From Klenkia marina (GTDB taxonomy: Bacteria; Actinomycetota; Actinomycetes; Mycobacteriales; Geodermatophilaceae), in contig NZ_FMUH01000001.1 in the NCBI RefSeq assembly GCF_900101025.1, positions 496,001 to 560,000 on the forward strand: a stretch of DNA of 64,000 bases, in the 5' to 3' direction. The notes under the pieces are model-generated. The model searched no databases. It had not been told where the DNA came from and saw only the letters and a program-made list of their open reading frames with translations. Both the position numbers and the translations under genes were made by a program. Shown here piece by piece: positions 1-64,000 of the stretch. Within the stretch, counting starts at the first letter, position 1, and the number at the start of each line of letters is the position of its first letter.

Positions 1-404
1 CCGACACGGTCACCGCCACCGGATCGACCTTCCCGACCGGGGTGGACGCCGAGGCCGCGCTGCTGCTGGGGTACGCCGACGGCCGCGCCGCCACGCTGCT
101 GACCTCGCTGCGCAACGCCCTGCCCGGGCAGGCGCGGGTGTTCGGCACCGAGGGGTGGATCGACGTCCTCCCCCGCTTCCACCACCCCGCGACGATCGTG
201 CTGCACCGGGCCGGCGCCGAACCCGAGGAGATCACCCGGCCGGCCACCGGCACCGGCTACAGCCACGAGATCGCCGAGGTGCACGAGGGCGTGCTGGCCG
301 GCCGCACCGAGTCCGCGGTGATGCCGCTGTCCGACACCCTCGCGGTGATGCGGGTGCTCGAGTCCGCCGCCACCCAGCTCGGCGTGGAGTTCGCCGAGGC
401 CTGA
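1..404 (+). CDS. Gfo/Idh/MocA-family oxidoreductase, C-terminal part (5' end outside window)
   Basis: The reading frame is open from the left edge (base 3) to a TGA at 402-404, so the gene is cut by the window. The visible 134 residues look like the substrate-side domain of NAD(P)-dependent sugar or inositol dehydrogenases of the Gfo/Idh/MocA family: a beta-sheet stretch with GTEGWIDV, then a helix containing YSHEIAEVHEGVLAGRTES and the typical closing helix around LSDTLAVMRVLESA. The Rossmann domain and catalytic lysine would lie upstream and are not visible, so substrate and activity cannot be stated. It converges on the iron-binding lipoprotein gene, with a strong hairpin between the two. 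Confidence 0.75.
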   Translation, partial: DTVTATGSTFPTGVDAEAALLLGYADGRAATLLTSLRNALPGQARVFGTEGWIDVLPRFHHPATIVLHRAGAEPEEITRPATGTGYSHEIAEVHEGVLAGRTESAVMPLSDTLAVMRVLESAATQLGVEFAEA

Positions 405-460
405 ACCGGCGCCGCGCGCCGACCTCGCCGACCCCCTGGTGGTCAGTGCGATGACGCCGT

Positions 461-527
461 GACCTTGCAGATCGACAACGGGGACACGCCGGTGGTCGGC
501 GTGTCCCCGTTGCCGTTCCGCAAGGTC
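461..527. terminator. Nested bidirectional terminator hairpin
   Basis: A perfect 15-bp inverted repeat (476-490 with 498-512, 7-base loop) sits inside a second 8-bp inverted repeat (461-468 GACCTTGC with 520-527 GCAAGGTC). It lies between two convergent genes, so it probably ends both transcripts. No long T run follows on either side, as is common in high-GC actinobacteria. Confidence 0.8.
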
Positions 528-546
528 GAGGGTTGGGCGAAGCGCC

Positions 547-1548
547 TCAGGACTCGGGCTGCTCCACGACCGTCGACGGGTCGGCGTCGGCCGCTGCGGC
601 CAGCGGACCCACCAGCTGCTCGAGCAGGTAGGGCAGCGACAGCGGGCTGCCGAAGCCCACTGCGGCCGAGATGGCGCTGGAGTACTGGCCCAGCAGCACC
701 GTGCGGTCCTCGGTCACGACGCCGAGCCCGGCGAGCAGGGTGTCGGCGTCCAGGGCGGCCTGGTCGTAGCCGTTCTCGACGAGCACGTCGGCGTCGAGCA
801 GGTCCAGCCGCTCGGCCGAGAGCTCCTGGCTGGCCTCGGGCACCTCGAAGCCGAGGTCGGCGAAGAACTGGGTGCGCAGGTCGTCCTGGCCCAGCAGGTA
901 GTGGCCCGAGCCGCCGAGACCGGTGAGGTCGACGGCGATCGACTGCCCGGCGAAGTCCGGGTTCTCCTCGACGGCCTGGGCGAACTGGCCCTCGACGTCG
1001 TCGACGAGCTGCTGGGCCGCGTCCTCGACGCCCAGCGCCCGCCCGGTGAGCAGCGTCTGCTCCTGCCACGGGGTGGCGCCGTCGGCGTACTCGTCGGTCT
1101 GCGCCAGGGTCGGCGCGATGGCCGACAGCTGGTCGTAGGTGCCCTGGTCGATGAAGGAGTAGACGCCGACGATGAGGTCGGGCGCCAAGGCGGCGATCGC
1201 CTCCAGGTTGAGCTCACCGCTGCCCACGGTGGGGACGTCGTCGGCGGGCAGCACGTCCTGGGCCCAGGGCCGCTGGGTGGCGTCGTAGTCGCCGATGAGC
1301 TCGCGCTCGCCGACCAGCTCGCCGCCGAGGGCCAGCACGAAGTCGGCGTCGTTGAAGCCGATGGTCACGATGCGCTGGGGCTCCGACGGGATCTCGGTGG
1401 TGCCGAACTTGTTCTCGATGCTGACCGGGAACGCACCCGTCGACCCCGACGACCCGGCCGCGGATCCGGAGGAGTCGTCGGACCCGCCGCAGGCGGTGAG
1501 GGTCAGGGCGAGGGCAGCGGTCGCGAGAGCGGCCAGGGGGCGGCGCAT
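547..1548 (-). CDS. Iron-siderophore ABC transporter substrate-binding lipoprotein
   Basis: A 333-residue periplasmic-binding-protein-like lipoprotein that should capture Fe3+-siderophore outside the membrane. The N-terminus is a lipoprotein signal ending in LTLTACGGS (lipobox cysteine near residue 20) followed by a Ser/Gly linker. The body shows the FecB/FhuD-type class III binding-protein pattern: PQRIVTIGFNDADFVLALG, then LEAIAALAPDLIVGVYS, and a long linking helix. The ATG start has an AGGAG ribosome site 7 bases upstream. No permease or ATPase gene is adjacent, so it is an orphan binding protein in this window. An IdeR/DtxR-like box just upstream supports iron repression. Confidence 0.87.
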   Translation of the reverse strand: MRRPLAALATAALALTLTACGGSDDSSGSAAGSSGSTGAFPVSIENKFGTTEIPSEPQRIVTIGFNDADFVLALGGELVGERELIGDYDATQRPWAQDVLPADDVPTVGSGELNLEAIAALAPDLIVGVYSFIDQGTYDQLSAIAPTLAQTDEYADGATPWQEQTLLTGRALGVEDAAQQLVDDVEGQFAQAVEENPDFAGQSIAVDLTGLGGSGHYLLGQDDLRTQFFADLGFEVPEASQELSAERLDLLDADVLVENGYDQAALDADTLLAGLGVVTEDRTVLLGQYSSAISAAVGFGSPLSLPYLLEQLVGPLAAAADADPSTVVEQPES

Positions 1549-1582
1549 ACGGGCACTCCTGAGCTGGAACTGGACGTTCCGC

Positions 1583-1601
1583 TGAGGTTAGCCTTGCCTG
1601 T
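1583..1601 (-). promoter_or_regulatory. Putative IdeR/DtxR iron box
   Basis: The 19 bases TGAGGTTAGCCTTGCCTGT match the actinobacterial IdeR/DtxR consensus TTAGGTTAGSCTAACCTAA at 14 positions. The site is 34 bases upstream of the ATG of the siderophore-binding lipoprotein gene, where a promoter -10 region would lie. Location and gene function agree with iron-dependent repression. Confidence 0.65.
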
Positions 1602-1630
1602 ACTGCTGCTGTGGGGCCGGGTACGCGGAC

Positions 1631-1660
1631 GGGGCCGCCCTCCCGAGGGAGGACGGCCCC
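1631..1660 (-). terminator. Terminator hairpin downstream of groEL
   Basis: Two 14-base arms (1631-1644 and 1647-1660) pair with one mismatch. It is the second hairpin after the groEL stop, following the repeat element at 1681-1746, and lies upstream of the next minus-strand gene, so it should insulate the two units. Confidence 0.7.
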
Positions 1661-1680
1661 GCCGTCATGCGGAACGTTCT

Positions 1681-1746
1681 GGAACGGCTCCCTCGCAGGG
1701 TCCCGCGACGTGCGGAGCGCGTCGTGGGGGGCGAGGGGGTCCTTCT
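1681..1746 (-). repeat. Dispersed stop-codon-proximal hairpin element, copy A (groEL)
   Basis: This 66-base palindromic element starts GGAACGG and ends GGGGTCCTTCT on the plus strand. It begins one base after the groEL stop codon. The outer stem (about 16 bp) and the CTCCCTCGC/GCGAGGG core can fold into one long hairpin with a central loop around GCGGAGCG. Copies B (42353-42416) and C (61902-61967) share both ends, the core layout and the position. Confidence 0.8.
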
Positions 1747-1747
1747 G

Positions 1748-3403
<1,656 letters not shown>

Positions 3404-3491
3404 CTAGGCCGGGTGGTGCCCGCGACGGACGGCACCCGCGCCGTGGACGCTCCTGCGGCCCACGCGCCGGTACCTCACCGGTCCGACCTGG

Positions 3492-3518
3492 TTGGCACTC
3501 GGATACCCCGAGTGCCAG
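3492..3518. promoter_or_regulatory. CIRCE operator 1 (HrcA site)
   Basis: TTGGCACTC, 9-base spacer, GAGTGCCAG. The consensus is TTAGCACTC-N9-GAGTGCTAA, so spacing is exact and there are three mismatches in 18 positions. It lies about 120 bases upstream of groEL. Confidence 0.85.
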
Positions 3519-3526
3519 GTACGAGT

Positions 3527-3553
3527 CTGGCACTCGACCCAGGCGAGTGCAAG
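3527..3553. promoter_or_regulatory. CIRCE operator 2 (HrcA site)
   Basis: CTGGCACTC, 9-base spacer, GAGTGCAAG. Same architecture as operator 1, with centres 35 bases apart. Tandem CIRCE elements are expected to give tight HrcA repression of groEL outside heat shock. Confidence 0.8.
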
Positions 3554-3561
3554 AACGGGGG

Positions 3562-4008
3562 TCAGCGCAGCGGACGGCCGCGGTGCCGCCGCCGGGCCGC
3601 GCCGACGACGGCGTCCACCCCGGCGACCACGGGTGCCGCGGCCACCAGCAGCAGGAACCACGGCCACAGGAAGAGGGCCAGCACCCCGAGCAGCGGTCCG
3701 GTGTACGCCGACAGCCCGGCCACCCCCAGCACGTACCAGGTCCACGGCACCACGACGGCGGCGCCGGCGACCGTCGCCGCCCTCCCGGCCCGCGTCTGCG
3801 GGCGGACGCCGAACCGCGGGGTCACCCCGACGACGACGAGCAGCCCGACGACGACCGCCGTCACCCGCCCGCCGAGCGGGTCGTCCTCCCACCCGAGCGC
3901 CAGCAGGACCACCGACACGACCACCAGCACGCCGACCAGCGCCACGTGCGCGACCAGCAGCGCGACCGCCCACGAGCGCGGCCGGTCCACGCCCTCGGGG
4001 TCGGCCAC
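3562..4008 (-). CDS. Small multi-pass membrane protein of unknown function
   Basis: 148 residues with about four hydrophobic segments (around residues 14-37, 48-62, 79-100 and 103-130) and basic ends ([10 protein letters not shown] at the C-terminus). I do not recognise a family. The GTG start gives a short charged N-terminus before the first helix. It follows the epimerase gene by 9 bases on the same strand and so may be the last gene of the exosortase locus. It could equally be an unrelated actinobacterial membrane protein sitting between that operon and groEL. Confidence 0.6.
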   Translation of the reverse strand: MADPEGVDRPRSWAVALLVAHVALVGVLVVVSVVLLALGWEDDPLGGRVTAVVVGLLVVVGVTPRFGVRPQTRAGRAATVAGAAVVVPWTWYVLGVAGLSAYTGPLLGVLALFLWPWFLLLVAAAPVVAGVDAVVGAARRRHRGRPLR

Positions 4009-4017
4009 CCCGCGACG

Positions 4018-5112
4018 CTAGCCCAGCACGGGCACCCGGGCGGCGGTCAGCACGAGGGCGGCGATGCGCTCCCCCGCGTGCCCGTCGCCGAAGGGGCTGC
4101 TCGATCGGGCCAGCTGCTCGGGCCAGCCCGGTCGCAGCAGTCGTGCGGCCGCGTCCTGCACACCGTCGGGACCGGTCAGCACGGCGAAGCCCGCGTCGAC
4201 CGCCTCGGGCCGCTCGGTGCTCCGCCGGACGACGACCAACGGCTTGCCCAGCACGGTGACCTCCTCCTGCACCCCGCCGGAGTCGCTCACCAGGAGACGG
4301 GCACCCGCGGCCAGGGCCAGGAAGGTGGGGTGGTCGACCGGCGCGGTGCAGCGCACCGAGGGCGGGACGACGGCGCCCGTCGCGGCGAGCGCGGCCCGGG
4401 TGCGGGGGTGCAGCGGCAGCAGCACGGGCAGCCCCAGCCCGCCGAGCGCGCGCAGCAGGGCCTGCAGCCGGGCGGGGTCGTCGGTGTTCTCGGGCCGGTG
4501 CACCGTGGCCAGCACGTAGCCGTCGGGGACGACGCCGTAGGCCTCCTGCACGGCGGCCCGCAGGGGTGCTGCGGGCAGGGCCCGGAGGGTGGCCTCGACG
4601 ATGGTGTTCCCCGTGACGTGCACCGCCTCCGGGGGTGCCCCGGCGCGCAGCAGGTGCTCGGCGTTGCCCGCGGTCGCCGCGCAGTGCACGTCGGCGACCG
4701 CTCCGATCACCAGCCGGTTGACCTCCTCGGGCATCGACCGGTCGTGCGAGCGCAGTCCGGCCTCGACGTGCACGACCGGGATGCCCAGGTGGTGGGCGGC
4801 CTGTGCGCCGGCGTTGGCGGAGTTGGTGTCGCCCTGCACGACGACGGCGTCGGGCCGGTCGGAGCGGAACCACTCGGTGAGCCCGGTGAGCATCGCCGCG
4901 ACCTGGCCGGCGCGGTCCCGCCCGCCGATCCCGCGCAGGGGCTGCAGCGGCCGCGGCATGCCCACCCCGGCGAAGAAGACGTCGGTGAGGGCGGCGTCCC
5001 AGTGCTGCCCGGTGGCCAGCGGGCGGGCGGCCGGCCCGAGGGCGGCGACCACCGGCGCGAGCTTGATGATCTCCGGGCGCGTCCCCATCACGACCGCCAC
5101 CCGCGGCGTCAC
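4018..5112 (-). CDS. wecB: UDP-N-acetylglucosamine 2-epimerase (non-hydrolysing)
   Basis: Interconverts UDP-GlcNAc and UDP-ManNAc in the cytosol, feeding ManNAc-type sugars to surface polysaccharide synthesis. The family signature MGTRPEIIKLAPV begins at residue 8, and GQHWD, HVEAGLRSHDRSMPEEVNR, TVHRPENTD and SDSGGVQEE (nucleotide-binding region) follow in the usual order. About 364 residues, normal for WecB/MnaA. I chose the GTG at 5112 because it overlaps the upstream stop (GTGA) and puts the beta-strand RVAVVMGT at the N-terminus; an in-frame start further upstream would add a low-complexity Arg/Gly tail. Its place after the glycosyltransferase and anchored protein suggests it supplies that GT2 system. 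Confidence 0.9.
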   Translation of the reverse strand: MTPRVAVVMGTRPEIIKLAPVVAALGPAARPLATGQHWDAALTDVFFAGVGMPRPLQPLRGIGGRDRAGQVAAMLTGLTEWFRSDRPDAVVVQGDTNSANAGAQAAHHLGIPVVHVEAGLRSHDRSMPEEVNRLVIGAVADVHCAATAGNAEHLLRAGAPPEAVHVTGNTIVEATLRALPAAPLRAAVQEAYGVVPDGYVLATVHRPENTDDPARLQALLRALGGLGLPVLLPLHPRTRAALAATGAVVPPSVRCTAPVDHPTFLALAAGARLLVSDSGGVQEEVTVLGKPLVVVRRSTERPEAVDAGFAVLTGPDGVQDAAARLLRPGWPEQLARSSSPFGDGHAGERIAALVLTAARVPVLG

Positions 5113-5972
5113 GCTGCCCACCCCGCCGCGGGCCGACGGGCGCGCACCCAGCGGGCGGCCAGCACGCCCCACCCGGCCACGACGGCGGCGGCCAGCGCCG
5201 TCCACCCGCTGATCGGCACCGCCGGCACGGGCAGGGTGACCACGTTGAGTCCGCAGCTGGACGTCGCGACGTCCACCCGCACCCCGCCGGTGAGCAGGTT
5301 GACCGTGAGGGCGCCGGCCCGGACGCTGCCGGCGCCCTGCGGCGCGGTCTGCCCGTTGAGCACGAGGGTCGCGACCCCCGGGACGGAGACACCGGCCCCC
5401 ACCGCCGGTGCGGCCGCGAGGGGGATGGTGGTCGGCCCGAGGGCGGTGCTGACCACGACCCGGGCGTTGACCAGCGCCGCCGCCGCCGTGGTGGCCCCGC
5501 TCGAGGACGCCGTGCAGCGGGACGTGATCGCGTCGGCCCGGATGTCCACCGGCAACCCGCCGCCGAGCAGCCGGATCGAGACCCCGCCGCTGCCGTTGAC
5601 GACGGTGCAGCTGCCGTCGGCCCCGATGGTGATGCTGCCCCCGGACCCGACCAGCCCGGAGCAGGCCGCCGAGGTGCCGTCGGCCCGCGCCACGGCCCGC
5701 TGCACGAGGGTGCCCGAGGTGATGAGGGTCTGGGAGCCGAGCACGGTCAGCGCCGGCTGGGGGTCGCCGGTGGTCACGGGGGTCTGGCCGTCGTTGCTGG
5801 CGGCCACGGTGCCCGAGGACGCGGTCGGGTTCCCGTTCGTGGACAGGCCGACCGCGGTGGCCGAGGCCTGCGAGGAATCGGCCAGGGCCGGCCCGGCGCC
5901 GACGACGACGAGTGCGCCCACGAGGGCTGTCACCATGCCCGCGCGGCGGCGCAGGTGCGCGGCGGTGGTCAC
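5109..5972 (-). CDS. Secreted protein with C-terminal membrane-sorting tail (choice-of-anchor type)
   Basis: 287 residues. A Sec signal peptide (RRRAGMVTALVGALVVVGAGPALA) should be cleaved near residue 31. The mature part is Ala/Gly/Ser/Thr-rich beta-type sequence with four or more cysteines (for example AACSGL, GSCTVV, SRCTAS, SSCGLN). The end is tripartite: a short motif PISGW at 253-257, a hydrophobic span at about 258-274, then RWVRARR. That layout is how exosortase and sortase substrates are marked. It resembles actinobacterial 'choice-of-anchor P' proteins from memory. The gene overlaps its neighbours by 4 bases on both sides, three genes from the exosortase start, so it is the likely substrate. 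Function of the mature domain is unknown. Confidence 0.75.
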   Translation of the reverse strand: MTTAAHLRRRAGMVTALVGALVVVGAGPALADSSQASATAVGLSTNGNPTASSGTVAASNDGQTPVTTGDPQPALTVLGSQTLITSGTLVQRAVARADGTSAACSGLVGSGGSITIGADGSCTVVNGSGGVSIRLLGGGLPVDIRADAITSRCTASSSGATTAAAALVNARVVVSTALGPTTIPLAAAPAVGAGVSVPGVATLVLNGQTAPQGAGSVRAGALTVNLLTGGVRVDVATSSCGLNVVTLPVPAVPISGWTALAAAVVAGWGVLAARWVRARRPAAGWAA

Positions 5973-7759
5973 GACGGCGGCTCCTCGTCGGGTCGGGGGA
6001 CGGCGGGGCGGGCGGGTGGCCACGGGGCGGCCGGGCGGGAGGTGAGGACGCGCGGGATGCGCGCGGTGGCCGGGCCGTCGACGACGTCGGGCGCCGGTCC
6101 TGCGGCCGGGGCCACCATGGACGTCACCACGGACGGCGGCACGGACGTCGGCACGGACGTCGGCACGGACGGCGACACGGACGGCGGCGCGGGTGCGGCT
6201 GCCCGCGGCGGCACGGGCCGGGGACGGCTCGTCGGTGCGGCGGTCGGCGGGTCGGCCACCAGCACGCCGGTGGCCGACGCGGGCGTCCGCGCGACCACCG
6301 GCGGCTCGGCGGGCCAGGCCTCGGTCGACGGCGGCGCGGCGTAGAGCGCCGGCTGGTCGCGCCTCGGGGCGCGACCCGGCGGCGGCAGGTCGGGCCGCCC
6401 GGCGCCCGGCACCGCGTGGGTGGTCTTCTTCCAGTCCCGCCGGCCCCGCAGGATCCGGGTGAAGGCCCACCAGACGGCGATCTGCAGCAGGTAGGCGTAG
6501 ACGACGTTGAGCAGACCGAGCGCGACCGCCCGGCGGCGGGTGACGGAGCCACCGGTGCGGGCGCGGTACACCGGACCCCACACGACGTGCGGCAGCACGC
6601 CGAAGAGCGCGGCGAGGGGCACCAGCCCCCACGCGCCACCGGACCACCAGCTGCCGACGCCGTCGCCGGTGTGCGTCATGTACCAGACCTGCACGGCCAT
6701 GGCCGCCGGGAAGACGACCGAACCGAGCAGCTGGGACCACGGCACCCACAGGTAGTAGGCGATCTCCAGCGCCCCGGGCAGGCTGACCTGCGGCGAGCAG
6801 ACGATGCGCCACAGGTACTGCAGGCACTGCATGCTGCCCTGCGCCCACCGGCTGCGCTGGCGCAGCAGCGGGCGGACCCGCGGCAGGCCGGTCTGGGCCA
6901 CGAACGACTCGTCGCAGTACTCCGTGCGCGAGCCGGTCAGCAGCACGTGCAGGCCGAGCTCGAAGTCCTCGAGCAGCGCGCCGTGCCACGGGGTGCCGAA
7001 CTCGTCGGCGATGCGGTCCAGGGCCGACAGCCTCGTGAACTGGCCGTTGCCGCCCATGCCGACGCTGCCGGTGCGTCGGCGCAGGCTCTGCATCGCCGCG
7101 ATCGGCCCGGTGAACTCGAGGTCCTGCAGCTGGACCAGCCAGGTGTCCCGCCGGCGCACGGGCCGGTCGACCGCCTCGACCAGGCTGGCGAGGTCGGCGG
7201 CGGCCAGGCCGTCCACGTCGTCGGTCACCCGGACCTGCAGCTGGACCGCGGCCACCCGCGGGTCCACCAGGTACCCGCACAGCACGTCGGGGGCCAGCCG
7301 CTCGAGGCGCGCGTCGGCGTCCAGCACGCCGACGACCACCCGGTGCCGGTCGGCACCGGGCGGCAGGGCGGCCCCGATGGCGGCCCAGGCGGCGTTCAGC
7401 GCCGCGCCCTTGCCGCGGCGGGCGTCGGGGGCGCGCCGGGTGATCACCCGCAGCTGCGGGAACTGGTCGACCAGGTCGGCCAGGACGTCGGGGGTGAGGT
7501 CGGTGGAGCCGTCGTCGACCACCCACACCGTGGTCTCGGGGAAGGTGCCGAGCAGGTGCCGGACGGTCGCGCCGACGACGAGCTCCTCGTCCAGGCAGGG
7601 CACGACGAGGTGGACGTCGTACCCGGCCCGGCTGCCCGGCACCCCGTCGGCGCGGGCCAGGAACGGCCGCATGATGAACACGACGTAGAGCAGGAAGCTG
7701 ACGCACAGCAGGAACGCCGTGGTGTTGAGGGCCGCCAGCGCCAGGTTGTCGGCGTTCAC
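5969..7759 (-). CDS. Membrane family 2 glycosyltransferase with disordered C-terminal tail
   Basis: About 596 residues. One N-terminal membrane helix (residues 8-30) precedes a GT-A domain: VVDDGS near 80, the metal-binding DAD at 147-149, EDFELG at about 264 (catalytic Asp region) and QRSRW at 301-305, the Q/RxxRW motif of processive synthases of the BcsA/HasA/NodC type. Four or more membrane helices follow (about 325-430). The last 150 residues are Pro/Ala/Thr/Arg-rich with no predicted fold. It should polymerise a nucleotide sugar and pass the chain across the membrane; the sugar is not known. The GTG start overlaps the exosortase stop (GTGA). The nearby UDP-GlcNAc 2-epimerase suggests HexNAc substrates. 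Confidence 0.85.
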   Translation of the reverse strand: MNADNLALAALNTTAFLLCVSFLLYVVFIMRPFLARADGVPGSRAGYDVHLVVPCLDEELVVGATVRHLLGTFPETTVWVVDDGSTDLTPDVLADLVDQFPQLRVITRRAPDARRGKGAALNAAWAAIGAALPPGADRHRVVVGVLDADARLERLAPDVLCGYLVDPRVAAVQLQVRVTDDVDGLAAADLASLVEAVDRPVRRRDTWLVQLQDLEFTGPIAAMQSLRRRTGSVGMGGNGQFTRLSALDRIADEFGTPWHGALLEDFELGLHVLLTGSRTEYCDESFVAQTGLPRVRPLLRQRSRWAQGSMQCLQYLWRIVCSPQVSLPGALEIAYYLWVPWSQLLGSVVFPAAMAVQVWYMTHTGDGVGSWWSGGAWGLVPLAALFGVLPHVVWGPVYRARTGGSVTRRRAVALGLLNVVYAYLLQIAVWWAFTRILRGRRDWKKTTHAVPGAGRPDLPPPGRAPRRDQPALYAAPPSTEAWPAEPPVVARTPASATGVLVADPPTAAPTSRPRPVPPRAAAPAPPSVSPSVPTSVPTSVPPSVVTSMVAPAAGPAPDVVDGPATARIPRVLTSRPAAPWPPARPAVPRPDEEPPS

Positions 7760-8349
7760 CGCCGTCCCACGCCCGGGCCGTGCGGCTGCGTGACCGGGTA
7801 GGTGCCGCGCAGCAGCACGAGCAGGAAGCAGCTGCCGGCGGCCACGACGCCCACGGTGCTCACCGCGGTCCCCACGAGCACGTGCGTGCGCCCGTAGCCG
7901 TCCTCGGGCCCCCAGGCCTCCATGCCGGCGATGATCGCCAGCACCCGGGCCTGGTTGACCGCCAGGACGACGACGACCGCGGCGGCCAGCGAGGCGAAGG
8001 CGCGCGGCGCCGGGATCCGCCGCACGGCCAGCAGCACGGTGGTGGCCGCGACGAAGGGCAGCAGCAGGAACGCCGCCGTGCAGCCGATGGTGATGTCGAC
8101 CCCGGTCGGCTGGCCGGCGACGGTGAACAGCACCGAGCGACCCACCTGCCGGGCGTCCTCCAGCCCGATGAGGCGGGCCAGCGGCACCGTCGCAGCGGCC
8201 TCCAGCTGCTGCAGCCGGCCGGCCCCCACCAGCATCAGCACGAGGGTGACCACGCCGCCGGCGACCATGCCCGGGCGGACCAGCCCGACGTCGGGGGCGC
8301 CGTCGGGCTCGGCGGCCAGCAGGTAAGTGCCCGGGGCGGCGGCCGTCAC
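7756..8349 (-). CDS. Exosortase/archaeosortase-family protein (XrtP-like)
   Basis: A 197-residue membrane protein with about five to six hydrophobic segments. Three residues conserved in exosortases occur in order and in the right context: Cys90 in TIGCTAAFLLLPF, Arg135 in NQARVLAII, and His156 in GRTHVLVG. These proteins cut a C-terminal sorting signal and transfer the product to an acceptor at the outer membrane face. It is shorter than proteobacterial EpsH/XrtA, in line with compact actinobacterial exosortases; I recall an actinobacterial class called exosortase P but cannot confirm membership. GTGA overlaps join it to the GAF/GGDEF-like gene upstream and the GT2 gene downstream, and a protein with a fitting tail is encoded two genes on. 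Confidence 0.82.
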   Translation of the reverse strand: MTAAAPGTYLLAAEPDGAPDVGLVRPGMVAGGVVTLVLMLVGAGRLQQLEAAATVPLARLIGLEDARQVGRSVLFTVAGQPTGVDITIGCTAAFLLLPFVAATTVLLAVRRIPAPRAFASLAAAVVVVLAVNQARVLAIIAGMEAWGPEDGYGRTHVLVGTAVSTVGVVAAGSCFLLVLLRGTYPVTQPHGPGVGRR

Positions 8350-9419
8350 CGGCCCAGCGCCTGGTCGCGGCGGGCGACGACGAGGGCGTTCTCCGCCCGG
8401 GCCCAGGTCGTGGACAGCGGCTCGAGCCCGGCGCGCATGGTGTGCGCGGTCGCCGTCCGGAAGCCGGCGCCCTCCAGGCGGGCCTGGACGAGGTTCGCCG
8501 TCCGGGCGACCTGCGAGGTCTGGTGGCCACCGGCCAGGATGCCGAGCTGGCGCGGGCCCGTGCGGGCCAGCTGCACCGCGCCGACGGCCTCCCGGGCCAC
8601 CCCGATCGCCTTGCGCAACGAGCGCACGGTGCGCACCACGCCGAGGTCGACCAGGGCCAGGCCCACCGGGTCGCCGACGGGGGTGGCGAGCCGCTCCTCG
8701 GTGGCCAGCAGCATGGCCCAGCCCCGCCGGTCCGGCAGCCGGGTCACGTCGTCGTGGCTGGTCAGGCTGCGCTGGAAGCTCTCGGCGCGCTGGTCGGCCA
8801 GCCCGGCGATGTCGGCACTGAGGGAGGCCTGCAGTGCGGTGGCCTGCACGGCGAGCAGGTCCGACCAGTTGCGCTCGGCGGTGTCCAGGGGCTGGGCGCT
8901 GAACCCGGCGAGCGAGCCCAGCGGGCTGCCGTCGGGGGCCAGCAGCGCGATGCCGAGGTACCCGCGCAGCCCCCATCCGTCGGCGATCCGGCGCAGGTCG
9001 GGCACCGGGCTCGCGGCCAGGTCCGGCACGGTGATCGGCTGCGGCCCGACGAGCAGGTGGTGGCAGAGCGAGCGGTCCCGGGCCACCGGGGTGCCTGCGC
9101 TGTACTGCCCCGCCCGGGTGCCCGACCACGTCGAGCCCGGCGCGACGGCTCGGGAGGTCTGCTGCAGCGCCAGGCCGGTCCAGGTGTCCTCGGTGAGGCG
9201 GGTGACCGTCCAGGCGTCGACGCCGCCGAGGCTGCCGAGCAGGGCGAGTGCGGCGTCGGCCCCCGGCAGGGTGCCGCGCGACCAGACGGCGGCCGGCCCG
9301 GGCAGCGACACCGCCGAGCGCGTGTCCAGCACCTGCACCGCCGGGGCGGACACGAGGTCGTCGTCCCACCCGCCCGTGCTGCCGGCCCCCCGGTTCGAGG
9401 CCTCCACCTGCCACGCCAT
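8346..9419 (-). CDS. GAF domain plus degenerate GGDEF domain protein (first paralogue)
   Basis: About 357 residues, cytosolic. Residues 45-195 resemble a GAF sensor fold. Residues 220-350 follow the diguanylate-cyclase fold, starting with the typical LPDRRGW (228-234). Where an active enzyme has GGDEF, this one reads GPRQL (288-292), so c-di-GMP synthesis is not expected; a sensory or scaffolding role is more likely. I chose the ATG at 9419 rather than 9443 because GGGGTGGCGG lies just upstream and because the distance to the shared motif TCCGGAACTGA then matches the paralogue. Its stop overlaps the exosortase start, so it is probably co-translated with that system. Confidence 0.7.
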   Translation of the reverse strand: MAWQVEASNRGAGSTGGWDDDLVSAPAVQVLDTRSAVSLPGPAAVWSRGTLPGADAALALLGSLGGVDAWTVTRLTEDTWTGLALQQTSRAVAPGSTWSGTRAGQYSAGTPVARDRSLCHHLLVGPQPITVPDLAASPVPDLRRIADGWGLRGYLGIALLAPDGSPLGSLAGFSAQPLDTAERNWSDLLAVQATALQASLSADIAGLADQRAESFQRSLTSHDDVTRLPDRRGWAMLLATEERLATPVGDPVGLALVDLGVVRTVRSLRKAIGVAREAVGAVQLARTGPRQLGILAGGHQTSQVARTANLVQARLEGAGFRTATAHTMRAGLEPLSTTWARAENALVVARRDQALGR

Positions 9420-9442
9420 TCCGCCACCCCGTATCGCGCACA

Positions 9443-9453
9443 TCAGTTCCGGA
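9443..9453 (-). promoter_or_regulatory. Shared upstream motif TCCGGAACTGA, copy 1
   Basis: Read on the minus strand, the 11-mer TCCGGAACTGA lies 23 bases before the chosen ATG of the GAF/GGDEF-like gene. The same 11-mer is found before its paralogue at 10466-10476. It could be part of a promoter or an operator shared by the two genes, or a remnant of the duplication. Confidence 0.45.
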
Positions 9454-9516
9454 TCGTCATCGCCCTTTATCGGCAGCGATCCGGGTCGGTGCGACCACGT
9501 CGCCCCGGGACGGCGC

Positions 9517-10440
9517 TCAGCCCACCCCGGCCCGCACCGTGACCAGGGCGTCCTCGGCCCGCCACCAGGTGGCCGCGGCACCCTCACCCGGCCTCCGGGC
9601 GGCCCACCCGCTCGTCGCCGGGTAGCCCGCGGCACGCAGGGCCTCCTGCGCCGCCGTCGCGACGGTCGCGGGGTGCCCACCGGCGGTCTCCCCGACCACC
9701 ACCCCGAACCGGCGGTGACCCACCCGGCAGACCAGGTCCTCCCCGAGCGCCTCCCCGAGCACCTGACCGGCCCGCCGGACGCCGCGCACGGTGCGCACCA
9801 GCCCGACGTCGACCAGCACGACCGCCAGCTCCTCGCCCAGCTGCCGGCCGCGCAGGTCCTCCTCCTGCAGCAGCGCGGCCCACCCGCGACGGTCGGGCAG
9901 ACCGGTCGCGTCGACCGACGTCGCCCGGGCCAACTCGTACGCCGCCCGGCGCTCGTCGGCGGCCGCGGCGAGCGCCCGGCCCAGCCGTCGTCCGAGGTCG
10001 TCGGCGGCGGCGGCGAGCAGCGGCAGGAGATCGAGGGCGCCCGCGCCGTCGTAGCGGTCGCCGGAGTAGCCGCAGACGCTGCCCAGCCGTTGCCCGTCGG
10101 GCCCCCGCAGGGCGGCGCCCACGTAGCCGGCCACCCCGTGCTGGGCCGCGACCGACCGCAGCGCCCGGTCCGGGTGCCCGTGCAGATCGGTCACCACGAC
10201 CGGGCCGCGGTCCACCAGCAGGTGGTGGCAGGCCGTGCGGGCGACCGGTACCCGTCGGCCGACCGGGCTGGGCCGACCGGCGGCCCGCGCCGCCAAGCCG
10301 GTCCAGGACCGGTCGGTCATCCGACTGACGGCCACGACGCCGAAGGGCTGGACCGCGGCCAACCCGCCGACCGCCGCCGCAGCTGCCGCGGCGAACTCGG
10401 CGGCCGACGGTGACGCGCCGGTCCCCGGGGCGCTGCTCAT
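9517..10440 (-). CDS. GAF domain plus degenerate GGDEF domain protein (second paralogue)
   Basis: 307 residues, clearly related to the neighbour at 8346-9419: shared CHHLLV, LPDRRGW, LVRTVR and a matching layout. An Ala-rich N-terminus leads into a GAF-like domain (about 25-150), then a helix and a GGDEF-like fold (about 170-300). The catalytic motif is replaced by GHRRF (241-245), so cyclase activity is unlikely. The ATG has GGGAGG a few bases upstream. It is followed by about 100 bases before the next gene, where the duplicated TCCGGAACTGA motif sits, so the two paralogues may be transcribed separately. Signal sensed is unknown. Confidence 0.68.
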   Translation of the reverse strand: MSSAPGTGASPSAAEFAAAAAAAVGGLAAVQPFGVVAVSRMTDRSWTGLAARAAGRPSPVGRRVPVARTACHHLLVDRGPVVVTDLHGHPDRALRSVAAQHGVAGYVGAALRGPDGQRLGSVCGYSGDRYDGAGALDLLPLLAAAADDLGRRLGRALAAAADERRAAYELARATSVDATGLPDRRGWAALLQEEDLRGRQLGEELAVVLVDVGLVRTVRGVRRAGQVLGEALGEDLVCRVGHRRFGVVVGETAGGHPATVATAAQEALRAAGYPATSGWAARRPGEGAAATWWRAEDALVTVRAGVG

Positions 10441-10465
10441 CGATCCTCCCGCACTTCGGTCCGAT

Positions 10466-10476
10466 TCAGTTCCGGA
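10466..10476 (-). promoter_or_regulatory. Shared upstream motif TCCGGAACTGA, copy 2
   Basis: Same 11-mer as at 9443-9453, here about 25 bases before the ATG of the second GAF/GGDEF-like paralogue. The flanking bases differ between the two copies, so the motif itself has been kept. Confidence 0.45.
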
Positions 10477-10523
10477 CGAGTACGTTCTACATCGACGGCG
10501 TTCCGTAAGGCTTGAGCCGGGGG

Positions 10524-10552
10524 CCCCGGTGCCCCCTCCGGGGGAGCCGGGG
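10524..10552 (-). terminator. Terminator hairpin after thrC
   Basis: Arms CCCCGGTGCCCCC (10524-10536) and GGGGGAGCCGGGG (10540-10552) pair with two mismatches around a 3-base loop, directly after the thrC stop. It separates thrC from the GAF/GGDEF-like genes. Confidence 0.65.
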
Positions 10553-10560
10553 CCGCCCGC

Positions 10561-11838
10561 TCAGGCGATGAGCCCCGCCTGCCGCAGCGAGCGCAGCGAG
10601 GGCTCGACCCGGTGGGTCGGGCCGACCACGGGGGCCAGTGGGTCGAGGGTCTTCAGGCCCTCGCCGGTGTTGAGGACCACGGTCTCGGCCGCGGGGTCGA
10701 GCAGTCCGCGCTCGACCAGCTGGCGCAGCACGGCGGTGGTCACCCCGCCCGCGGTCTCGGCGAAGACCCCCGTGGTGCGGGCCAGGTCGCGGATGCCGGC
10801 CACGATCTCGTCGTCGCCGACCCGGCCCACGGACCCACCCGTGCGGCGGATGGCGTCGAGGGCGTAGGGGCCGTCGGCGGGGTTGCCGATGTTGAGCGAC
10901 TTCGCGATGCCGGTCGGCTTGACCGGCTTCACGACGTCCCAGCCGTTGTCGAACGCGGTCGCGATCGGGTCGCAGCCGGCCGACTGCGCGCCGAACACCT
11001 TCCACGGGGTGTCCTCGACGATGCCGGCGGCCACGAGCTCCTTCCAGGCCTTGTCGACCTTGGTGAGCAGCGAGCCCGACGCCATCGGGATGACCACCTG
11101 GGCCGGGATGCGCCAGCCCAGCTGCTCGGCGATCTCGTAGCCGACGGTCTTGGAGCCCTCGGCGTAGTAGGGCCGCACGTTCTGGTTGACGAACGCGGCG
11201 TCCTCGAACTCGTCGGTCTCGGCCAGCTCGCTGGTGAGCCGGTTGACCTCGTCGTAGGAGCCGTCGACGGCGATGAGCGCTTGGCCGTAGACCGCCGACT
11301 GCACGATCTTGCCCGGCTCGAGGTCGCTGGGCACGAACACGTAGGAGGGCAGGCCGTTGCGGGCGGCGTGCGCGGCCACCGAGTTGGCCAGGTTGCCGGT
11401 CGAGGCGCAGGCGATCTTGGTGTAGCCGAAACCCTTGGCCGCCGTGGCCGCCAGGCTCACCACGCGGTCCTTGAACGAGTGCGTGGGGTTGGCCGAGTCG
11501 TCCTTGACCCACAGCGGGGCGGTGAAGCCCAGCTCGTCGCCGAGGCGCTGCGCGCGCACCAGCGGGGTCATGCCGGGGTCGAGGCTGACCCGGGACGCCG
11601 GGTCCTGGCCGGTGGGCAGCAGCGGCGCGTAGCGCCAGATGTTCTGCGGGCCGGCCTCGATCTGCTCGCGGGTCACCGCGCGCATGAGCTCGGGGTCGTA
11701 GTCGACCTCGAGCGGGCCGAAGCACTCGGCGCAGGCGTGCTCGGCGATCAGCCCGAAGGTGGCACCGCAGTTGCGGCACACCAGGCCGCGGGCGGGGTTG
11801 GCCGGGACGGCGGTGGGGGCGGGTGCGGTCAGGGTCAT
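10561..11838 (-). CDS. thrC: Threonine synthase
   Basis: 425 residues; converts O-phosphohomoserine to threonine with pyridoxal phosphate in the cytosol. The PLP lysine is in NPTHSFKDR (around residue 120), followed by ACASTGNLANS and SGSLLTK for phosphate binding, and TAGGVTTAV near the C-terminus. An N-terminal zinc-ribbon-like CRNC...CAEC segment is present, as in the longer class of threonine synthases. ATG start with GGAGG 10 bases upstream. It stands alone, without hom or thrB beside it, between a terminator and a divergent phosphatase gene. Confidence 0.95.
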   Translation of the reverse strand: MTLTAPAPTAVPANPARGLVCRNCGATFGLIAEHACAECFGPLEVDYDPELMRAVTREQIEAGPQNIWRYAPLLPTGQDPASRVSLDPGMTPLVRAQRLGDELGFTAPLWVKDDSANPTHSFKDRVVSLAATAAKGFGYTKIACASTGNLANSVAAHAARNGLPSYVFVPSDLEPGKIVQSAVYGQALIAVDGSYDEVNRLTSELAETDEFEDAAFVNQNVRPYYAEGSKTVGYEIAEQLGWRIPAQVVIPMASGSLLTKVDKAWKELVAAGIVEDTPWKVFGAQSAGCDPIATAFDNGWDVVKPVKPTGIAKSLNIGNPADGPYALDAIRRTGGSVGRVGDDEIVAGIRDLARTTGVFAETAGGVTTAVLRQLVERGLLDPAAETVVLNTGEGLKTLDPLAPVVGPTHRVEPSLRSLRQAGLIA

Positions 11839-11998
11839 ACGACGACTACCTCCTCATCTTCCCTGCGTCGGGTCGTCGACCGCGCAGGACGGATGGGGCA
11901 CCTGCTGCTCGCGCAGTGGTTGCCGGGGCTTCATCGGGCCGTGTCCCTCTGCCCCTCTGGATGAGTGGAACGCCTGGAGACTACTGCAGGATGGGCCC

Positions 11999-12820
11999 GT
12001 GCCCGCAGCGATCGTCTACACCGACCTCGACGGCACGATGGTGGGCCCGCGCGGTTCCTTCGTGCACACGGCTGCCGGCGAGCTCACCGCCGAGCCCTGG
12101 ACGGCGCTGCTGGAGCTGCACCGCGCCGGCGTCCCGCTGGTGCTGGTCTCCGGCCGCACCCACGCCCAGCTGCAGGAGGCGGGCCGCGTGTTCGCCGTCG
12201 ACGGCTCGATCGCCGAGCTGGGCTCGCTGGTCAGCTGGTCCGGCGGCCGCGAGACCCACCTGCTCACCGGCGAGCTGCCGCCGGAGTTCGCCGGGCGCGC
12301 CCCGGTGGAGGTCATGGCCGAGCTGGGGGTGGTCGACGCGCTGGTGGCCGCCTGGCCGGGCCGGGTCGAGTGGCACGCGCCCTGGTCGAGCACGCACGTC
12401 GGTGACGCGATGCTGCGCGGCCGGGTCGACACCGCCGAGGTCGACGCCTGGCTGGCCGGGCGCGGGTGGGGCTGGCTGACCATCAAGGACAACGGCCGGG
12501 TGCCGCGCACGTCGCGGGTCACCCTGGACGTCGAGGGCGACCCGCACGTCTACCACCTCATGCCGCGCGGCATCGGCAAGGGCCACGCCATCGCCTGGGA
12601 CCTCGCCCGCCGCGGCGTCGACCCGGCCGACGCGGTCGCGGTCGGCGACTCGGTGAGCGACCTGGAGATGGCCGGCGCCGTGGGTCGGTTGTTCATCACC
12701 GCCAACGGCGCCGCCGTCCCCGGCATGGCCGAGGCGGTCGCCGCGCTGCCGAACGCCGCCGCCACGACCGGCGCGATGGGCCTCGGCTGGGCCGAGGCCG
12801 TCCGCACCGCCCTGCGCTGA
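11999..12820 (+). CDS. HAD-IIB family phosphatase (mannosyl-3-phosphoglycerate phosphatase-like)
   Basis: 273 residues. HAD motif I is YTDLDGTMVG at residue 7, motif II is LVLVSGRTH, the motif III lysine is in GIGKGHAI, and motif IV is VGDSVSDLEMAG. The cap arrangement and SGRTHAQLQE fit the Cof/MPGP subgroup of type IIB phosphatases. The exact sugar phosphate is not clear; mannosyl-3-phosphoglycerate (a compatible-solute route) is one candidate, but no synthase gene is adjacent. The GTG at 11999 was chosen because CAGGA precedes it and the first HAD strand starts right after. It converges on the ABC permease gene with a 6-base gap. Confidence 0.78.
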   Translation: MPAAIVYTDLDGTMVGPRGSFVHTAAGELTAEPWTALLELHRAGVPLVLVSGRTHAQLQEAGRVFAVDGSIAELGSLVSWSGGRETHLLTGELPPEFAGRAPVEVMAELGVVDALVAAWPGRVEWHAPWSSTHVGDAMLRGRVDTAEVDAWLAGRGWGWLTIKDNGRVPRTSRVTLDVEGDPHVYHLMPRGIGKGHAIAWDLARRGVDPADAVAVGDSVSDLEMAGAVGRLFITANGAAVPGMAEAVAALPNAAATTGAMGLGWAEAVRTALR

Positions 12821-12826
12821 GGCCCC

Positions 12827-13687
12827 TCAGCTGGTGACGTCGCGGCGGGCGAAGTGCCGGAAGGCCAGCGCCGTGAAGACCGCCGCGTAGACCAGCGACT
12901 GGATCACCCCGCGGTACAGGTCACCGGAGTCGACCGGCGTCTGCAGCAAGTCGGTCCAGGCGAACTCGTTCGCGGTCGGGAAGTAGTCGCGGATGCTGCC
13001 CAGCTGCTCGACCTGGTCGAGGATCGCGAACACGAACATCGTGAACACCGACCCGCCGACCGCGGCCAGCGGCGCGTCGGTGACCGTCGACAGCCAGAAC
13101 GCCAGGGTGCCCACGACCAGCAGGTGGACGGCGAGGTAGCCCACCATCCCGGCCAGCCGCAGCAGCCCGTCGCCCTGGGCGATGCTGATGCCGATCGGGG
13201 TCTGGATGTCCCCGAACCCGAAGGCGATCCCCCCGGCCACCAGGGCGACCAGGGTGACCGTCAGCAGCGCCGCCACGCTCAGCACGAGCGCCGCGGCCCA
13301 CTTCTGCCGCAGCAGCCGCATGCGGGGCACCGGGGTGGCCAGCGCGTAGCGCAACGACCCCCACTGCGCCTCGCTGGCCACCGTGTCGCCGAAGAACAGC
13401 GCGTAGACCACGACCAGGAAGAACGTCGTCGTCGCGAAGAGCACGAACAGGGTGAAGTTCAGCCCCGAGGCCGTGGCGACGTCGACCAGGTTGAGCCGGC
13501 CGTTGGCCTGGGCGTCCTCCGAGGCGCCCAGCTGCAGCGCGGCGATGAGCACCAGCGGCAGGGCGACCATGAGCGCGAAGACGCCGATGGTGCGCCGGCG
13601 CTTGAACTGCCGGCGCAGCTCGACCGGGAGCCGCAGCGTGCGCTCGGGGCGGTAGCCGGCGACGGCACCGGTGGACTGGACGGTCAT
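12827..13687 (-). CDS. ABC-2 type transporter permease
   Basis: 286 residues with six hydrophobic segments, typical of an ABC-2/NatB-like exporter subunit. A cytosolic basic start (LPVELRRQFKRRRTIG) leads to the first helix; an external loop follows, then EAQWGSLRYALATPVPRMRLLRQK, a pattern seen in exporters with a coupling helix, and the remaining helices. The ATG overlaps the stop of the fused hydrolase-ATPase gene (ATGA at 13684-13687), so the two subunits are made together and should form one transporter. The transported substrate is unknown. Confidence 0.85.
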   Translation of the reverse strand: MTVQSTGAVAGYRPERTLRLPVELRRQFKRRRTIGVFALMVALPLVLIAALQLGASEDAQANGRLNLVDVATASGLNFTLFVLFATTTFFLVVVYALFFGDTVASEAQWGSLRYALATPVPRMRLLRQKWAAALVLSVAALLTVTLVALVAGGIAFGFGDIQTPIGISIAQGDGLLRLAGMVGYLAVHLLVVGTLAFWLSTVTDAPLAAVGGSVFTMFVFAILDQVEQLGSIRDYFPTANEFAWTDLLQTPVDSGDLYRGVIQSLVYAAVFTALAFRHFARRDVTS

Positions 13688-16554
13688 GACTCCCCCACCA
13701 ACGACAGGAACGCGTCCTCCAGACGGCGGCGCGGGGTGACCTGGTCGACCCCGATGCCGGCCTCGACCAGCGCGGCGACGGCCTCCGCCCGGGTCAGGTC
13801 GCCGAGCTCGACGACGAGGCCCTCGTCGGCGCGCTCGACCGAGGCCCCCAGCCCGGTGAGCACCTGCTCGGCCCGGTCCGGCTCGCCCTGCACGACCAGC
13901 AGCACCGCTCCCCCGGTGCCGATGATCTCCTCGACCGTGCCCTCGGCGACCTTCTGGCCCTTGGCCATCACGACGACGTGCGAGCAGGTCTGCTCGATCT
14001 CGGCGAGCAGGTGGCTGGAGACGATGACCGTGCGGCCGGTGGCCGCGTAGTCCTGCAGCACCTGCCGCATCGCGTGGATCTGCGGCGGGTCCAGACCGTT
14101 GGTCGGTTCGTCGAGCACCAGCAGGTCGGGCAGCCCGAGCATGGCCTGGGCGATGGCCACGCGCTGCCGCATGCCCTGGGAGTAGGACCGCACGCGCTTG
14201 TCCAGCGCCGTGCCCAGGCCGGCGATCTCGATCGCCTCGTCCATGTGCGCGTCGGCGAGGGGTCGGCCGGTGGCCGCCCAGTACAGCTCGAGGTTGTCCC
14301 GGCCCGACAGGTGCGGCTGCAGGCCCGTGCCCTCGACGAACGAGCCGAGCCGCGACAGCACCGGCGCCCCGGGCGTGGCCGGGTGCCCGAAGACGGAGAT
14401 GGTGCCCTCGGTGGGCCGGATCAGGCCCATGAGCATGCGCAGCGACGTCGTCTTGCCGGCCCCGTTGGGGCCCAGCAGGCCCAGCACCTGACCACGGCGC
14501 ACCTCGAACGACAGGTCGCGGACGGCGGTGAAGCCGTCCTTGTAGCTCTTGGTGACCCCGGTGAAGCGCAGCGGCACGTCCTCGCCGTCGGGGTCGACCA
14601 CCGACAGCAGCCGGCGGCGCCGGGCGCCCCACAGCTTGGCCACCACGACCGCGCCGACCGCGAGCGCTGCCAGCACCCCCAGCAGCACCCACCAGCGGGA
14701 GGCGCCGGCGGTGCTCTGCACCGAGCCCTCGACGGTCGGCGCGCCCAGCGCGGCGCCGTCGGCCAGCCCCACCGCGTACACCGACGACTCGGCCGGGGCG
14801 GCGAAGGCCTGGTCGGTCGAGGACACCAGCACGCGCATCGTGTGACCGGCCTCGAACCGGTGCACGATGCCCGGCAGGGTCACCTCGACCTCGGTGGGCG
14901 CGGTCGGGTCGGCCGACAGGCCGGTCAGCGCCAGCGGTGCCACCAGCCCCGACGGGAGGGTCTGCGAGCCGTCGGCGGAGACGTCGTAGAGCTTGGCGAA
15001 CAGGGTGGCCGTGCCGCTCGGCGAGGAGACGGCGAGGGTGACCGTGGACGCCCCCACGACGTCGACCGCGGCCTCGAGGGGCTCGGAGTCGAAGGCGGCG
15101 AACTGGCCGGGGATCTCCACGGTGGTGCCGCCGAGGGCGGAGGTGACCGCGCCCAGGCCCGGCACGGTGGTGATCGCCGCGGGGTTGCCGCCGGGAGGGG
15201 TGACCACGGGGAACGTGGTGCCTGAGAGCGGGACGTCGGTGCGGGTGACCGGGTCGGCGCCCTCGAGGCCCGGGTAGGCGTCCACCGTCTCGGTCTGCCC
15301 GCCGCCGCGCACGCTGCCGGCCGCCGCGCTGACCCCGGTCGGCACCGGGAAGGTGAACCCGGTGCCCGGGTCGGCACCCTCGCCGCGCAGGTGGAAGTCG
15401 AACCAGCCCGCGACCAGGTCGCGCAGGTCGGCGGTGTCGGCCTCGGAGGCGCTGGCGTCGTGGCCGCCGTCGTACCAGACCACCTTCACCGGGGTGCCGA
15501 CCGCGGCGATGCCGCGGGCGTTGGCGTCGGCCTGGCCGAGCCCGAACAGCGAGTCCTGCGTGCCCTGCACGATCAACGTGGGGGCGGTGATCCGGTCGAG
15601 CACGCCGGCCGGGGACGAACGGTCCAGCACCGCCGCGATGTCGGGCGTGAGCGTGCCGCTGGCCGCGGCCTCCTGGTAGGCAGCGCAGACGTCGGCGCGG
15701 AAGCGCCCGCAGGTCAGCGCCTGCTCGACGGCCGCCGAGTCCAGCGTCGAGGGGTCAACGTCGGGCCGGCCACCGCCGGAGGACGAGGTCCCGCCGGTCA
15801 GCGAGGCGAGCAGCCCGTCGCCGGTGGGCACCGACCCGGCGCCGAAGAACAGGCCCGACCACAGCCGCTTGAAGACCCCGCTGTCACCGGTGTCGGGCGT
15901 GGCCGCCGGGGTCGCCTCGTCGACGCCGCCGGTCTGCGAGGGGAACAGGGCGGTGGTCAGGGAGTTCCACGTGATCTGGGGGGCGATGGCGTCGACCCGG
16001 GGGTCGTAGGCCGCGCCCAGCAGCGCCAGCGCGCCGCCGTAGCTGGCGCCGGCGACACCGACGCGCGGGTCGCCCGGGGCGTCGAGCTCGACGTCGCCGC
16101 GCTCGGCCAGGACGTCGAGCAGGGTGGACAGGTCGGCGACCTCGTAGCGCGGGTCGTCCAGGCCGATCTGACCGGTGCTCTGCCCGAACCCGCGGGCGGA
16201 GTAGGTGAGCACCACGTAGCCGCGGGCGGCCAGGTCCCGGGCGTCGTCGGCCACCGACTGCTTGCTGCCGCCGAAGCCGTGCGCGAGGACGACGGCCGGC
16301 GCGGGCTCGTCGTCGGTCGCCGAGGCCGGCACGTAGGTGGTGGTGTCCAGCTCGACGGCGTCCGCGCCGCTGCCCGAGGGGACGGTGGCGTCCTCGGTGG
16401 CGACGTCCTCGGCCGCCCGGGCGGCGTTCGCCGTGGGGACGGCGAGCGGGGCGGCCAGCAGGGCTGCGCTGAGCAGGGCGGTGGTGAGGGCCGCGAGCGC
16501 CGCACGTGCGCCGGAGCGCGGGCGGGGACGCACGAGCCCGGCGGTGGGGCGCAC
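13684..16554 (-). CDS. Secreted alpha/beta hydrolase fused to an ABC transporter ATPase
   Basis: One unbroken 956-residue frame. Residues 1-46 are a signal peptide or anchor. Residues 65-395 are an S15/CocE-type alpha/beta hydrolase: AHGFGGSKQS, nucleophile GASYGG (Ser171), acid near Asp334 in QGTQDSLFG, and His365 in YDGGHDAS. Residues 400-615 are beta-sandwich-like, as in X-Pro peptidases. A membrane helix (about 620-640) followed by ARRRR leads to a full ABC ATPase: Walker A GPNGAGKTT (695-703), signature YSQGMRQR, Walker B LLVLDEPT, and a DrrA-like C-terminal part. So the hydrolase should be outside and the ATPase inside. The next gene is the permease. Substrate is unknown; processing of the exported compound is an inference. 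Confidence 0.88.
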   Translation of the reverse strand: MRPTAGLVRPRPRSGARAALAALTTALLSAALLAAPLAVPTANAARAAEDVATEDATVPSGSGADAVELDTTTYVPASATDDEPAPAVVLAHGFGGSKQSVADDARDLAARGYVVLTYSARGFGQSTGQIGLDDPRYEVADLSTLLDVLAERGDVELDAPGDPRVGVAGASYGGALALLGAAYDPRVDAIAPQITWNSLTTALFPSQTGGVDEATPAATPDTGDSGVFKRLWSGLFFGAGSVPTGDGLLASLTGGTSSSGGGRPDVDPSTLDSAAVEQALTCGRFRADVCAAYQEAAASGTLTPDIAAVLDRSSPAGVLDRITAPTLIVQGTQDSLFGLGQADANARGIAAVGTPVKVVWYDGGHDASASEADTADLRDLVAGWFDFHLRGEGADPGTGFTFPVPTGVSAAAGSVRGGGQTETVDAYPGLEGADPVTRTDVPLSGTTFPVVTPPGGNPAAITTVPGLGAVTSALGGTTVEIPGQFAAFDSEPLEAAVDVVGASTVTLAVSSPSGTATLFAKLYDVSADGSQTLPSGLVAPLALTGLSADPTAPTEVEVTLPGIVHRFEAGHTMRVLVSSTDQAFAAPAESSVYAVGLADGAALGAPTVEGSVQSTAGASRWWVLLGVLAALAVGAVVVAKLWGARRRRLLSVVDPDGEDVPLRFTGVTKSYKDGFTAVRDLSFEVRRGQVLGLLGPNGAGKTTSLRMLMGLIRPTEGTISVFGHPATPGAPVLSRLGSFVEGTGLQPHLSGRDNLELYWAATGRPLADAHMDEAIEIAGLGTALDKRVRSYSQGMRQRVAIAQAMLGLPDLLVLDEPTNGLDPPQIHAMRQVLQDYAATGRTVIVSSHLLAEIEQTCSHVVVMAKGQKVAEGTVEEIIGTGGAVLLVVQGEPDRAEQVLTGLGASVERADEGLVVELGDLTRAEAVAALVEAGIGVDQVTPRRRLEDAFLSLVGES

Positions 16555-16643
16555 GGTGTCGAGAACGGACGGCGACCCCGCTGTGTTCCGGACGTGTCCG
16601 ACCCGTGACCCGCAGGTGCGACCAGGAGGGCGTCAGGACGGCG

Positions 16644-18236
16644 TCAGGGCTGCCAGTTGCCCGTCGCGATGATCACGATGCCGGGGTCGGCGACGCCGGG
16701 GACGTCGAAGAACCGCTCCGAGGGCCCGCCGGCGATCTCGGGGAACTGGGCCTGCAGGGTCTCGGCGGCCTGCTCCTGCACGGCGTCGCCGGCGGTGAAG
16801 AACACCGTGGTCGTGGCGACGTCGGCGGAGCTGTAGCGCCCGGGCTCGAGCACCTCCCACCCCCCGGCGGTCAGGGCGGTGCCGATGGCCCCGGCCAGGC
16901 CGTCGACGTCGGTGGCGTTGAGCACGGTGACCGGGGCGAAGACCGGTCCGGCCGGGGTGGGCTCGGCCGTGGGCGCTGCGGTGGTGGCCGGTGCGCCGGT
17001 GCCGGGGGCGCTGGTGGCCGGGGAGCTGCTGGTGGTCGGCGTGGCGGCCCGGGATTCCTGCGGCCCCGGCTGCTGGAACGACCAGATGCTCAGCAGCACG
17101 AGGGCGACGACCACGACCGCGACCAGTGCGATGACCCGCCCCCGGGAGCCGCGGCGGCGCTCGTCGGGCAACGGCGGGATCGGGGTGATGCCCTGCCGTC
17201 GCTCCTCGCGACGACGGACGGCGTCGACCGCCTGCCGCTCGGCCCGGCTGGCCGCCCGTCCGCCGATCACCCCCGTCTCGCCGGTGCCCGGGTCCCGGCC
17301 GCCGGCAGCTCGACCGGTGCCGTCGGTGCGCGGACCAGTACCGGGGTCGGTGCGCGGACCAGAACCGGGGTCGGTGCGCGGGCCGCCGGCGACCCCCGTG
17401 CCGGGACCGGCGGGGGCCTGCCGGCCGTCGGCGAGCGGCGGCAGGGCCGGCAGAGGTCCCGCCCGGCGACGGTCGCCCGAGCTCGGCACCGCGTCGGGGC
17501 GCTGGGCGGTCCGCCGCTCAGGCCCGGGCCAGACCTCCCCGGATGAACCCGACGAGCCGGCCCGGTCCGAGCCACCGGCCGGCGTGGGCGGGCCGAGCGA
17601 GGTGGCCCAGCTGGGCAGGGTCGAGGTCTCGGGAGCGCGCCCGGCCGGCGGGCGGCTGCCCGGCAACGGATCCACCGACGTGCTCGGCCCCGCGGTGGCG
17701 GGGTGGGCCGACGACGGGCTGGGCGGCGGGGTCGGGAGACCGCGGGTGGCCGGGGCGTCCGGCGTCCGCGGGGTGGCCGGGCCGGCGGCGGAAGCGGCCG
17801 GTCCGGCGGCGGAGGTGGCCGGTCCGGCGGCGGAGGTGGCCGGTCCGGCGGCGGAGGTGGCCGGGCCGGCGGCGGAGGTGGCTGGGCCGGTCGGGCCGCC
17901 GGCCGGGGGGTTGGTGGGCGTGCGCTGCAGCGGAGGTGGCGGTGCACCACCGGGTCCGCGGCTCACCGGGGGCGAGGTGTCCGGCCGGGCGGCGGGGGCG
18001 GCGGGGATGCCCGCCACGTGGGTGCGCGGGCCGGCCTGCGCCGCGGGGCGACCGGTCGACGCCGGGTCGACGTCCCGGCCGGACATCGGGTCGGGACCGG
18101 GGGGCAGCAGACCCTCGCGTCGTCGCTCGGCGCGGCTGCGTCGACCGAGGGTGCTCGCCTGGTCGTCGGGGGCCTCAGCCCCCTCGCCGGGGGTGCCGTC
18201 GCCGGGTTCACGGTCCGGTACTCCATGCCTCCCCAC
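16644..18236 (-). CDS. Membrane-anchored LytR C-terminal-domain protein with long disordered N-terminus
   Basis: 530 residues from the GTG at 18236. The first ~360 residues are Pro/Ala/Thr/Arg-rich and contain five to six PATSAAG repeats. A single membrane helix (IALVAVVVVALVLLSIW) follows a basic stretch, then a Thr/Ala-rich linker and a ~95-residue LytR_C domain beginning PVTVLNATDVDGLAG and ending near VIIATGNW. LytR_C domains occur alone or behind LCP ligases and are thought to work at the cell wall. The start is uncertain because no clear ribosome site is visible; an internal Met (MSGRDVDP) is an alternative. It follows a DUF3263 gene by 21 bases, the same pairing as Rv0430-Rv0431 in M. 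tuberculosis from memory. Confidence 0.75.
   Translation of the reverse strand: MGRHGVPDREPGDGTPGEGAEAPDDQASTLGRRSRAERRREGLLPPGPDPMSGRDVDPASTGRPAAQAGPRTHVAGIPAAPAARPDTSPPVSRGPGGAPPPPLQRTPTNPPAGGPTGPATSAAGPATSAAGPATSAAGPATSAAGPAASAAGPATPRTPDAPATRGLPTPPPSPSSAHPATAGPSTSVDPLPGSRPPAGRAPETSTLPSWATSLGPPTPAGGSDRAGSSGSSGEVWPGPERRTAQRPDAVPSSGDRRRAGPLPALPPLADGRQAPAGPGTGVAGGPRTDPGSGPRTDPGTGPRTDGTGRAAGGRDPGTGETGVIGGRAASRAERQAVDAVRRREERRQGITPIPPLPDERRRGSRGRVIALVAVVVVALVLLSIWSFQQPGPQESRAATPTTSSSPATSAPGTGAPATTAAPTAEPTPAGPVFAPVTVLNATDVDGLAGAIGTALTAGGWEVLEPGRYSSADVATTTVFFTAGDAVQEQAAETLQAQFPEIAGGPSERFFDVPGVADPGIVIIATGNWQP
17774..17890. repeat. 21-bp in-frame tandem repeat in the LytR_C gene
   Basis: About five copies of a 21-base unit (GGTCCGGCGGCGGAGGTGGCC with small changes) code for repeated PATSAAG on the minus strand. 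Copies are nearly identical, so the number probably changes by slippage. Confidence 0.8.
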
Positions 18237-18257
18237 GGTGATCGAGCCTAGTGGGCC

Positions 18258-18581
18258 TCAGACCTCGGTGCCCAGGGTGCGTGCCGAACGCTGCCGCTGG
18301 CGGGTGGCCCGCATGCGCCGCAGCCGCCGGACCAGCAGCGGGTCGACCGCCAGGGCCTCGGGACGGTCGATGACGGCGTTGAGCACCTGGTAGTACCGCG
18401 TCGCCGACAGGCCGAACTGCTCCTTGATGGCGGCCTCCTTGGCGCCGGCGTACCGCCACCACTGCCGCTCGAAGGCGAGCACGTCGCGCTCGCGGCGCGG
18501 CAGCCCGGCCTCCCCGGCGCCGGTGGCCGAGGACCCGACCGGACCCTCGGGCCGTGGGGCCGGGACTGCGTCGCTGGTCAT
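18258..18581 (-). CDS. DUF3263 family protein (HTH-like)
   Basis: 107 residues. The core RRERDVLAFERQWWRYAGAKEAAIKEQFGLSATRYYQVLNA is the DUF3263 domain, with an AAIKEQFGLSATRYYQVL segment that reads like a helix-turn-helix. Then PEALAVDPLLVRRLRRMRATRQRQR is basic. The family is small and actinobacterial, and its function is not established; DNA binding is an inference from the motif. ATG start. It lies directly before the LytR_C gene on the same strand and may be cotranscribed. Confidence 0.85.
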   Translation of the reverse strand: MTSDAVPAPRPEGPVGSSATGAGEAGLPRRERDVLAFERQWWRYAGAKEAAIKEQFGLSATRYYQVLNAVIDRPEALAVDPLLVRRLRRMRATRQRQRSARTLGTEV

Positions 18582-18606
18582 CGGGGATGCTCCTCGAGCG
18601 TGTGCT

Positions 18607-18642
18607 GGGACGTGGGCGGGGACGTGGGCAGGGACGTGGGCA
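18607..18642. repeat. Short 12-bp tandem repeat in intergenic DNA
   Basis: Three copies of GGGACGTGGGC(G/A) lie in the 127-base gap between rarD and the DUF3263 gene, upstream of the DUF3263 start. They may be tandem protein-binding sites or simple slippage; nothing else decides. Confidence 0.35.
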
Positions 18643-18708
18643 GAGCCGGGCGCGGGGTCACGGGAGGACCGACGGTAGACCGGTGCACGGGGCCGTGCGA
18701 GGGCGCGT

Positions 18709-19623
18709 TCACAGCCCGGCCGGCGCGGGGTCGGGGAGCGTGCGGCGGGCCGCCCGACCGGCCCGCAGGCCGTCGACGGTGAAGATCAGCAGGGCCACCC
18801 AGACGATCGCGAAGCCGACCACCCGGGCCGGCGACATGGGCTCGTGGTTGACGAACACCCCGATGGCCAGCTGCATGAGCGGGGTGACGTACTGCAGCAG
18901 CCCGACGGTGCTCAGCGGGATGCGCTGGGTGGAGGCGGCGAACAGCAGCAGCGGGACCGCGGTGGCGATGCCCGAGCTGGCCAGCAGCAGCACGTGCCCG
19001 GCCCCGGCCTCGTCCAGCGACCCGGCGCCGCGCACCTGCAGCACCACGAGCACGACCAGCGCCGGGACGACCAGCAGCGACGTCTCCAGGAACAGCCCCG
19101 GCGCGGCCTGCACCCGCACCAGCTTCTTCAGCAGGCCGTAGGTCGCGAAGGTGCCGGCCAGCAGCAGCGCGATCCACGGTGGGCGGCCGTTGTCGACGGT
19201 GAGGACGACGACGGCGACCGCCGCGGTGACGACCGCCCCCCACTGCAGGCGGCGCAACCGCTCGCCGAGGAAGGCCACCCCGAGCAGCACGCTGACCAGC
19301 GGGTTGATGAAGTACCCGAGCGAGGTCTCCACGACGTGGCCGGAGTTGACCGCCAGCACGAAGGTGAGCCAGTTGCCGGTGACCAGCACCGCGGCCCCGG
19401 CCAGGATGAGCAGCGTGCGCCGGTCGACCGCCGCCGCCCGCACGGCCGACCACGCCCGGAGCACGGTGAGCAGCAGCGCCACGAACACCAGCGACCACAC
19501 GATGCGGTGCGCGACGATCTCGACGCCGCCGGCCGGTTGCAGCAGCGGGAAGTACAGGGGGAACACGCCCCACAGCCCGTAGGCGGCCAGCCCCAGCAGG
19601 ACGCCGGTGCGCCGTTCGCTCAT
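18709..19623 (-). CDS. rarD: EamA-family transporter RarD
   Basis: 304 residues, ten predicted membrane helices, drug/metabolite transporter superfamily. RarD features: GLAAYGLWGVFPLYFPLL at the start, VEIVAHRIVWSLVF, GHVVETSLGYFINPLVSVLLG and STVGLLQYVTPLMQLAIGVF. The substrate of RarD proteins is not well defined. The ATG at 19623 gives SERRTGVLLGLAAYGLWG, the conserved N-terminus. It is divergent from the Na+/H+ antiporter gene, with only 70 bases between the two starts for both promoters. Confidence 0.9.
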   Translation of the reverse strand: MSERRTGVLLGLAAYGLWGVFPLYFPLLQPAGGVEIVAHRIVWSLVFVALLLTVLRAWSAVRAAAVDRRTLLILAGAAVLVTGNWLTFVLAVNSGHVVETSLGYFINPLVSVLLGVAFLGERLRRLQWGAVVTAAVAVVVLTVDNGRPPWIALLLAGTFATYGLLKKLVRVQAAPGLFLETSLLVVPALVVLVVLQVRGAGSLDEAGAGHVLLLASSGIATAVPLLLFAASTQRIPLSTVGLLQYVTPLMQLAIGVFVNHEPMSPARVVGFAIVWVALLIFTVDGLRAGRAARRTLPDPAPAGL

Positions 19624-19693
19624 GCCGGGAACAGTAGGTGCGGGTACCGACGGTTCCACCCGGTGCACCCGACGACGAGAGGACACCCCGCAC

Positions 19694-21331
19694 GTGGACG
19701 TGGCACCCCTGCTGGCACTGGCGGTCGGCGCGGTGGCGGTCACCGCGGTGGCCCGCAAGCTCGGCCGGCCGGCGCCGCTGCTGCTCGTGCTGGTGGGCTT
19801 CGCGGCCAGCTTCGTGCCCGGTGTCCCCGAGTTCGCCATCGACGGCGACCTGCTGCTGGCGGTCGTGCTGCCGCCGCTGCTCTACTCCGCGGCGCTGGAG
19901 GTCTCCTACGCCGACCTGCGCGCCCTGCTGCGGCCCATCGTCCAGCTGGGCGTGGGCCTCGTCGTCGTCACCACGGTGGTGGTGGCGCTCGTGGCGCACG
20001 CCGTCGTCCCCGGGTTGAGCCTGCCGGCCGCACTCGTGCTGGGGGCGGTGGTCGCGCCGCCCGACGCGGTGTCCGCGGCGGCCGTCGGCCGCCGCCTGGG
20101 CCTGCCCCGGCCGGTCATGACGGTGCTGTCGGGCGAGAGCCTGATCAACGACGCCGCCTCGCTGACCTTCTACAAGGTCGCCCTGGCCGCGGTGTTCGGC
20201 GCCGGCGGGGCGCTGCTGGGGCTGGACGCCTCGGCCGCGGCGACCACGTTCGGGCTGGCCGTGTCGGTGGGCGTGGCCCTCGGGCTGGTGATCGGGGTGG
20301 GCGTGCACCTGGTGCGGGTGCGGCTCGACGACCCCGTGGTCACGTCGGTGCTGGGCGTCGTCGTCCCCTTCGTGGCCTACCTGCTGGCCGAGGAGCTCTC
20401 GGGGTCCGGCGTGCTCGCGGTGGTCGCCGCCGGGCTCTACCTGGGCCACCGCTCGCCCGAGGCCGGCTACGCCAGCCGGCTGCAGGAGCGCCCGCTGTGG
20501 TCGTCGCTGGACCTGCTGCTGCAGGCGGTCGTCTTCGCCCTCATCGGCCTCCAGCTGCGCTACGTCGCCGAGGCCGCCGAGGCGTCGGCCCGGTCGAACT
20601 GGGCCCTCGCCGGCGCCGCCCTGGCCGTGCTGGCGACCGCGGTCCTGGTGCGCCCGGCGTTCGTCTTCCTCGCCGAGGGGCTGCGGCTGGTGCCCCGCCC
20701 CTGGCCGCGCCGCCGCTCCCGCAGCCACCCGCCGGGGTGGCGCCAGCAGACCGTCATCTCCTGGACCGGCATGCGCGGGGTGGTCACGCTCGCCGCGGCC
20801 GCCGCGGTGCCGGCCGACTTCCCCGACCGCGACGTGCTGCAGCTGCTGGCCTACGCCGTCACCATCGGCACCCTGCTGCTGCAGGGGCTCAGCCTGCCCT
20901 GGCTGATCCGCGTGCTGGGGGTCACCGACCCCGACCAGGCCCGCCGCGACGCCGAGGCCGAGGTGCACCTCGCCGAACGGGCCACCGCGGCCGCGCTCGA
21001 GCGCGTCGCCGAGGTCGAGAAGCAGCTGGCCGAGCGGCTGGACCCGCAGCGGGCCCACGCCGTGGCCGAGCGCATCCGCGGACCGCTGCTGGCCCGCGCG
21101 CGGTCGATGGCGGCCTCGGTGCGCGCCGAGGAGAGCGAGGACGGCGAGCGCGACCGGCGCCGGGCCCGCACCTTCCACCGGGTGCGCCAGGAGATCATCC
21201 AGGTGCAGCGCCGGGTGCTCATGGAGGAGCGCGACAAGGGCCACCTCAGCGACGAGGTGATGCGGGCGGTGCTCCAGGAGCTGGACTACGAGGAGGCGGC
21301 GACCGCGAACTCGTGGGTCGGGCGGCTCTGA
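19694..21331 (+). CDS. Na+/H+ antiporter, CPA1/NhaP type
   Basis: 545 residues with about twelve membrane helices, then a ~140-residue charged cytosolic tail. The CPA1 ion-binding region is visible: VVAPPDAVSAAAVGRRLGLPRPVMTVLSGESLINDAASLTFY (the ND pair in helix 5) and SWTGMRGVVTLAAAAAVP. It should exchange Na+ or K+ for H+ for pH and salt balance. The tail is helical and coiled-coil-like (RRDAEAEVHLAERATAAALERVAEVEKQLAERL), a likely regulatory region. I chose the GTG at 19694, behind GAGAGGA, because residues before it are low complexity. It converges on the next gene with a 1-base gap. Confidence 0.88.
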   Translation: MDVAPLLALAVGAVAVTAVARKLGRPAPLLLVLVGFAASFVPGVPEFAIDGDLLLAVVLPPLLYSAALEVSYADLRALLRPIVQLGVGLVVVTTVVVALVAHAVVPGLSLPAALVLGAVVAPPDAVSAAAVGRRLGLPRPVMTVLSGESLINDAASLTFYKVALAAVFGAGGALLGLDASAAATTFGLAVSVGVALGLVIGVGVHLVRVRLDDPVVTSVLGVVVPFVAYLLAEELSGSGVLAVVAAGLYLGHRSPEAGYASRLQERPLWSSLDLLLQAVVFALIGLQLRYVAEAAEASARSNWALAGAALAVLATAVLVRPAFVFLAEGLRLVPRPWPRRRSRSHPPGWRQQTVISWTGMRGVVTLAAAAAVPADFPDRDVLQLLAYAVTIGTLLLQGLSLPWLIRVLGVTDPDQARRDAEAEVHLAERATAAALERVAEVEKQLAERLDPQRAHAVAERIRGPLLARARSMAASVRAEESEDGERDRRRARTFHRVRQEIIQVQRRVLMEERDKGHLSDEVMRAVLQELDYEEAATANSWVGRL

Positions 21332-21332
21332 G

Positions 21333-22133
21333 TCAGTTCAGCGCGAGCACGACGCCGATGACCGTCCCGATCAGGAGCAGGCCCAGGGACGCCAGCACCC
21401 GCGGGGTGGAGCCGGCCCGCCCGTTCGCCGTGGCGTCGGGACGGGTCGGCATGCCCCAGACGGCGGCCGCCCCGCGCGGCACCACGTAGCGCCCCTGCTC
21501 CTGACCGGCCCACACGGCCCGGCCGACCGCGTCCACCACGGCCGGACCCGCCTTGTGCAGCGCCTTGGCGTCCACGGTCAGCTGCGCCACGTCGTCGCGC
21601 AGCACCAGCTGGGTCGCCCGGGCGTTGGCGGTGGAGGCCACCGCGGTCAAGCGGGTCAGGTCGATGCCCTGCCGGCCGAGCAGCCCGGCGCCCTCGAGCA
21701 CCCACCCGTCGCTGCGCACCGACCACACCGTGGCCTGCCAGATGAACATCATCGCCAGCATCGCGATGATCGCCGGCAGGAACCACATGATCACCTGGAA
21801 CTTGTTGCCGCCGTAGAAGGCCACCTCGTAGCCGCCGAAGACCGCGGCGCCCACGAGCACCAGCCCGAGCACCACCAGCGAGGAGACGTGGACGGCGCCG
21901 GGCACGCGCTGCGGCGGGCCCAGGGGCGCGACCAGCCCGGGCGCCTGCGGCGGCACCTGCTGCTGGTGGAACTGCTGCTGGGATGCGAACTGCTGCTGGG
22001 GTGCGAACTGCTGCTGAGGTGCGAACTGCTGCTGGGGTGCGAACTGCTGCGGCGGCGCGAAATGCTGGCCGTGCAGGGGCGGACCGGGCTGCGGCTGGTA
22101 CGGGCCGGGCTGGGGCTGCTGCGGTGGCTGCAC
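21333..22133 (-). CDS. Q/P-rich membrane protein of unknown function
   Basis: 266 residues. The first ~75 are Gln/Pro-rich with four to five FAPQQQ repeats. Two hydrophobic helices (about 85-105 and 115-135) are followed by a domain with WQATVWSVRSDGWVLEGAGLLGRQGIDLTRLTAV, which reads like a PH-type (bPH) fold, and a last membrane helix at the C-terminus. I do not recognise a named family. The GTG start lacks a strong ribosome site, so it may begin elsewhere. It lies between the antiporter (convergent) and the PTS IIA gene. Confidence 0.6.
   Translation of the reverse strand: MQPPQQPQPGPYQPQPGPPLHGQHFAPPQQFAPQQQFAPQQQFAPQQQFASQQQFHQQQVPPQAPGLVAPLGPPQRVPGAVHVSSLVVLGLVLVGAAVFGGYEVAFYGGNKFQVIMWFLPAIIAMLAMMFIWQATVWSVRSDGWVLEGAGLLGRQGIDLTRLTAVASTANARATQLVLRDDVAQLTVDAKALHKAGPAVVDAVGRAVWAGQEQGRYVVPRGAAAVWGMPTRPDATANGRAGSTPRVLASLGLLLIGTVIGVVLALN
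21969..22058. repeat. 18-bp in-frame tandem repeat
   Basis: About five copies of the 18-base unit GAACTGCTGCTGGGRTGC code for FAPQQQ on the minus strand, in the disordered N-terminus of the 21333-22133 protein. A period of 18 keeps the frame. Confidence 0.8.
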
Positions 22134-22160
22134 CGGGGCATCGTGCCACCGGCCCCTGGG

Positions 22161-22607
22161 TCAGTCCTCGACCGGCGCGGTGAGCAGCTCGAGCACGTCG
22201 TCGACCTCGGTCGACACCCGCAGCCGCTCGGCCCGCTCGGGGTCCATCAGCACCTCGGCGAGCGCGGCCAGCACCGGCAGGTGCCCCTCGCCGACCGCGG
22301 CGATGCCGATGACCACGTGGGCGGTGCCGTTGCCCCAGTCGACGCCCGCCGGGTACCGCACCACGGTCATCGCGTCCGACCGCACCGCGGCCTTGCCGCC
22401 AGCCGTGCCGTGCGGGATGGCCACGCCCTCGCCCATGTAGGTGGACACCGAGTCCTCGCGCTCGAGCATCGACTCCACGTAGGAGGGGTCGACCGCGCCC
22501 GCGGCGACCAGCAGCTCGCCGGCCTGCCGCACGGCCTCGGTGCGGTCGGCGGCCCGGCCGTCGAGCCGGATGCGGCTGGGGTCGAGCAGCCCGCCGAGGT
22601 CAGCCAT
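22161..22607 (-). CDS. PTS EIIA component, mannitol/fructose type
   Basis: 148 residues, a soluble phosphocarrier of the phosphotransferase system. The site of phosphorylation is the histidine in GEGVAIPHGTAGGK. The segment DSVSTYMGEGVAIPHG and the layout match the mannitol/fructose/Ntr EIIA fold. It takes phosphate from HPr and passes it to EIIB. The ATG overlaps the end of the IIB gene by 8 bases. A membrane IIC gene is not present here, so the pair may serve a distant IIC or a regulatory function. Confidence 0.88.
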   Translation of the reverse strand: MADLGGLLDPSRIRLDGRAADRTEAVRQAGELLVAAGAVDPSYVESMLEREDSVSTYMGEGVAIPHGTAGGKAAVRSDAMTVVRYPAGVDWGNGTAHVVIGIAAVGEGHLPVLAALAEVLMDPERAERLRVSTEVDDVLELLTAPVED

Positions 22608-22908
22608 CGATGGTGGTGCCGCCGTGGATGGCGGCGACGACGCCGTCGACCGCCGGGTCGCCCACGAAGTCCCGGAACGCCACGACCGGGCGGTCGCCGG
22701 CGTGGGCCCGCGTGCGGTCGGCCAGCTTGGTGTGGGTGAGGACGACGTCGGCGTCGACCGGGATGGCGTCGATCGGGCTGTGCTCGATCACCACCCCGTT
22801 GTCCTTGAGCCGCTTCTTGAGCTGGTTGGCCATGAGCACGCTGCTGCCCATGCCCGCGTCGCAGGCGATGACGAGCTTGCGGACCTGGGAACCTTCGATG
22901 CTCGGCAC
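22600..22908 (-). CDS. PTS EIIB component, mannitol type
   Basis: 102 residues. The phosphocysteine loop is ACDAGMGSSVLMANQLKKRL, as in mannitol EIIB. It should accept phosphate from the neighbouring EIIA and pass it to sugar bound by a IIC permease. The GTG start is preceded by AGGAGAT, a good ribosome site. In most systems IIB is fused to or encoded beside IIC; here it stands alone between the DeoR regulator and IIA. Confidence 0.88.
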   Translation of the reverse strand: MPSIEGSQVRKLVIACDAGMGSSVLMANQLKKRLKDNGVVIEHSPIDAIPVDADVVLTHTKLADRTRAHAGDRPVVAFRDFVGDPAVDGVVAAIHGGTTIDG

Positions 22909-22984
22909 GGGATCTCCTGCTCGACGGGGACGACCTCGGTGGTCGCGGCGTCCAGCTTCCCATCCCCCGGCCGGCGGCGCGGGG

Positions 22985-23746
22985 TCAGACCCGCTGCACC
23001 CGCGGGCCCGCCTCGGCCAGCTCGGCCGCCGTGCGGGCGTCCAGGCCGGTGTCGGTGATGAGCAGGTCGACCGCGTCGAGCTCGGCGAAGCGGGCGAAGT
23101 GGTCGCGCCCCACCTTGGTGTGGTCGGCGAGCAGCACCACCCGGCGGGCCGCGGCGACCATCGCGGTCTTCACGGCGGCCTCGGCCGGGTCCGGGGTGGT
23201 GAGCCCGCGCTCGACCGACACCCCGTTGGTGGCCAGCAGGGCCAGGTCGACGTAGATGCCCGACAGCGCCGACAGCGCCCACGGATCGACCGAGGCCAGC
23301 GTGCGCCCCCGCACCCGGCCGCCCAGCAGCAGCACGGTGAGGTTGGGGAACGAGGCCAGCCGGCCCGCCAACGACAGTGCGTTGGTGACCACCGTGAGCT
23401 CGCGGTCGGTCGGCATGAGGTCCCCGAGCCGGGCGGTGGTGGTGCCCGCGTCGATGAGCACCGCGCCCTCCTCGGGCAGCTCGGCGATGGCCGCCTTCGC
23501 GATGCGCTCCTTCTCCGCGGTCAGCACGACGTCGCGGGCGGCGACCGGCGGCTCGAAGCCCAGCCGCTCGACCGGGATCGCCCCGCCGTGCACGCGGCGC
23601 AGCACGCCGACCCGCTCGAGGGCCGTGAGGTCCTTGCGGATCGTCTCGGGTGCGACGTCCAGCTCGACGGCCAGCTCGCTGACGTCGACCCGGCCCGCGG
23701 CCCGAGCTGCCCGCAGGATGTGCTCCTGACGTTCCTCCGCGTACAC
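22985..23746 (-). CDS. DeoR/GlpR family transcriptional regulator
   Basis: 253 residues. The N-terminal helix-turn-helix reads ERQEHILRAARAAGRVDVSELAVELDVAPETIRKDLTALERVGVLRRVHGGAI, the DeoR signature. The C-terminal DeoR effector domain contains IDAGTTTARLGDLMP and TNALSLAGRL. Such proteins repress sugar-use operons until a sugar phosphate binds. I chose the GTG at 23746 because AAGGGGAG precedes it and the DNA-binding domain starts right there; a start 20 codons earlier is possible. The PTS IIB and IIA genes follow on the same strand and are probably its targets. Confidence 0.9.
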   Translation of the reverse strand: MYAEERQEHILRAARAAGRVDVSELAVELDVAPETIRKDLTALERVGVLRRVHGGAIPVERLGFEPPVAARDVVLTAEKERIAKAAIAELPEEGAVLIDAGTTTARLGDLMPTDRELTVVTNALSLAGRLASFPNLTVLLLGGRVRGRTLASVDPWALSALSGIYVDLALLATNGVSVERGLTTPDPAEAAVKTAMVAAARRVVLLADHTKVGRDHFARFAELDAVDLLITDTGLDARTAAELAEAGPRVQRV

Positions 23747-23869
23747 GCGCTCCCCTTGGTCGAGCCTGCTGGGGCTGTGCTTACGGGCCCGGACGGAGCC
23801 AGTCAAGGCAGAACGGCACCCGGGCGCGTGGCACGCACCACTCCCGTCACCGGCCTATCGTCGGCAGGC

Positions 23870-24268
23870 GTGGCGACCGCGCGACCGAACCCCGCCCAGT
23901 GGGTCTGGTACGCCCTGGGCGGCGGTCTGCCCCGCTCGATGGCCGACTGGGTGCTCGCCGACACCACCGGTCCCGGGTGGGCCCGCCGCCACCTGACGCG
24001 TGCGCTGGTGCAGCTGAGCCCCGTGCTGCTGGTCTGCCTGCTCGCCGTCCCGGTGCCCGTGTCCTACCGCCTGGCGGCGTGCGGCGGCGGCGTGCTGCTC
24101 GGGCTGCTGTTCTCCGCGGCCTACATGACCGAGACCAGCGAGCACCGGGCGGTGAAGGCCGGCTGGCCGCCGGGCACCACTCGGCGGGTGCGGGAGGAGC
24201 GCGCCGAGCGGGCGGCGATCGAACGCGGTGCCCGCTACCGCCGGGACGGCGCCGGATCGTTCGACTGA
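23870..24268 (+). CDS. DUF5313 family membrane protein
   Basis: 132 residues, starting VATARPNPAQWVWYALGGGLPRSMADWVLADTTGPGWARRHLTRALVQL, which matches the actinobacterial DUF5313 family. Two hydrophobic spans (about 50-67 and 71-86) form a hairpin in the membrane, then a charged tail follows. Function is unknown. The GTG start fits the family N-terminus. The stop codon abuts the 3' end of a convergent tRNA-Thr gene. Confidence 0.82.
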   Translation: MATARPNPAQWVWYALGGGLPRSMADWVLADTTGPGWARRHLTRALVQLSPVLLVCLLAVPVPVSYRLAACGGGVLLGLLFSAAYMTETSEHRAVKAGWPPGTTRRVREERAERAAIERGARYRRDGAGSFD

Positions 24269-24339
24269 GCCCCGTGTCCGGATCGAACGGACGACCTTCC
24301 GCTTACAAGGCGGGTGCTCTACCACTGAGCTAACGGGGC
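24268..24339 (-). tRNA. tRNA-Thr (anticodon TGT)
   Basis: The minus strand folds as a cloverleaf. The acceptor GCCCCGT pairs with ACGGGGC, the D arm is GCTC...GAGC, and the anticodon loop CTTGTAA gives TGT, reading ACA. The T arm is GTCCG-TTCGATC-CGGAC. The anticodon stem CCCGC/GCGGA has one C-A mismatch at its outer end. CCA is not encoded. The discriminator base coincides with the last base of the stop codon of the convergent DUF5313 gene. Confidence 0.93.
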
Positions 24340-24499
24340 GTGCGTGCCCGGAGCAGGCTACCGGGCGGGGCGCCCCACCCGGACCCGCACCGGGGCTCCC
24401 AGACAGCTCACAGCCCACGTGCAGCGCCGGGATAGCCGGCGAGCCGATGGTGGTCCCCGAGCGAGCGGAGAAGCCCTCGCGTCGTGGGGAGGAACCACA

Positions 24500-25864
24500 G
24501 TGACCGAGCAGCACCGTCCGGGGGACGAGACCGGACAGCACGTCGACCGGTACCCGGGCCTGCCGGCGCAGCCCCCGCACCCGCAGCAGGGTCAGCACCC
24601 CCAGCACGGCCCGTACCCGCAGCAGCCGGCCGCGCCGCACCAGGGTTGGACGGGGCAGCAGCCGACCCAGGTGCTCGGAGCCCCGGGTGGCCACCAGCAG
24701 CAGGGCGCGGGCCACCCCGGCCTGCCGCCGGTCTTCACGCCCCCCGCCCCGCCGGCCGGCAGGGCCCGCACCGGGCGCTGGCGGATCGCGGTGGCCGGGC
24801 TGGCCGCCGGCGCCCTCATCGGCGGCGGCGCCGGGGCCGGCGTGGTCAGCCTGCTGGACACCCACGGGTCGTCGTCGACCTCGGCGACCGCGGCGCAGAA
24901 CGTGGTCATCACCGACCCGCAGAACGCCACGTCGGCGACCGCCGCCGCGGCGAAGGCCGAGCCCAGCGTGGTGACCGTCTACGTCACCGACGGCTCGGGT
25001 GCGGGCTCGGGCTCGGGCGTGGTGCTGACCGACGACGGCTACGTGCTGACCAACAACCACGTGGTGACCCTCGACAGCAGCACCGGGTCGGCGAAGGTGC
25101 AGGTCACGACGTCCCAGGGCACGCTCTACGACGCCACGGTGGTCGGCACCGACCCGACCTCCGACCTCGCGGTCATCAAGCTGACCGACGCCTCCGGGCT
25201 GACCCCGGCCACGTTCGCCGACTCCGGCACGGTGCAGGTCGGCGACCAGGCCGTGGCCATCGGCGCCCCCCTGGGGCTGTCGAACACGGTCACCACCGGC
25301 ATCGTCAGCGCCCTCGACCGCGCCGTGGCCACCGGGTCGGACCAGAACACCACGGTCATCGACGCCATCCAGACCGACGCCGCGATCAACCCGGGCAACT
25401 CCGGCGGCGCGCTGGTGAACGCAGCCGGCGAGGTCATCGGGATCAACTCGGCCATCGCCACGGTCGCCGGCGGGCAGGGCTCGCAGGAGTCCCAGAGCGG
25501 CAACATCGGCGTCGGCTTCGCCATCCCGTCCGACACCGCCCAGCGGGTCGCGAAGCAGATCATCGAGACCGGCACGGCCACCCACGCCCTGCTCGGGGTC
25601 AGCGCGCAGACCGCCTCGGCCAGCGGCTCCGAGGTCGGCGAGGGCGCGCAGGTCGCCCAGGTGGCCACCGGCGGTCCCGCCGCGGAGGCCGGGATCCAGG
25701 TGGGTGACGTGATCACCGCGGTGGGCGACCGCGAGATCACCACCTCCACCGAGCTCACCGCTGCGGTGCGCAGCGCCTCGCCGGGGGACCAGGTGACGCT
25801 GACCGTCCGCCGCGGGAGCAGCACCGACACCGTCGACGTCACCCTGGGCACCGCCTCCAGCTAG
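24500..25864 (+). CDS. HtrA/DegP-like S1C serine protease with PDZ domain
   Basis: About 454 residues. Residues 1-90 are cytosolic and Gln/Pro/His-rich. A membrane helix (about 98-118) anchors a trypsin-like domain outside, with the triad His in LTNNHVVT, Asp in PTSDLAVIKL and Ser in NPGNSGGAL. A C-terminal PDZ domain (about 355-450, GPAAEAGIQVGDVITAVGDREI) closes the protein. It should degrade or refold damaged exported proteins. I chose the GTG at 24500 because it is preceded by GGGGAGGAACCACA; upstream codons are Arg-rich noise. A strong terminator follows. Confidence 0.93.
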   Translation: MTEQHRPGDETGQHVDRYPGLPAQPPHPQQGQHPQHGPYPQQPAAPHQGWTGQQPTQVLGAPGGHQQQGAGHPGLPPVFTPPAPPAGRARTGRWRIAVAGLAAGALIGGGAGAGVVSLLDTHGSSSTSATAAQNVVITDPQNATSATAAAAKAEPSVVTVYVTDGSGAGSGSGVVLTDDGYVLTNNHVVTLDSSTGSAKVQVTTSQGTLYDATVVGTDPTSDLAVIKLTDASGLTPATFADSGTVQVGDQAVAIGAPLGLSNTVTTGIVSALDRAVATGSDQNTTVIDAIQTDAAINPGNSGGALVNAAGEVIGINSAIATVAGGQGSQESQSGNIGVGFAIPSDTAQRVAKQIIETGTATHALLGVSAQTASASGSEVGEGAQVAQVATGGPAAEAGIQVGDVITAVGDREITTSTELTAAVRSASPGDQVTLTVRRGSSTDTVDVTLGTASS

Positions 25865-25876
25865 GCCGGGACGACG

Positions 25877-25911
25877 GAGGGGGCGGTACCGCGACGCGGT
25901 ACCGCCCCCTC
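25877..25911 (+). terminator. Strong terminator after the HtrA-like gene
   Basis: Perfect 17-bp inverted repeat (25877-25893 and 25895-25911) around GGGGGCGGTACCGCG. Located 13 bases after the stop codon and 17 bases before the next start on the same strand. Confidence 0.85.
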
Positions 25912-25927
25912 TGCATAGCCTGGGCCG

Positions 25928-27196
25928 GTGACGGCCCCCCTCCCGCTGACCGGCGCGCTCGACGACCCGGCCCGGGCCCGCGACCTCGCGAAGATGAAGC
26001 GCCTGGCCACCGGGCTGTTCGTGGGCGCCGCGCTGGTGTTCCTGGCCTGCGTGCTCCTCGGCGGCGACCGCACCTGGGTGGGCTACGTGCGCGCCACCGC
26101 CGAGGCCTCGATGGTCGGTGCACTGGCCGACTGGTTCGCCGTCACCGCGCTCTTCCGGCACCCGCTGCGGCTGCCGATCCCGCACACCGCGATCATCCCG
26201 CGCAAGAAGGACCAGATCGGCGAGAGCCTGGGCACCTTCGTGCAGGAGAACTTCCTGACCCCGGCGGTCGTCGACGAGCGGCTGGCCGGCTACGACGTCC
26301 CCGGCCGCATCGGGGAGTTCCTCGGCGCCCCCGGTCGGGCCGAGCGGCTGGCCGGCGACGCGGGCACCGCCGTCCGGGCCCTGTTCGACCTGCTGGACGA
26401 CGACGTCGTGCAGGACGCCGTCGGCTCCCTCGTCGACCGCAAGGCGCGCGAGACCCCGGCCGCCCCGGTGCTGGCGCGGGTGATCGAGGCGGTGGTCGAC
26501 GGCGACAAGCACCAGGACGTGCTGTCGGCCGGGCTGACCGGGCTGGCCGGGTTCCTGCGCGAGAACCGCTCGCTGTTCCGGGCGCAGCTGTCCGACGCCT
26601 CCCCCGCCTGGGTGCCCGACTGGGTGGACGACCGGGTGTTCGTGCGGGCGTTCGACGGCGTGCAGCGGTTCCTCGCCGAGGTGGGCGCCGACCCCCGGCA
26701 CGAACTGCGCCGCTCGTACGACGCCCGGCTGCGGGCCTACGTGCACGCCCTGCGCACCGACCCGGCCACCGCCGCCAAGGTCGAGGAGTTCAAGGCCGAG
26801 CTGCTCGACCACCCGGCGGTGCGCGCCTGGTCGGCCGGGCTGTGGGGCACCGCGAAGACCGCGCTGCTGACCGCTGCCGACGACCCGGACTCCGCGCTGC
26901 GCGCCCGGGTGGCCGACCTGGTGCGCCGGGCGGCGACGCTGCTGCGCGAGGACGAGACCGTGCGCACCCAGGTGCAGAAGCAGACGCAGCGGGCCGCCCG
27001 GTGGGCCGTGCAGCGGTTCAGCGGGGACGCCGCCGAGCTGGTCAGCACCACGGTCGCCCGCTGGGACACCGAGGAGACCAGCCGGCGCATCGAGCTGCAG
27101 GTGGGCCGCGACCTGCAGTGGATCCGGGTCAACGGCACCGTGGTCGGCGGCCTGGCCGGCCTGGTCATCTACACCCTGGCCCAGCTGCTGGGCTGA
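25928..27196 (+). CDS. DUF445 family membrane-associated protein
   Basis: 422 residues. The DUF445 signature ADWFAVTALFRHPLRLPIPHTAIIPRKKDQIGESLGTFVQENFL is at residues 66-110, after a first membrane helix (about 30-48). A long helical region follows and a second membrane helix closes the protein (VVGGLAGLVIYTLAQLLG), so both ends are in the membrane. Function of the family is unknown; roles in cell envelope organisation have been suggested. The GTG start lies just after the terminator hairpin of the HtrA-like gene, leaving almost no space for its own promoter except within that hairpin region. Confidence 0.88.
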   Translation: MTAPLPLTGALDDPARARDLAKMKRLATGLFVGAALVFLACVLLGGDRTWVGYVRATAEASMVGALADWFAVTALFRHPLRLPIPHTAIIPRKKDQIGESLGTFVQENFLTPAVVDERLAGYDVPGRIGEFLGAPGRAERLAGDAGTAVRALFDLLDDDVVQDAVGSLVDRKARETPAAPVLARVIEAVVDGDKHQDVLSAGLTGLAGFLRENRSLFRAQLSDASPAWVPDWVDDRVFVRAFDGVQRFLAEVGADPRHELRRSYDARLRAYVHALRTDPATAAKVEEFKAELLDHPAVRAWSAGLWGTAKTALLTAADDPDSALRARVADLVRRAATLLREDETVRTQVQKQTQRAARWAVQRFSGDAAELVSTTVARWDTEETSRRIELQVGRDLQWIRVNGTVVGGLAGLVIYTLAQLLG

Positions 27197-27249
27197 GCCC
27201 GCGTCACCGGTCCGTGCGCCGAGGCACGCGTCGAGGGTGGGCAGCCGTG

Positions 27250-27323
27250 CTGCACGTGGAGAACGGGGTTCGCGCCCTCCCGCACACCGGCGAGGGGGCG
27301 GGAACCCCGCACTCGGCATGCAG
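27250..27323. repeat. Long imperfect palindrome between convergent genes
   Basis: Arms of about 30 bases (27250-27279 and 27292-27323) pair imperfectly around a 12-base loop; the best part is CGGGGTTC with GAACCCCG. It sits between the DUF445 gene and the cupin gene and can act as a bidirectional terminator. Its length and irregular pairing also fit a REP/MITE-like palindrome, but only one copy is in the window. Confidence 0.55.
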
Positions 27324-27343
27324 AACGGCACCGACGGCACCGG

Positions 27344-27721
27344 TCAGCCGAGGGTGAAGCCGCTCCACTCGAAACCGGGCGAGACCACGCAGCTGACCAG
27401 CACCTCGCCGTCGACCGGCGCCGCGCTCTGCCGCACCCCGGCCGGGACGAGGACCTGCGGGTGGTCGGCGTCCAGGCGCACCTGCTCCTCCCCCACCTGC
27501 AGGTCGAGCGCGCCCGGGCCGTGCCACAGCCACAGCTCATCGGCGTCCACCGTGTGCGCCGCTGAGGACTCCCCCGCCGCCAGCAGGTACAGGATCGCGG
27601 TGGCCTGCGGGCGGCCAGCGTCGCCGGCCGGCCCGGTCCAGGTGCGCCGGAACCACCCGCCCTCGGGGTGCGCGGCCAGGTCCAGCCGCTCAGCCGTCGC
27701 CGGTCGCACGGTCATCGACAC
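27344..27721 (-). CDS. Cupin_5 (DUF985) family protein
   Basis: 125 residues, single cupin barrel. LDLAAHPEGGWFRRTWTGP near the start, ILYLLAAGESSAAHTVDADELWLWHGPGALDL in the middle and LVPAGVRQSA are the DUF985/cupin_5 signature. Family members are small sugar- or metal-binding-like proteins, but no reaction is assigned. Either the GTG at 27721 or the ATG two codons later could be the start; the latter has better spacing to GGGGTGG. It is separated from rlmB by a hairpin. Confidence 0.85.
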   Translation of the reverse strand: MSMTVRPATAERLDLAAHPEGGWFRRTWTGPAGDAGRPQATAILYLLAAGESSAAHTVDADELWLWHGPGALDLQVGEEQVRLDADHPQVLVPAGVRQSAAPVDGEVLVSCVVSPGFEWSGFTLG

Positions 27722-27752
27722 CCACCCCGCTCGTCGGCGGGGTGATCAGCCC

Positions 27753-27795
27753 GGGTCAACTGCTGCCCCCCACGCAGGAGGGCAGCAGCTGACCC
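27753..27795 (-). terminator. Terminator hairpin after rlmB
   Basis: 16-base arms (27753-27768 and 27780-27795) pair with one mismatch; the core is CTGCTGCCC/GGGCAGCAG. GGTGATCA flanks it on both sides (27741-27748 and 27798-27805) as a direct repeat. It lies between the rlmB stop and the cupin start. Confidence 0.75.
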
Positions 27796-27822
27796 GCGGT
27801 GATCATGCGCCCGCCGCCGGGA

Positions 27823-28791
27823 TCAGCGGCGGCGGGCCGAGGCCGCGGCGTAGAGCGCGATGCTGGCCGCGACGCTGACGTTGAGCGACTCGGTGTCCTT
27901 GGTCATCGGGATGCGCAGCACGACGTCGCACCGCTCGCGCACCAGCCGGGACAGCCCGGCACCCTCGGCGCCCACGACCAGGGCCAGCGGGTCGGCGAAG
28001 CCGGTGAACTCGTGCAGCTCCATGTCCGCGTCGTCGCCGGCCAGGCCGACGGTCTGCAGCCCGGCCTCCTGGTAGGAGGCCAGCGCCCGGGCCAGGTTGA
28101 CCGCGCGGGCCACCCGGATGCGGGCCGCGGCACCGGCGGAGGTGCGCCAGGCCGACGCGGTCATGCCGACCGCGCGCCGCTGCGGGACGACGACGCCGTG
28201 CGCGTCGAACGCTGCCGCGGAGCGGACGACGGCGCCCAGGTTGCGCGGGTCGGTGATGCCGTCGAGGGCCACCACCAGCGGCGCACGGTTGCCGTCGCGG
28301 GCGATGTCGAGGAGGTCGTCGGGGTGCGCGTAGTCGTAGGGCGGGACCATGAGCCCGATGCCCTGGTGCAGCGCGCCGTCGCTCATCCGGTCGAACTCGG
28401 CGCGGCCGACCTCCATGAGCGGCAGGCCGCGGTCGCCGGCCAGCTGCACGGCCTCGGCGATGCGCTCGTCGGTGCCCCCGCGGCTGGTGTCGCCGGTGAC
28501 CACGTAGAGCGCGGTCGCCGGGATGCGGGCGCGCAGCGCCTCGACCACGGGGTTGCGGCCCAGCAGCAGCTCGGGCTGCTCCTCGTTGCGGCGTTGCACC
28601 CGGGCGCGGTTGTCCCGGCGGGCGGCGGCCTGCTTGGCCGCCTTGTACGCCGGGTGGTAGGGCCGGTCCTCGGCCTTGGGGGTGGCCCCGCGGCCGGCGA
28701 GCGACCGCCGGTTCTTGCCGCCGGTGCCGCTGGTGGCCGTCTTCTTCCCGGCCCCGGCCGACCGGCCGCGTCGCTGGCTGTTGCCCGCCAT
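27823..28791 (-). CDS. rlmB: 23S rRNA (guanosine-2'-O-)-methyltransferase RlmB-like (SpoU family)
   Basis: 322 residues. A basic, disordered N-terminus (about 1-72, many Arg/Lys/Gly) precedes the SpoU substrate-binding domain ([14 protein letters not shown]) and the SPOUT methyltransferase with [45 protein letters not shown] and [21 protein letters not shown]. These are the three SpoU motifs that bind S-adenosylmethionine in a trefoil knot. It should methylate G2251 of 23S rRNA by family assignment. It follows cysS by 34 bases, as in mycobacteria. Confidence 0.92.
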
Positions 28792-28825
28792 CAGCGGGTC
28801 ACCTCTTCTCTGCTGCCGCCGCGGC

Positions 28826-30226
28826 TCACCGGGAGAGCTCCCAGCGCGGGCCGGACGGGGTGTCCTCGACGACGACGCCGAGGGTGGTCAACTGGTCGCG
28901 GACGGCGTCGGCCGCCGCGTAGTCCTTGCGGGCCCGGGCGGCTGCGCGCTGCTCGAGGGCCAGGCGCACGAGGCCGTCGGTGACCTCGGTCAGCCGGGTG
29001 TCCGAACCGCCCTCGGCCCACTGCGGGTCGAGCGGGTCCAGCCCGAGCACGCCCAGCATGGCGCGCACCGCGCCGAACTCGGCGGCCACCGCGGCGTCGT
29101 CCCCGTCGGCCAGCGCGGTGTTGCCGACCCGGGCGTGCTCGTGGGCCACCGCGACGGCGGCCGGCGTCCCGAGGTCGTCGTCCAGGGCGGCGGCGAAGGG
29201 GGCCGGCAGCGCGCCGCCCTCGGTGACCCCGACCCGCTCGACCGCGCGGCGGACGAAGGACTCCAGCCGCCGGTAGGCGGCCCCGGCGTCGGCGAGCGCG
29301 GCGTCGGTGAACTCGATGGTCGAGCGGTAGTGCGGGGCGACCAGGTAGTAGCGCAGCTCGACCGGCCGCACCCGGGTGACGACCTCGTCGACCAGGGCGG
29401 TGTTGCCCATCGACTTGCTCATCTTCTCCCCGCCCAGGGTGACCCAGCCGTTGTGCAGCCAGTACCGGGTGAAGGAGTCGCCGGCCGCGCGGGACTGCGC
29501 CTGCTCGTTCTCGTGGTGCGGGAAGCGGAGGTCCAGCCCGCCGCCGTGGATGTCGAACTCCCCGCCCAGGTACTTGTGCGCCATGGCCGAGCACTCGAGG
29601 TGCCAGCCGGGCCGGCCGCGACCCCACGGGGTGTCCCAGGAGGCGGTGTCCGGGTCGGTGGGCTTGTGCGCCTTCCACAGCGCGAAGTCGCGGGGGTCGC
29701 GCTTGAGGTCGTCGGTGTCGGCGTCGCCGGCGGGCTGCAGGTCCTCGACCTTCTGCCCGGTCAGCTCGCCGTACGCCGGCCAGGACCGGACGTCGAAGTA
29801 CACGTCGCCGCCGGCGGCGTAGGCGTGCCCACGCTCGACCAGCCGGGCGATCATCTCGACCATCTCGGGCACGTGACCGGTGGCCCGCGGCTCGTAGGTG
29901 GGGGGCAGCGTGCCCAGCACCTGGTAGGCGCGGGTGCAGGCCAGCTCGTTGCGGTAGGCCCAGTCCCACCACTCGACGCCGTTCGCCGCGGCCTTGGCCA
30001 GGATCTTGTCGTCGACGTCGGTGACGTTGCGGACGAAGGTGACGTCGAGCCCGCCGTGGGTCAGCCACCGGCGCAGGACGTCGAAGGCCAGCGCCGCGCG
30101 CACGTGGCCGATGTGCGGCGGGCCCTGCACCGTCAGCCCGCAGACGTACATCGACACCTCACCGGCACGCAGGGGCGTGAAGTCGCGCACGGCGCGCGCG
30201 GCCGTGTCGTACAGGCGGAGGCTCAC
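28826..30226 (-). CDS. cysS: Cysteinyl-tRNA synthetase
   Basis: 466 residues, class I aminoacyl-tRNA synthetase. The HIGH motif is [10 protein letters not shown] near residue 30 and the KMSKS motif is [10 protein letters not shown]. Zinc-binding residues are in [10 protein letters not shown] and WHLECSAMA, and [15 protein letters not shown] is typical of CysS. An MshC-like amidating enzyme is less likely because the C-terminal DALR-type domain is complete. The GTG at 30226 overlaps the ispF stop (GTGA), which sets the start. It is the fourth gene of the carD-ispD-ispF-cysS-rlmB run. Confidence 0.95.
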
Positions 30227-30732
30227 TGCGCGGAGTCTACGGAGGTCGCGGGCGCGCTCCGGACCACGAGCGCGGTGGCCACCGCCGCCCGCCCCTCCCC
30301 GCGGCCGGTGAGCCCCAGGCCGTCGGTGGTGGTGGCGGTCAGCCCGACCGGCGCCCCCAGCGCGGCCGACAGCACCTGCTCGGCCTCGGCCCGGCGGGGC
30401 CCGACCTTGGGGGTGTTGCCGATCAGCTGCACGGTCGCGTTGCCCACCACCCAGCCGGCGGCCGCCAGGGTCTCGCGCACGTGCACCAGGACGTCGGCCC
30501 CGCGGGCGCCGGCCCAGCGGGGGTCGTCGGTGCCCAGCAGGCCGCCGATGTCGCCCAGGCCGGCGGCCGACAGGACGGCGTCGGTGAGGGCGTGGGCGAC
30601 GACGTCGCCGTCGGAGTGCCCGGCGCAGCCGTCGACGCCGGGCCACTCGAGGCCGGCCAGCCAGCAGGTGCGCCCGGCCTCGACCGGGTGCACGTCGGTG
30701 CCCGTGCCCACGCGGGGCAGCGGCGCGCTCAC
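30223..30732 (-). CDS. ispF: 2-C-methyl-D-erythritol 2,4-cyclodiphosphate synthase
   Basis: 169 residues; forms MEcPP in the MEP isoprenoid pathway. Metal ligands are in GTDVHPV and [17 protein letters not shown]; the segment [22 protein letters not shown] and [14 protein letters not shown] near the end are also conserved. The GTG start overlaps the ispD stop (GTGA at 30729-30732) and its own stop overlaps the cysS start, so translation of the three is coupled. ispD upstream supplies the preceding step but one. Confidence 0.95.
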
Positions 30733-31445
30733 CGGGCGGCCAGCCGGTGCTCGGCCTGCACGAGGTCGTGGGGCACGGTGATCTTGGCGGCCAGCTCGTC
30801 GCCGGCCACGGTGTGCACGACCACGCCCTGCGCCCGCACGACGGAGGCGTCGTCGGTGTAGGCCTGCTCGTCGGTCACCGCGGCGTAGGCGGCGAGCAGG
30901 GTGGCGCGGTCGAAGCCCTGCGGGGTCTGCACCCGGCGCAGCGCGTCGCGGGCGACCTCGGTGACCACGCGGTCGCCGTCGACCTCGACGGTGGTGTCGA
31001 CGACCGGCAGCACCGGGACGACGGCGCGGGCACCGGCGGCCAGCGCGGCCAGCACCCGGGTGACCACGGCGGCCGGGGTGAACGGCCGGGCGGCGTCGTG
31101 CACGAGCACCGGCCCGTCGCCCGCGACGCAGTGGGCCAGCGCGTTGCGCACCGACGCGGTGCGGGTGGCGCCGCCGGCGACCAGGGTGACCTCGGCGGGC
31201 AGCAGCGCGGCGAACTCGCCGCGGTGCTCGTCCGGCACGGCGACGACGACGTCGGGCACGCCGGCGGCCAGCAGGCCCTCGACGGCGTGCGCGACCAGCG
31301 GGCGGCCGCCGACCTCGACCAGGGCCTTGGGCACCGGACGCCCGGAGCGGACCGCGCCCAGACGCACTCCGCTCCCGGCCGCGACGACGATGGCGGTCGC
31401 GGATCCGGGAGCGGGGTGGTGGTGGTGCGGGGGGTTCGTGCTCAG
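30729..31445 (-). CDS. ispD: 2-C-methyl-D-erythritol 4-phosphate cytidylyltransferase (apparent CTG start)
   Basis: Catalyses CTP + MEP to CDP-ME in the MEP pathway. The CTP-binding loop [40 protein letters not shown] and TPQGFDR are all present. No ATG, GTG or TTG lies in frame between the carD stop and that loop; the first such codon is the GTG inside SGVRLG, which would remove the CTP site. A CTG at 31445-31443 shares four bases with the carD stop (CTGA), the same geometry as the GTGA junctions around it, and gives [25 protein letters not shown], 238 residues in all. I infer a CTG start; a sequencing error is the main alternative. Confidence 0.82.
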
Positions 31446-31924
31446 CTGGCCAGGACCTCGTCGAGCAGGATCTCGGCCTTGTCCTCGTTGGTGCCCTCGG
31501 CGAGCGCGAGCTCGCTGACCAGGATCTGGCGGGCCTTGGAGAGCATGCGCTTCTCACCGGCGGACAGGCCGCGGTCCTTGTCGCGACGCCACAGGTCGCG
31601 GACGACCTCGGCCACCTTGTTCACGTCGCCGGAGGCCAGCTTCTCGAGGTTGGCCTTGTACCGGCGCGACCAGTTGGTCGGCTCCTCGGTGTGCGGGGCG
31701 CGCAGCACCTCGAACACCTTGTCCAGGCCTTCCTGGCCCACGACGTCGCGGACGCCGACGATCTCGGCGTTGTCGGCCGGGACGCGTACGGTCAGGTCGC
31801 CCTGGGCGACCTTGAGCACGAGGTACGACTTCTCGACGCCCTTGATCGTGCGCTGCTCGATCGCCTCGATCAGTGCTGCGCCGTGGTGCGGGTAGACGAC
31901 GGTCTCGCCGACGGTGAAGCCCAT
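31442..31924 (-). CDS. carD: RNA polymerase-binding transcription factor CarD
   Basis: 160 residues. The RNA-polymerase-interaction domain ([35 protein letters not shown]) is followed by the helical DNA-binding domain with [21 protein letters not shown] (the conserved Trp that wedges into the minor groove). CarD stabilises open complexes, chiefly at rRNA promoters. The ATG at 31924 is set by AAAGGGG upstream and by the family N-terminus. A TATTCT hexamer lies about 30 bases upstream on the minus strand and may be the -10. It leads the carD-ispD-ispF-cysS-rlmB unit. Confidence 0.95.
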
Positions 31925-32045
31925 GTGTGTGTGACCCCTTTCGCTCTGCCCAGAATACCACGGGACGGGTCGCACCGGACTGGTTGGTCCTGCCAAACGT
32001 GCAGGTCAGGGGCTTGTCGCTGGTCAGGGTGGGGTTGACAGAGGG

Positions 32046-32915
32046 GTGGTCGGTGTGCCTGTGGACGACGAGGAGGCCCCCCCGGGGGCGTGGCGGACGG
32101 TCGTCGCGATGGCCCTGGCGACCCATCTCGGGCCCACCGTGGCGGTCACCTCGGTGGCCGCGCTGCTGGCCGTCGCCGCCGACGTCGGGGCGGCCCGCAC
32201 CGCACTGGTGGCCCTCGCGGTGCTCGCTGGCCAGGCGTCGATCGGCTGGAGCAACGACTGGCTGGACGCCGACCGCGACGCCGCCGTCGCCCGGGCCGAC
32301 AAGCCCACCGTGCAGGGCCTGGTGACCCCGGCCCGACTGCGGGCGGCGGCGTTGACCGCGGTGGTCGTGGCCGTCGTCGCCTCGCTGGCCCTCGGCCCCG
32401 CGCCCGGCGTCCTGCTGCTCGGCGTGGTCGCCGGCGGCTGGGCGTACAACGCGGGCCTCAAGCGGACGGCGGCCTCGCTGCTGCCCTACCTCGTCGCCTT
32501 CGGCCTGCTCCCCGCCGGTGTGGTCGCGGCGGCGCCGGGCACCCCGGTCGCGCCCTGGTGGCTGGTCGCGGCCGGGGCCCTGCTCGGCGGCGCGGCGCAC
32601 CTGGCCAACGTCGCCCCCGACCTCGAGGACGACGCGGCCACCGGCGTGCGGGGCCTGCCCCACCGCCTGGGCGCCCGCACATCCGCCCTGGTCGCCGCCG
32701 GCCTCCTGGGTGCGGCGTCGCTGGTCCTGGTGCTCGGCCCGGCCGGCCCGCCCACCGTCCTCGGGTGGCTGGCGCTGGTGGTCGCCGTCCCGGCCCTGGT
32801 CGTCGCGGGGCTCGCCGGCAGCGAGCGGTTCCGGGCCGCCGCGTTCCCAGCGGTGATGCTGCTGACCGTCGTCGACGTCGTGCTGCTCGTCCTCGGCGGT
32901 TCGGCGCTTCAGTAG
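32046..32915 (+). CDS. UbiA family prenyltransferase
   Basis: 289 residues, eight to nine membrane helices. The first Asp-rich motif is NDWLDADRD (about residue 75) and the second is DLEDD after NVA, the two Mg-pyrophosphate sites. GWAYNAGLKRT lies between them. The enzyme attaches an isoprenoid to an acceptor ring in the membrane; the acceptor (quinone, heme, chlorophyll-like or other) cannot be told from the sequence. The start could be any of three close GTG codons; GAGGGG precedes 32046-32055. It converges with the photolyase gene, overlapping it by 7 bases. The pair interrupts the carD-lpqE arrangement seen in mycobacteria. Confidence 0.85.
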   Translation: MVGVPVDDEEAPPGAWRTVVAMALATHLGPTVAVTSVAALLAVAADVGAARTALVALAVLAGQASIGWSNDWLDADRDAAVARADKPTVQGLVTPARLRAAALTAVVVAVVASLALGPAPGVLLLGVVAGGWAYNAGLKRTAASLLPYLVAFGLLPAGVVAAAPGTPVAPWWLVAAGALLGGAAHLANVAPDLEDDAATGVRGLPHRLGARTSALVAAGLLGAASLVLVLGPAGPPTVLGWLALVVAVPALVVAGLAGSERFRAAAFPAVMLLTVVDVVLLVLGGSALQ

Positions 32916-34456
32916 GGGTCGGTGCCCCGCTCGCGCTCCTGGGCCACGACGGCCTCGAGGTCCTTGAGCCGGCCCAGCCCGGCCAGGGGCTGGGCCATGC
33001 GGCGGTTGCCGCGCAGCACCGGCTCGACCCGGTCGAGGAAGCCCCAGTACCCGGCGGTGAACGGGCAGGCGTCCTCGCCCAGCCGCTTCTTCGGGTCGTA
33101 CCGGCAGCCGCCGCAGTAGTCGCTCATCCGGTCGATGTAGGCCCCGCCCGAGGCGTAGGGCTTGGTCGCCAGCACCCCGCCGTCGGCGTGCTGGCTCATG
33201 CCCACCACGTTGGGGACCATGACCCAGTCGTAGGCGTCGACGAACGTGCGGTGCATCCAGTCGGTCATCGCCAGCGGCTCGATGCCGCGCTGCAGGGCGT
33301 AGTTGCCCAGCACCATGAGCCGCGGGATGTGGTGCACCCAGCCGCGGTCGCGCAGGTCGCCGACCACGCCGGACAGGCAGGCCGCATCCAGGTCGGCGGT
33401 GTCCAGCTCCGCCATCCAGGCGGGCACCTCGGCGTGCGCGCCGAGGGCGTTGCCGTGCCGGTAGTCGCGGCCCAGGTGCCAGTACAGGTGCCAGATGTAG
33501 TCCCGCCAGCCCATCACCTGCCGCACGAAGCCCTCGACCGAGTTCAGCGGGAGGCCGTGCTCGCGGTAGGCGTCCTCGGCGCGCTGGACGACCTCGCGCG
33601 GGTCGACCAGCCCGAGGTTCATCGGGGCCGAGAGCAACGAGTGCGCCAGCCAGGGCTCGCCGGCGAGCATGGCGTCCTCGTGCGGGCCGAACGCGGACAG
33701 CCGGTGCTCCAGGAAGTCGCGTAGCCGGTGCAGGGTCTCGCGGCGGGTGACCGGGAACAACCGGGGGCCGTCGGCCCCGACGAACTGCACGTCGCCGTCG
33801 CGCTCCCAGCGGTCGAGGTCGGCGCGCACCTCCTCGTCGATCTCGTCCTCGGTCGGCAGCCACGGCCGGGGCGCCGGCGAGCGGCCGTCGGCGGGCGGGG
33901 GCTCGCGGTTGTCGTGGTCGAAGTTGTACTTGCCACCCGTCGGCTCGGCGCCCTCCATCAGGACGTCGTGGTGCTGGCGGGCGGCCCGGTAGAAGTCGTC
34001 CATGAGCAGCCGCTTCCCGCCGTCGGTGCCGCGGCCGGTCGCCCAGCGCCGGAAGGTCTGCTCGTCGGTGACGAACCCGCGCGAGGCGAGCACCTGCACG
34101 CCGTCGCGGGCGAGCACGAAGTCGCGGGCCGGCCAGGTGGTCGGCGCGCAGACGCTCAGCGGCTCACCGACGGCGTCGAGGGCCTCGGCGTAGGTGCCGG
34201 TCTGCAGGAAGCGGGCGCGGTCACCGAGCTCGGCGGCCCGGTGCCGCAGGGCCGACAGGATCAGGTGCGCCTTCTGCCGGTGGAACCGGCGGCGCCGGAA
34301 CACCGCCCGGGACTCGACCAGCAGCACCTCCTGGTGCGGGTCGTCGAGGAAGTGCGGGCCCAGCTGGTCGGCGAAGCACCACCGCCGGGTGCCCGGCGCG
34401 CGCTCCGGGAAGTCGGCCAGCGCCGGATCGTCGTGAGCCACACCCGTCACCTCCAC
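32909..34456 (-). CDS. Cryptochrome/photolyase of the FeS-BCP (bacterial 6-4 photolyase) family
   Basis: 515 residues. The start RWCFADQLGPHFL and KAHLILSALRHRA is the antenna-side Rossmann domain. The FAD-binding helical domain contains LNSVEGFVRQVMGWRDYIW, HHIPRLMVLGNYALQRG and MVPNVVGMSQHADGG. The 4Fe-4S ligands are in DYCGGCRYDPKKRLGEDACPF plus an earlier cysteine (DAACLSG), diagnostic of the FeS-containing PhrB-like group. It should repair UV-induced (6-4) photoproducts with light, or act as a light sensor. 515 residues is the normal length. It is convergent with the UbiA gene and stands alone on its strand. Confidence 0.92.
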   Translation of the reverse strand: MEVTGVAHDDPALADFPERAPGTRRWCFADQLGPHFLDDPHQEVLLVESRAVFRRRRFHRQKAHLILSALRHRAAELGDRARFLQTGTYAEALDAVGEPLSVCAPTTWPARDFVLARDGVQVLASRGFVTDEQTFRRWATGRGTDGGKRLLMDDFYRAARQHHDVLMEGAEPTGGKYNFDHDNREPPPADGRSPAPRPWLPTEDEIDEEVRADLDRWERDGDVQFVGADGPRLFPVTRRETLHRLRDFLEHRLSAFGPHEDAMLAGEPWLAHSLLSAPMNLGLVDPREVVQRAEDAYREHGLPLNSVEGFVRQVMGWRDYIWHLYWHLGRDYRHGNALGAHAEVPAWMAELDTADLDAACLSGVVGDLRDRGWVHHIPRLMVLGNYALQRGIEPLAMTDWMHRTFVDAYDWVMVPNVVGMSQHADGGVLATKPYASGGAYIDRMSDYCGGCRYDPKKRLGEDACPFTAGYWGFLDRVEPVLRGNRRMAQPLAGLGRLKDLEAVVAQERERGTDPY

Positions 34457-34542
34457 GCGCGCATCGTGGGGTGACCGTTAGGCTCTGCGCGACTCGAGTC
34501 GACGATGCCCGGTACCCCCGGTGCTCCAGGAGGTCCCCCGCC

Positions 34543-35103
34543 GTGAACCGCGTTGTGCGCGCCGCCACGATCGGTGTGCTGGTGCTGTCCCCGGTGGCCC
34601 TGTCCGCCTGCAGCGCCGGCCAGATCGCGCAGACCGCCACCCAGGACCGCGACATCCGCGGCGGCCAGGCCGACGTGGGCGACATCCACCTGCGCACGGC
34701 CACCACGGCGTACCCGCAGAACGGCGTCTACGCCGAGGGCGGCGACGCCCGCCTGCTGGTCGCCATCGCGAACTCCGGGCAGGCCGACGACGAGCTGGTC
34801 GACATCTCCGGCCCCGGCTTCGAGTCGGTCGAGATCCTCGACCCCCAGTCGGAGTCCGAGTCCCCCACCGGCTTCGTGATCCCGGCCGGCCAGAACGTGT
34901 ACGTCGGCGACGGCGGCCCCGCGGTCACCCTGGTGGGCCTCACCGAGGAGATCACCCCGGCGCAGTCGCTGGAGGTCACGTTCACCTTCCGCGACGCCGG
35001 TGAGGTCACCGTGCCCGTCCTGGTCGGCACCCCCGCGCTCGACCTGCCACGCGGCGAGGGCTTCGACTTCCACCACGAGGGCGAGGGCGAGGGCGCGGAG
35101 TAA
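34543..35103 (+). CDS. LpqE-like lipoprotein
   Basis: 186 residues. A lipoprotein signal (RVVRAATIGVLVLSPVALSACSAG, lipobox LSAC) places it on the outer face of the membrane. The body is one beta-rich domain: DIHLRTATTAYPQNGVYAEGGDARLLVAIANSGQADDELVDIS, then a CopZ/PCuAC-like pattern without its Met/His ligands; the C-terminus is acidic with HH. The GTG at 34543 has AGGAGG upstream. The position right before radA matches LpqE (Rv3584) in M. tuberculosis. Function is unknown. Confidence 0.82.
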   Translation: MNRVVRAATIGVLVLSPVALSACSAGQIAQTATQDRDIRGGQADVGDIHLRTATTAYPQNGVYAEGGDARLLVAIANSGQADDELVDISGPGFESVEILDPQSESESPTGFVIPAGQNVYVGDGGPAVTLVGLTEEITPAQSLEVTFTFRDAGEVTVPVLVGTPALDLPRGEGFDFHHEGEGEGAE

Positions 35104-35145
35104 CCGCTCCCGCGTTCTGTCGTACCCCCGCGGCACCATGACCGC

Positions 35146-36513
35146 GTGCCCCCGACCGTCGTGAAGTCCCGCCCCGGCCACCGCTGCAGCGAATGCGGTT
35201 TCGCCGCCACCCGCTGGATGGGGCGCTGCCCCGAGTGCCAGGCCTGGGGCACGCTCACCGAGGTCGGCGGCGGCGCCTCCGGCGGGCTGCGCGCGGTGAC
35301 CCCCGGCCCGGTCACCGGGCGGGCCCGCCCGATCGCCCAGGTCGAGCTCTCGGGCTCGCGGGCGGTGCCCACCGGCATCGGCGAGTTCGACCGGGTGCTG
35401 GGCGGGGGCCTCGTGCCCGGTGCGGTCCTGCTGGTCGCCGGTGAGCCCGGGGTGGGCAAGTCCACCCTGCTGCTCGAGGTCGCCCACCGGGTCGCCGAGG
35501 CGAACGGGCCCACCCTCGTGGTCTCCGGCGAGGAGTCGGCCGCCCAGGTGCGACTGCGGGCCGAACGCATCGGCGCGCTGCACCCTCAGCTGTTCCTGGC
35601 CGCCGAGACCGAGCTGTCCGCGGTGCTGTCGCACATCGAGGAGGTCAACCCCTCGCTGCTGGTGCTCGACAGCGTGCAGACCGTCCGCTCCCCCGCCGTC
35701 GACGGCACCGACGGGGGCGCCACCCAGGTGCGCGCCGTGGCCAGCGCGCTCACCGGCATCGCCAAGTCCCGCGGCATGACCGTCATCCTGGTCGGCCACG
35801 TCACCAAGGACGGCGCCATCGCCGGTCCGCGCGCGCTCGAGCACCTCGTCGACGTCGTCATCAGCTTCGACGGCGAGCGGCACTCCACCCTGCGCATGGT
35901 GCGGGCGACCAAGAACCGCTTCGGCCCGGCCGACGAGATCGGCTGCTTCGAGATCGGCGACGGCGGGGTCGTCGGGGTGCCCGACCCCTCCCACCTGTTC
36001 GTGTCCAAGCGCTCGGTGCCGGTGGCCGGCAGCAGCGTCACGGTGACCATGGAGGGCAGCCGTCCGCTGCTGGCCGAGGTGCAGTCGCTGGTGGCCACCA
36101 ACGCCGGTGGCGGCTCGCCCCGGCGGGCGGTCAGCGGCCTCGACCCGCAGCGCCTGGCCATGATCAACGCGGTGGTCGAGCGCCGCGGCGGGGTGCCGCT
36201 GGCCAGTGCCGACGTCTTCGCCGCCTCGGTCGGCGGCGTGCGCATCCTCGAGCCCGCCGCCGACATGGCGATCGCCCTGGCCATCGCCTCAGCGGCCAAG
36301 GACAAGGCTCTGCCGGTGGGCATGGTCGCCTTCGGCGAGGTCAGCCTGTCCGGCGAGGTGCGCCGGGTCGGCGGCATCGGGCGTCGGCTCGCCGAGGCGG
36401 CCCGGCAGGGGTACACCCTCGCGGTCGTCCCGCCCGACCCGGGCCCGGTCCCGCGCGGCCTGCGGGTGGTCGAGATCCCCGATCTCGGCTCGGTCCTGAA
36501 CAGGCTGTTCTGA
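35146..36513 (+). CDS. radA: DNA repair protein RadA
   Basis: 455 residues. An N-terminal C4 zinc finger (RCSECGFAATRWMGRCPEC), a RecA-like ATPase with Walker A GEPGVGKST, the RadA-specific KNRFG motif, and a C-terminal Lon-protease-like domain (VSGLDPQRLAMINAVVERRGG...) are in the family order. RadA drives branch migration in recombination. GTG start. It lies 42 bases after the lipoprotein gene and 113 bases before disA on the same strand; radA-disA pairing is widespread in Gram-positives and RadA can modulate DisA. Confidence 0.97.
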   Translation: MPPTVVKSRPGHRCSECGFAATRWMGRCPECQAWGTLTEVGGGASGGLRAVTPGPVTGRARPIAQVELSGSRAVPTGIGEFDRVLGGGLVPGAVLLVAGEPGVGKSTLLLEVAHRVAEANGPTLVVSGEESAAQVRLRAERIGALHPQLFLAAETELSAVLSHIEEVNPSLLVLDSVQTVRSPAVDGTDGGATQVRAVASALTGIAKSRGMTVILVGHVTKDGAIAGPRALEHLVDVVISFDGERHSTLRMVRATKNRFGPADEIGCFEIGDGGVVGVPDPSHLFVSKRSVPVAGSSVTVTMEGSRPLLAEVQSLVATNAGGGSPRRAVSGLDPQRLAMINAVVERRGGVPLASADVFAASVGGVRILEPAADMAIALAIASAAKDKALPVGMVAFGEVSLSGEVRRVGGIGRRLAEAARQGYTLAVVPPDPGPVPRGLRVVEIPDLGSVLNRLF

Positions 36514-36626
36514 GCCCGCACGGCAGGTCTCCGCGAGATCACGGGGCGACCGCGGCCCCGGCCACGCCGAGGCCCGTCACCTAGACTCGTGCCCACGCCC
36601 CCACCCCCAGACCCCCAGGAGCGACC

Positions 36627-37709
36627 GTGCCGTCCGTGGACCCCGACGTCGCACTGCGTGAGCTGCTGGGGCGCATCGCCCCCGGCACCGCGCTCCGCGA
36701 CGGGCTGGAGCGGATCCTGGCCGGCCGCACCGGGGCGCTGATCGTGCTCGGCTACGACCGCGTGGTCGAGTCCCAGTGCACCGGGGGCTTCGCCCTCGAC
36801 GTCGCGCTGTCGGCCACCCGGCTGCGCGAACTCGCCAAGATGGACGGCGCGGTCATCGTGTCGGCCGACGGCAGCCGCATCGTGCGGGCCGGTGTGCACC
36901 TCATGCCCGACCCGACCATCCCCACCGAGGAGTCGGGCACCCGGCACCGCACCGCCGAGCGGGTGGCGCTGCAGACCGGTTTCCCGGTCATCTCGGTGAG
37001 CCAGTCGATGCACATCATCTCGGTCTACGTCGCCGGTCGCCGCTACACCCTCGAGCACCCCACCACGATCCTGGCCCGGGCCAACCAGGCCCTGGCCGCG
37101 CTCGAGCGCTACAAGCTGCGCCTCGACGAGGTCGCCAGCACGCTGTCCGCGCTCGAGATCGAGGACCTCGTCACCGTCCGCGACGCGATGAGCGTCAGCC
37201 AGCGGCTGGAGATGGTCCGCCGCATCGCCGACGAGATCGAGGGCTTCGTCGTCGAGCTGGGCACCGACGGCCGGCTGCTGGCCCTCCAGCTCGACGAGAT
37301 GCTCGCCGGCGTCGAGGACGACCGCGGGCTGCTCGTGCGCGACTACCTGCCCGCCGACGGCCGCCGCACGCCCGCCGGGGAGGAGGTGCTCACCGACCTG
37401 CGCGCGCTGAGCGCCACCGAGCTGCTCGACCTCTCCGCGGTCGCCCGCTGCTACGGGCTGCCCACCTCGCCCGACGCCCTCGACTCCCCGGTCAGCCCGC
37501 GCGGCTACCGGCTGCTGGCCCGGGTGCCCCGCCTGCCGGCCGGCATCATCGACCGGCTGGTCACCCACTTCGGTGGGCTGCAGAAGCTGCTGGCCGCCAC
37601 CATCGAGGACCTGCTGAGCGTCGACGGCGTCGGCGAGGCCCGCGCCCGCGGCATCCGTGAAGGCCTGTCCCGGCTCGCCGAGACCTCGATCCTCGACCGG
37701 TACAGCTAG
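36627..37709 (+). CDS. disA: DNA integrity scanning diadenylate cyclase DisA
   Basis: 360 residues. The DAC domain has the catalytic motifs KMDGAVIVS and [12 protein letters not shown], a long central helical spine follows, and a C-terminal helix-hairpin-helix ([32 protein letters not shown]-type) binds branched DNA. It makes c-di-AMP from two ATP and stops when bound to Holliday junctions. Length is normal. GTG start with AGGAG upstream. It is the last gene of the lpqE-radA-disA run. Confidence 0.97.
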
Positions 37710-37773
37710 CAGGAGGACCCGCCCCCCGCGACCGTGTGCGCACGCCGCGGGACCGCGGGACGGGGCCGCCGAC

Positions 37774-38490
37774 CTACGTCAGGGTGAACGGCGTGGCCGG
37801 GCCGGTCTTGGTGCCCAGGCGGCCCTGCAGGGCGTAGCTGCCGGCCGGCGGGGCGGTCCGCGGGGCGGTGCAGGTCGGCTCGCTGGTGCGACCGCCCCAC
37901 TGCAGCGGGAAGCTCGCGGCCTCGCCCGGTGCCAGCGTGCGCGACTCCGAGCTGACCTCCGGGAAGCAGTCGTTGCTGCCCCAGACGCGGGCGCCGGCCG
38001 CGTCGAGCAGCACGATCTCCCGCAGGCCGGCATCGGTCGTCCGGGTGCAGGGCACCCCGGAGACGTTGGTGACCACCAGCGTGAAGGTGGGCTTGTCACC
38101 CACCGCGGCCTGGCCCCCGGCGGGCGCGACGTCGACGGAGACCATGTCGTCGGTGCACGGCTGTCCGGGGTCCGGCGCCGCCGCGGGGGCCTCCACGGCG
38201 GGCGGCGCCTGCTCGGGCGAGGACGCGGGTGCCGGCTCCGCGGACGGCTCGGTCACCGACGGCGTCTGCACGGCCGCCAGCGAGGGCACCACCTGCTCGA
38301 GCGCCGGGGCCGCAAGCGAGGGCTGCACCTCGGTGCTGCTGGAGGCCACCCGGGTGCCGGCCTCCGCCGACGAGCCCGCCGTACCGACCAGCCACCCGCC
38401 GCCGCCCAGCACCGAGGCGGCGATGCCCAGCACGAGGGCACGCCGACGCCAGTAGACGCCGGCGGGGAGGTCACCGACCGGGTGCAGCAC
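37774..38490 (-). CDS. Membrane-anchored protein with extracellular beta domain, unknown function
   Basis: 238 residues. A single N-terminal membrane helix (RRRALVLGIAASVLGGGGWLVGTA) is followed by a Pro/Ala/Glu/Ser-rich linker and a ~120-residue beta domain starting CTDDMVSVDVAPAGGQAAVGDKPTFTLVVTNVSGVPCTRTTDAGLREIVLLDAAGARVWGSNDCFP with two or three probable disulfides. It resembles DUF4232-type extracellular modules but I cannot name the family firmly. Its place beside disA matches Rv3587c of M. tuberculosis. It is convergent with disA and divergent from mutY. Confidence 0.75.
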   Translation of the reverse strand: MLHPVGDLPAGVYWRRRALVLGIAASVLGGGGWLVGTAGSSAEAGTRVASSSTEVQPSLAAPALEQVVPSLAAVQTPSVTEPSAEPAPASSPEQAPPAVEAPAAAPDPGQPCTDDMVSVDVAPAGGQAAVGDKPTFTLVVTNVSGVPCTRTTDAGLREIVLLDAAGARVWGSNDCFPEVSSESRTLAPGEAASFPLQWGGRTSEPTCTAPRTAPPAGSYALQGRLGTKTGPATPFTLT

Positions 38491-38598
38491 GGCGTGGACG
38501 CTAGCGTCGTGGGCCGGTCACCTGCGGGAAGGCACGCCGGTGCCCGGGCACCGCACTCCCCCGGGCCCGGACGGGCGCACCTGGGAGACTGGTGACCC

Positions 38599-39471
38599 GT
38601 GACCGATGCTGCGCCCGGCGACCTCGTCGTCGACTGGTACGCCACCGCCGCCCGCGACCTGCCCTGGCGCCAGCCCGGCGTCGACGCCTGGGCGGTGCTG
38701 GTCAGCGAGGTCATGCTGCAGCAGACGCCCGTGGCCCGGGTCGAGCCGGTCTGGCGGCAGTGGCTGGCCCGCTGGCCCACCCCGGCGGCCCTGGCCGCCG
38801 AGCCGGCCGGTGAGGTCATCCGTGCGTGGGGCAAGCTCGGCTACCCGCGCCGGGCGCTGCGCCTGCAGGCCGCCGCCGCGATGATCGCGGCCGAGCACGA
38901 CGACGTCGTGCCCTCCGACGTCGCCACCCTGGAGTCGCTGCCGGGCATCGGGACCTACACCGCCCGGGCCGTCGCCTGCTTCGGGTACGGCCAGCGCCAG
39001 CCGGTCGTGGACACCAACGTCCGGCGGGTGGTGGCCCGCCTGGTGCACGGCCGCGCCGAGGCGTTGCCCGCCCGCGCCGCCGACCTCGACGACGTCGCGG
39101 CCCTGGCGCCCGTCGACCACGACCGAGCGGTGCGCTTCTCGGTGGCGGTCATGGAGTTGGGGGCGCTGGTGTGCGTGGCCGGCACCCCGCGCTGCGGCGT
39201 GTGCCCGGCGCGCACGACGTGCGCGTGGCGGCTGGCCGGGTCCCCGCCGCACGACGGCCCCCCGAGGAAGGTGCAGAAGTTCGCCGGCACCGACCGGCAG
39301 GTGCGTGGACGACTGCTCGACGTGCTGCGTGCGGCCACCGGCCCGGTCGAGCAGCCCGAGCTGGACGCGGTGTGGGAGGACCCGGTGCAGCGGGGCCGGT
39401 GCCTGGACTCGCTGCTGGTCGACGGCCTGGTCGTGCAGACCGACGACGGCCGCTTCGCCCTCCCCGGCTGA
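38599..39471 (+). CDS. mutY: A/G-specific adenine DNA glycosylase MutY
   Basis: 290 residues; removes A opposite 8-oxoguanine. Catalytic Glu in SEVMLQQTPVARV, HhH motif LPGIGTYTARAVACF, catalytic Asp in PVVDTNVRRV, and a 4Fe-4S cluster with spacing C-x6-C-x2-C-x5-C (CVAGTPRCGVCPARTTC). The C-terminal MutT-like domain that reads 8-oxoG is very short here, with only about 70 residues after the cluster, as in mycobacterial MutY. GTG start. It shares a terminator with the convergent clpC. Confidence 0.95.
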   Translation: MTDAAPGDLVVDWYATAARDLPWRQPGVDAWAVLVSEVMLQQTPVARVEPVWRQWLARWPTPAALAAEPAGEVIRAWGKLGYPRRALRLQAAAAMIAAEHDDVVPSDVATLESLPGIGTYTARAVACFGYGQRQPVVDTNVRRVVARLVHGRAEALPARAADLDDVAALAPVDHDRAVRFSVAVMELGALVCVAGTPRCGVCPARTTCAWRLAGSPPHDGPPRKVQKFAGTDRQVRGRLLDVLRAATGPVEQPELDAVWEDPVQRGRCLDSLLVDGLVVQTDDGRFALPG

Positions 39472-39497
39472 CCGGACCGCAACGGCCCCGGACACGG

Positions 39498-39534
39498 CGG
39501 AGGCCGCCACCCGCGGTGCGGGTGACGGCCTCCG
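39498..39534. terminator. Bidirectional terminator between mutY and clpC
   Basis: 17-base arms (39498-39514 and 39518-39534) pair with one mismatch around a 3-base loop. It lies 26 bases after mutY and 9 bases after the clpC stop on the other strand, so it can serve both. Confidence 0.85.
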
Positions 39535-39543
39535 TCGGTGCTG

Positions 39544-42078
<2,535 letters not shown>

Positions 42079-42294
42079 CTGCTGCTTCCCCTCTGACCGG
42101 CTCGGACGTACGGTGCTGCTCCCCTCGCGGGGTCGTGCTGACCGACGTCGTCGGTGTCTCCCACCGATGACGGGGCACCGGTCGTTCCACTGTAGTCGCG
42201 GACGACGGACGCCGGAGCGTCGTCCACACCCGGGGGGGTGGTGTCGTCCACCCTGCTCAACCTGCGTACCGGGGCCGGTGTTCCGCCGCCGTTA

Positions 42295-42305
42295 CGCCGA
42301 CAGCG
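42295..42305. promoter_or_regulatory. Putative ClgR operator upstream of clpC
   Basis: CGCCGACAGCG matches the core CGCYNANRGCG of the ClgR consensus described for corynebacteria. It is about 217 bases upstream of clpC, a gene ClgR activates in actinobacteria. Outer flanks match only partly. Confidence 0.45.
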
Positions 42306-42307
42306 GA

Positions 42308-42340
42308 CGACGACCCGGCCCCCCAGGGGCCGGGTCGTCG
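42308..42340 (-). terminator. Terminator hairpin downstream of lsr2
   Basis: Perfect 15-bp inverted repeat (42308-42322 and 42326-42340) with a 3-base loop. It is the second hairpin after the lsr2 stop, behind the repeat element at 42353-42416, the same order as after groEL. Confidence 0.85.
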
Positions 42341-42352
42341 TCGGAACCGGGT

Positions 42353-42416
42353 GGAACGGCCCCCTCGCAGGGTCCCGGGCCGCGCGGAGCGTGGTCCGGG
42401 GGCGAGGGATCCTTCT
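42353..42416 (-). repeat. Dispersed stop-codon-proximal hairpin element, copy B (lsr2)
   Basis: 64 bases with the same GGAACGG start and TCCTTCT end as copies A and C, the CCCTCGC/GCGAGGG stem, and the loop GCGGAGCG. It abuts the lsr2 stop codon with no gap. Inner stem bases differ from copy A but still pair (GGGCC with GGTCC). Confidence 0.8.
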
Positions 42417-42773
42417 TCAGTGGGCCGATTCGTAGGCCTCGACGACGCTGGCCGGGATGCGGCCGCGGTCGCTGACCTCGTGGCCGTTCTTGCGGGCCCA
42501 GTCGCGGATCGCACCGGCCTGCTCGCGGTCCATGCGCCCGGCACCGGAACCGCCGGTGGCCTTGCTGCGACCACCGCCGGAGGCGCGCCCGCGCCCGGCC
42601 ACCTTGCGGGCGGCGCCGACGTACTTGGCGAACACCTCGCGCATCTCGCTGGCGTTCTTGTCCGAGAGGTCGATCTCGTACGTCGTGCCGTCGAGGGCGA
42701 ACGTCACCGTCTCGTCGGCGGGGACGTCGTCGTCGAAGTCGTCGCTCAGGATGACCTGGACCTTGCGTGCCAT
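42417..42773 (-). CDS. lsr2: Nucleoid-associated protein Lsr2
   Basis: 118 residues. The N-terminal dimerisation domain ([40 protein letters not shown]) and the C-terminal DNA-binding domain with the AT-hook-like RGR in [14 protein letters not shown], preceded by [18 protein letters not shown], are both complete. A Gly/Arg/Ser linker joins them. Lsr2 silences AT-rich and foreign DNA, like H-NS. ATG with AGGAGAAG upstream. The 146 bases before it are more AT-rich than the surroundings, in line with self-binding, and hold a palindrome. Confidence 0.97.
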
Positions 42774-42877
42774 TTCTTCTCCTGCGGTCGTCGGCCCCCG
42801 TGGGACCACGTGCATTCTGCCGCCGAATTGCGGCGACCGGAGCAATTGCACCACACCGCGTCGTCGAATGACGATTC

Positions 42878-42897
42878 TGCGAGCAGAACTGCTCGCA
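42878..42897. promoter_or_regulatory. Perfect 9-bp palindrome upstream of lsr2
   Basis: TGCGAGCAG-AA-CTGCTCGCA lies 105 bases before the lsr2 ATG, in the AT-richer gap after lysS. A 2-base spacer is too short for an RNA loop of full stem, so a dimeric regulator site is more likely than a terminator. Several AATTG words flank it. Confidence 0.5.
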
Positions 42898-42919
42898 CGG
42901 GTGACCGATACCGAATTGT

Positions 42920-44425
<1,506 letters not shown>

Positions 44426-44458
44426 CCGGCAAGCCTACGGAGGCCTGCCGGGTCCGTG

Positions 44459-45247
44459 TCAGCGCGCCGCCTGGTGCCGCTCGTGCGCCAGGCGCAGGCC
44501 CTGCACCGTGAGGTCGGGGTCGCGCTCGCCGACCGACCGGCAGCTGTCCACGACCAGCGGGTGCAGCCCACCGGTGGCCACCACGACCGGACCCACCCCG
44601 AACGAGGCCATGAGCTCGGCGGCGATGCGGTCGACCAGGCCGTCGACCAACCCGGCGAAGCCCAGCACCACGCCCGACTGCAGGGCCGCGACCGTGTTCT
44701 TGCCGATGGCCTTGGCCGGCACGGTCAGCTCGACCGAGCGCAGCTGGGCCGCCCGGGCGGCCAGCGCGTCCAGGGAGACCTCGACGCCCGGGGCCAGGGC
44801 ACCGCCGAGGAACTGGCCCGCCGGGCCGACGGCGTCCACGGTGGTGGAGGTGCCGAAGTCGACGACGACGACCGGCCGGCCGGTGCCGTCGGGGCGCCTG
44901 CCGTACAGCTCGTGGGCGGCCAGCGCGGTGACCACGCGGTCGGCGCCGACCTCGCGCGGGTTGTCCACGTGCAGCGGCACCCCGGTGCGCACGCCGGGGC
45001 CGATGAGGGTGACCGGCACGTCGAGGCGGTCGAGCAGCTGGCGCAGCACGGGCAGCAGCTGGGGCACCGTCGAGCAGGCGGCCACCCCGGTCACCTCGGC
45101 GTCGCGCAGCAGCCCGCGCCACAACAGGTGGACCTCGTCGACGGTGGCCCGCGGCTGGGTACGCACCCGCCAGCACCCGGCCACCCGGTCGCCGTCGAAG
45201 GTGGCCAGCACGGTGTGGCTGTTGCCGACGTCCACGGTCAGGAGCAC
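44459..45247 (-). CDS. coaX: Type III pantothenate kinase
   Basis: 262 residues, ASKHA fold. Phosphate-1 motif LLTVDVGNSHT, GADRVVTALAA, phosphate-2 DFGTSTTVDAV and GGALAPGVEVSLDAL are family motifs. It phosphorylates pantothenate, the first step to CoA, so the panC/panD products three genes upstream are its source. GTG start; its start is 1 base after the nadC stop, so it belongs to the pan-nad-coaX run. Confidence 0.95.
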   Translation of the reverse strand: MLLTVDVGNSHTVLATFDGDRVAGCWRVRTQPRATVDEVHLLWRGLLRDAEVTGVAACSTVPQLLPVLRQLLDRLDVPVTLIGPGVRTGVPLHVDNPREVGADRVVTALAAHELYGRRPDGTGRPVVVVDFGTSTTVDAVGPAGQFLGGALAPGVEVSLDALAARAAQLRSVELTVPAKAIGKNTVAALQSGVVLGFAGLVDGLVDRIAAELMASFGVGPVVVATGGLHPLVVDSCRSVGERDPDLTVQGLRLAHERHQAAR

Positions 45248-45248
45248 G

Positions 45249-46163
45249 TCAGGCCGTCCGCAGGTCCAGCGCGAGGTCCAGGATCGGCGAGCTGTGCGTC
45301 AGGGCCCCGACCGACAGGTAGTCGACGCCGGTGGAGGCCACCTCGCGGGCCACGGCCAGGGTGAGTCCGCCGGTGGCCTCGGTCTCGGCCCGGCCGCCCA
45401 CCGCGGCGACGGCCGCACGCAGGACGTCGGGGGGCATGTTGTCCAGCAGCAGGAAGTCCGCACCGGCCTCGACCGCCTCGACGGCCTGGGCCACGGTGTC
45501 CGCCTCGACCTGCACCGTCACCCGGGGCGCCCGCTCGCGGACCGCGGCGACGGCGGCGGCCACCGAGCCCGCGGCGGCGACGTGGTTGTCCTTGACCATG
45601 GCGACGTCGTACAGGCCCATCCGCTTGTTGGAGCCGCCCCCGCAGCGCACGGCGTACTTCTCCAGCGGGCGCAGCAGCGGGGTGGTCTTGCGGGTGTCGA
45701 GCACGACGGCGCCGGTGCCGGCGACCGCGTCGACCCAGGCGCGGGTCGCGGTGGCGATGCCCGAGGCGCGGCTGGCGATGTTGAGCGCCGAGCGCTCGGC
45801 GGCCAGCAGCGCCCGCACGTGGCCCGAGACGGTCAGCAGGACGTCGCCGCGGCGCACCCGGTCGCCGTCTGCCGCGCCGGCGACCAGCGTGGCCGAGGGC
45901 GAGAGCCGGGTGAACACACGTGCGGCGACCGGCAGCCCGGCCACGACGCCGTCGGCCCGGGCGACCAGGTCGGCGGTGCCGCGCTGGGTGGCCGGGACGG
46001 TGGCGGCACTGGTGACGTCGTGGGCGACGGCCTGGTCGGGGGCGTGCGGCAGCGGCGCGCCGCCGGTGAGGTCCTCGGCCAGGGTGCGCTCGACCAGGTC
46101 GGTCACCCAGGCCTCGTCGAGGCCGGTGCCGGTCAGGTCACGGGGGTCGCGGGGAGCAGTCAC
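45249..46163 (-). CDS. nadC: Nicotinate-nucleotide pyrophosphorylase (carboxylating)
   Basis: 304 residues. ALLAAERSALNIASRASGIATATRAWV, LDTRKTTPLLRPLEKYAVRCGGGSNKRMGLYDVAMVKDNH and VEADTVAQAVEAVEAGADFLLLDNM are NadC signatures for quinolinate and PRPP binding. It converts quinolinate and PRPP to nicotinate mononucleotide. The GTG at 46163 overlaps the nadB stop (GTGA). nadA, the quinolinate synthase that should link nadB and nadC, is not in the window. Confidence 0.95.
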   Translation of the reverse strand: MTAPRDPRDLTGTGLDEAWVTDLVERTLAEDLTGGAPLPHAPDQAVAHDVTSAATVPATQRGTADLVARADGVVAGLPVAARVFTRLSPSATLVAGAADGDRVRRGDVLLTVSGHVRALLAAERSALNIASRASGIATATRAWVDAVAGTGAVVLDTRKTTPLLRPLEKYAVRCGGGSNKRMGLYDVAMVKDNHVAAAGSVAAAVAAVRERAPRVTVQVEADTVAQAVEAVEAGADFLLLDNMPPDVLRAAVAAVGGRAETEATGGLTLAVAREVASTGVDYLSVGALTHSSPILDLALDLRTA

Positions 46164-47845
46164 CAGTGCACCTCGGGTGGCGTGCCGACGGGGCGGGGGG
46201 TCAGCTGCAGCGAGCCGTTGGGCAGCAGCCGGACGTCGAGGTGCACCCGCCAGGCGTCGTCGGCCTCGGGGTGGTCCTCGCGCCAGTGGCAGCCGCGGGT
46301 CTCCTCGCGGGCGCCGGCGGCGGCGGTGAGCGCGGTGGCGACCGTGAGCAGGTCGGTGGCCTCCCAGCCGGCCACCCCCGGCTCGGCGGTGCCCAGCAGC
46401 CCGGCGACGGCGGCCAGCTCGCCGGCCGCGACGACCAACCCCGCCCCGCTGCGCAGCGCGCCCACGCGGGCGGACATCGTGGCGGTGAGCCGGCCGCGCG
46501 CCGCCGGGTCGAGCAGGCCGTCGAGGTGCGCGGCCGGCGGGGGCACCGGGCCGGGCGCGGGCAGCTCGGCGGCCAGCGAGGCGCCGATGCGGCCGGCGAA
46601 CACCAGGCCCTCGAGCAGGGAGTTCGAGGCCAACCGGTTGGCGCCGTGCACGCCGGTGCAGGCGACCTCGCCGCACGCGTAGAGCCCGGGCACGGTGGTG
46701 CGCCCGGCCAGGTCGGTCACCAGCCCGCCCGAGGCGTAGTGCGCCGCCGGGGTGACCGGCACCAGGTCGGTGACCGGGTCGACGCCGGCCTCGCGGCAGC
46801 GGGCCACGATGGTCGGGAACCGCTCGGCGAGGCCCTCGACGTGCCGGGCGTCGAGGAACACGTGGTCGGTGCCGTCGCGCAGCTGCACCCGGGTGATGGC
46901 CTTGGCGACGACGTCGCGCGGGGCCAGCTCGGCCAGCGGGTGCACCCCGACCATGAACCGCTCGCCCGCGGCGTCGCGCAGCAGCGCGCCCTCGCCGCGC
47001 AGCGCCTCGGACACCAGCGGCTGCTGCCCCCGCGAGTCCGGCCCGAGGTAGAGCGCGGTGGGGTGGAACTGCACGAACTCCAGGTCGGTGGCCACCGCAC
47101 CGGCCCGCAGACCGAGCGCGACGCCGTCACCGGTGGAGACCGAGGGGTTGGTGGTGGCTGCGTAGACCTGCCCCATGCCGCCGGTGGCCAGCACCACGGC
47201 CCGGGCGCGCACCGCACCCACGCCGTCCGACGTGCCCTCCCCCAGCACGTGCAGGGTGACCCCCGCGGCCCGGCCCGCGGCGTCGGTGAGCAGGTCGAGC
47301 ACCATCGCGTGCTCGACCAGGGTGATGCCGGGGTCGGCGGTCACCGCGGCGTGCAGCGCCCGCTGCACCTCGGCGCCCGTGGCGTCGCCCCCGGCGTGCA
47401 CGATGCGGTCGGCGTGGTGCCCGCCCTCGCGGGTGAGCAGCAGCCGGCCGTCGGCCCCGCGGTCGAAGGCAGCACCCCAGGCCATGAGCTCACGCAGCCG
47501 GTCGGGGCCCTCGGTGACCAGCGCGTGCACCGCGGCCGGCTCGCACAGCCCGACACCGGCGGTCTCGGTGTCGGCGGCGTGCGCGTCCGGGGTGTCGGTG
47601 TCGGCCAGCACCGCGGCGATGCCGCCCTGCGCCCAGCGGGTGGAGCCGTCGTCCACCTCGACCTTGGTGACGACGGCGACCGACAGCCCCGCCGCGCGGG
47701 CGTGCAGCGCGACGCACAGGCCCGCCACCCCCGACCCGACGACGCACACGTCGGCGGTCAGCTCCCACCCCGGGACCGGTGCGGCCAGCCGCAGCGGCAG
47801 GGTGGTCTGCAGAGGGGGTCCCAGCAGCGGGCCGGCCAGCGTCAC
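46160..47845 (-). CDS. nadB: L-aspartate oxidase
   Basis: 561 residues, flavoprotein of the fumarate reductase/succinate dehydrogenase group. FAD motif [31 protein letters not shown], the NadB-type [33 protein letters not shown] and [28 protein letters not shown]. The C-terminal helical domain is present. It oxidises aspartate to iminoaspartate for NAD synthesis. The GTG start overlaps the panD stop. It is probably coregulated with pantothenate genes through this operon. Confidence 0.95.
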
Positions 47846-48267
47846 GCGCGGACCGTATCCCCCCGCACCAGGTGGTTGCCGGCCACTCCCGGCGGCGGGC
47901 TCGCGGGGTCGGCACCCAGCTCGACCACGCGGTTGTCGGCGTCCACGTGCACGACCCTCGGCAGGTAGGACTTCGCCTCGGTCTCGTCCATGACGCCGTA
48001 GCTGATCAGGATGACCAGGTCGCCGGGGTGCACCAGGTGCGCCGCGGCCCCGTTGATGCCGATGACGCCCGAGCCGCGCTCGCCGGGGATCACGTAGGTC
48101 TCCAGCCGCGCGCCGTTGGTGACGTCGACGATGGCCACCTGCTCCCCGGGCAGCAGGTCGGCGGCGTCGAGGAGGTCCTCGTCGATGGTCACCGACCCGA
48201 CGTAGTGCAGGTCGGCCTGGGTGACCGTCGCCCGGTGGATCTTGGACTTGAGCATCGTGCGCATCAT
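47842..48267 (-). CDS. panD: Aspartate 1-decarboxylase proenzyme
   Basis: 141 residues. [43 protein letters not shown] is the PanD N-terminus; self-cleavage between Gly and Ser in YVGSVT makes the pyruvoyl group. [38 protein letters not shown] follows. It makes beta-alanine for pantothenate. The first ATG (48267) overlaps the panC stop (ATGA), fixing the start. Nearly identical in layout to mycobacterial PanD. Confidence 0.96.
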
Positions 48268-49103
48268 CGGGGGTCTCCCAGCTCGACGGGGGTGTTGTCG
48301 ATCAGTCGGGTGCTGCCGGCGCGGGCGGCGACCAGCAGGCGGGCGGGGCCGGTGTCGGGTGCCGGGCCCAGGTCGGGGTCGGTGAGGGCCAGGTAGTCCG
48401 GCGCCAGGGACGGCTCGGCGTCGAGCACCTGCCGGGCCGCCGCGAGGACGGCGCCGGGACCCTGCGGTCCGGCGGCGGCACCGGCGCGCAGCGCGGCGGA
48501 GATCGCCGCGGCGGCCGAGCGCTGGGCCGGTTCGAGGTAGCGGTTGCGGGAGGACAGCGCCATGCCGTCGTCCTCGCGGACCGTCGGGACGCCGACGACC
48601 TCGACGCCCAGGGCCAGCTCGCGGGTCATCGCGCGGATGAGGGTGAGCTGCTGGTAGTCCTTCTCGCCGAACACCGCGACGTCGGGGCGCACCAGGCCGA
48701 ACAGCTTCGCGACCACGGTGAGCACCCCGGCGAAGTGCCCGGGGCGCACGGCGCCCTCCAGGACGTCGCCCAGCGGACCAGGGTGGACCGTCACGCCGAG
48801 CGCCCCGGCCGGGTAGACCTCGTCGACGCCGGGGTGGAGCACCACGTCGGCGCCCTCCTCGGCGAGGGCCGCGAGGTCGGCGTCCCAGGTGCGCGGGTAG
48901 CGGTCGAAGTCCTCGCCGGGGCCGAACTGGGTCGGGTTGACGAACACCGAGACGACGACGCTGCCGCCCCGCGTGCGGGCGTGCCGCACCAGGGTGCGGT
49001 GCCCCTCGTGCAGGGCGCCCATCGTGGGCACGAGCACGACCGGGCCCGGCAGCGCGGCGACCAGGGTGCGCAGCTCGGCGACGGACTCGGCGACCGCGGT
49101 CAC
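48264..49103 (-). CDS. panC: Pantothenate synthetase
   Basis: 279 residues. HIGH-like [52 protein letters not shown] and SSRNRYL are conserved ATP and pantoate contacts. It joins pantoate and beta-alanine. GTG at 49103 overlaps the stop of the DUF2520 gene. The last ~80 residues are Ala-rich and end [10 protein letters not shown], the usual end of PanC. Confidence 0.96.
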
Positions 49104-50035
49104 CGGGGCACCTGGACGTCGTCGAGGAGGTCGGTGAGCGGCTGGGCCTCGTGGGCCTTGAGGCGGCCGGCGGCGCGGGCGCGCTCGGTGGTGCGGCGGG
49201 CCATCGCGACGTACCCGGCGACGGCGTCGGGGGCCCGGTCGGCCAGCGCGGCCACGTGCCCGGCCACCGTGCCGACGTCGCCGCGGCTGACCGGGCCGGT
49301 GAGGCCGGCGTCCCCGCGGCGCAGCCCGTTGTCCAGCGCGGCGGTGAGCAGCGGGCGCAGCACGCGGGCGGGCTCGTCGACCCCGGCGGCGCGCAGCAGG
49401 TCGGCCGCCTCGGCCACCAGCGTGACCAGGTGGTTCGCACCGGTGACCAGGGCGGCGTGGTAGAGCACGCGGTCGCCCTCGGCGACCCAGAACGGCTCGC
49501 CGCCCATCTCCAGCACGACCGTCTCGGCGACCGCACGGTGCTCGGGCCGGCTGGTCACGCCGAAGGGGCTGCCGGCGAGGCGGTCGACGTCCTCGGGGCC
49601 GCCGGAGAACGTCATCGCGGGGTGCAGTGCCAGGCCCAGCACGCCGGCGTCGGCGGCGGGCGCCAGCACGGCCAGGCCGTGCGCACCGGAGGTGTGGAAG
49701 GCCAGCTGGCCGCGGCGCCACCCGCCGGTCTCGGCCAGGCCGGCGACCAGGCCGGGCAGGGCGTCGTCGGGTACGGCGAGGACGACGAGGTCGGCTGCGG
49801 CCACGACCTCGTCGGTGGGCAGCAGCGGGACACCGGGCAGCAGGCGCTGCGCGCGGTCGCGGGAGGCTGCGGACAGACCGGCGGCGGCGACCACCTCGTG
49901 GCCGGCGGCGGCGAGCGCGGCGCCCAGGACGGCACCGACCCGACCGGCCCCGACCACGCCGACCCGGAGTCGGGCGGGGGCGTCGGGGGACACGTGCCCG
50001 GCGGGGATGCGCGCGGGGCGACGGAACTGCTCCAT
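49100..50035 (-). CDS. Rossmann-like and DUF2520 domain protein (possible reductase of the pan operon)
   Basis: About 311 residues. A dinucleotide-binding fold ([27 protein letters not shown]) is followed by [18 protein letters not shown] and a C-terminal all-helical DUF2520 domain ([27 protein letters not shown]). This is the 6-phosphogluconate-dehydrogenase-like architecture also used by ketopantoate reductases. No panE or ilvC is near, so this protein may supply pantoate; that is an inference from position. I chose the ATG at 50035, 8 bases after GAGAGG. The homologous gene occupies the same place (Rv3603c) in M. tuberculosis. Confidence 0.82.
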
Positions 50036-50276
50036 GGGGTGCACCTCTCGTTCCAGTCCCTGGCGGGTACCGGACCTCTCGGCGGCGACCGGGGCTCCTC
50101 GTCGAGACCCGGGTGGTGCTGGTCGTGCGGTCGTGCTGACGGTGGGACCCGCTGCGACCCCTGGGGTGTCACGCGGGCTCCGTGCCGGTGCGAGTCTGCT
50201 ACCCGCATGCGTCCTCGGCCACGCCTGACGGGTGTGGCCTCACTCACCCGCCGGGGCGGTGGCTACGGTGCGGGCT
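50036..50276. other. Divergent intergenic region (pan operon / SDR)
   Basis: 241 bases between divergent starts. The only ordered feature I see is an interrupted inverted repeat GGCCAC (50217-50222), 11 bases, GTGGCC (50234-50239). No riboswitch or clear -10/-35 pair was recognised. Confidence 0.4.
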
Positions 50277-51077
50277 GTGACCGACGCGACCACGGCAGCG
50301 ACGCCGTCCACCCGCCCCGACCCCACCTCCTTCGCCGGCCGCACGGCCCTCGTCACCGGCGGCAGCCGGGGCATAGGCCTGGCCATCGCCCGGTCGCTGG
50401 TCGACCGCGGCGCCCGCGTGGTGCTCACCGCGCGCAAGCCCGACGCGCTCGCCGAGGCCGTCGAGTCCCTCGGCGGTCCCGAGCTGGCCGTCGCCGTCCC
50501 CGGCAACGCCGCCGACCCCGAGCACCGCGCCGAGGCCGTGCGCACCGCCGTCGACACCTTCGGCAGCCTCGACCACCTGGTCGGCAACGTGGGCATCAAC
50601 CCGGTCTACGGTCCGCTGACCGAGGCCCCGCTCGACGCCTTCCGCAAGATCCTGGACACCAACGTGGTGGGCACCCTCGGGCTCGTGCAGGAGGCGCACC
50701 GGGCCTGGCTGGGCGAGCACGGCGGCTCGATCCTCATCGTGGCGTCGGTGGCCGGGATCAAGGCCAGCCAGAACATCGGCGCCTACGGCGTGAGCAAGGC
50801 CGCGCTGGTCAACCTGACCACCCAGCTGGCCGTGGAGCTCGGCCCGCAGCGCATCCGGGTCAACGCGGTCGCCCCGGCCGTGGTCAAGACCAAGTTCGCC
50901 GAGGCGCTGTTCGAGGGCCGCGAGGACGCCGTCTCCAAGCAGTACCCGGTGGGCCGTCTCGGCGTGCCCGAGGACATCGGCGAGGCCGCGGCCTACCTGC
51001 TCTCCGACGCCGCCGGCTGGGTCACCGGGCAGACGATGGTGCTCGACGGCGGCGCGCTGTCGCAGGGCCCCATCTAG
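50277..51077 (+). CDS. SDR family oxidoreductase
   Basis: 266 residues, short-chain dehydrogenase. NAD(P) site ALVTGGSRGIGLAIARSL, GNVGINP in place of NNAG, and the Ser-Tyr-Lys catalytic set in IVASVAGIKASQNIGAYGVSKAAL; the end TGQTMVLDGGALSQGPI is typical of FabG-like enzymes. Substrate cannot be told. The GTG at 50277 was chosen because the preceding codons are not conserved. It is divergent from the pan operon and 15 bases short of the convergent DUF6779 gene. Confidence 0.87.
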   Translation: MTDATTAATPSTRPDPTSFAGRTALVTGGSRGIGLAIARSLVDRGARVVLTARKPDALAEAVESLGGPELAVAVPGNAADPEHRAEAVRTAVDTFGSLDHLVGNVGINPVYGPLTEAPLDAFRKILDTNVVGTLGLVQEAHRAWLGEHGGSILIVASVAGIKASQNIGAYGVSKAALVNLTTQLAVELGPQRIRVNAVAPAVVKTKFAEALFEGREDAVSKQYPVGRLGVPEDIGEAAAYLLSDAAGWVTGQTMVLDGGALSQGPI

Positions 51078-51092
51078 CCGGAGGGCCGCCGG

Positions 51093-52388
51093 TCAGCTGC
51101 CGAGGACGCGGGCGAGGACGTCGTCCTCCCCGTCGTCCTCGCGGTACCGGCGCCGGCGACGGCCGCCGACGGTGCTGCCGGACTCGGCGAGGATCTCGGT
51201 CAGCCGCTGGTGGCCGGCCGTCTCGTAGACGTCGGGCTCGTGCAGCGGCTCGGCCGGGGGCGGCGGGGGCTCCTCGGGGGCGCGCCGCCGGTGCGGCCGC
51301 TCGTCGGCCGCCGGGGTGCCCCACAGCGCCGTGACCGGCGCGTGCGGCGCGGCCCCGGGCCCCGCCTGCGGCTCGGCGTGCGGTGCGGGGTCGGGCTGCG
51401 GGACGGGCGGGACGGCGACCGGCGGGACGGCGACCTGCGGCACGACGACCCGCGGCTGCTCCGCGGTCGGGACGGGCTGCTCCGCGGTCGGGACGGGCTG
51501 CTCCGCGGTCGGGACGGGCGGCACCGGGGACGGGCGCCCGGTCGGGCGCTCGTCGAGCCGCTCGGCCGGTTCCTCGACCCGGTGGGCCGGGGTGGGCACG
51601 GCCGGGCGGTCGGCGACGGGCGAGGGCCGCGCAGGCGCGGTGCGCGCGGCCTCGTCGCGAGGGAGGTCGTCCCGCAGCGCCTCGGTGCGCAGGGCCTCGG
51701 TGCGCAGGGCCTCGGTGCGTAGCGCCTCGGTGCGCAGGGGCTCGGCGGGCGGCGTCGGAGGGGCGTCCGTCCAGTCCTGCAGCGTGCCGTCGATGGCCAG
51801 CGGCACGCCCGCGCCCAGCTCGGTGCGCTCGGAGGGCATGCGGATGGACTGGGTGCGCATGACGATGCGCTCGACCAGCATCTCGCCGGAGAGCTGCTCG
51901 GTCAGCTCGGCGCGCAGCCGGCCCATGTCGGCGCGCAGCTCGCCCAGCCCGCTGAGCTGGTCGCGCAGCCCGGCCAGCGAGGCCAGGTCGGCGCGCAGCT
52001 TGTCCAGCTCGGCGCGCATGGCCTCCTGGGTCTCGCGGCGCAGCTGGTTTTCCAGCTTGAGCTCGTACTCGCGGCGGGCGGCCACCTCGCGCTCGAGCTC
52101 CAGCGCGTAGGCCTGGCGCAGCTCGTTCTCGCGGCCCTCGGCCACGGCCTGGTCGGTGCGGCGACGCCCGGCGGAGAACGCCGCGATGACGAAGGCCCAG
52201 GCGACGGCGATGACAGCCAGCCGGAGGTGGACGGCGTTCTCGGTCAGGAACACCGCCAGCGTGGCGGCGACGGCCAGCGCGAACCCGAGCGCCAGACCGG
52301 TGATGCGCACCACCGGGGAGATGCGGGAGCCGTCGTGCCGGCTACGGGTGGGCGGCGTGTCGCGCAGCTCACCAGGCACTTCGGTCAC
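51093..52388 (-). CDS. DUF6779-type membrane protein with coiled coil and repeat-rich tail
   Basis: About 431 residues. Two membrane helices (about 27-45 and 50-70) form a hairpin. A ~130-residue coiled coil follows (ENELRQAYALELEREVAARREYELKLENQLRRETQEAMRAELDKL...), with LRADLASLAGLRDQLSGLGELRADMGRLRAELTEQ. The last ~230 residues are Pro/Ala/Glu-rich with four LRTEA and three PVPTAEQ repeats, then a basic GGRRRRRYRED and a conserved-looking end. It sits where Rv3604c lies in M. tuberculosis. Function is unknown; a cytosolic scaffold at the membrane is an inference. The GTG start lacks a strong RBS. Confidence 0.75.
   Translation of the reverse strand: MTEVPGELRDTPPTRSRHDGSRISPVVRITGLALGFALAVAATLAVFLTENAVHLRLAVIAVAWAFVIAAFSAGRRRTDQAVAEGRENELRQAYALELEREVAARREYELKLENQLRRETQEAMRAELDKLRADLASLAGLRDQLSGLGELRADMGRLRAELTEQLSGEMLVERIVMRTQSIRMPSERTELGAGVPLAIDGTLQDWTDAPPTPPAEPLRTEALRTEALRTEALRTEALRDDLPRDEAARTAPARPSPVADRPAVPTPAHRVEEPAERLDERPTGRPSPVPPVPTAEQPVPTAEQPVPTAEQPRVVVPQVAVPPVAVPPVPQPDPAPHAEPQAGPGAAPHAPVTALWGTPAADERPHRRRAPEEPPPPPAEPLHEPDVYETAGHQRLTEILAESGSTVGGRRRRRYREDDGEDDVLARVLGS
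51456..51518. repeat. 21-bp in-frame tandem repeat (PVPTAEQ)
   Basis: Three identical 21-base units (CTGCTCCGCGGTCGGGACGGG) code for PVPTAEQ on the minus strand in the DUF6779-type gene. Confidence 0.85.
51673..51732. repeat. 15-bp in-frame tandem repeat (LRTEA)
   Basis: Four near-identical 15-base units (CGCAGGGCCTCGGTG type) code for repeated LRTEA on the minus strand in the DUF6779-type gene. Confidence 0.85.
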
Positions 52389-52450
52389 GTCGCGAGGATA
52401 TCTGCCGATGACGGCCGCCCGGCGCGCCGGCCTGCGGGGTCGCTGGCAGG

Positions 52451-53065
52451 GTGGTGGCGGTGACCATCTCGCTGCTGGACTGGCGCCGTCGGGTGCACGC
52501 CCTCTACGCCGCGGCTCGCTCCGCCGAGGACCCGGAGGACGGGTGGCGCACCTGGCGGGCCGGCCGCGACGAGCTGTTCGCCGGCCACCCCGACTCCCCA
52601 CTCGGCGACGGCGCCCGTGCGTCGTCCACCGGGCTGCCGTTCGCGCCCTACGACCCCGACCTGCGCTTCCGCGCCCGGCTGGACGACGCCCCGCCGCAGC
52701 GGCTGGAGCTGCCCACCGCCGACGACGGCGTCGTCGCCCTGGACCGCATCGGGCGGGTGACCCTCGGCGACGTCGGCCGGCTCGACGTCTGGTGGCTGGG
52801 CGGCTACGGCGGCGGGGTGTTCCTGCCGATGCGCGACGGGTCGGCCGGCCGCGGCACCTACGGCGGCGGTCGCTACCTGCTCGACACGGTGAAGGGCGCC
52901 GACCTCGGCTCCGACGGTGGCCACCTGGTGGTGGACCTCAACTTCGCCTACCACCCGAGCTGCACGTACGACCCGCGCTGGTCGTGCCCGCTGCCCCAGG
53001 AGGGCAACCGGGTCGAGACCGTCGTCGCCGCGGGCGAGCAGCTGCCCGACGGCGGCTGGTACTGA
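52451..53065 (+). CDS. DUF1684 family protein
   Basis: 204 residues. The DUF1684 signature is in the second half: GRGTYGGGRYLLDTVKGAD, VVDLNFAYHPSCTYDPRWSCPLPQEGNRVETVVAAGEQ. The first half (LDWRRRVHALYAAARSAEDPEDGWRTWRAGRDELFAGHPDSPL) is also typical. The family is common in actinobacteria; its reaction is unknown. The GTG start is one of several close options. It ends 1 base before a perfect terminator hairpin. Confidence 0.87.
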   Translation: MVAVTISLLDWRRRVHALYAAARSAEDPEDGWRTWRAGRDELFAGHPDSPLGDGARASSTGLPFAPYDPDLRFRARLDDAPPQRLELPTADDGVVALDRIGRVTLGDVGRLDVWWLGGYGGGVFLPMRDGSAGRGTYGGGRYLLDTVKGADLGSDGGHLVVDLNFAYHPSCTYDPRWSCPLPQEGNRVETVVAAGEQLPDGGWY

Positions 53066-53066
53066 C

Positions 53067-53107
53067 GACGACGGCCCCTCCCGACCAGGTCGGGAGGGGC
53101 CGTCGTC
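53067..53107. terminator. Bidirectional terminator, perfect 19-bp hairpin
   Basis: 53067-53085 pairs perfectly with 53089-53107 around CAG. It lies between the DUF1684 gene and the convergent osmoprotectant-binding gene. Confidence 0.9.
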
Positions 53108-53145
53108 CGCGGGCCCGGCTGCCGTCGGGCAGTCAGGTCCGCCCG

Positions 53146-54156
53146 CTACTGCTGGGCCAGGGAGCCGTCGGAGCTGAAGACCAGCCCGATGGAGACGTCA
53201 CCGTTGAGGATCGCCTGCTTGGTGAGCGGGCCACCGGCGTCGTACTCCTGGAACCCGGCGAACTGCAGGCCGTAGGTGTCCTCCAGACCCAGCTGGCACG
53301 CCGGGCGCTCGGGGCACTCGGTCGGGCCGCCGAGGGTCAGCGAGCCGTCGCCGCAGGCGTCGGCCAGCTCGGACAGGGTGGAGACCCCCAGGGCATCGGC
53401 GAAGGCGGTGGTGACGGCGAAGGCGTTCTGGTCCTGCGCCTCCGAGGCCTCGCCGTAGGTGACGCCGAACTGGGCGGCCAGCGGCTCGACCGCGGTCAGG
53501 GTCTCGTCGACGTCACCCGTGGCGACGAGCGTGCCGGACCCCTGCACGTTCTCGCTGATGAAGTTCGCCGAGGTGGCCAGGTACTCGGGGAAGGCCTGCA
53601 ACTGGCCCTGCGCGACGGCGGGGAGGTACACCTCGCGGTTGCCGGTGGTCTGCACCGTGGCCTGGAAGCCGGCGTTGGTGAGTGCGTCGGCGTAGACGTT
53701 GGCCAGGATGGTGGACTCGCTGAAGTTGCCCGCGCCGACCACGACGGCCCCGCTGCCACCGGTGACGTCGCCGGCGATCGAGTTGTCGTCGACGTAGGCC
53801 TGGGCCACCTCGGTGGCGTCCTGGCGCTGGACGTCGACCTGGTTGTTGAGCTCGATGAGGTCCTCGGTGGTGAGCACGGCCGAGACGGCGTCGAGGGCCT
53901 GCACCGCAGCCGGGTTGGCGCTGGCGAACGCGGTGTTGAGCACCGGCACCACGTTGTCGGCGTTCTGCAGGTCCTGGTCGTCCTCGAGGACGACGAGCTG
54001 GTCGCCGGCGACCGGGGCGCAGGCGTCGCCGGAGGCGGCCTCGCCGCCGCCGGCCGTCGAGCCGCCGGTGCCGGACGAGCCGGACTCGCCGCAGGCCGCG
54101 GTGGCCAGCACCGTGGCCAGCGCAAATGTCGTGAGCAGGGGGGTGCGCAGCCGCAT
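53146..54156 (-). CDS. Osmoprotectant (glycine betaine-type) ABC transporter substrate-binding lipoprotein
   Basis: 336 residues. Lipoprotein signal MRLRTPLLTTFALATVLATAACGES. The mature part shows the OpuAC/ProX-like order: VVLEDDQDLQNADNVVPVLN and the QVDVQRQDATEVAQAYVDDN segment belong to lobe two, and AVVVGAGNFSESTILANVYADALTNAGFQATVQ with REVYLPAVAQGQLQAFPEYLAT to lobe one. In most relatives the lobe order starts with the GNFSES segment, so an extra ~90-residue N-terminal part may be present; the family's usual N-terminus was not matched in detail. The ATG at 54156 has AAGGCGGG upstream. Two permease genes follow upstream on the same strand after 122 bases. Confidence 0.82.
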   Translation of the reverse strand: MRLRTPLLTTFALATVLATAACGESGSSGTGGSTAGGGEAASGDACAPVAGDQLVVLEDDQDLQNADNVVPVLNTAFASANPAAVQALDAVSAVLTTEDLIELNNQVDVQRQDATEVAQAYVDDNSIAGDVTGGSGAVVVGAGNFSESTILANVYADALTNAGFQATVQTTGNREVYLPAVAQGQLQAFPEYLATSANFISENVQGSGTLVATGDVDETLTAVEPLAAQFGVTYGEASEAQDQNAFAVTTAFADALGVSTLSELADACGDGSLTLGGPTECPERPACQLGLEDTYGLQFAGFQEYDAGGPLTKQAILNGDVSIGLVFSSDGSLAQQ

Positions 54157-54217
54157 GGGTCCCGCCTTCTGTGTCCCGGGCCGCCCGCAGGCGACCACGC
54201 GTGTCTGGCGGGAGGTG

Positions 54218-54267
54218 TCCCGCAAGCGGGAATGGAACCCCGGGTGGCGCTCGCCCGCCAGCGGGCG
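54218..54267. promoter_or_regulatory. Two short palindromes before the binding-protein gene
   Basis: TCCCGC-AA-GCGGGA (54218-54231) and CGCCCGC-CA-GCGGGCG (54252-54267) share the GCGGG half-site with a 2-base centre and lie 20 bases apart. They are in the 122-base gap between the permease stop and the binding-protein start and could be operators or weak terminators. Confidence 0.4.
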
Positions 54268-54278
54268 TTGCCGCTTCG

Positions 54279-54977
54279 TTATGCGGTGGCGCGGGCCCGG
54301 CGCAGCCGGGGAAGCGTGCGCGGGCCCGGCGTGAGCAACCAGGACAGCAGCACGAACACGGCCTCGGTGAGGACGGCGAGCACGGCGACCACGATGGCGC
54401 CGGCGACCACCTGGCCGTAGTCCTGCTGGCCGAAACCCAGGTTGATGATTCGGCCCAGCCCGCCCCCGGCCACCAGCGCGGCCAGGGTGGCGGTGGCCAC
54501 GACCTGCACCGCTGCGGTGCGCACCCCGGTCATCACCAGCGGCATGGCCAGCGGCAGCTCGGCGCGGAAGGTCACCTGCCGCCCGGTCATGCCCATCGCC
54601 CGCGCCGCCTCCACGACGTCGCGGTCGACCTGCCGGAAACCGACGTAGGTGTTGGTCAGCACGGGCGGGACGGCGAACAGCGCGAGGGCGATCGTGGTGG
54701 CCTCGGGGCCGAACCCGATGGGCGTGACCGCGAAGACGGTGAGCAGGGCCAGCGTGGGCACGGCCCGGCCGACGTTCGACAGCGCCACGGTGAACGCCCC
54801 GCCCCGCCCGGTGTGCCCGAGCCAGATGCCCAGCGGCAGGGCCACCAGCAGCGCCAGCCCGACCGCGGCCCCGGAGATCTGCAGGTGCTGCACCAGCAGC
54901 ACGAGGATGCCGTTGCCCGGTCGGGTCCAGTTGAAGGGGTCGTTGAGGAACAGGACGGCGTCCCCGAGGGCGCTCAT
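54279..54977 (-). CDS. Osmoprotectant ABC transporter permease (second subunit)
   Basis: 232 residues, six membrane helices, BPD_transp_1 fold. The EAA loop reads DVVEAARAMGMTGRQVTFRAELPLAMPLVMTGVRTAA, the contact to the ATPase. The N-terminus (FNWTRPGNGILVLLVQHLQIS) and VALPLGIWLGH are typical of OpuCB/OpuCD-type permeases. The ATG overlaps the stop of the first permease (ATGA). The C-terminus is basic (RLRRARATA). Confidence 0.9.
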   Translation of the reverse strand: MSALGDAVLFLNDPFNWTRPGNGILVLLVQHLQISGAAVGLALLVALPLGIWLGHTGRGGAFTVALSNVGRAVPTLALLTVFAVTPIGFGPEATTIALALFAVPPVLTNTYVGFRQVDRDVVEAARAMGMTGRQVTFRAELPLAMPLVMTGVRTAAVQVVATATLAALVAGGGLGRIINLGFGQQDYGQVVAGAIVVAVLAVLTEAVFVLLSWLLTPGPRTLPRLRRARATA

Positions 54978-55681
54978 GCCGCGCTCCCGGCCGTGGCGGC
55001 CCGCCGGCCGGCCCGGCGGCGGGTCGGCATCCGGGTCCAGGGGGTGGCCACCCGGCCCAGCAGGGCGATCACCGCGTCGAGGAGCAGGGCGAGCACCACG
55101 CAGCCGACCGCGCCGGTGACGATGGGTGCCCGGTAGAAGTTGGCGTTGAAGCCGCCGACGATCAGCTGGCCGAGCCCACCCTGGCCGACGATGACGCCGA
55201 CGGTGACCAGGGCGACCGTGGACACCGTGGCGATGCGGATGCCGGCGACGAACGAGGGCAGCGCCAGCGGCAGCTCGACCCGGGCCAGCAGCCGGCCCCG
55301 GCCGTAGCCCATGCCCCGGGCGGCCTCGACGACGTCGGCGGGCACCGACTGCAGCCCGGCGAGGAAGTTGCGCACGAGCACGACCAGCGAGTACAGCACC
55401 AGCCCGACCAGCACCGTGGTCTCGGACAGGCCGGTGAAGGGCGCGATGAAGGCGAACATGGCCAGCGACGGGATCGTGTAGACCAGCGTCGACAGGCCCA
55501 GCACCGGCCCGGACAGCCACCGGCTGCGCCGCGCGAGCAGCGCCAGCGGCAGGGCGATGACCGTCCCGATGAGGACGGCGAGCACCGTCAACCTGACGTG
55601 CTGGGCGGTGTAGGCCAGGATGGTGTCCCAGTTGTCGACCACGTACGACGGGTCGATCCACGGGTTGGGCGCCGCGTTCAC
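54974..55681 (-). CDS. Osmoprotectant ABC transporter permease (first subunit)
   Basis: 235 residues with six membrane helices. EAA loop DVVEAARGMGYGRGRLLARVELPLALPSFVAGIRIATVSTVALVTVG. QHVRLTVLAVLIGTVIALPLALLARR at the start is typical. It pairs with the permease encoded next; two different permeases plus an ATPase is the OpuC-like layout. The GTG start at 55681 is divergent from the ATPase gene, with 41 bases between starts. Confidence 0.9.
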   Translation of the reverse strand: MNAAPNPWIDPSYVVDNWDTILAYTAQHVRLTVLAVLIGTVIALPLALLARRSRWLSGPVLGLSTLVYTIPSLAMFAFIAPFTGLSETTVLVGLVLYSLVVLVRNFLAGLQSVPADVVEAARGMGYGRGRLLARVELPLALPSFVAGIRIATVSTVALVTVGVIVGQGGLGQLIVGGFNANFYRAPIVTGAVGCVVLALLLDAVIALLGRVATPWTRMPTRRRAGRRAATAGSAA

Positions 55682-55722
55682 CGCGACCGGCCGCCCGCTA
55701 CCACCGACGAGGAGTCCACCCG

Positions 55723-56931
55723 GTGCAAGCTACTGCCGCCGAGCCGATCCGGCTCGAAGGGGTCAGCAAGGTCTACCCCGACGGCACCGTGGGGGTGGCC
55801 GAGCTCGACCTCACCTTCGCCGCCGGTGAGCTGACCGTCCTGGTCGGCCCGTCGGGCTGCGGCAAGACGACGACCATGAAGATGATCAACCGGATCATCG
55901 AGCCGAGCACCGGCCGCATCGTCATCGGCGACGACGACGTCACGCGGCTGCGGCCGCAGAAGCTGCGCCGGCGCATCGGCTACGTCATCCAGAACGTCGG
56001 GCTCTTCCCGCACCAGACCATCCGCACCAACGTCGGCACCGTGCCCCGCCTGCTCGGCTGGGACAAGCAGCGCACGGCCACCCGGGTCGAGGAGCTGCTG
56101 ACCCTCGTCGGCCTCGACCCGGAGGCCTACGGCGACCGCTACCCCCACCAGCTCTCCGGCGGGCAGCGCCAGCGCGCCGGGGTCGCCCGGGCGCTGGCCG
56201 CCGACCCGCCGGTGCTGCTCATGGACGAGCCGTTCTCCGCCGTCGACCCCGTCGTGCGCGGTCGGTTGCAGGACGAGTTCCTGCGCCTGCAGGAGACCGT
56301 GCGCAAGACCATCGTGTTCGTCACGCACGACATCGAGGAGGCCGTGCGGCTCGGCGACCGCATCGCGGTGATGAGCGAGGGCGGCAAGGTCGAGCAGTTC
56401 GCCACCCCCGCCGACCTGCTCGGCGACCCGGCCAACGACTTCGTCGCCGACTTCGTGGGCGCCGACCGCGGCCTGAAGCGGCTCGCCGTCACCGACATCG
56501 CGGTCGAGGACCTGGAGAAGCCGCCGACGGTCGCCCTCGACGACGGCTTGGGCACCGCACGGGCCGTGATCGCCCGCTCGGGCGCCAGCTGGGCGGTCGT
56601 CGTCGACGCCCCCGGGGTCACCGGCGGCGCGGGCAGTGGTCGGCACCAGGGCACCGGGCTGCCGCTGGGCTGGGTGTCGGCCGAGCACGCCGCCGACGCC
56701 GCGGCCGGTGGGGCCCGGGTGGTCGGCGACGTGTGGCGGCCGATGGACGCCTGGGTGCCGCTGGGTTCGTCGCTGCGGGCCGCCTACGCCAAGCTGCTGC
56801 AGGTCGACGCCGGGTGGGTCGGGGTGATGGACGGCGACAAGCTGGCCGGCGTCCTCACCCCCGCCTCGGTGCACGCCGCGCTGCGCCGCAGCGTCGCCGG
56901 CTCCGCCCCCGAGACCGCCGGCGAGCCCTGA
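55723..56931 (+). CDS. Osmoprotectant ABC transporter ATPase with CBS-like C-terminus
   Basis: 402 residues. Walker A GPSGCGKTT, Q-loop VIQNVGLFPHQTI, signature LSGGQRQRAG, Walker B VLLMDEPFSAVD, H-loop VFVTHDIEEA. After residue 265 there is a tandem CBS-like region with VALDDGLGTARAVIARSGASWAVVVD and PLGSSLRAAYAKLLQVDAGWVGVMDGDKLAGVLTP. CBS modules in OpuA/OpuC ATPases sense ionic strength or c-di-AMP; here sensing is an inference. GTG start behind GAGGAG. It is on the strand opposite the permeases and binding protein, an unusual split. Confidence 0.92.
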   Translation: MQATAAEPIRLEGVSKVYPDGTVGVAELDLTFAAGELTVLVGPSGCGKTTTMKMINRIIEPSTGRIVIGDDDVTRLRPQKLRRRIGYVIQNVGLFPHQTIRTNVGTVPRLLGWDKQRTATRVEELLTLVGLDPEAYGDRYPHQLSGGQRQRAGVARALAADPPVLLMDEPFSAVDPVVRGRLQDEFLRLQETVRKTIVFVTHDIEEAVRLGDRIAVMSEGGKVEQFATPADLLGDPANDFVADFVGADRGLKRLAVTDIAVEDLEKPPTVALDDGLGTARAVIARSGASWAVVVDAPGVTGGAGSGRHQGTGLPLGWVSAEHAADAAAGGARVVGDVWRPMDAWVPLGSSLRAAYAKLLQVDAGWVGVMDGDKLAGVLTPASVHAALRRSVAGSAPETAGEP

Positions 56932-56932
56932 C

Positions 56933-57427
56933 CTACTCCTCGGGGGTGCGGCAGGCGCCCTCGAGGAGCAGGGCCGCGACGACCAGCGCGAGCGAGCACG
57001 CGACGCCGAGCCCGGCGGCCAGGGCGTCGGACGGGGCGGCGGCGAGGCGACCGACCTGCGTGCCGGTGAACACCAGCGCGCCGCCCCACAGCCCGGCGAA
57101 CCCGGCCCCGGCCCACGCCGAGGCCTGGGCGAGCACGGCCAGCCGGGCGACCAGCATGGGCTCCACCGGCTCGTCGACCCGCTGCCCCGGGGTCATCGCC
57201 ACCGCCTCCCCCGAGCGGGCCGCCCGGCGTCGCTCGCGGTCGGCACCGAGCCGGGCCCGCAGGGAACGGGCGCCGAGCACCTCGGCGACGGCCAGCAGCA
57301 GCAGCGGCAGGGGCTGCCACCAGTGGAAGCCGGGCAGGCTGCCGTAGAGGGCGCGCACCACGAGCCAGCCGACCACACTCAGTCCGAGGGCCACGACCGC
57401 CAGGTCGCGGCGGGACACCGGCCTCAC
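56933..57427 (-). CDS. DUF3180 family membrane protein
   Basis: 164 residues, four hydrophobic segments in two pairs (about 9-27, 35-50, 97-115, 130-150) with a basic loop (RSLRARLGADRERRRAARSGEAVAMTPGQRVDEPVEPMLVARLAVLAQASAWAGA). The last part is the DUF3180 signature. Function unknown. The GTG at 57427 overlaps the folK stop (GTGA), placing it as the last gene of the ftsH-fol run, as Rv3605c in M. tuberculosis. Confidence 0.87.
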   Translation of the reverse strand: MRPVSRRDLAVVALGLSVVGWLVVRALYGSLPGFHWWQPLPLLLLAVAEVLGARSLRARLGADRERRRAARSGEAVAMTPGQRVDEPVEPMLVARLAVLAQASAWAGAGFAGLWGGALVFTGTQVGRLAAAPSDALAAGLGVACSLALVVAALLLEGACRTPEE

Positions 57428-57927
57428 GCCAGCTGCTCCCACCGGCGCACGCCCTCGACGTCCTCGGCCGGCAGCGCGGCGAGCAGGTCGCGGACCGCGC
57501 CCCGGCCGGGCAGCTGCGCGGCCGGGTCGAGGGCCAGCCACGGGACGAGCACGAACGCGCGCTCGTGGGCGTGCGGGTGCGGCAGCGTCAGGTCAGGATC
57601 CGCGGACAGCACCGGGGTCCCGTCGTCCTGGGTCACGGTGACCACGTCGACGTCGAGGGTGCGGGCACCCCAGTGCACCTCACGGGTGCGGCCCGCGGCC
57701 TGCTCGAGCTCGTGGGCCAGGGCCAGCCAGCCGGCGGCGTCGCGCTCACCGCGCACGACGGCGACCGCGTTGAGGAACGGCGGCTGCTCGACCGGCCCCC
57801 ACGGCGGGGTCTTGTAGAGCACGGAGCGGGCCACGAGGCCCTCGGTGGTCAGCGCCCGCAGCGCGGTGCGCAGGGTGCCGGCGCGGTCGCCCAGGTTGCC
57901 GCCCAGCGAGAGCACGGCCCGGGTCAC
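57424..57927 (-). CDS. folK: 2-amino-4-hydroxy-6-hydroxymethyldihydropteridine diphosphokinase
   Basis: 167 residues; adds pyrophosphate to hydroxymethyl-dihydropterin. LSLGGNLGDRAGTLRTALRAL, YKTPPWGPVEQPPFLNAVAVV, RTLDVDVVTV and LPHPHAHERAFVLVPWLALDP are HPPK motifs. GTG start overlaps the folB stop. Confidence 0.95.
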   Translation of the reverse strand: MTRAVLSLGGNLGDRAGTLRTALRALTTEGLVARSVLYKTPPWGPVEQPPFLNAVAVVRGERDAAGWLALAHELEQAAGRTREVHWGARTLDVDVVTVTQDDGTPVLSADPDLTLPHPHAHERAFVLVPWLALDPAAQLPGRGAVRDLLAALPAEDVEGVRRWEQLA

Positions 57928-58286
57928 GAGCGGCTGCGGGAGATCGTGACCGTGACGTCGTCGAAGGGGACGCCGAGGTCGGCCTCGGGCTTGTGCACGG
58001 TGATCTGCACGGCCTGCACCAGCGGGTTGGCCAGGCAGGTGTCGGCCAGCCGCTGGGCGAGGGTCTCGAGCAGGTCGACCGGCTCGCCGGTGAGCACCGC
58101 GTGCAGGCCCTGGGCCAGCTCGGCGTAGTTCACCGTCAGCGCGAGGTCGTCGGTCGCCGCGGCCGGGGCCGTGTCGACGTCGAGCACGGCGTCGACGGAG
58201 AAGCGTTGCCCCTGCTCGCGCTCGACGGCGTAGACGCCGTGGTGGGCGTGGGCGGTGATGCCGCGGACGGCGATCTGGTCAGGCAC
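57924..58286 (-). CDS. folB: Dihydroneopterin aldolase
   Basis: 120 residues. IAVRGITAHAHHGVYAVEREQGQRFSVDAVLDVDT, LALTVNYAELAQGLHAVLTGEPVDLLETLAQRLADTCL and VQITVHKPEADLGVPFDDVTVTI are the FolB motifs. It cleaves dihydroneopterin to give hydroxymethyl-dihydropterin for folK. The GTG at 58286 overlaps the end of folP by 8 bases. Confidence 0.95.
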   Translation of the reverse strand: MPDQIAVRGITAHAHHGVYAVEREQGQRFSVDAVLDVDTAPAAATDDLALTVNYAELAQGLHAVLTGEPVDLLETLAQRLADTCLANPLVQAVQITVHKPEADLGVPFDDVTVTISRSRS

Positions 58287-59121
58287 GGGTCCTCCTGGCT
58301 CGGGCGGCCTGCACGGCGGCCACGGTGGCGACGGCGTCGACCGATGCGGCGGCGTCGTGCACCCGCACCCCCCAGGCGCCGGCCTCGGCGGCCAGGACCG
58401 TGGTGGCCAGGGTCGCGGCGTCGCGCTGGTCGGCGGGGCGGGGGGCGCCGTCGGGGCCGGCGAGCAGCCGGCCGAGGAACGTCTTGCGGGAGGCCCCGAC
58501 CAGCAGCGGGAGCCCGAGGGCGACCAGCCGGTCGAGCCCGGCGAGCAGGGCCCAGTTGTGGTCGGCGTTCTTGGCGAACCCCAGGCCGGGGTCGAGCACG
58601 AGCTGTGCGGGGTCGACCCCGGCGGCGACGACGTCCTCGACGCGGGCGGTGAGCTCGGCGCACACCTCGGTGACGACGTCGCCGTAGCGGGCGGCGGCGT
58701 ACATCTCGCGGCTGTGGCCGCGCCAGTGCATGAGCACCCAGGGCACGCCGCGCTCGGCGACCAGCGGGGCCATGCCGGCGTCGGCGAGCCCGCCGCTGAC
58801 GTCGTTGACCAGCGTCGCCCCGGCGTCCAGCGCCGCGGCCGCGACCTCGGCGCGGGTGGTGTCCACCGAGACCGCGACCCCGGCGGCGGCCAGCTCACCG
58901 ATGACGGGCAGCACGCGGGCGCACTCCTGCTCGGCGGCGACCCGGTCGGCACCGGGCCGCGTGGACTCCCCCCCGACGTCGACCCAGTCGGCGCCGGCGG
59001 CGTGCATGGCCAGCCCGTGGCCCACCGCGGAGGCGGTGTCGGCGAAGCAGCCCCCGTCGGAGAACGAGTCGGGCGTGACGTTCAGGACGCCCATCACCAG
59101 GCAGCGCCCCGCCACGGTCAC
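58279..59121 (-). CDS. folP: Dihydropteroate synthase
   Basis: 280 residues, TIM barrel. [60 protein letters not shown] and [12 protein letters not shown] are the pterin and pABA sites; sulfonamides act here. GTG at 59121 overlaps the folE stop (GTGA). Confidence 0.96.
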
Positions 59122-59728
59122 CGCCCGAGGACCAGGCTCAGTGCCTCGGCCCGGGTGCTGGCGCTCTCCTTGAAGATGCCGCGCACGGCCGAGGTGGTCG
59201 TGCGGGCACCGGGCTTGCGCACGCCGCGCATGGCCATGCACAGGTGCTCGGCCTCGATGACGACGATGACCCCGCGCGGGTGCAGCGAGTCGACCATCGC
59301 GTCGGCGATCTGCTTGGTCATGCGCTCCTGCACCTGCGGCCGCCGGGCGTAGACCTCGACCAGCCGGGCCAGCTTGCTCAACCCGGTCACCCGGCCGTCG
59401 GCACCCGGGATGTAGCCGATGTGCGCCACCCCGTGGAAGGGCACCAGGTGGTGCTCGCAGGTGGAGTACAGCGCGATGTCGCGCACCAGCACGAGCTCGT
59501 CGTGGTCCTCGTCGAACGTCGTCGACAGGATCTGCACGGGGTCCTGGCGCAGACCGGCGAAGACCTCCGCGTAGGCGCGGGCGACCCGGGCGGGGGTCTC
59601 CTGCAGCCCGGGCCGGTCGGGGTCCTCCCCCACCGCGATGAGCAGTTCCCGGACCGCCGCCTCCGCCCGGGCGTGGTCCACGCCGTCCTGGTCGTGCGGC
59701 ACCGGTCGGGGGTCCACGGTGGGGTCGA

Positions 59729-59732
<4 letters not shown>
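59118..59732 (-). CDS. folE: GTP cyclohydrolase I
   Basis: 204 residues; opens the GTP ring to start folate synthesis. Zinc and active-site residues are in [22 protein letters not shown] and [11 protein letters not shown], and [23 protein letters not shown] is conserved. The GTG start overlaps the ftsH stop (GTGA), so folate genes are tied to ftsH expression. Confidence 0.97.
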
Positions 59733-61741
<2,009 letters not shown>

Positions 61742-61901
61742 GTACCGATGCCGGGCGGACGGGCGAACCCGTCGGTGCCCGCCGTCCCTCCTGCTCGTCC
61801 GGGGACGCCGCGCGACCCGAGGTGTCCTGCGTCGCGAGCGGCGACGTCGTCGGCCCCGAAGGTACACCGGCGTCCCTGTGCATCACCCGTGGTGACGTGC
61901 T

Positions 61902-61967
61902 GGAACGGCCCCGTCGTAGGGGCCCGCGGTGCGCGAAGCGCGCCGTGGGGGGCGACGGGGTCCTTCT
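61902..61967 (-). repeat. Dispersed stop-codon-proximal hairpin element, copy C (hpt)
   Basis: 66 bases, 4 bases after the hpt stop codon. Ends match copies A and B (GGAACGG ... GGGGTCCTTCT). The stem CCGTCGT/GCGACGG differs from CCCTCGC/GCGAGGG of A and B by a matched C-to-G and G-to-C pair and a T that still pairs with G, so pairing is kept. Confidence 0.8.
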
Positions 61968-61971
61968 ACCC

Positions 61972-62553
61972 CTAGGAGGAGTAGACCTCGGGCTTGAGCG
62001 TGGCGATGTAGGGCAGGTCGCGGTAGCGCTCGGCGTAGTCCAGGCCGTAGCCGACGACGAACTCGTTGGGGATCTCGAAGCCGACGTACTTCACCGGCAC
62101 GTCGACCTTCACCGCGTCGGGCTTGCGCAGCAGGGCGCACACCTCGAGGGACTCAGGGCCGCGCGAGCCCAGGTTCTTGAGCAGCCACGACAGGGTCAGG
62201 CCCGAGTCGATGATGTCCTCGAGCACCAGCACGTGCTTGCCGGTGATGTCGCGGTCGAGGTCCTTGAGGATGCGCACGATGCCCGAGGAGCTGGTGGCCG
62301 ACCCGTAGGAGGAGACGGCCATGAACTCCATCTGGGTGGGCAGCTGCAGCGCCCGGGCGAAGTCGCTCATGAACAGCACCGCACCCTTGAGGACGCCGAC
62401 CAGCAGCACCTCGCGGCCGGCGTAGTCGACGGCGATGCGGTCGGCCAGCTCGCGGATCTTGTCGTCGATCTGCTCGGTCGTCAGCAGCACGTGGTCGATG
62501 TCGGGGCCGTAGCCGTGGTCCGGGCCCAGGGGGCCGACGGGTGCGTCGCTCAC
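61972..62553 (-). CDS. hpt: Hypoxanthine phosphoribosyltransferase
   Basis: 193 residues; salvages hypoxanthine and guanine with [44 protein letters not shown], the PRPP motif [21 protein letters not shown] and [31 protein letters not shown] are HPRT motifs. GTG at 62553 overlaps the tilS stop (GTGA). It precedes ftsH by 230 bases, which contain the hairpin repeat and the ftsH promoter region. Confidence 0.96.
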
Positions 62554-63518
62554 GGGTGGGGCTCCTCGCTCGGGGGTGTGCTGCGGCGTGCCGGGGGGCC
62601 TTGCAGCGCAAGCCTGCCAGACGCCCGCACGACGCCGGCACCGCCGGGGAGGTCGACCCGGCCCTGGCCCCGCCAGTGCACGACGAGGGCTTCGACGGCG
62701 TGCAGATGCACCGCGGCTAGGTCGGGGACGCCGTGGGCCAGCAACCAGCCCCGCAGGGCCCGGCGGCGCACCGCGGCGGGCAGGGCAGCCAGCGCGGTGC
62801 AGTCGGCCGGGTCGGGCACCGCCGCGGCCAGGGCGTCCAGGGCCTCGCAGTCCTCGCGCAGCAGGGCCGCCGTGCGGGCCAGCGAGCCGGCCACGCCGCC
62901 GCCGAGGACGTCCTCCAGCAGCGGCAGCACCTCGTGCCGCAGCCGCACCCGGGTGAAGGCGGGGTCGGTGTTGTGCGGGTCGTCCCAGACCGGCAGCCCC
63001 TGGGCGGTGCACGCGGCGCGGGTGGTGGCCCGCGGCAGGTCGAGCAGGGGCCGCCACAGGTGGCCGCGCACCGGCGCCATCCCGGCCAGCGACCGGGGTC
63101 CGCTCCCCCGCCCCAGGCCCAGCAGCACGGTCTCGGCCTGGTCGTCGCGGGTGTGCCCCAGCGCGATGCGCGCCCCGTGGTCGGCCGCGGCCCGGTCCAG
63201 GACTGCGTACCGGGCCGCGCGCGCCGCCGCCTCCGGGCCGCCCGCCGTCCCCACCTCGACCCGGCGGACGACGACCGGGTGCAGACCCAGCCCGCGCAGC
63301 AGCTCCGCCGTGGACCCGGCGCGCTCGGCGGAGCCGGGCTGCAGGCCGTGGTCGACGGTCACGGCGCCGGCGGCCACCCCGGCGCGGGGGGCCTCGAAGG
63401 CCACGGCGGCGGCCAGCGCCACCGAGTCGGCACCCCCGCTGCAGGCCACCAGCACCGGGCCGGTCAGCCCGGGGCGCACGGCGGCGCGCACGGCGGCGAC
63501 GGCGGGGTCGGGGCCCAC
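62550..63518 (-). CDS. tilS: tRNA(Ile)-lysidine synthetase TilS
   Basis: 322 residues. The PP-loop ATP site [50 protein letters not shown] and [25 protein letters not shown] are TilS motifs. It puts lysidine on the CAU anticodon of tRNA-Ile2. As in mycobacteria the C-terminal domain is short. The GTG at 63518 comes 5 bases after the upstream stop and gives a compact N-terminus; ribosome site is weak. Confidence 0.93.
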
Positions 63519-63522
63519 CGGC

Positions 63523-64000
63523 TCAGTACGGGGTGAGGACGCGGTCGACCCAGCGCTGCGGGTCGGTGAGCTCCTCCTTGCGCGGCAGCGTGCCCGGCGA
63601 CGTCCAGACGGTGTTGAACGCCTCCATGCCGACCCGGTCCACGACACCGGCGACGAAGTGCCGGCCGTCGGCGTACTGCTGCATCTTCTGCTCCAGCCCG
63701 AGCAGCCGGCGCAGCAGGCGGTCGACCGGCCCCACACCCTTGCGGCGCTGCCCGAACCGCCGCCGCAGGGTGCGCACGCTGGGCACGACGTCGGGTCCGA
63801 CGCCGTCCATGACGAACTCGGCGTGCCCCTCGACCAGGCTCATCACCGCGGTGACCCGGTCGAGCACGGCCTGCTGCGCCGGGTCGGCCACCAGCGCCAT
63901 GAGCCCGCCGGGGGCGTCGCCGTCGACGGGCTTGCCGCGCACGGCGTCGGAGAGGCTGCCCACCACCTCGCGCAGCCGGTCGCGCAGCACGGCGGGGTCG
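63523..64000 (-). CDS. Zinc-dependent metalloprotease, DUF2342/zincin_2 family (5' end outside window)
   Basis: The last ~159 residues of a larger protein; the frame stays open through the right edge. [15 protein letters not shown] carries the EGHAE part of the zinc site, and [65 protein letters not shown] is the typical C-terminal part of actinobacterial DUF2342 proteins. Some are annotated as F420-biosynthesis-associated. It lies upstream of tilS on the same strand with a 4-base gap, the order of Rv3626c-tilS-hpt-ftsH in M. tuberculosis. Confidence 0.85.

Follow-up and report, generated by a model that had tools for sequence, protein, structure and literature searches.

The acceptor to which bacterial exosortases attach proteins is, to our knowledge, an open question. 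The named families nearest to the locus described here are those of the NCBI XrtP and choice-of-anchor-P systems, in which an exosortase (XrtP, NF012139), an XrtP-associated GT2 glycosyltransferase (NF053846) and a choice-of-anchor-P-type substrate (NF040603, with the CoaP tail model NF053845) lie close together. Parts of the locus may also fall under names given in an archaeosortase/exosortase survey that reportedly appeared in J Bacteriol in 2012. In the Gram-negative PEP-CTERM/EpsH systems, the substrates carry a tripartite C-terminal tail, the enzyme has conserved catalytic-type residues and exopolysaccharide (EPS) genes lie nearby; these genomes encode 1 to 65 substrates (median 8), and Actinomycetes are among the lineages listed as having no example (PMC1569441). 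Exosortase-linked proteins are described in another study as holding EPS to cells (PMC12188702). The archaeal relative archaeosortase A has the genomic partners PssA and PssD, which probably make the acceptor (PMC7157517), and PelD of the Pel operons combines a GAF domain with a degenerate GGDEF domain beside a polysaccharide synthase (PMC7112168). In the open-access literature we found no paper on the Klenkia locus, and none on the exosortases of this bacterial class.

The window analysed here is a stretch of 64,000 nucleotides from Klenkia marina, a host that, unlike the Gram-negative bacteria with PEP-CTERM/EpsH systems, has no outer membrane. It carries, on the minus strand between positions 4018 and 10440, a block of six genes with four GTGA overlaps. 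Two of the genes, gafA (9517..10440, 307 amino acids) and gafB (8346..9419, about 357 amino acids), code for GAF and degenerate GGDEF proteins, with gafB sharing a GTGA overlap with the gene of an exosortase-family membrane protein (7756..8349, 197 amino acids) that contains Cys90, Arg135 and His156. These are joined by a GT2 glycosyltransferase with a QRSRW motif and a Pro-rich C-terminal extension (5969..7759, 596 amino acids), a secreted protein with an N-terminal signal sequence recognised by eye (5109..5972, 287 amino acids), and a UDP-GlcNAc 2-epimerase of the WecB type (4018..5112, 364 amino acids). An earlier note on this DNA had described a GTGA-overlap run with gafB as its coupled first gene and its paralogue gafA upstream, and this layout was borne out. 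The small membrane-protein gene at 3562-4008 was considered as a further member and rejected, because it is still present in G083, a Klenkia genome that does not have the block. The block in the window contains no exporter or deacetylase gene.

The 7756..8349 product passed the general exosortase model TIGR04178 (32.1 bits, curated cut-off 23), and the Cys/Arg/His triad is kept in all 32 full-length homologues, a count from which two of 34 profile matches without an exosortase domain (L059_8 and L062_8) were dropped and in which the L055 gene is not included. The profile and residue comparisons thus confirm the product as a member of the exosortase/archaeosortase family, as the earlier note had proposed from the same three residues, with cleavage and sorting of a tail as its predicted activity. 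The note's suggestion of "exosortase P" and "choice-of-anchor P" stood in part: these are indeed the nearest named families, but the exosortase, the GT2 and the tailed protein all score below the cut-offs. The exosortase reached 66.3 bits against exosortase P (cut-off 200), and its assignment to XrtP, XrtR or XrtS was rejected since all scores were under the cut-offs; the GT2 reached 467.4 bits against NF053846 (cut-off 520), which only seven of 394 genomes of the class pass and where the window protein is next in rank. The tailed protein did not match NF040603 (cut-off 27) or the CoaP tail model (cut-off 35) up to E 0.1. Profile-profile alignment of its C-terminal half with choice-of-anchor P proteins nevertheless gave an hhalign probability of 97% (E 1.2e-10), the partners being two proteins whose own NF040603 scores are 49.9 and 74.3 bits. 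Judged by these comparisons the locus is a divergent relative of the XrtP/choice-of-anchor-P systems, from which it differs in missing all four model cut-offs and in adding wecB to the run and a GAF/pseudo-GGDEF pair with an upstream element of its own. Sequence searches found no solved structural relatives for the exosortase or the secreted protein (E up to 1), and the PHROGs collection gave no match for either.

The sorting tail (5112..5246, minus strand) is composed of a PVPAVP motif, a hydrophobic helix and an Arg cluster, in agreement with the tripartite tail that had been noticed originally, and orthologues of the tailed protein are found in five further type A loci. When a profile of the tail was searched against the genome, with 150 of 210 candidates scored, the best match had an E value of 1.2e-19 and the next one of 0.10, followed by two more at 0.9 and 1.3. 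The next-best candidate (L145) was rejected as a substrate, its tail being, by eye, the LPXTG-like tail of a fibronectin-type protein. Within the reach of this profile, the search therefore supports a single dedicated exosortase substrate, compared with the median of 8 in PEP-CTERM/EpsH genomes.

Processive GT2 synthases carry DxD and QxxRW motifs, and the window GT2 presents DAD, LEDFEL and QRSRW. Across the exosortase loci that we read, simple patterns searched anywhere in the protein found QRxRW and DAD or DSD in all 33 GT2 proteins and EDxxL in 32 of them. The window protein also matched Pfam GT2 families, scored 58.7 bits against PgaC (cut-off 422) and had no solved structural relatives by sequence (E up to 0.001). 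The epimerase passed TIGR00236 (268.6 bits, cut-off 210) and carries four motifs of WecB enzymes. These assignments uphold the pair as one for a HexNAc polymer, with a glycan probably of the ManNAc type. The WecB motif PEExNR is absent in 14/14 type B epimerases and the HRxEN pattern matched only the six type A enzymes among 29, so that the reaction is less sure outside type A.

Of nine Klenkia genomes, the one studied here and four others (L038, L039, L041 and L042) have the whole block between thrC and groEL, and in G080 it was seen from thrC to the GT2 gene, where the contig ends. In G083, G078 and G081 none of the six genes is at the site; groEL there either comes directly after thrC or is separated from it by a single small membrane-protein gene. 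The genes are therefore present or absent as one piece, as expected for the single unit first proposed. In another genus and at another place (L043), wecB, the tailed protein, the GT2, the exosortase and one GAF gene again lie together. That these are unrelated genes adjacent by chance appears extremely improbable: all that speaks for it is that few Klenkia genomes could be compared, and against it stand the all-or-none presence with no single-gene loss at the site, the conservation of the gene overlaps into another genus and the family-wide co-occurrence of wecB.

Over the wider set of actinobacterial exosortase loci, GT2 was found in 33/33 and wecB in 29/33; two of the four wecB misses are contig ends, and L058 and L067 lack wecB in the 18 kb read. 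GT2 and wecB are fused into one 930-aa frame in L063, and wecB is split between two frames in L065. The GAF/pseudo-GGDEF genes were found in 7/33, so that the co-occurrence of all five genes asked for in the note held in Klenkia, and the GAF genes are no constant feature elsewhere. Within the Geodermatophilaceae, wecB exceeded the cut-off in 41 of the 42 genomes with an exosortase versus 4 of 70 others (9 of 70 at a looser E <= 0.001), where exosortase absence was judged by searches with two proteins, TIGR04178 having been run on the class sample, and where the locus counts share ancestry, since type A and type B each form a single clade. Most family wecB copies (41/49) lie within 10 kb of exosortases. 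The genome studied here has only two wecB genes, at its two exosortase loci, the second being a different, type B locus (a label coined here; L056).

We consider it reasonably probable that the block is a self-contained surface-display cassette, in which a HexNAc glycan is made and one protein is displayed with it. WecB would convert UDP-GlcNAc to UDP-ManNAc and the membrane GT2 would polymerise HexNAc into a glycan, while the secreted protein would be exported and held by its tail until the exosortase cuts the tail through Cys90, Arg135 and His156. The cut protein would stay at the cell surface with the glycan, most likely with its new C-terminus transferred to the glycan or to a glycan-carrying lipid. 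We infer the identity of the polymer, the cleavage, the covalent joining of protein and glycan, and the regulation by the GAF pair.

An alternative, to which we give a smaller though appreciable weight, is that the protein is attached by the exosortase to a membrane lipid, or simply released, and that GT2 and WecB make an independent exopolysaccharide, which the protein holds non-covalently. Archaeosortase ArtA presumably uses a lipid (PMC7157517), and a cyanobacterial exosortase study, citing other bacteria, has such proteins stabilise EPS at the surface (PMC12188702). Moreover, of 28 loci with a relative of the GT2 but without any exosortase, 22 contain wecB in the stretch read (with six-frame profiles used for gene detection at L121, L122, L126 and L127). 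The pair therefore looks like a polymer synthase in its own right, whose glycan does not need an exosortase. By eye, secreted deacetylase-like proteins occur at five of ten such loci, four or five of which also have a LamG-like protein. Arguing weakly against the lipid alternative, the window block contains no lipid-biosynthesis gene and GT2 accompanies every exosortase locus read. The partners of archaeosortase A are lipid enzymes; those in the window are glycan enzymes.

The display cassette would further be timed by the GAF/pseudo-GGDEF pair, which may be driven from two copies of a private element and may sense a small ligand or a partner. The element, conserved in an alignment of six genomes, reads CGATR-N13-TCCGGAAC upstream of gafA (10469..10494, minus strand) and CGATR-N14-TCCGGAAC upstream of gafB (9446..9472, minus strand). 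These two copies are its only exact matches in the whole genome, and it did not occur in 100 shuffles of the window. A scan of 3300-10700 retrieved no sigma-70 promoters. By eye, the gafA copy resembles a sigma-28 promoter (TCAA/TACA-N15-GCCGATA), and the gafB copy is without the −35 part of this pattern. A GC-rich hairpin directly after thrC (10518..10559, minus strand, folded with DNA parameters) may insulate the block from thrC, which is suggestive only: the fold of 10441-10560, taken as a whole, had a z of −1.96 and was equalled by 10 of 200 shuffles, and the terminator scan called none there.

The identity of both proteins as GAF/degenerate-GGDEF proteins, recognised at the outset, held up by alignment, and a confident structural model matches the GGDEF fold. 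In gafA the Pfam GAF match (20.8 bits) is just under the cut-off of 22.4 and the GGDEF match has an E value of 0.013; alignment with the gafB family places GHRRF at the GGDEF position. PHROGs gave one weak unnamed match for gafB. The pair is characteristic of Klenkia; outside it, a single copy occurs in one genome from a different genus, and 3 of 16 family copies lie away from exosortase loci. GAF matches at the exosortase-free loci L114-L118 were set aside as relatives, the one read (L115) being a different protein because its C-terminal domain, judged by eye, is EAL-like. One rival would make these proteins PelD-like c-di-GMP receptors that turn the GT2 on. PelD has the same domain pair; it is a c-di-GMP-binding protein that, in a Gram-positive operon, regulates a polysaccharide synthase (PMC7112168). 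The fold agrees, and c-di-GMP is likely present in the cell, since 35 GGDEF matches in the genome pass the cut-off. PelD, however, binds through RxxD, which is absent within 20 residues before the degenerate motif in 12 of 13 members, both window proteins included, the lone RAAD (L042 gafA) being unconserved. The GGDEF/GGEEF motif of active diguanylate cyclases is missing in 13/13, which together with the lack of RxxD makes canonical c-di-GMP control of the cassette unlikely on present sequence comparisons. Unlike PelD, the pair also comes in two copies and has no clear membrane helices (a crude hydropathy count gave zero membrane stretches in 12/13 members and one in window gafA). We therefore regard the PelD-like reading as improbable.

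The type B locus resembles the cassette in having an exosortase, a GT2, wecB and tailed small secreted proteins. It differs in its 377-aa exosortase, which is extended at the C-terminus and has XrtS as its nearest named relative (44/145 bits), in a GT2 of another lineage, and in additional genes for ATP-grasp, HAD and PIG-L deacetylase proteins. A bolder and rather doubtful possibility is that actinobacterial exosortases are protein-glycan ligases, joining the cut proteins to a glycan of the ManNAc type that their own GT2 and epimerase produce, the attacking group being the amine of a sugar that has been de-acetylated or aminoacylated. At type B loci this amine would arise through the neighbouring PIG-L deacetylase and ATP-grasp ligase; in the window, the reaction would serve one protein and be gated by the GAF/pseudo-GGDEF pair reading something other than c-di-GMP at the usual site.

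Because the cassette combines a single detectable substrate with a single polymerase and one of only two epimerases in the genome, single-gene removal would show the acceptor directly, and the cassette therefore offers a small testable case for what exosortases attach proteins to. In the Geodermatophilaceae, UDP-GlcNAc 2-epimerase appears to be almost entirely an exosortase partner.

The six genes of the block lie on the minus strand of a 1.07 Mb contig (genome size 4.2 Mb) and run, in transcription order, from gafA (9517-10440) and gafB (8346-9419) through the genes for an exosortase (7756-8349), a GT2 (5969-7759) and a tailed secreted protein (5109-5972) to the UDP-GlcNAc 2-epimerase gene wecB (4018-5112). 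Four GTGA overlaps couple gafB through wecB, in agreement with the GTGA-joined run described in the earlier note, and across the seven loci with a window-like exosortase (type A) four-base overlaps were found at 7/7, 6/7, 4/6 and 6/6 of the loci having both genes. In model searches the 7756-8349 product scored 32.1 bits against the exosortase model TIGR04178 (cut-off 23), bearing out its earlier assignment, and stayed below the named subtypes XrtP, XrtS and XrtR (66, 55 and 47 bits, with cut-offs of 200, 145 and 150, respectively). WecB scored 268.6 bits (cut-off 210) and the GT2 467 bits against NF053846, the XrtP-associated glycosyltransferase (under the cut-off of 520). The tailed protein matched no model above any cut-off in this search; in a profile-profile comparison its C-terminal half resembled choice-of-anchor P proteins (97%). 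The names 'exosortase P' and 'choice-of-anchor P' given in the earlier note do point to named NCBI relatives of these parts (XrtP, CoaP and the XrtP-associated glycosyltransferase), but the exosortase, GT2 and tailed protein themselves miss those models. The Pfam GAF domain was above cut-off in the gafB product and slightly below it in that of gafA; a profile search of the PDB gave a match to the GAF-GGDEF protein 4zmu (E 2.7e-11), and the confident predicted structure of the gafB product contains both the GAF and GGDEF folds. Further along the window (14000-64000), the genes seen by eye were chiefly housekeeping ones, such as cysS, ispD/ispF, radA, disA, clpC and lysS, together with panC, folate genes, ftsH and tilS.

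Comparison with relatives indicated that the block is present whole or absent at its site. All six genes stand together between thrC and groEL in the window and in four other Klenkia genomes, while in G080 thrC to the GT2 is visible up to a contig end and wecB starts another contig. None of the six was found at this site in three further genomes (G083, G078 and the 73%-complete G081, whose contig stops within groEL), where groEL comes after thrC; between the two, G083 has a gene related to the small membrane gene found next to the window's block, and G078 a different short gene. In G091, a member of another genus, wecB, the tailed protein, GT2, exosortase and one GAF gene are clustered at a different site, with neither thrC nor groEL in the 18 kb read.

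Among 112 family genomes we found 16 copies of the GAF/pseudo-GGDEF family at 260 bits or above (the next match had 70 bits), 13 of them at type A loci. The three orphan copies (G079:C3:59216, G083:C4:2638134 and G077:C8:324419) had no tblastn match to the window's exosortase, GT2 or wecB within 19 kb (about 9 kb each way). A GGDEF/GGEEF motif was found in 0/13 of the type A-locus proteins, with [GS]-x-R-[QR]-[LFI]-G in its place, and in 12/13 no RxxD was found in the 20 residues ahead of the degenerate motif. Upstream of both GAF genes, six Klenkia genomes share the element CGATR-N13/14-TCCGGAAC (in the window at 9446-9472 for gafB and 10469-10494 for gafA, minus strand), exact in 10 of 12 copies and off by one base in two gafA copies. 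The window contained two matches as compared to 0 in 100 shuffles, and the exact element occurred nowhere else in the window's genome. Ten genomes gave 16 matches, 10 at gafA/gafB promoters and six elsewhere, the latter being copies of two sequences (the one that was read lies inside a gene of desaturase-like appearance), and a reversed control pattern had no match in these genomes. The sensor pair thus has a control site of its own, no matter what binds there. The gafA element has a second TCCGGA 11 bases further (exact in 2/6 genomes, changed in the others), and is preceded by a sigma-28-like spacing. The combination of wecB with the sensor pair and its element was not found in the open-access papers searched; according to PMC1569441, Actinomycetes were among the lineages without a PEP-CTERM example at its date.

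Exosortase loci were retrieved with the window exosortase from the 112 family genomes (21 places in 20 genomes) and with TIGR04178 from 394 class genomes (13 places in 12 genomes). The 33 that were read comprise the window's own locus, six further ones of type A, 15 of type B (the kind of this genome's second exosortase locus, see below) and 11 others. A GT2 with QRxRW was present at 33/33 and wecB at 29/33; two of the four loci without it (L040 and L051, as opposed to L058 and L067) are contig ends, and in both of these genomes another contig opens with a wecB. At L063 (G147:C77:1-14000, about 2246-4738) GT2 and WecB form a single 930-aa frame beside the exosortase. The tailed protein's family appeared at 8/33 loci and the GAF family at 7/33, so that the gene co-occurrence which the earlier note asked to check is seen at the thrC-groEL site, but the GAF genes are not a regular part of exosortase loci.

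Family-wide, type A exosortases occur in 7/112 genomes and type B in 37/112 (of which 15 loci were read), with both in two genomes, including the window's. Above cut-off, wecB was found in 45/112 genomes, namely 41/42 with an exosortase versus 4/70 without (no match to the two query proteins; Fisher 8.5e-25, with independence inflated by kinship); at a looser E <= 0.001 without cut-off, 9/70 exosortase-free genomes had a match. It lay within 10 kb at 41/44 exosortase places, the exceptions being split between contigs (G080, G002) or, for G038, lying in a genome of 84% completeness whose frames are broken; of the 49 wecB copies above cut-off, 41 had an exosortase this close. Two copies are present in the window's own genome, one per exosortase locus. 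Its second, different locus, L056 (G000:C7:136000-154000, outside the window), encodes in order a GT2, a 377-aa exosortase (nearest named XrtS, 44 bits with a cut-off of 145; matched in 37/112 family genomes), ATP-grasp, wecB, a HAD phosphatase-like protein, a pair of tailed secreted proteins, of which one has an F5/8 type C domain, and a PIG-L deacetylase. We infer that PIG-L and ATP-grasp would fit making an amine-bearing acceptor. In two genomes (proteins L059_8 and L062_8) it is instead the ATP-grasp protein that seems to carry, at its N-terminal end, the C-terminal portion of the type B exosortase.

In GT2 trees, which exclude the fused L063 protein and carry a long-branch warning, types A and B are each monophyletic (100/100 and 97/96), and exosortase-linked GT2s occupy three separate positions with exosortase-free ones interspersed. 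The class genomes held 37 same-clade GT2 places at 176 bits or more, nine being exosortase loci already read; within the stretches read, the other 28 had wecB in 22 cases and an exosortase in none. Ten of these were read by eye. Five (L105, L106, L109, L112, L115; wecB present at the last three) encode secreted deacetylase-like proteins, which we take to be DUF2334-like, mostly along with a LamG-like protein, and possibly represent an undescribed exopolysaccharide locus; the other five had no such proteins. The simplest view is that GT2 and wecB make up a polymer synthase, with exosortase and substrate added repeatedly, or retained in scattered lineages.

WecB-type enzymes produce UDP-ManNAc, and QxxRW GT2s are processive. 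The window's GT2 would use this sugar, the tailed protein may be linked to the glycan or to the lipid of that glycan, and the GAF pair would gate the cassette. Taking what the sequence provides, namely identities, invariant residues, all-or-none presence at one site, co-occurrence and a shared element, we consider the six-gene block to be probably a display cassette for a protein plus a glycan; a covalent link between the two seems rather unlikely. One substrate tail was detectable in the genome, and exosortase cleavage of C-terminal tails of such shape has been proposed (PMC1569441). For ArtA, PMC7157517 describes that the Methanosarcina neighbours PssA and PssD were needed for the ArtA reaction in Haloferax, and that they are thought to make its acceptor. 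The logic of the cassette would be that of ArtA, with partner genes beside the sorting enzyme as likely makers of the acceptor.
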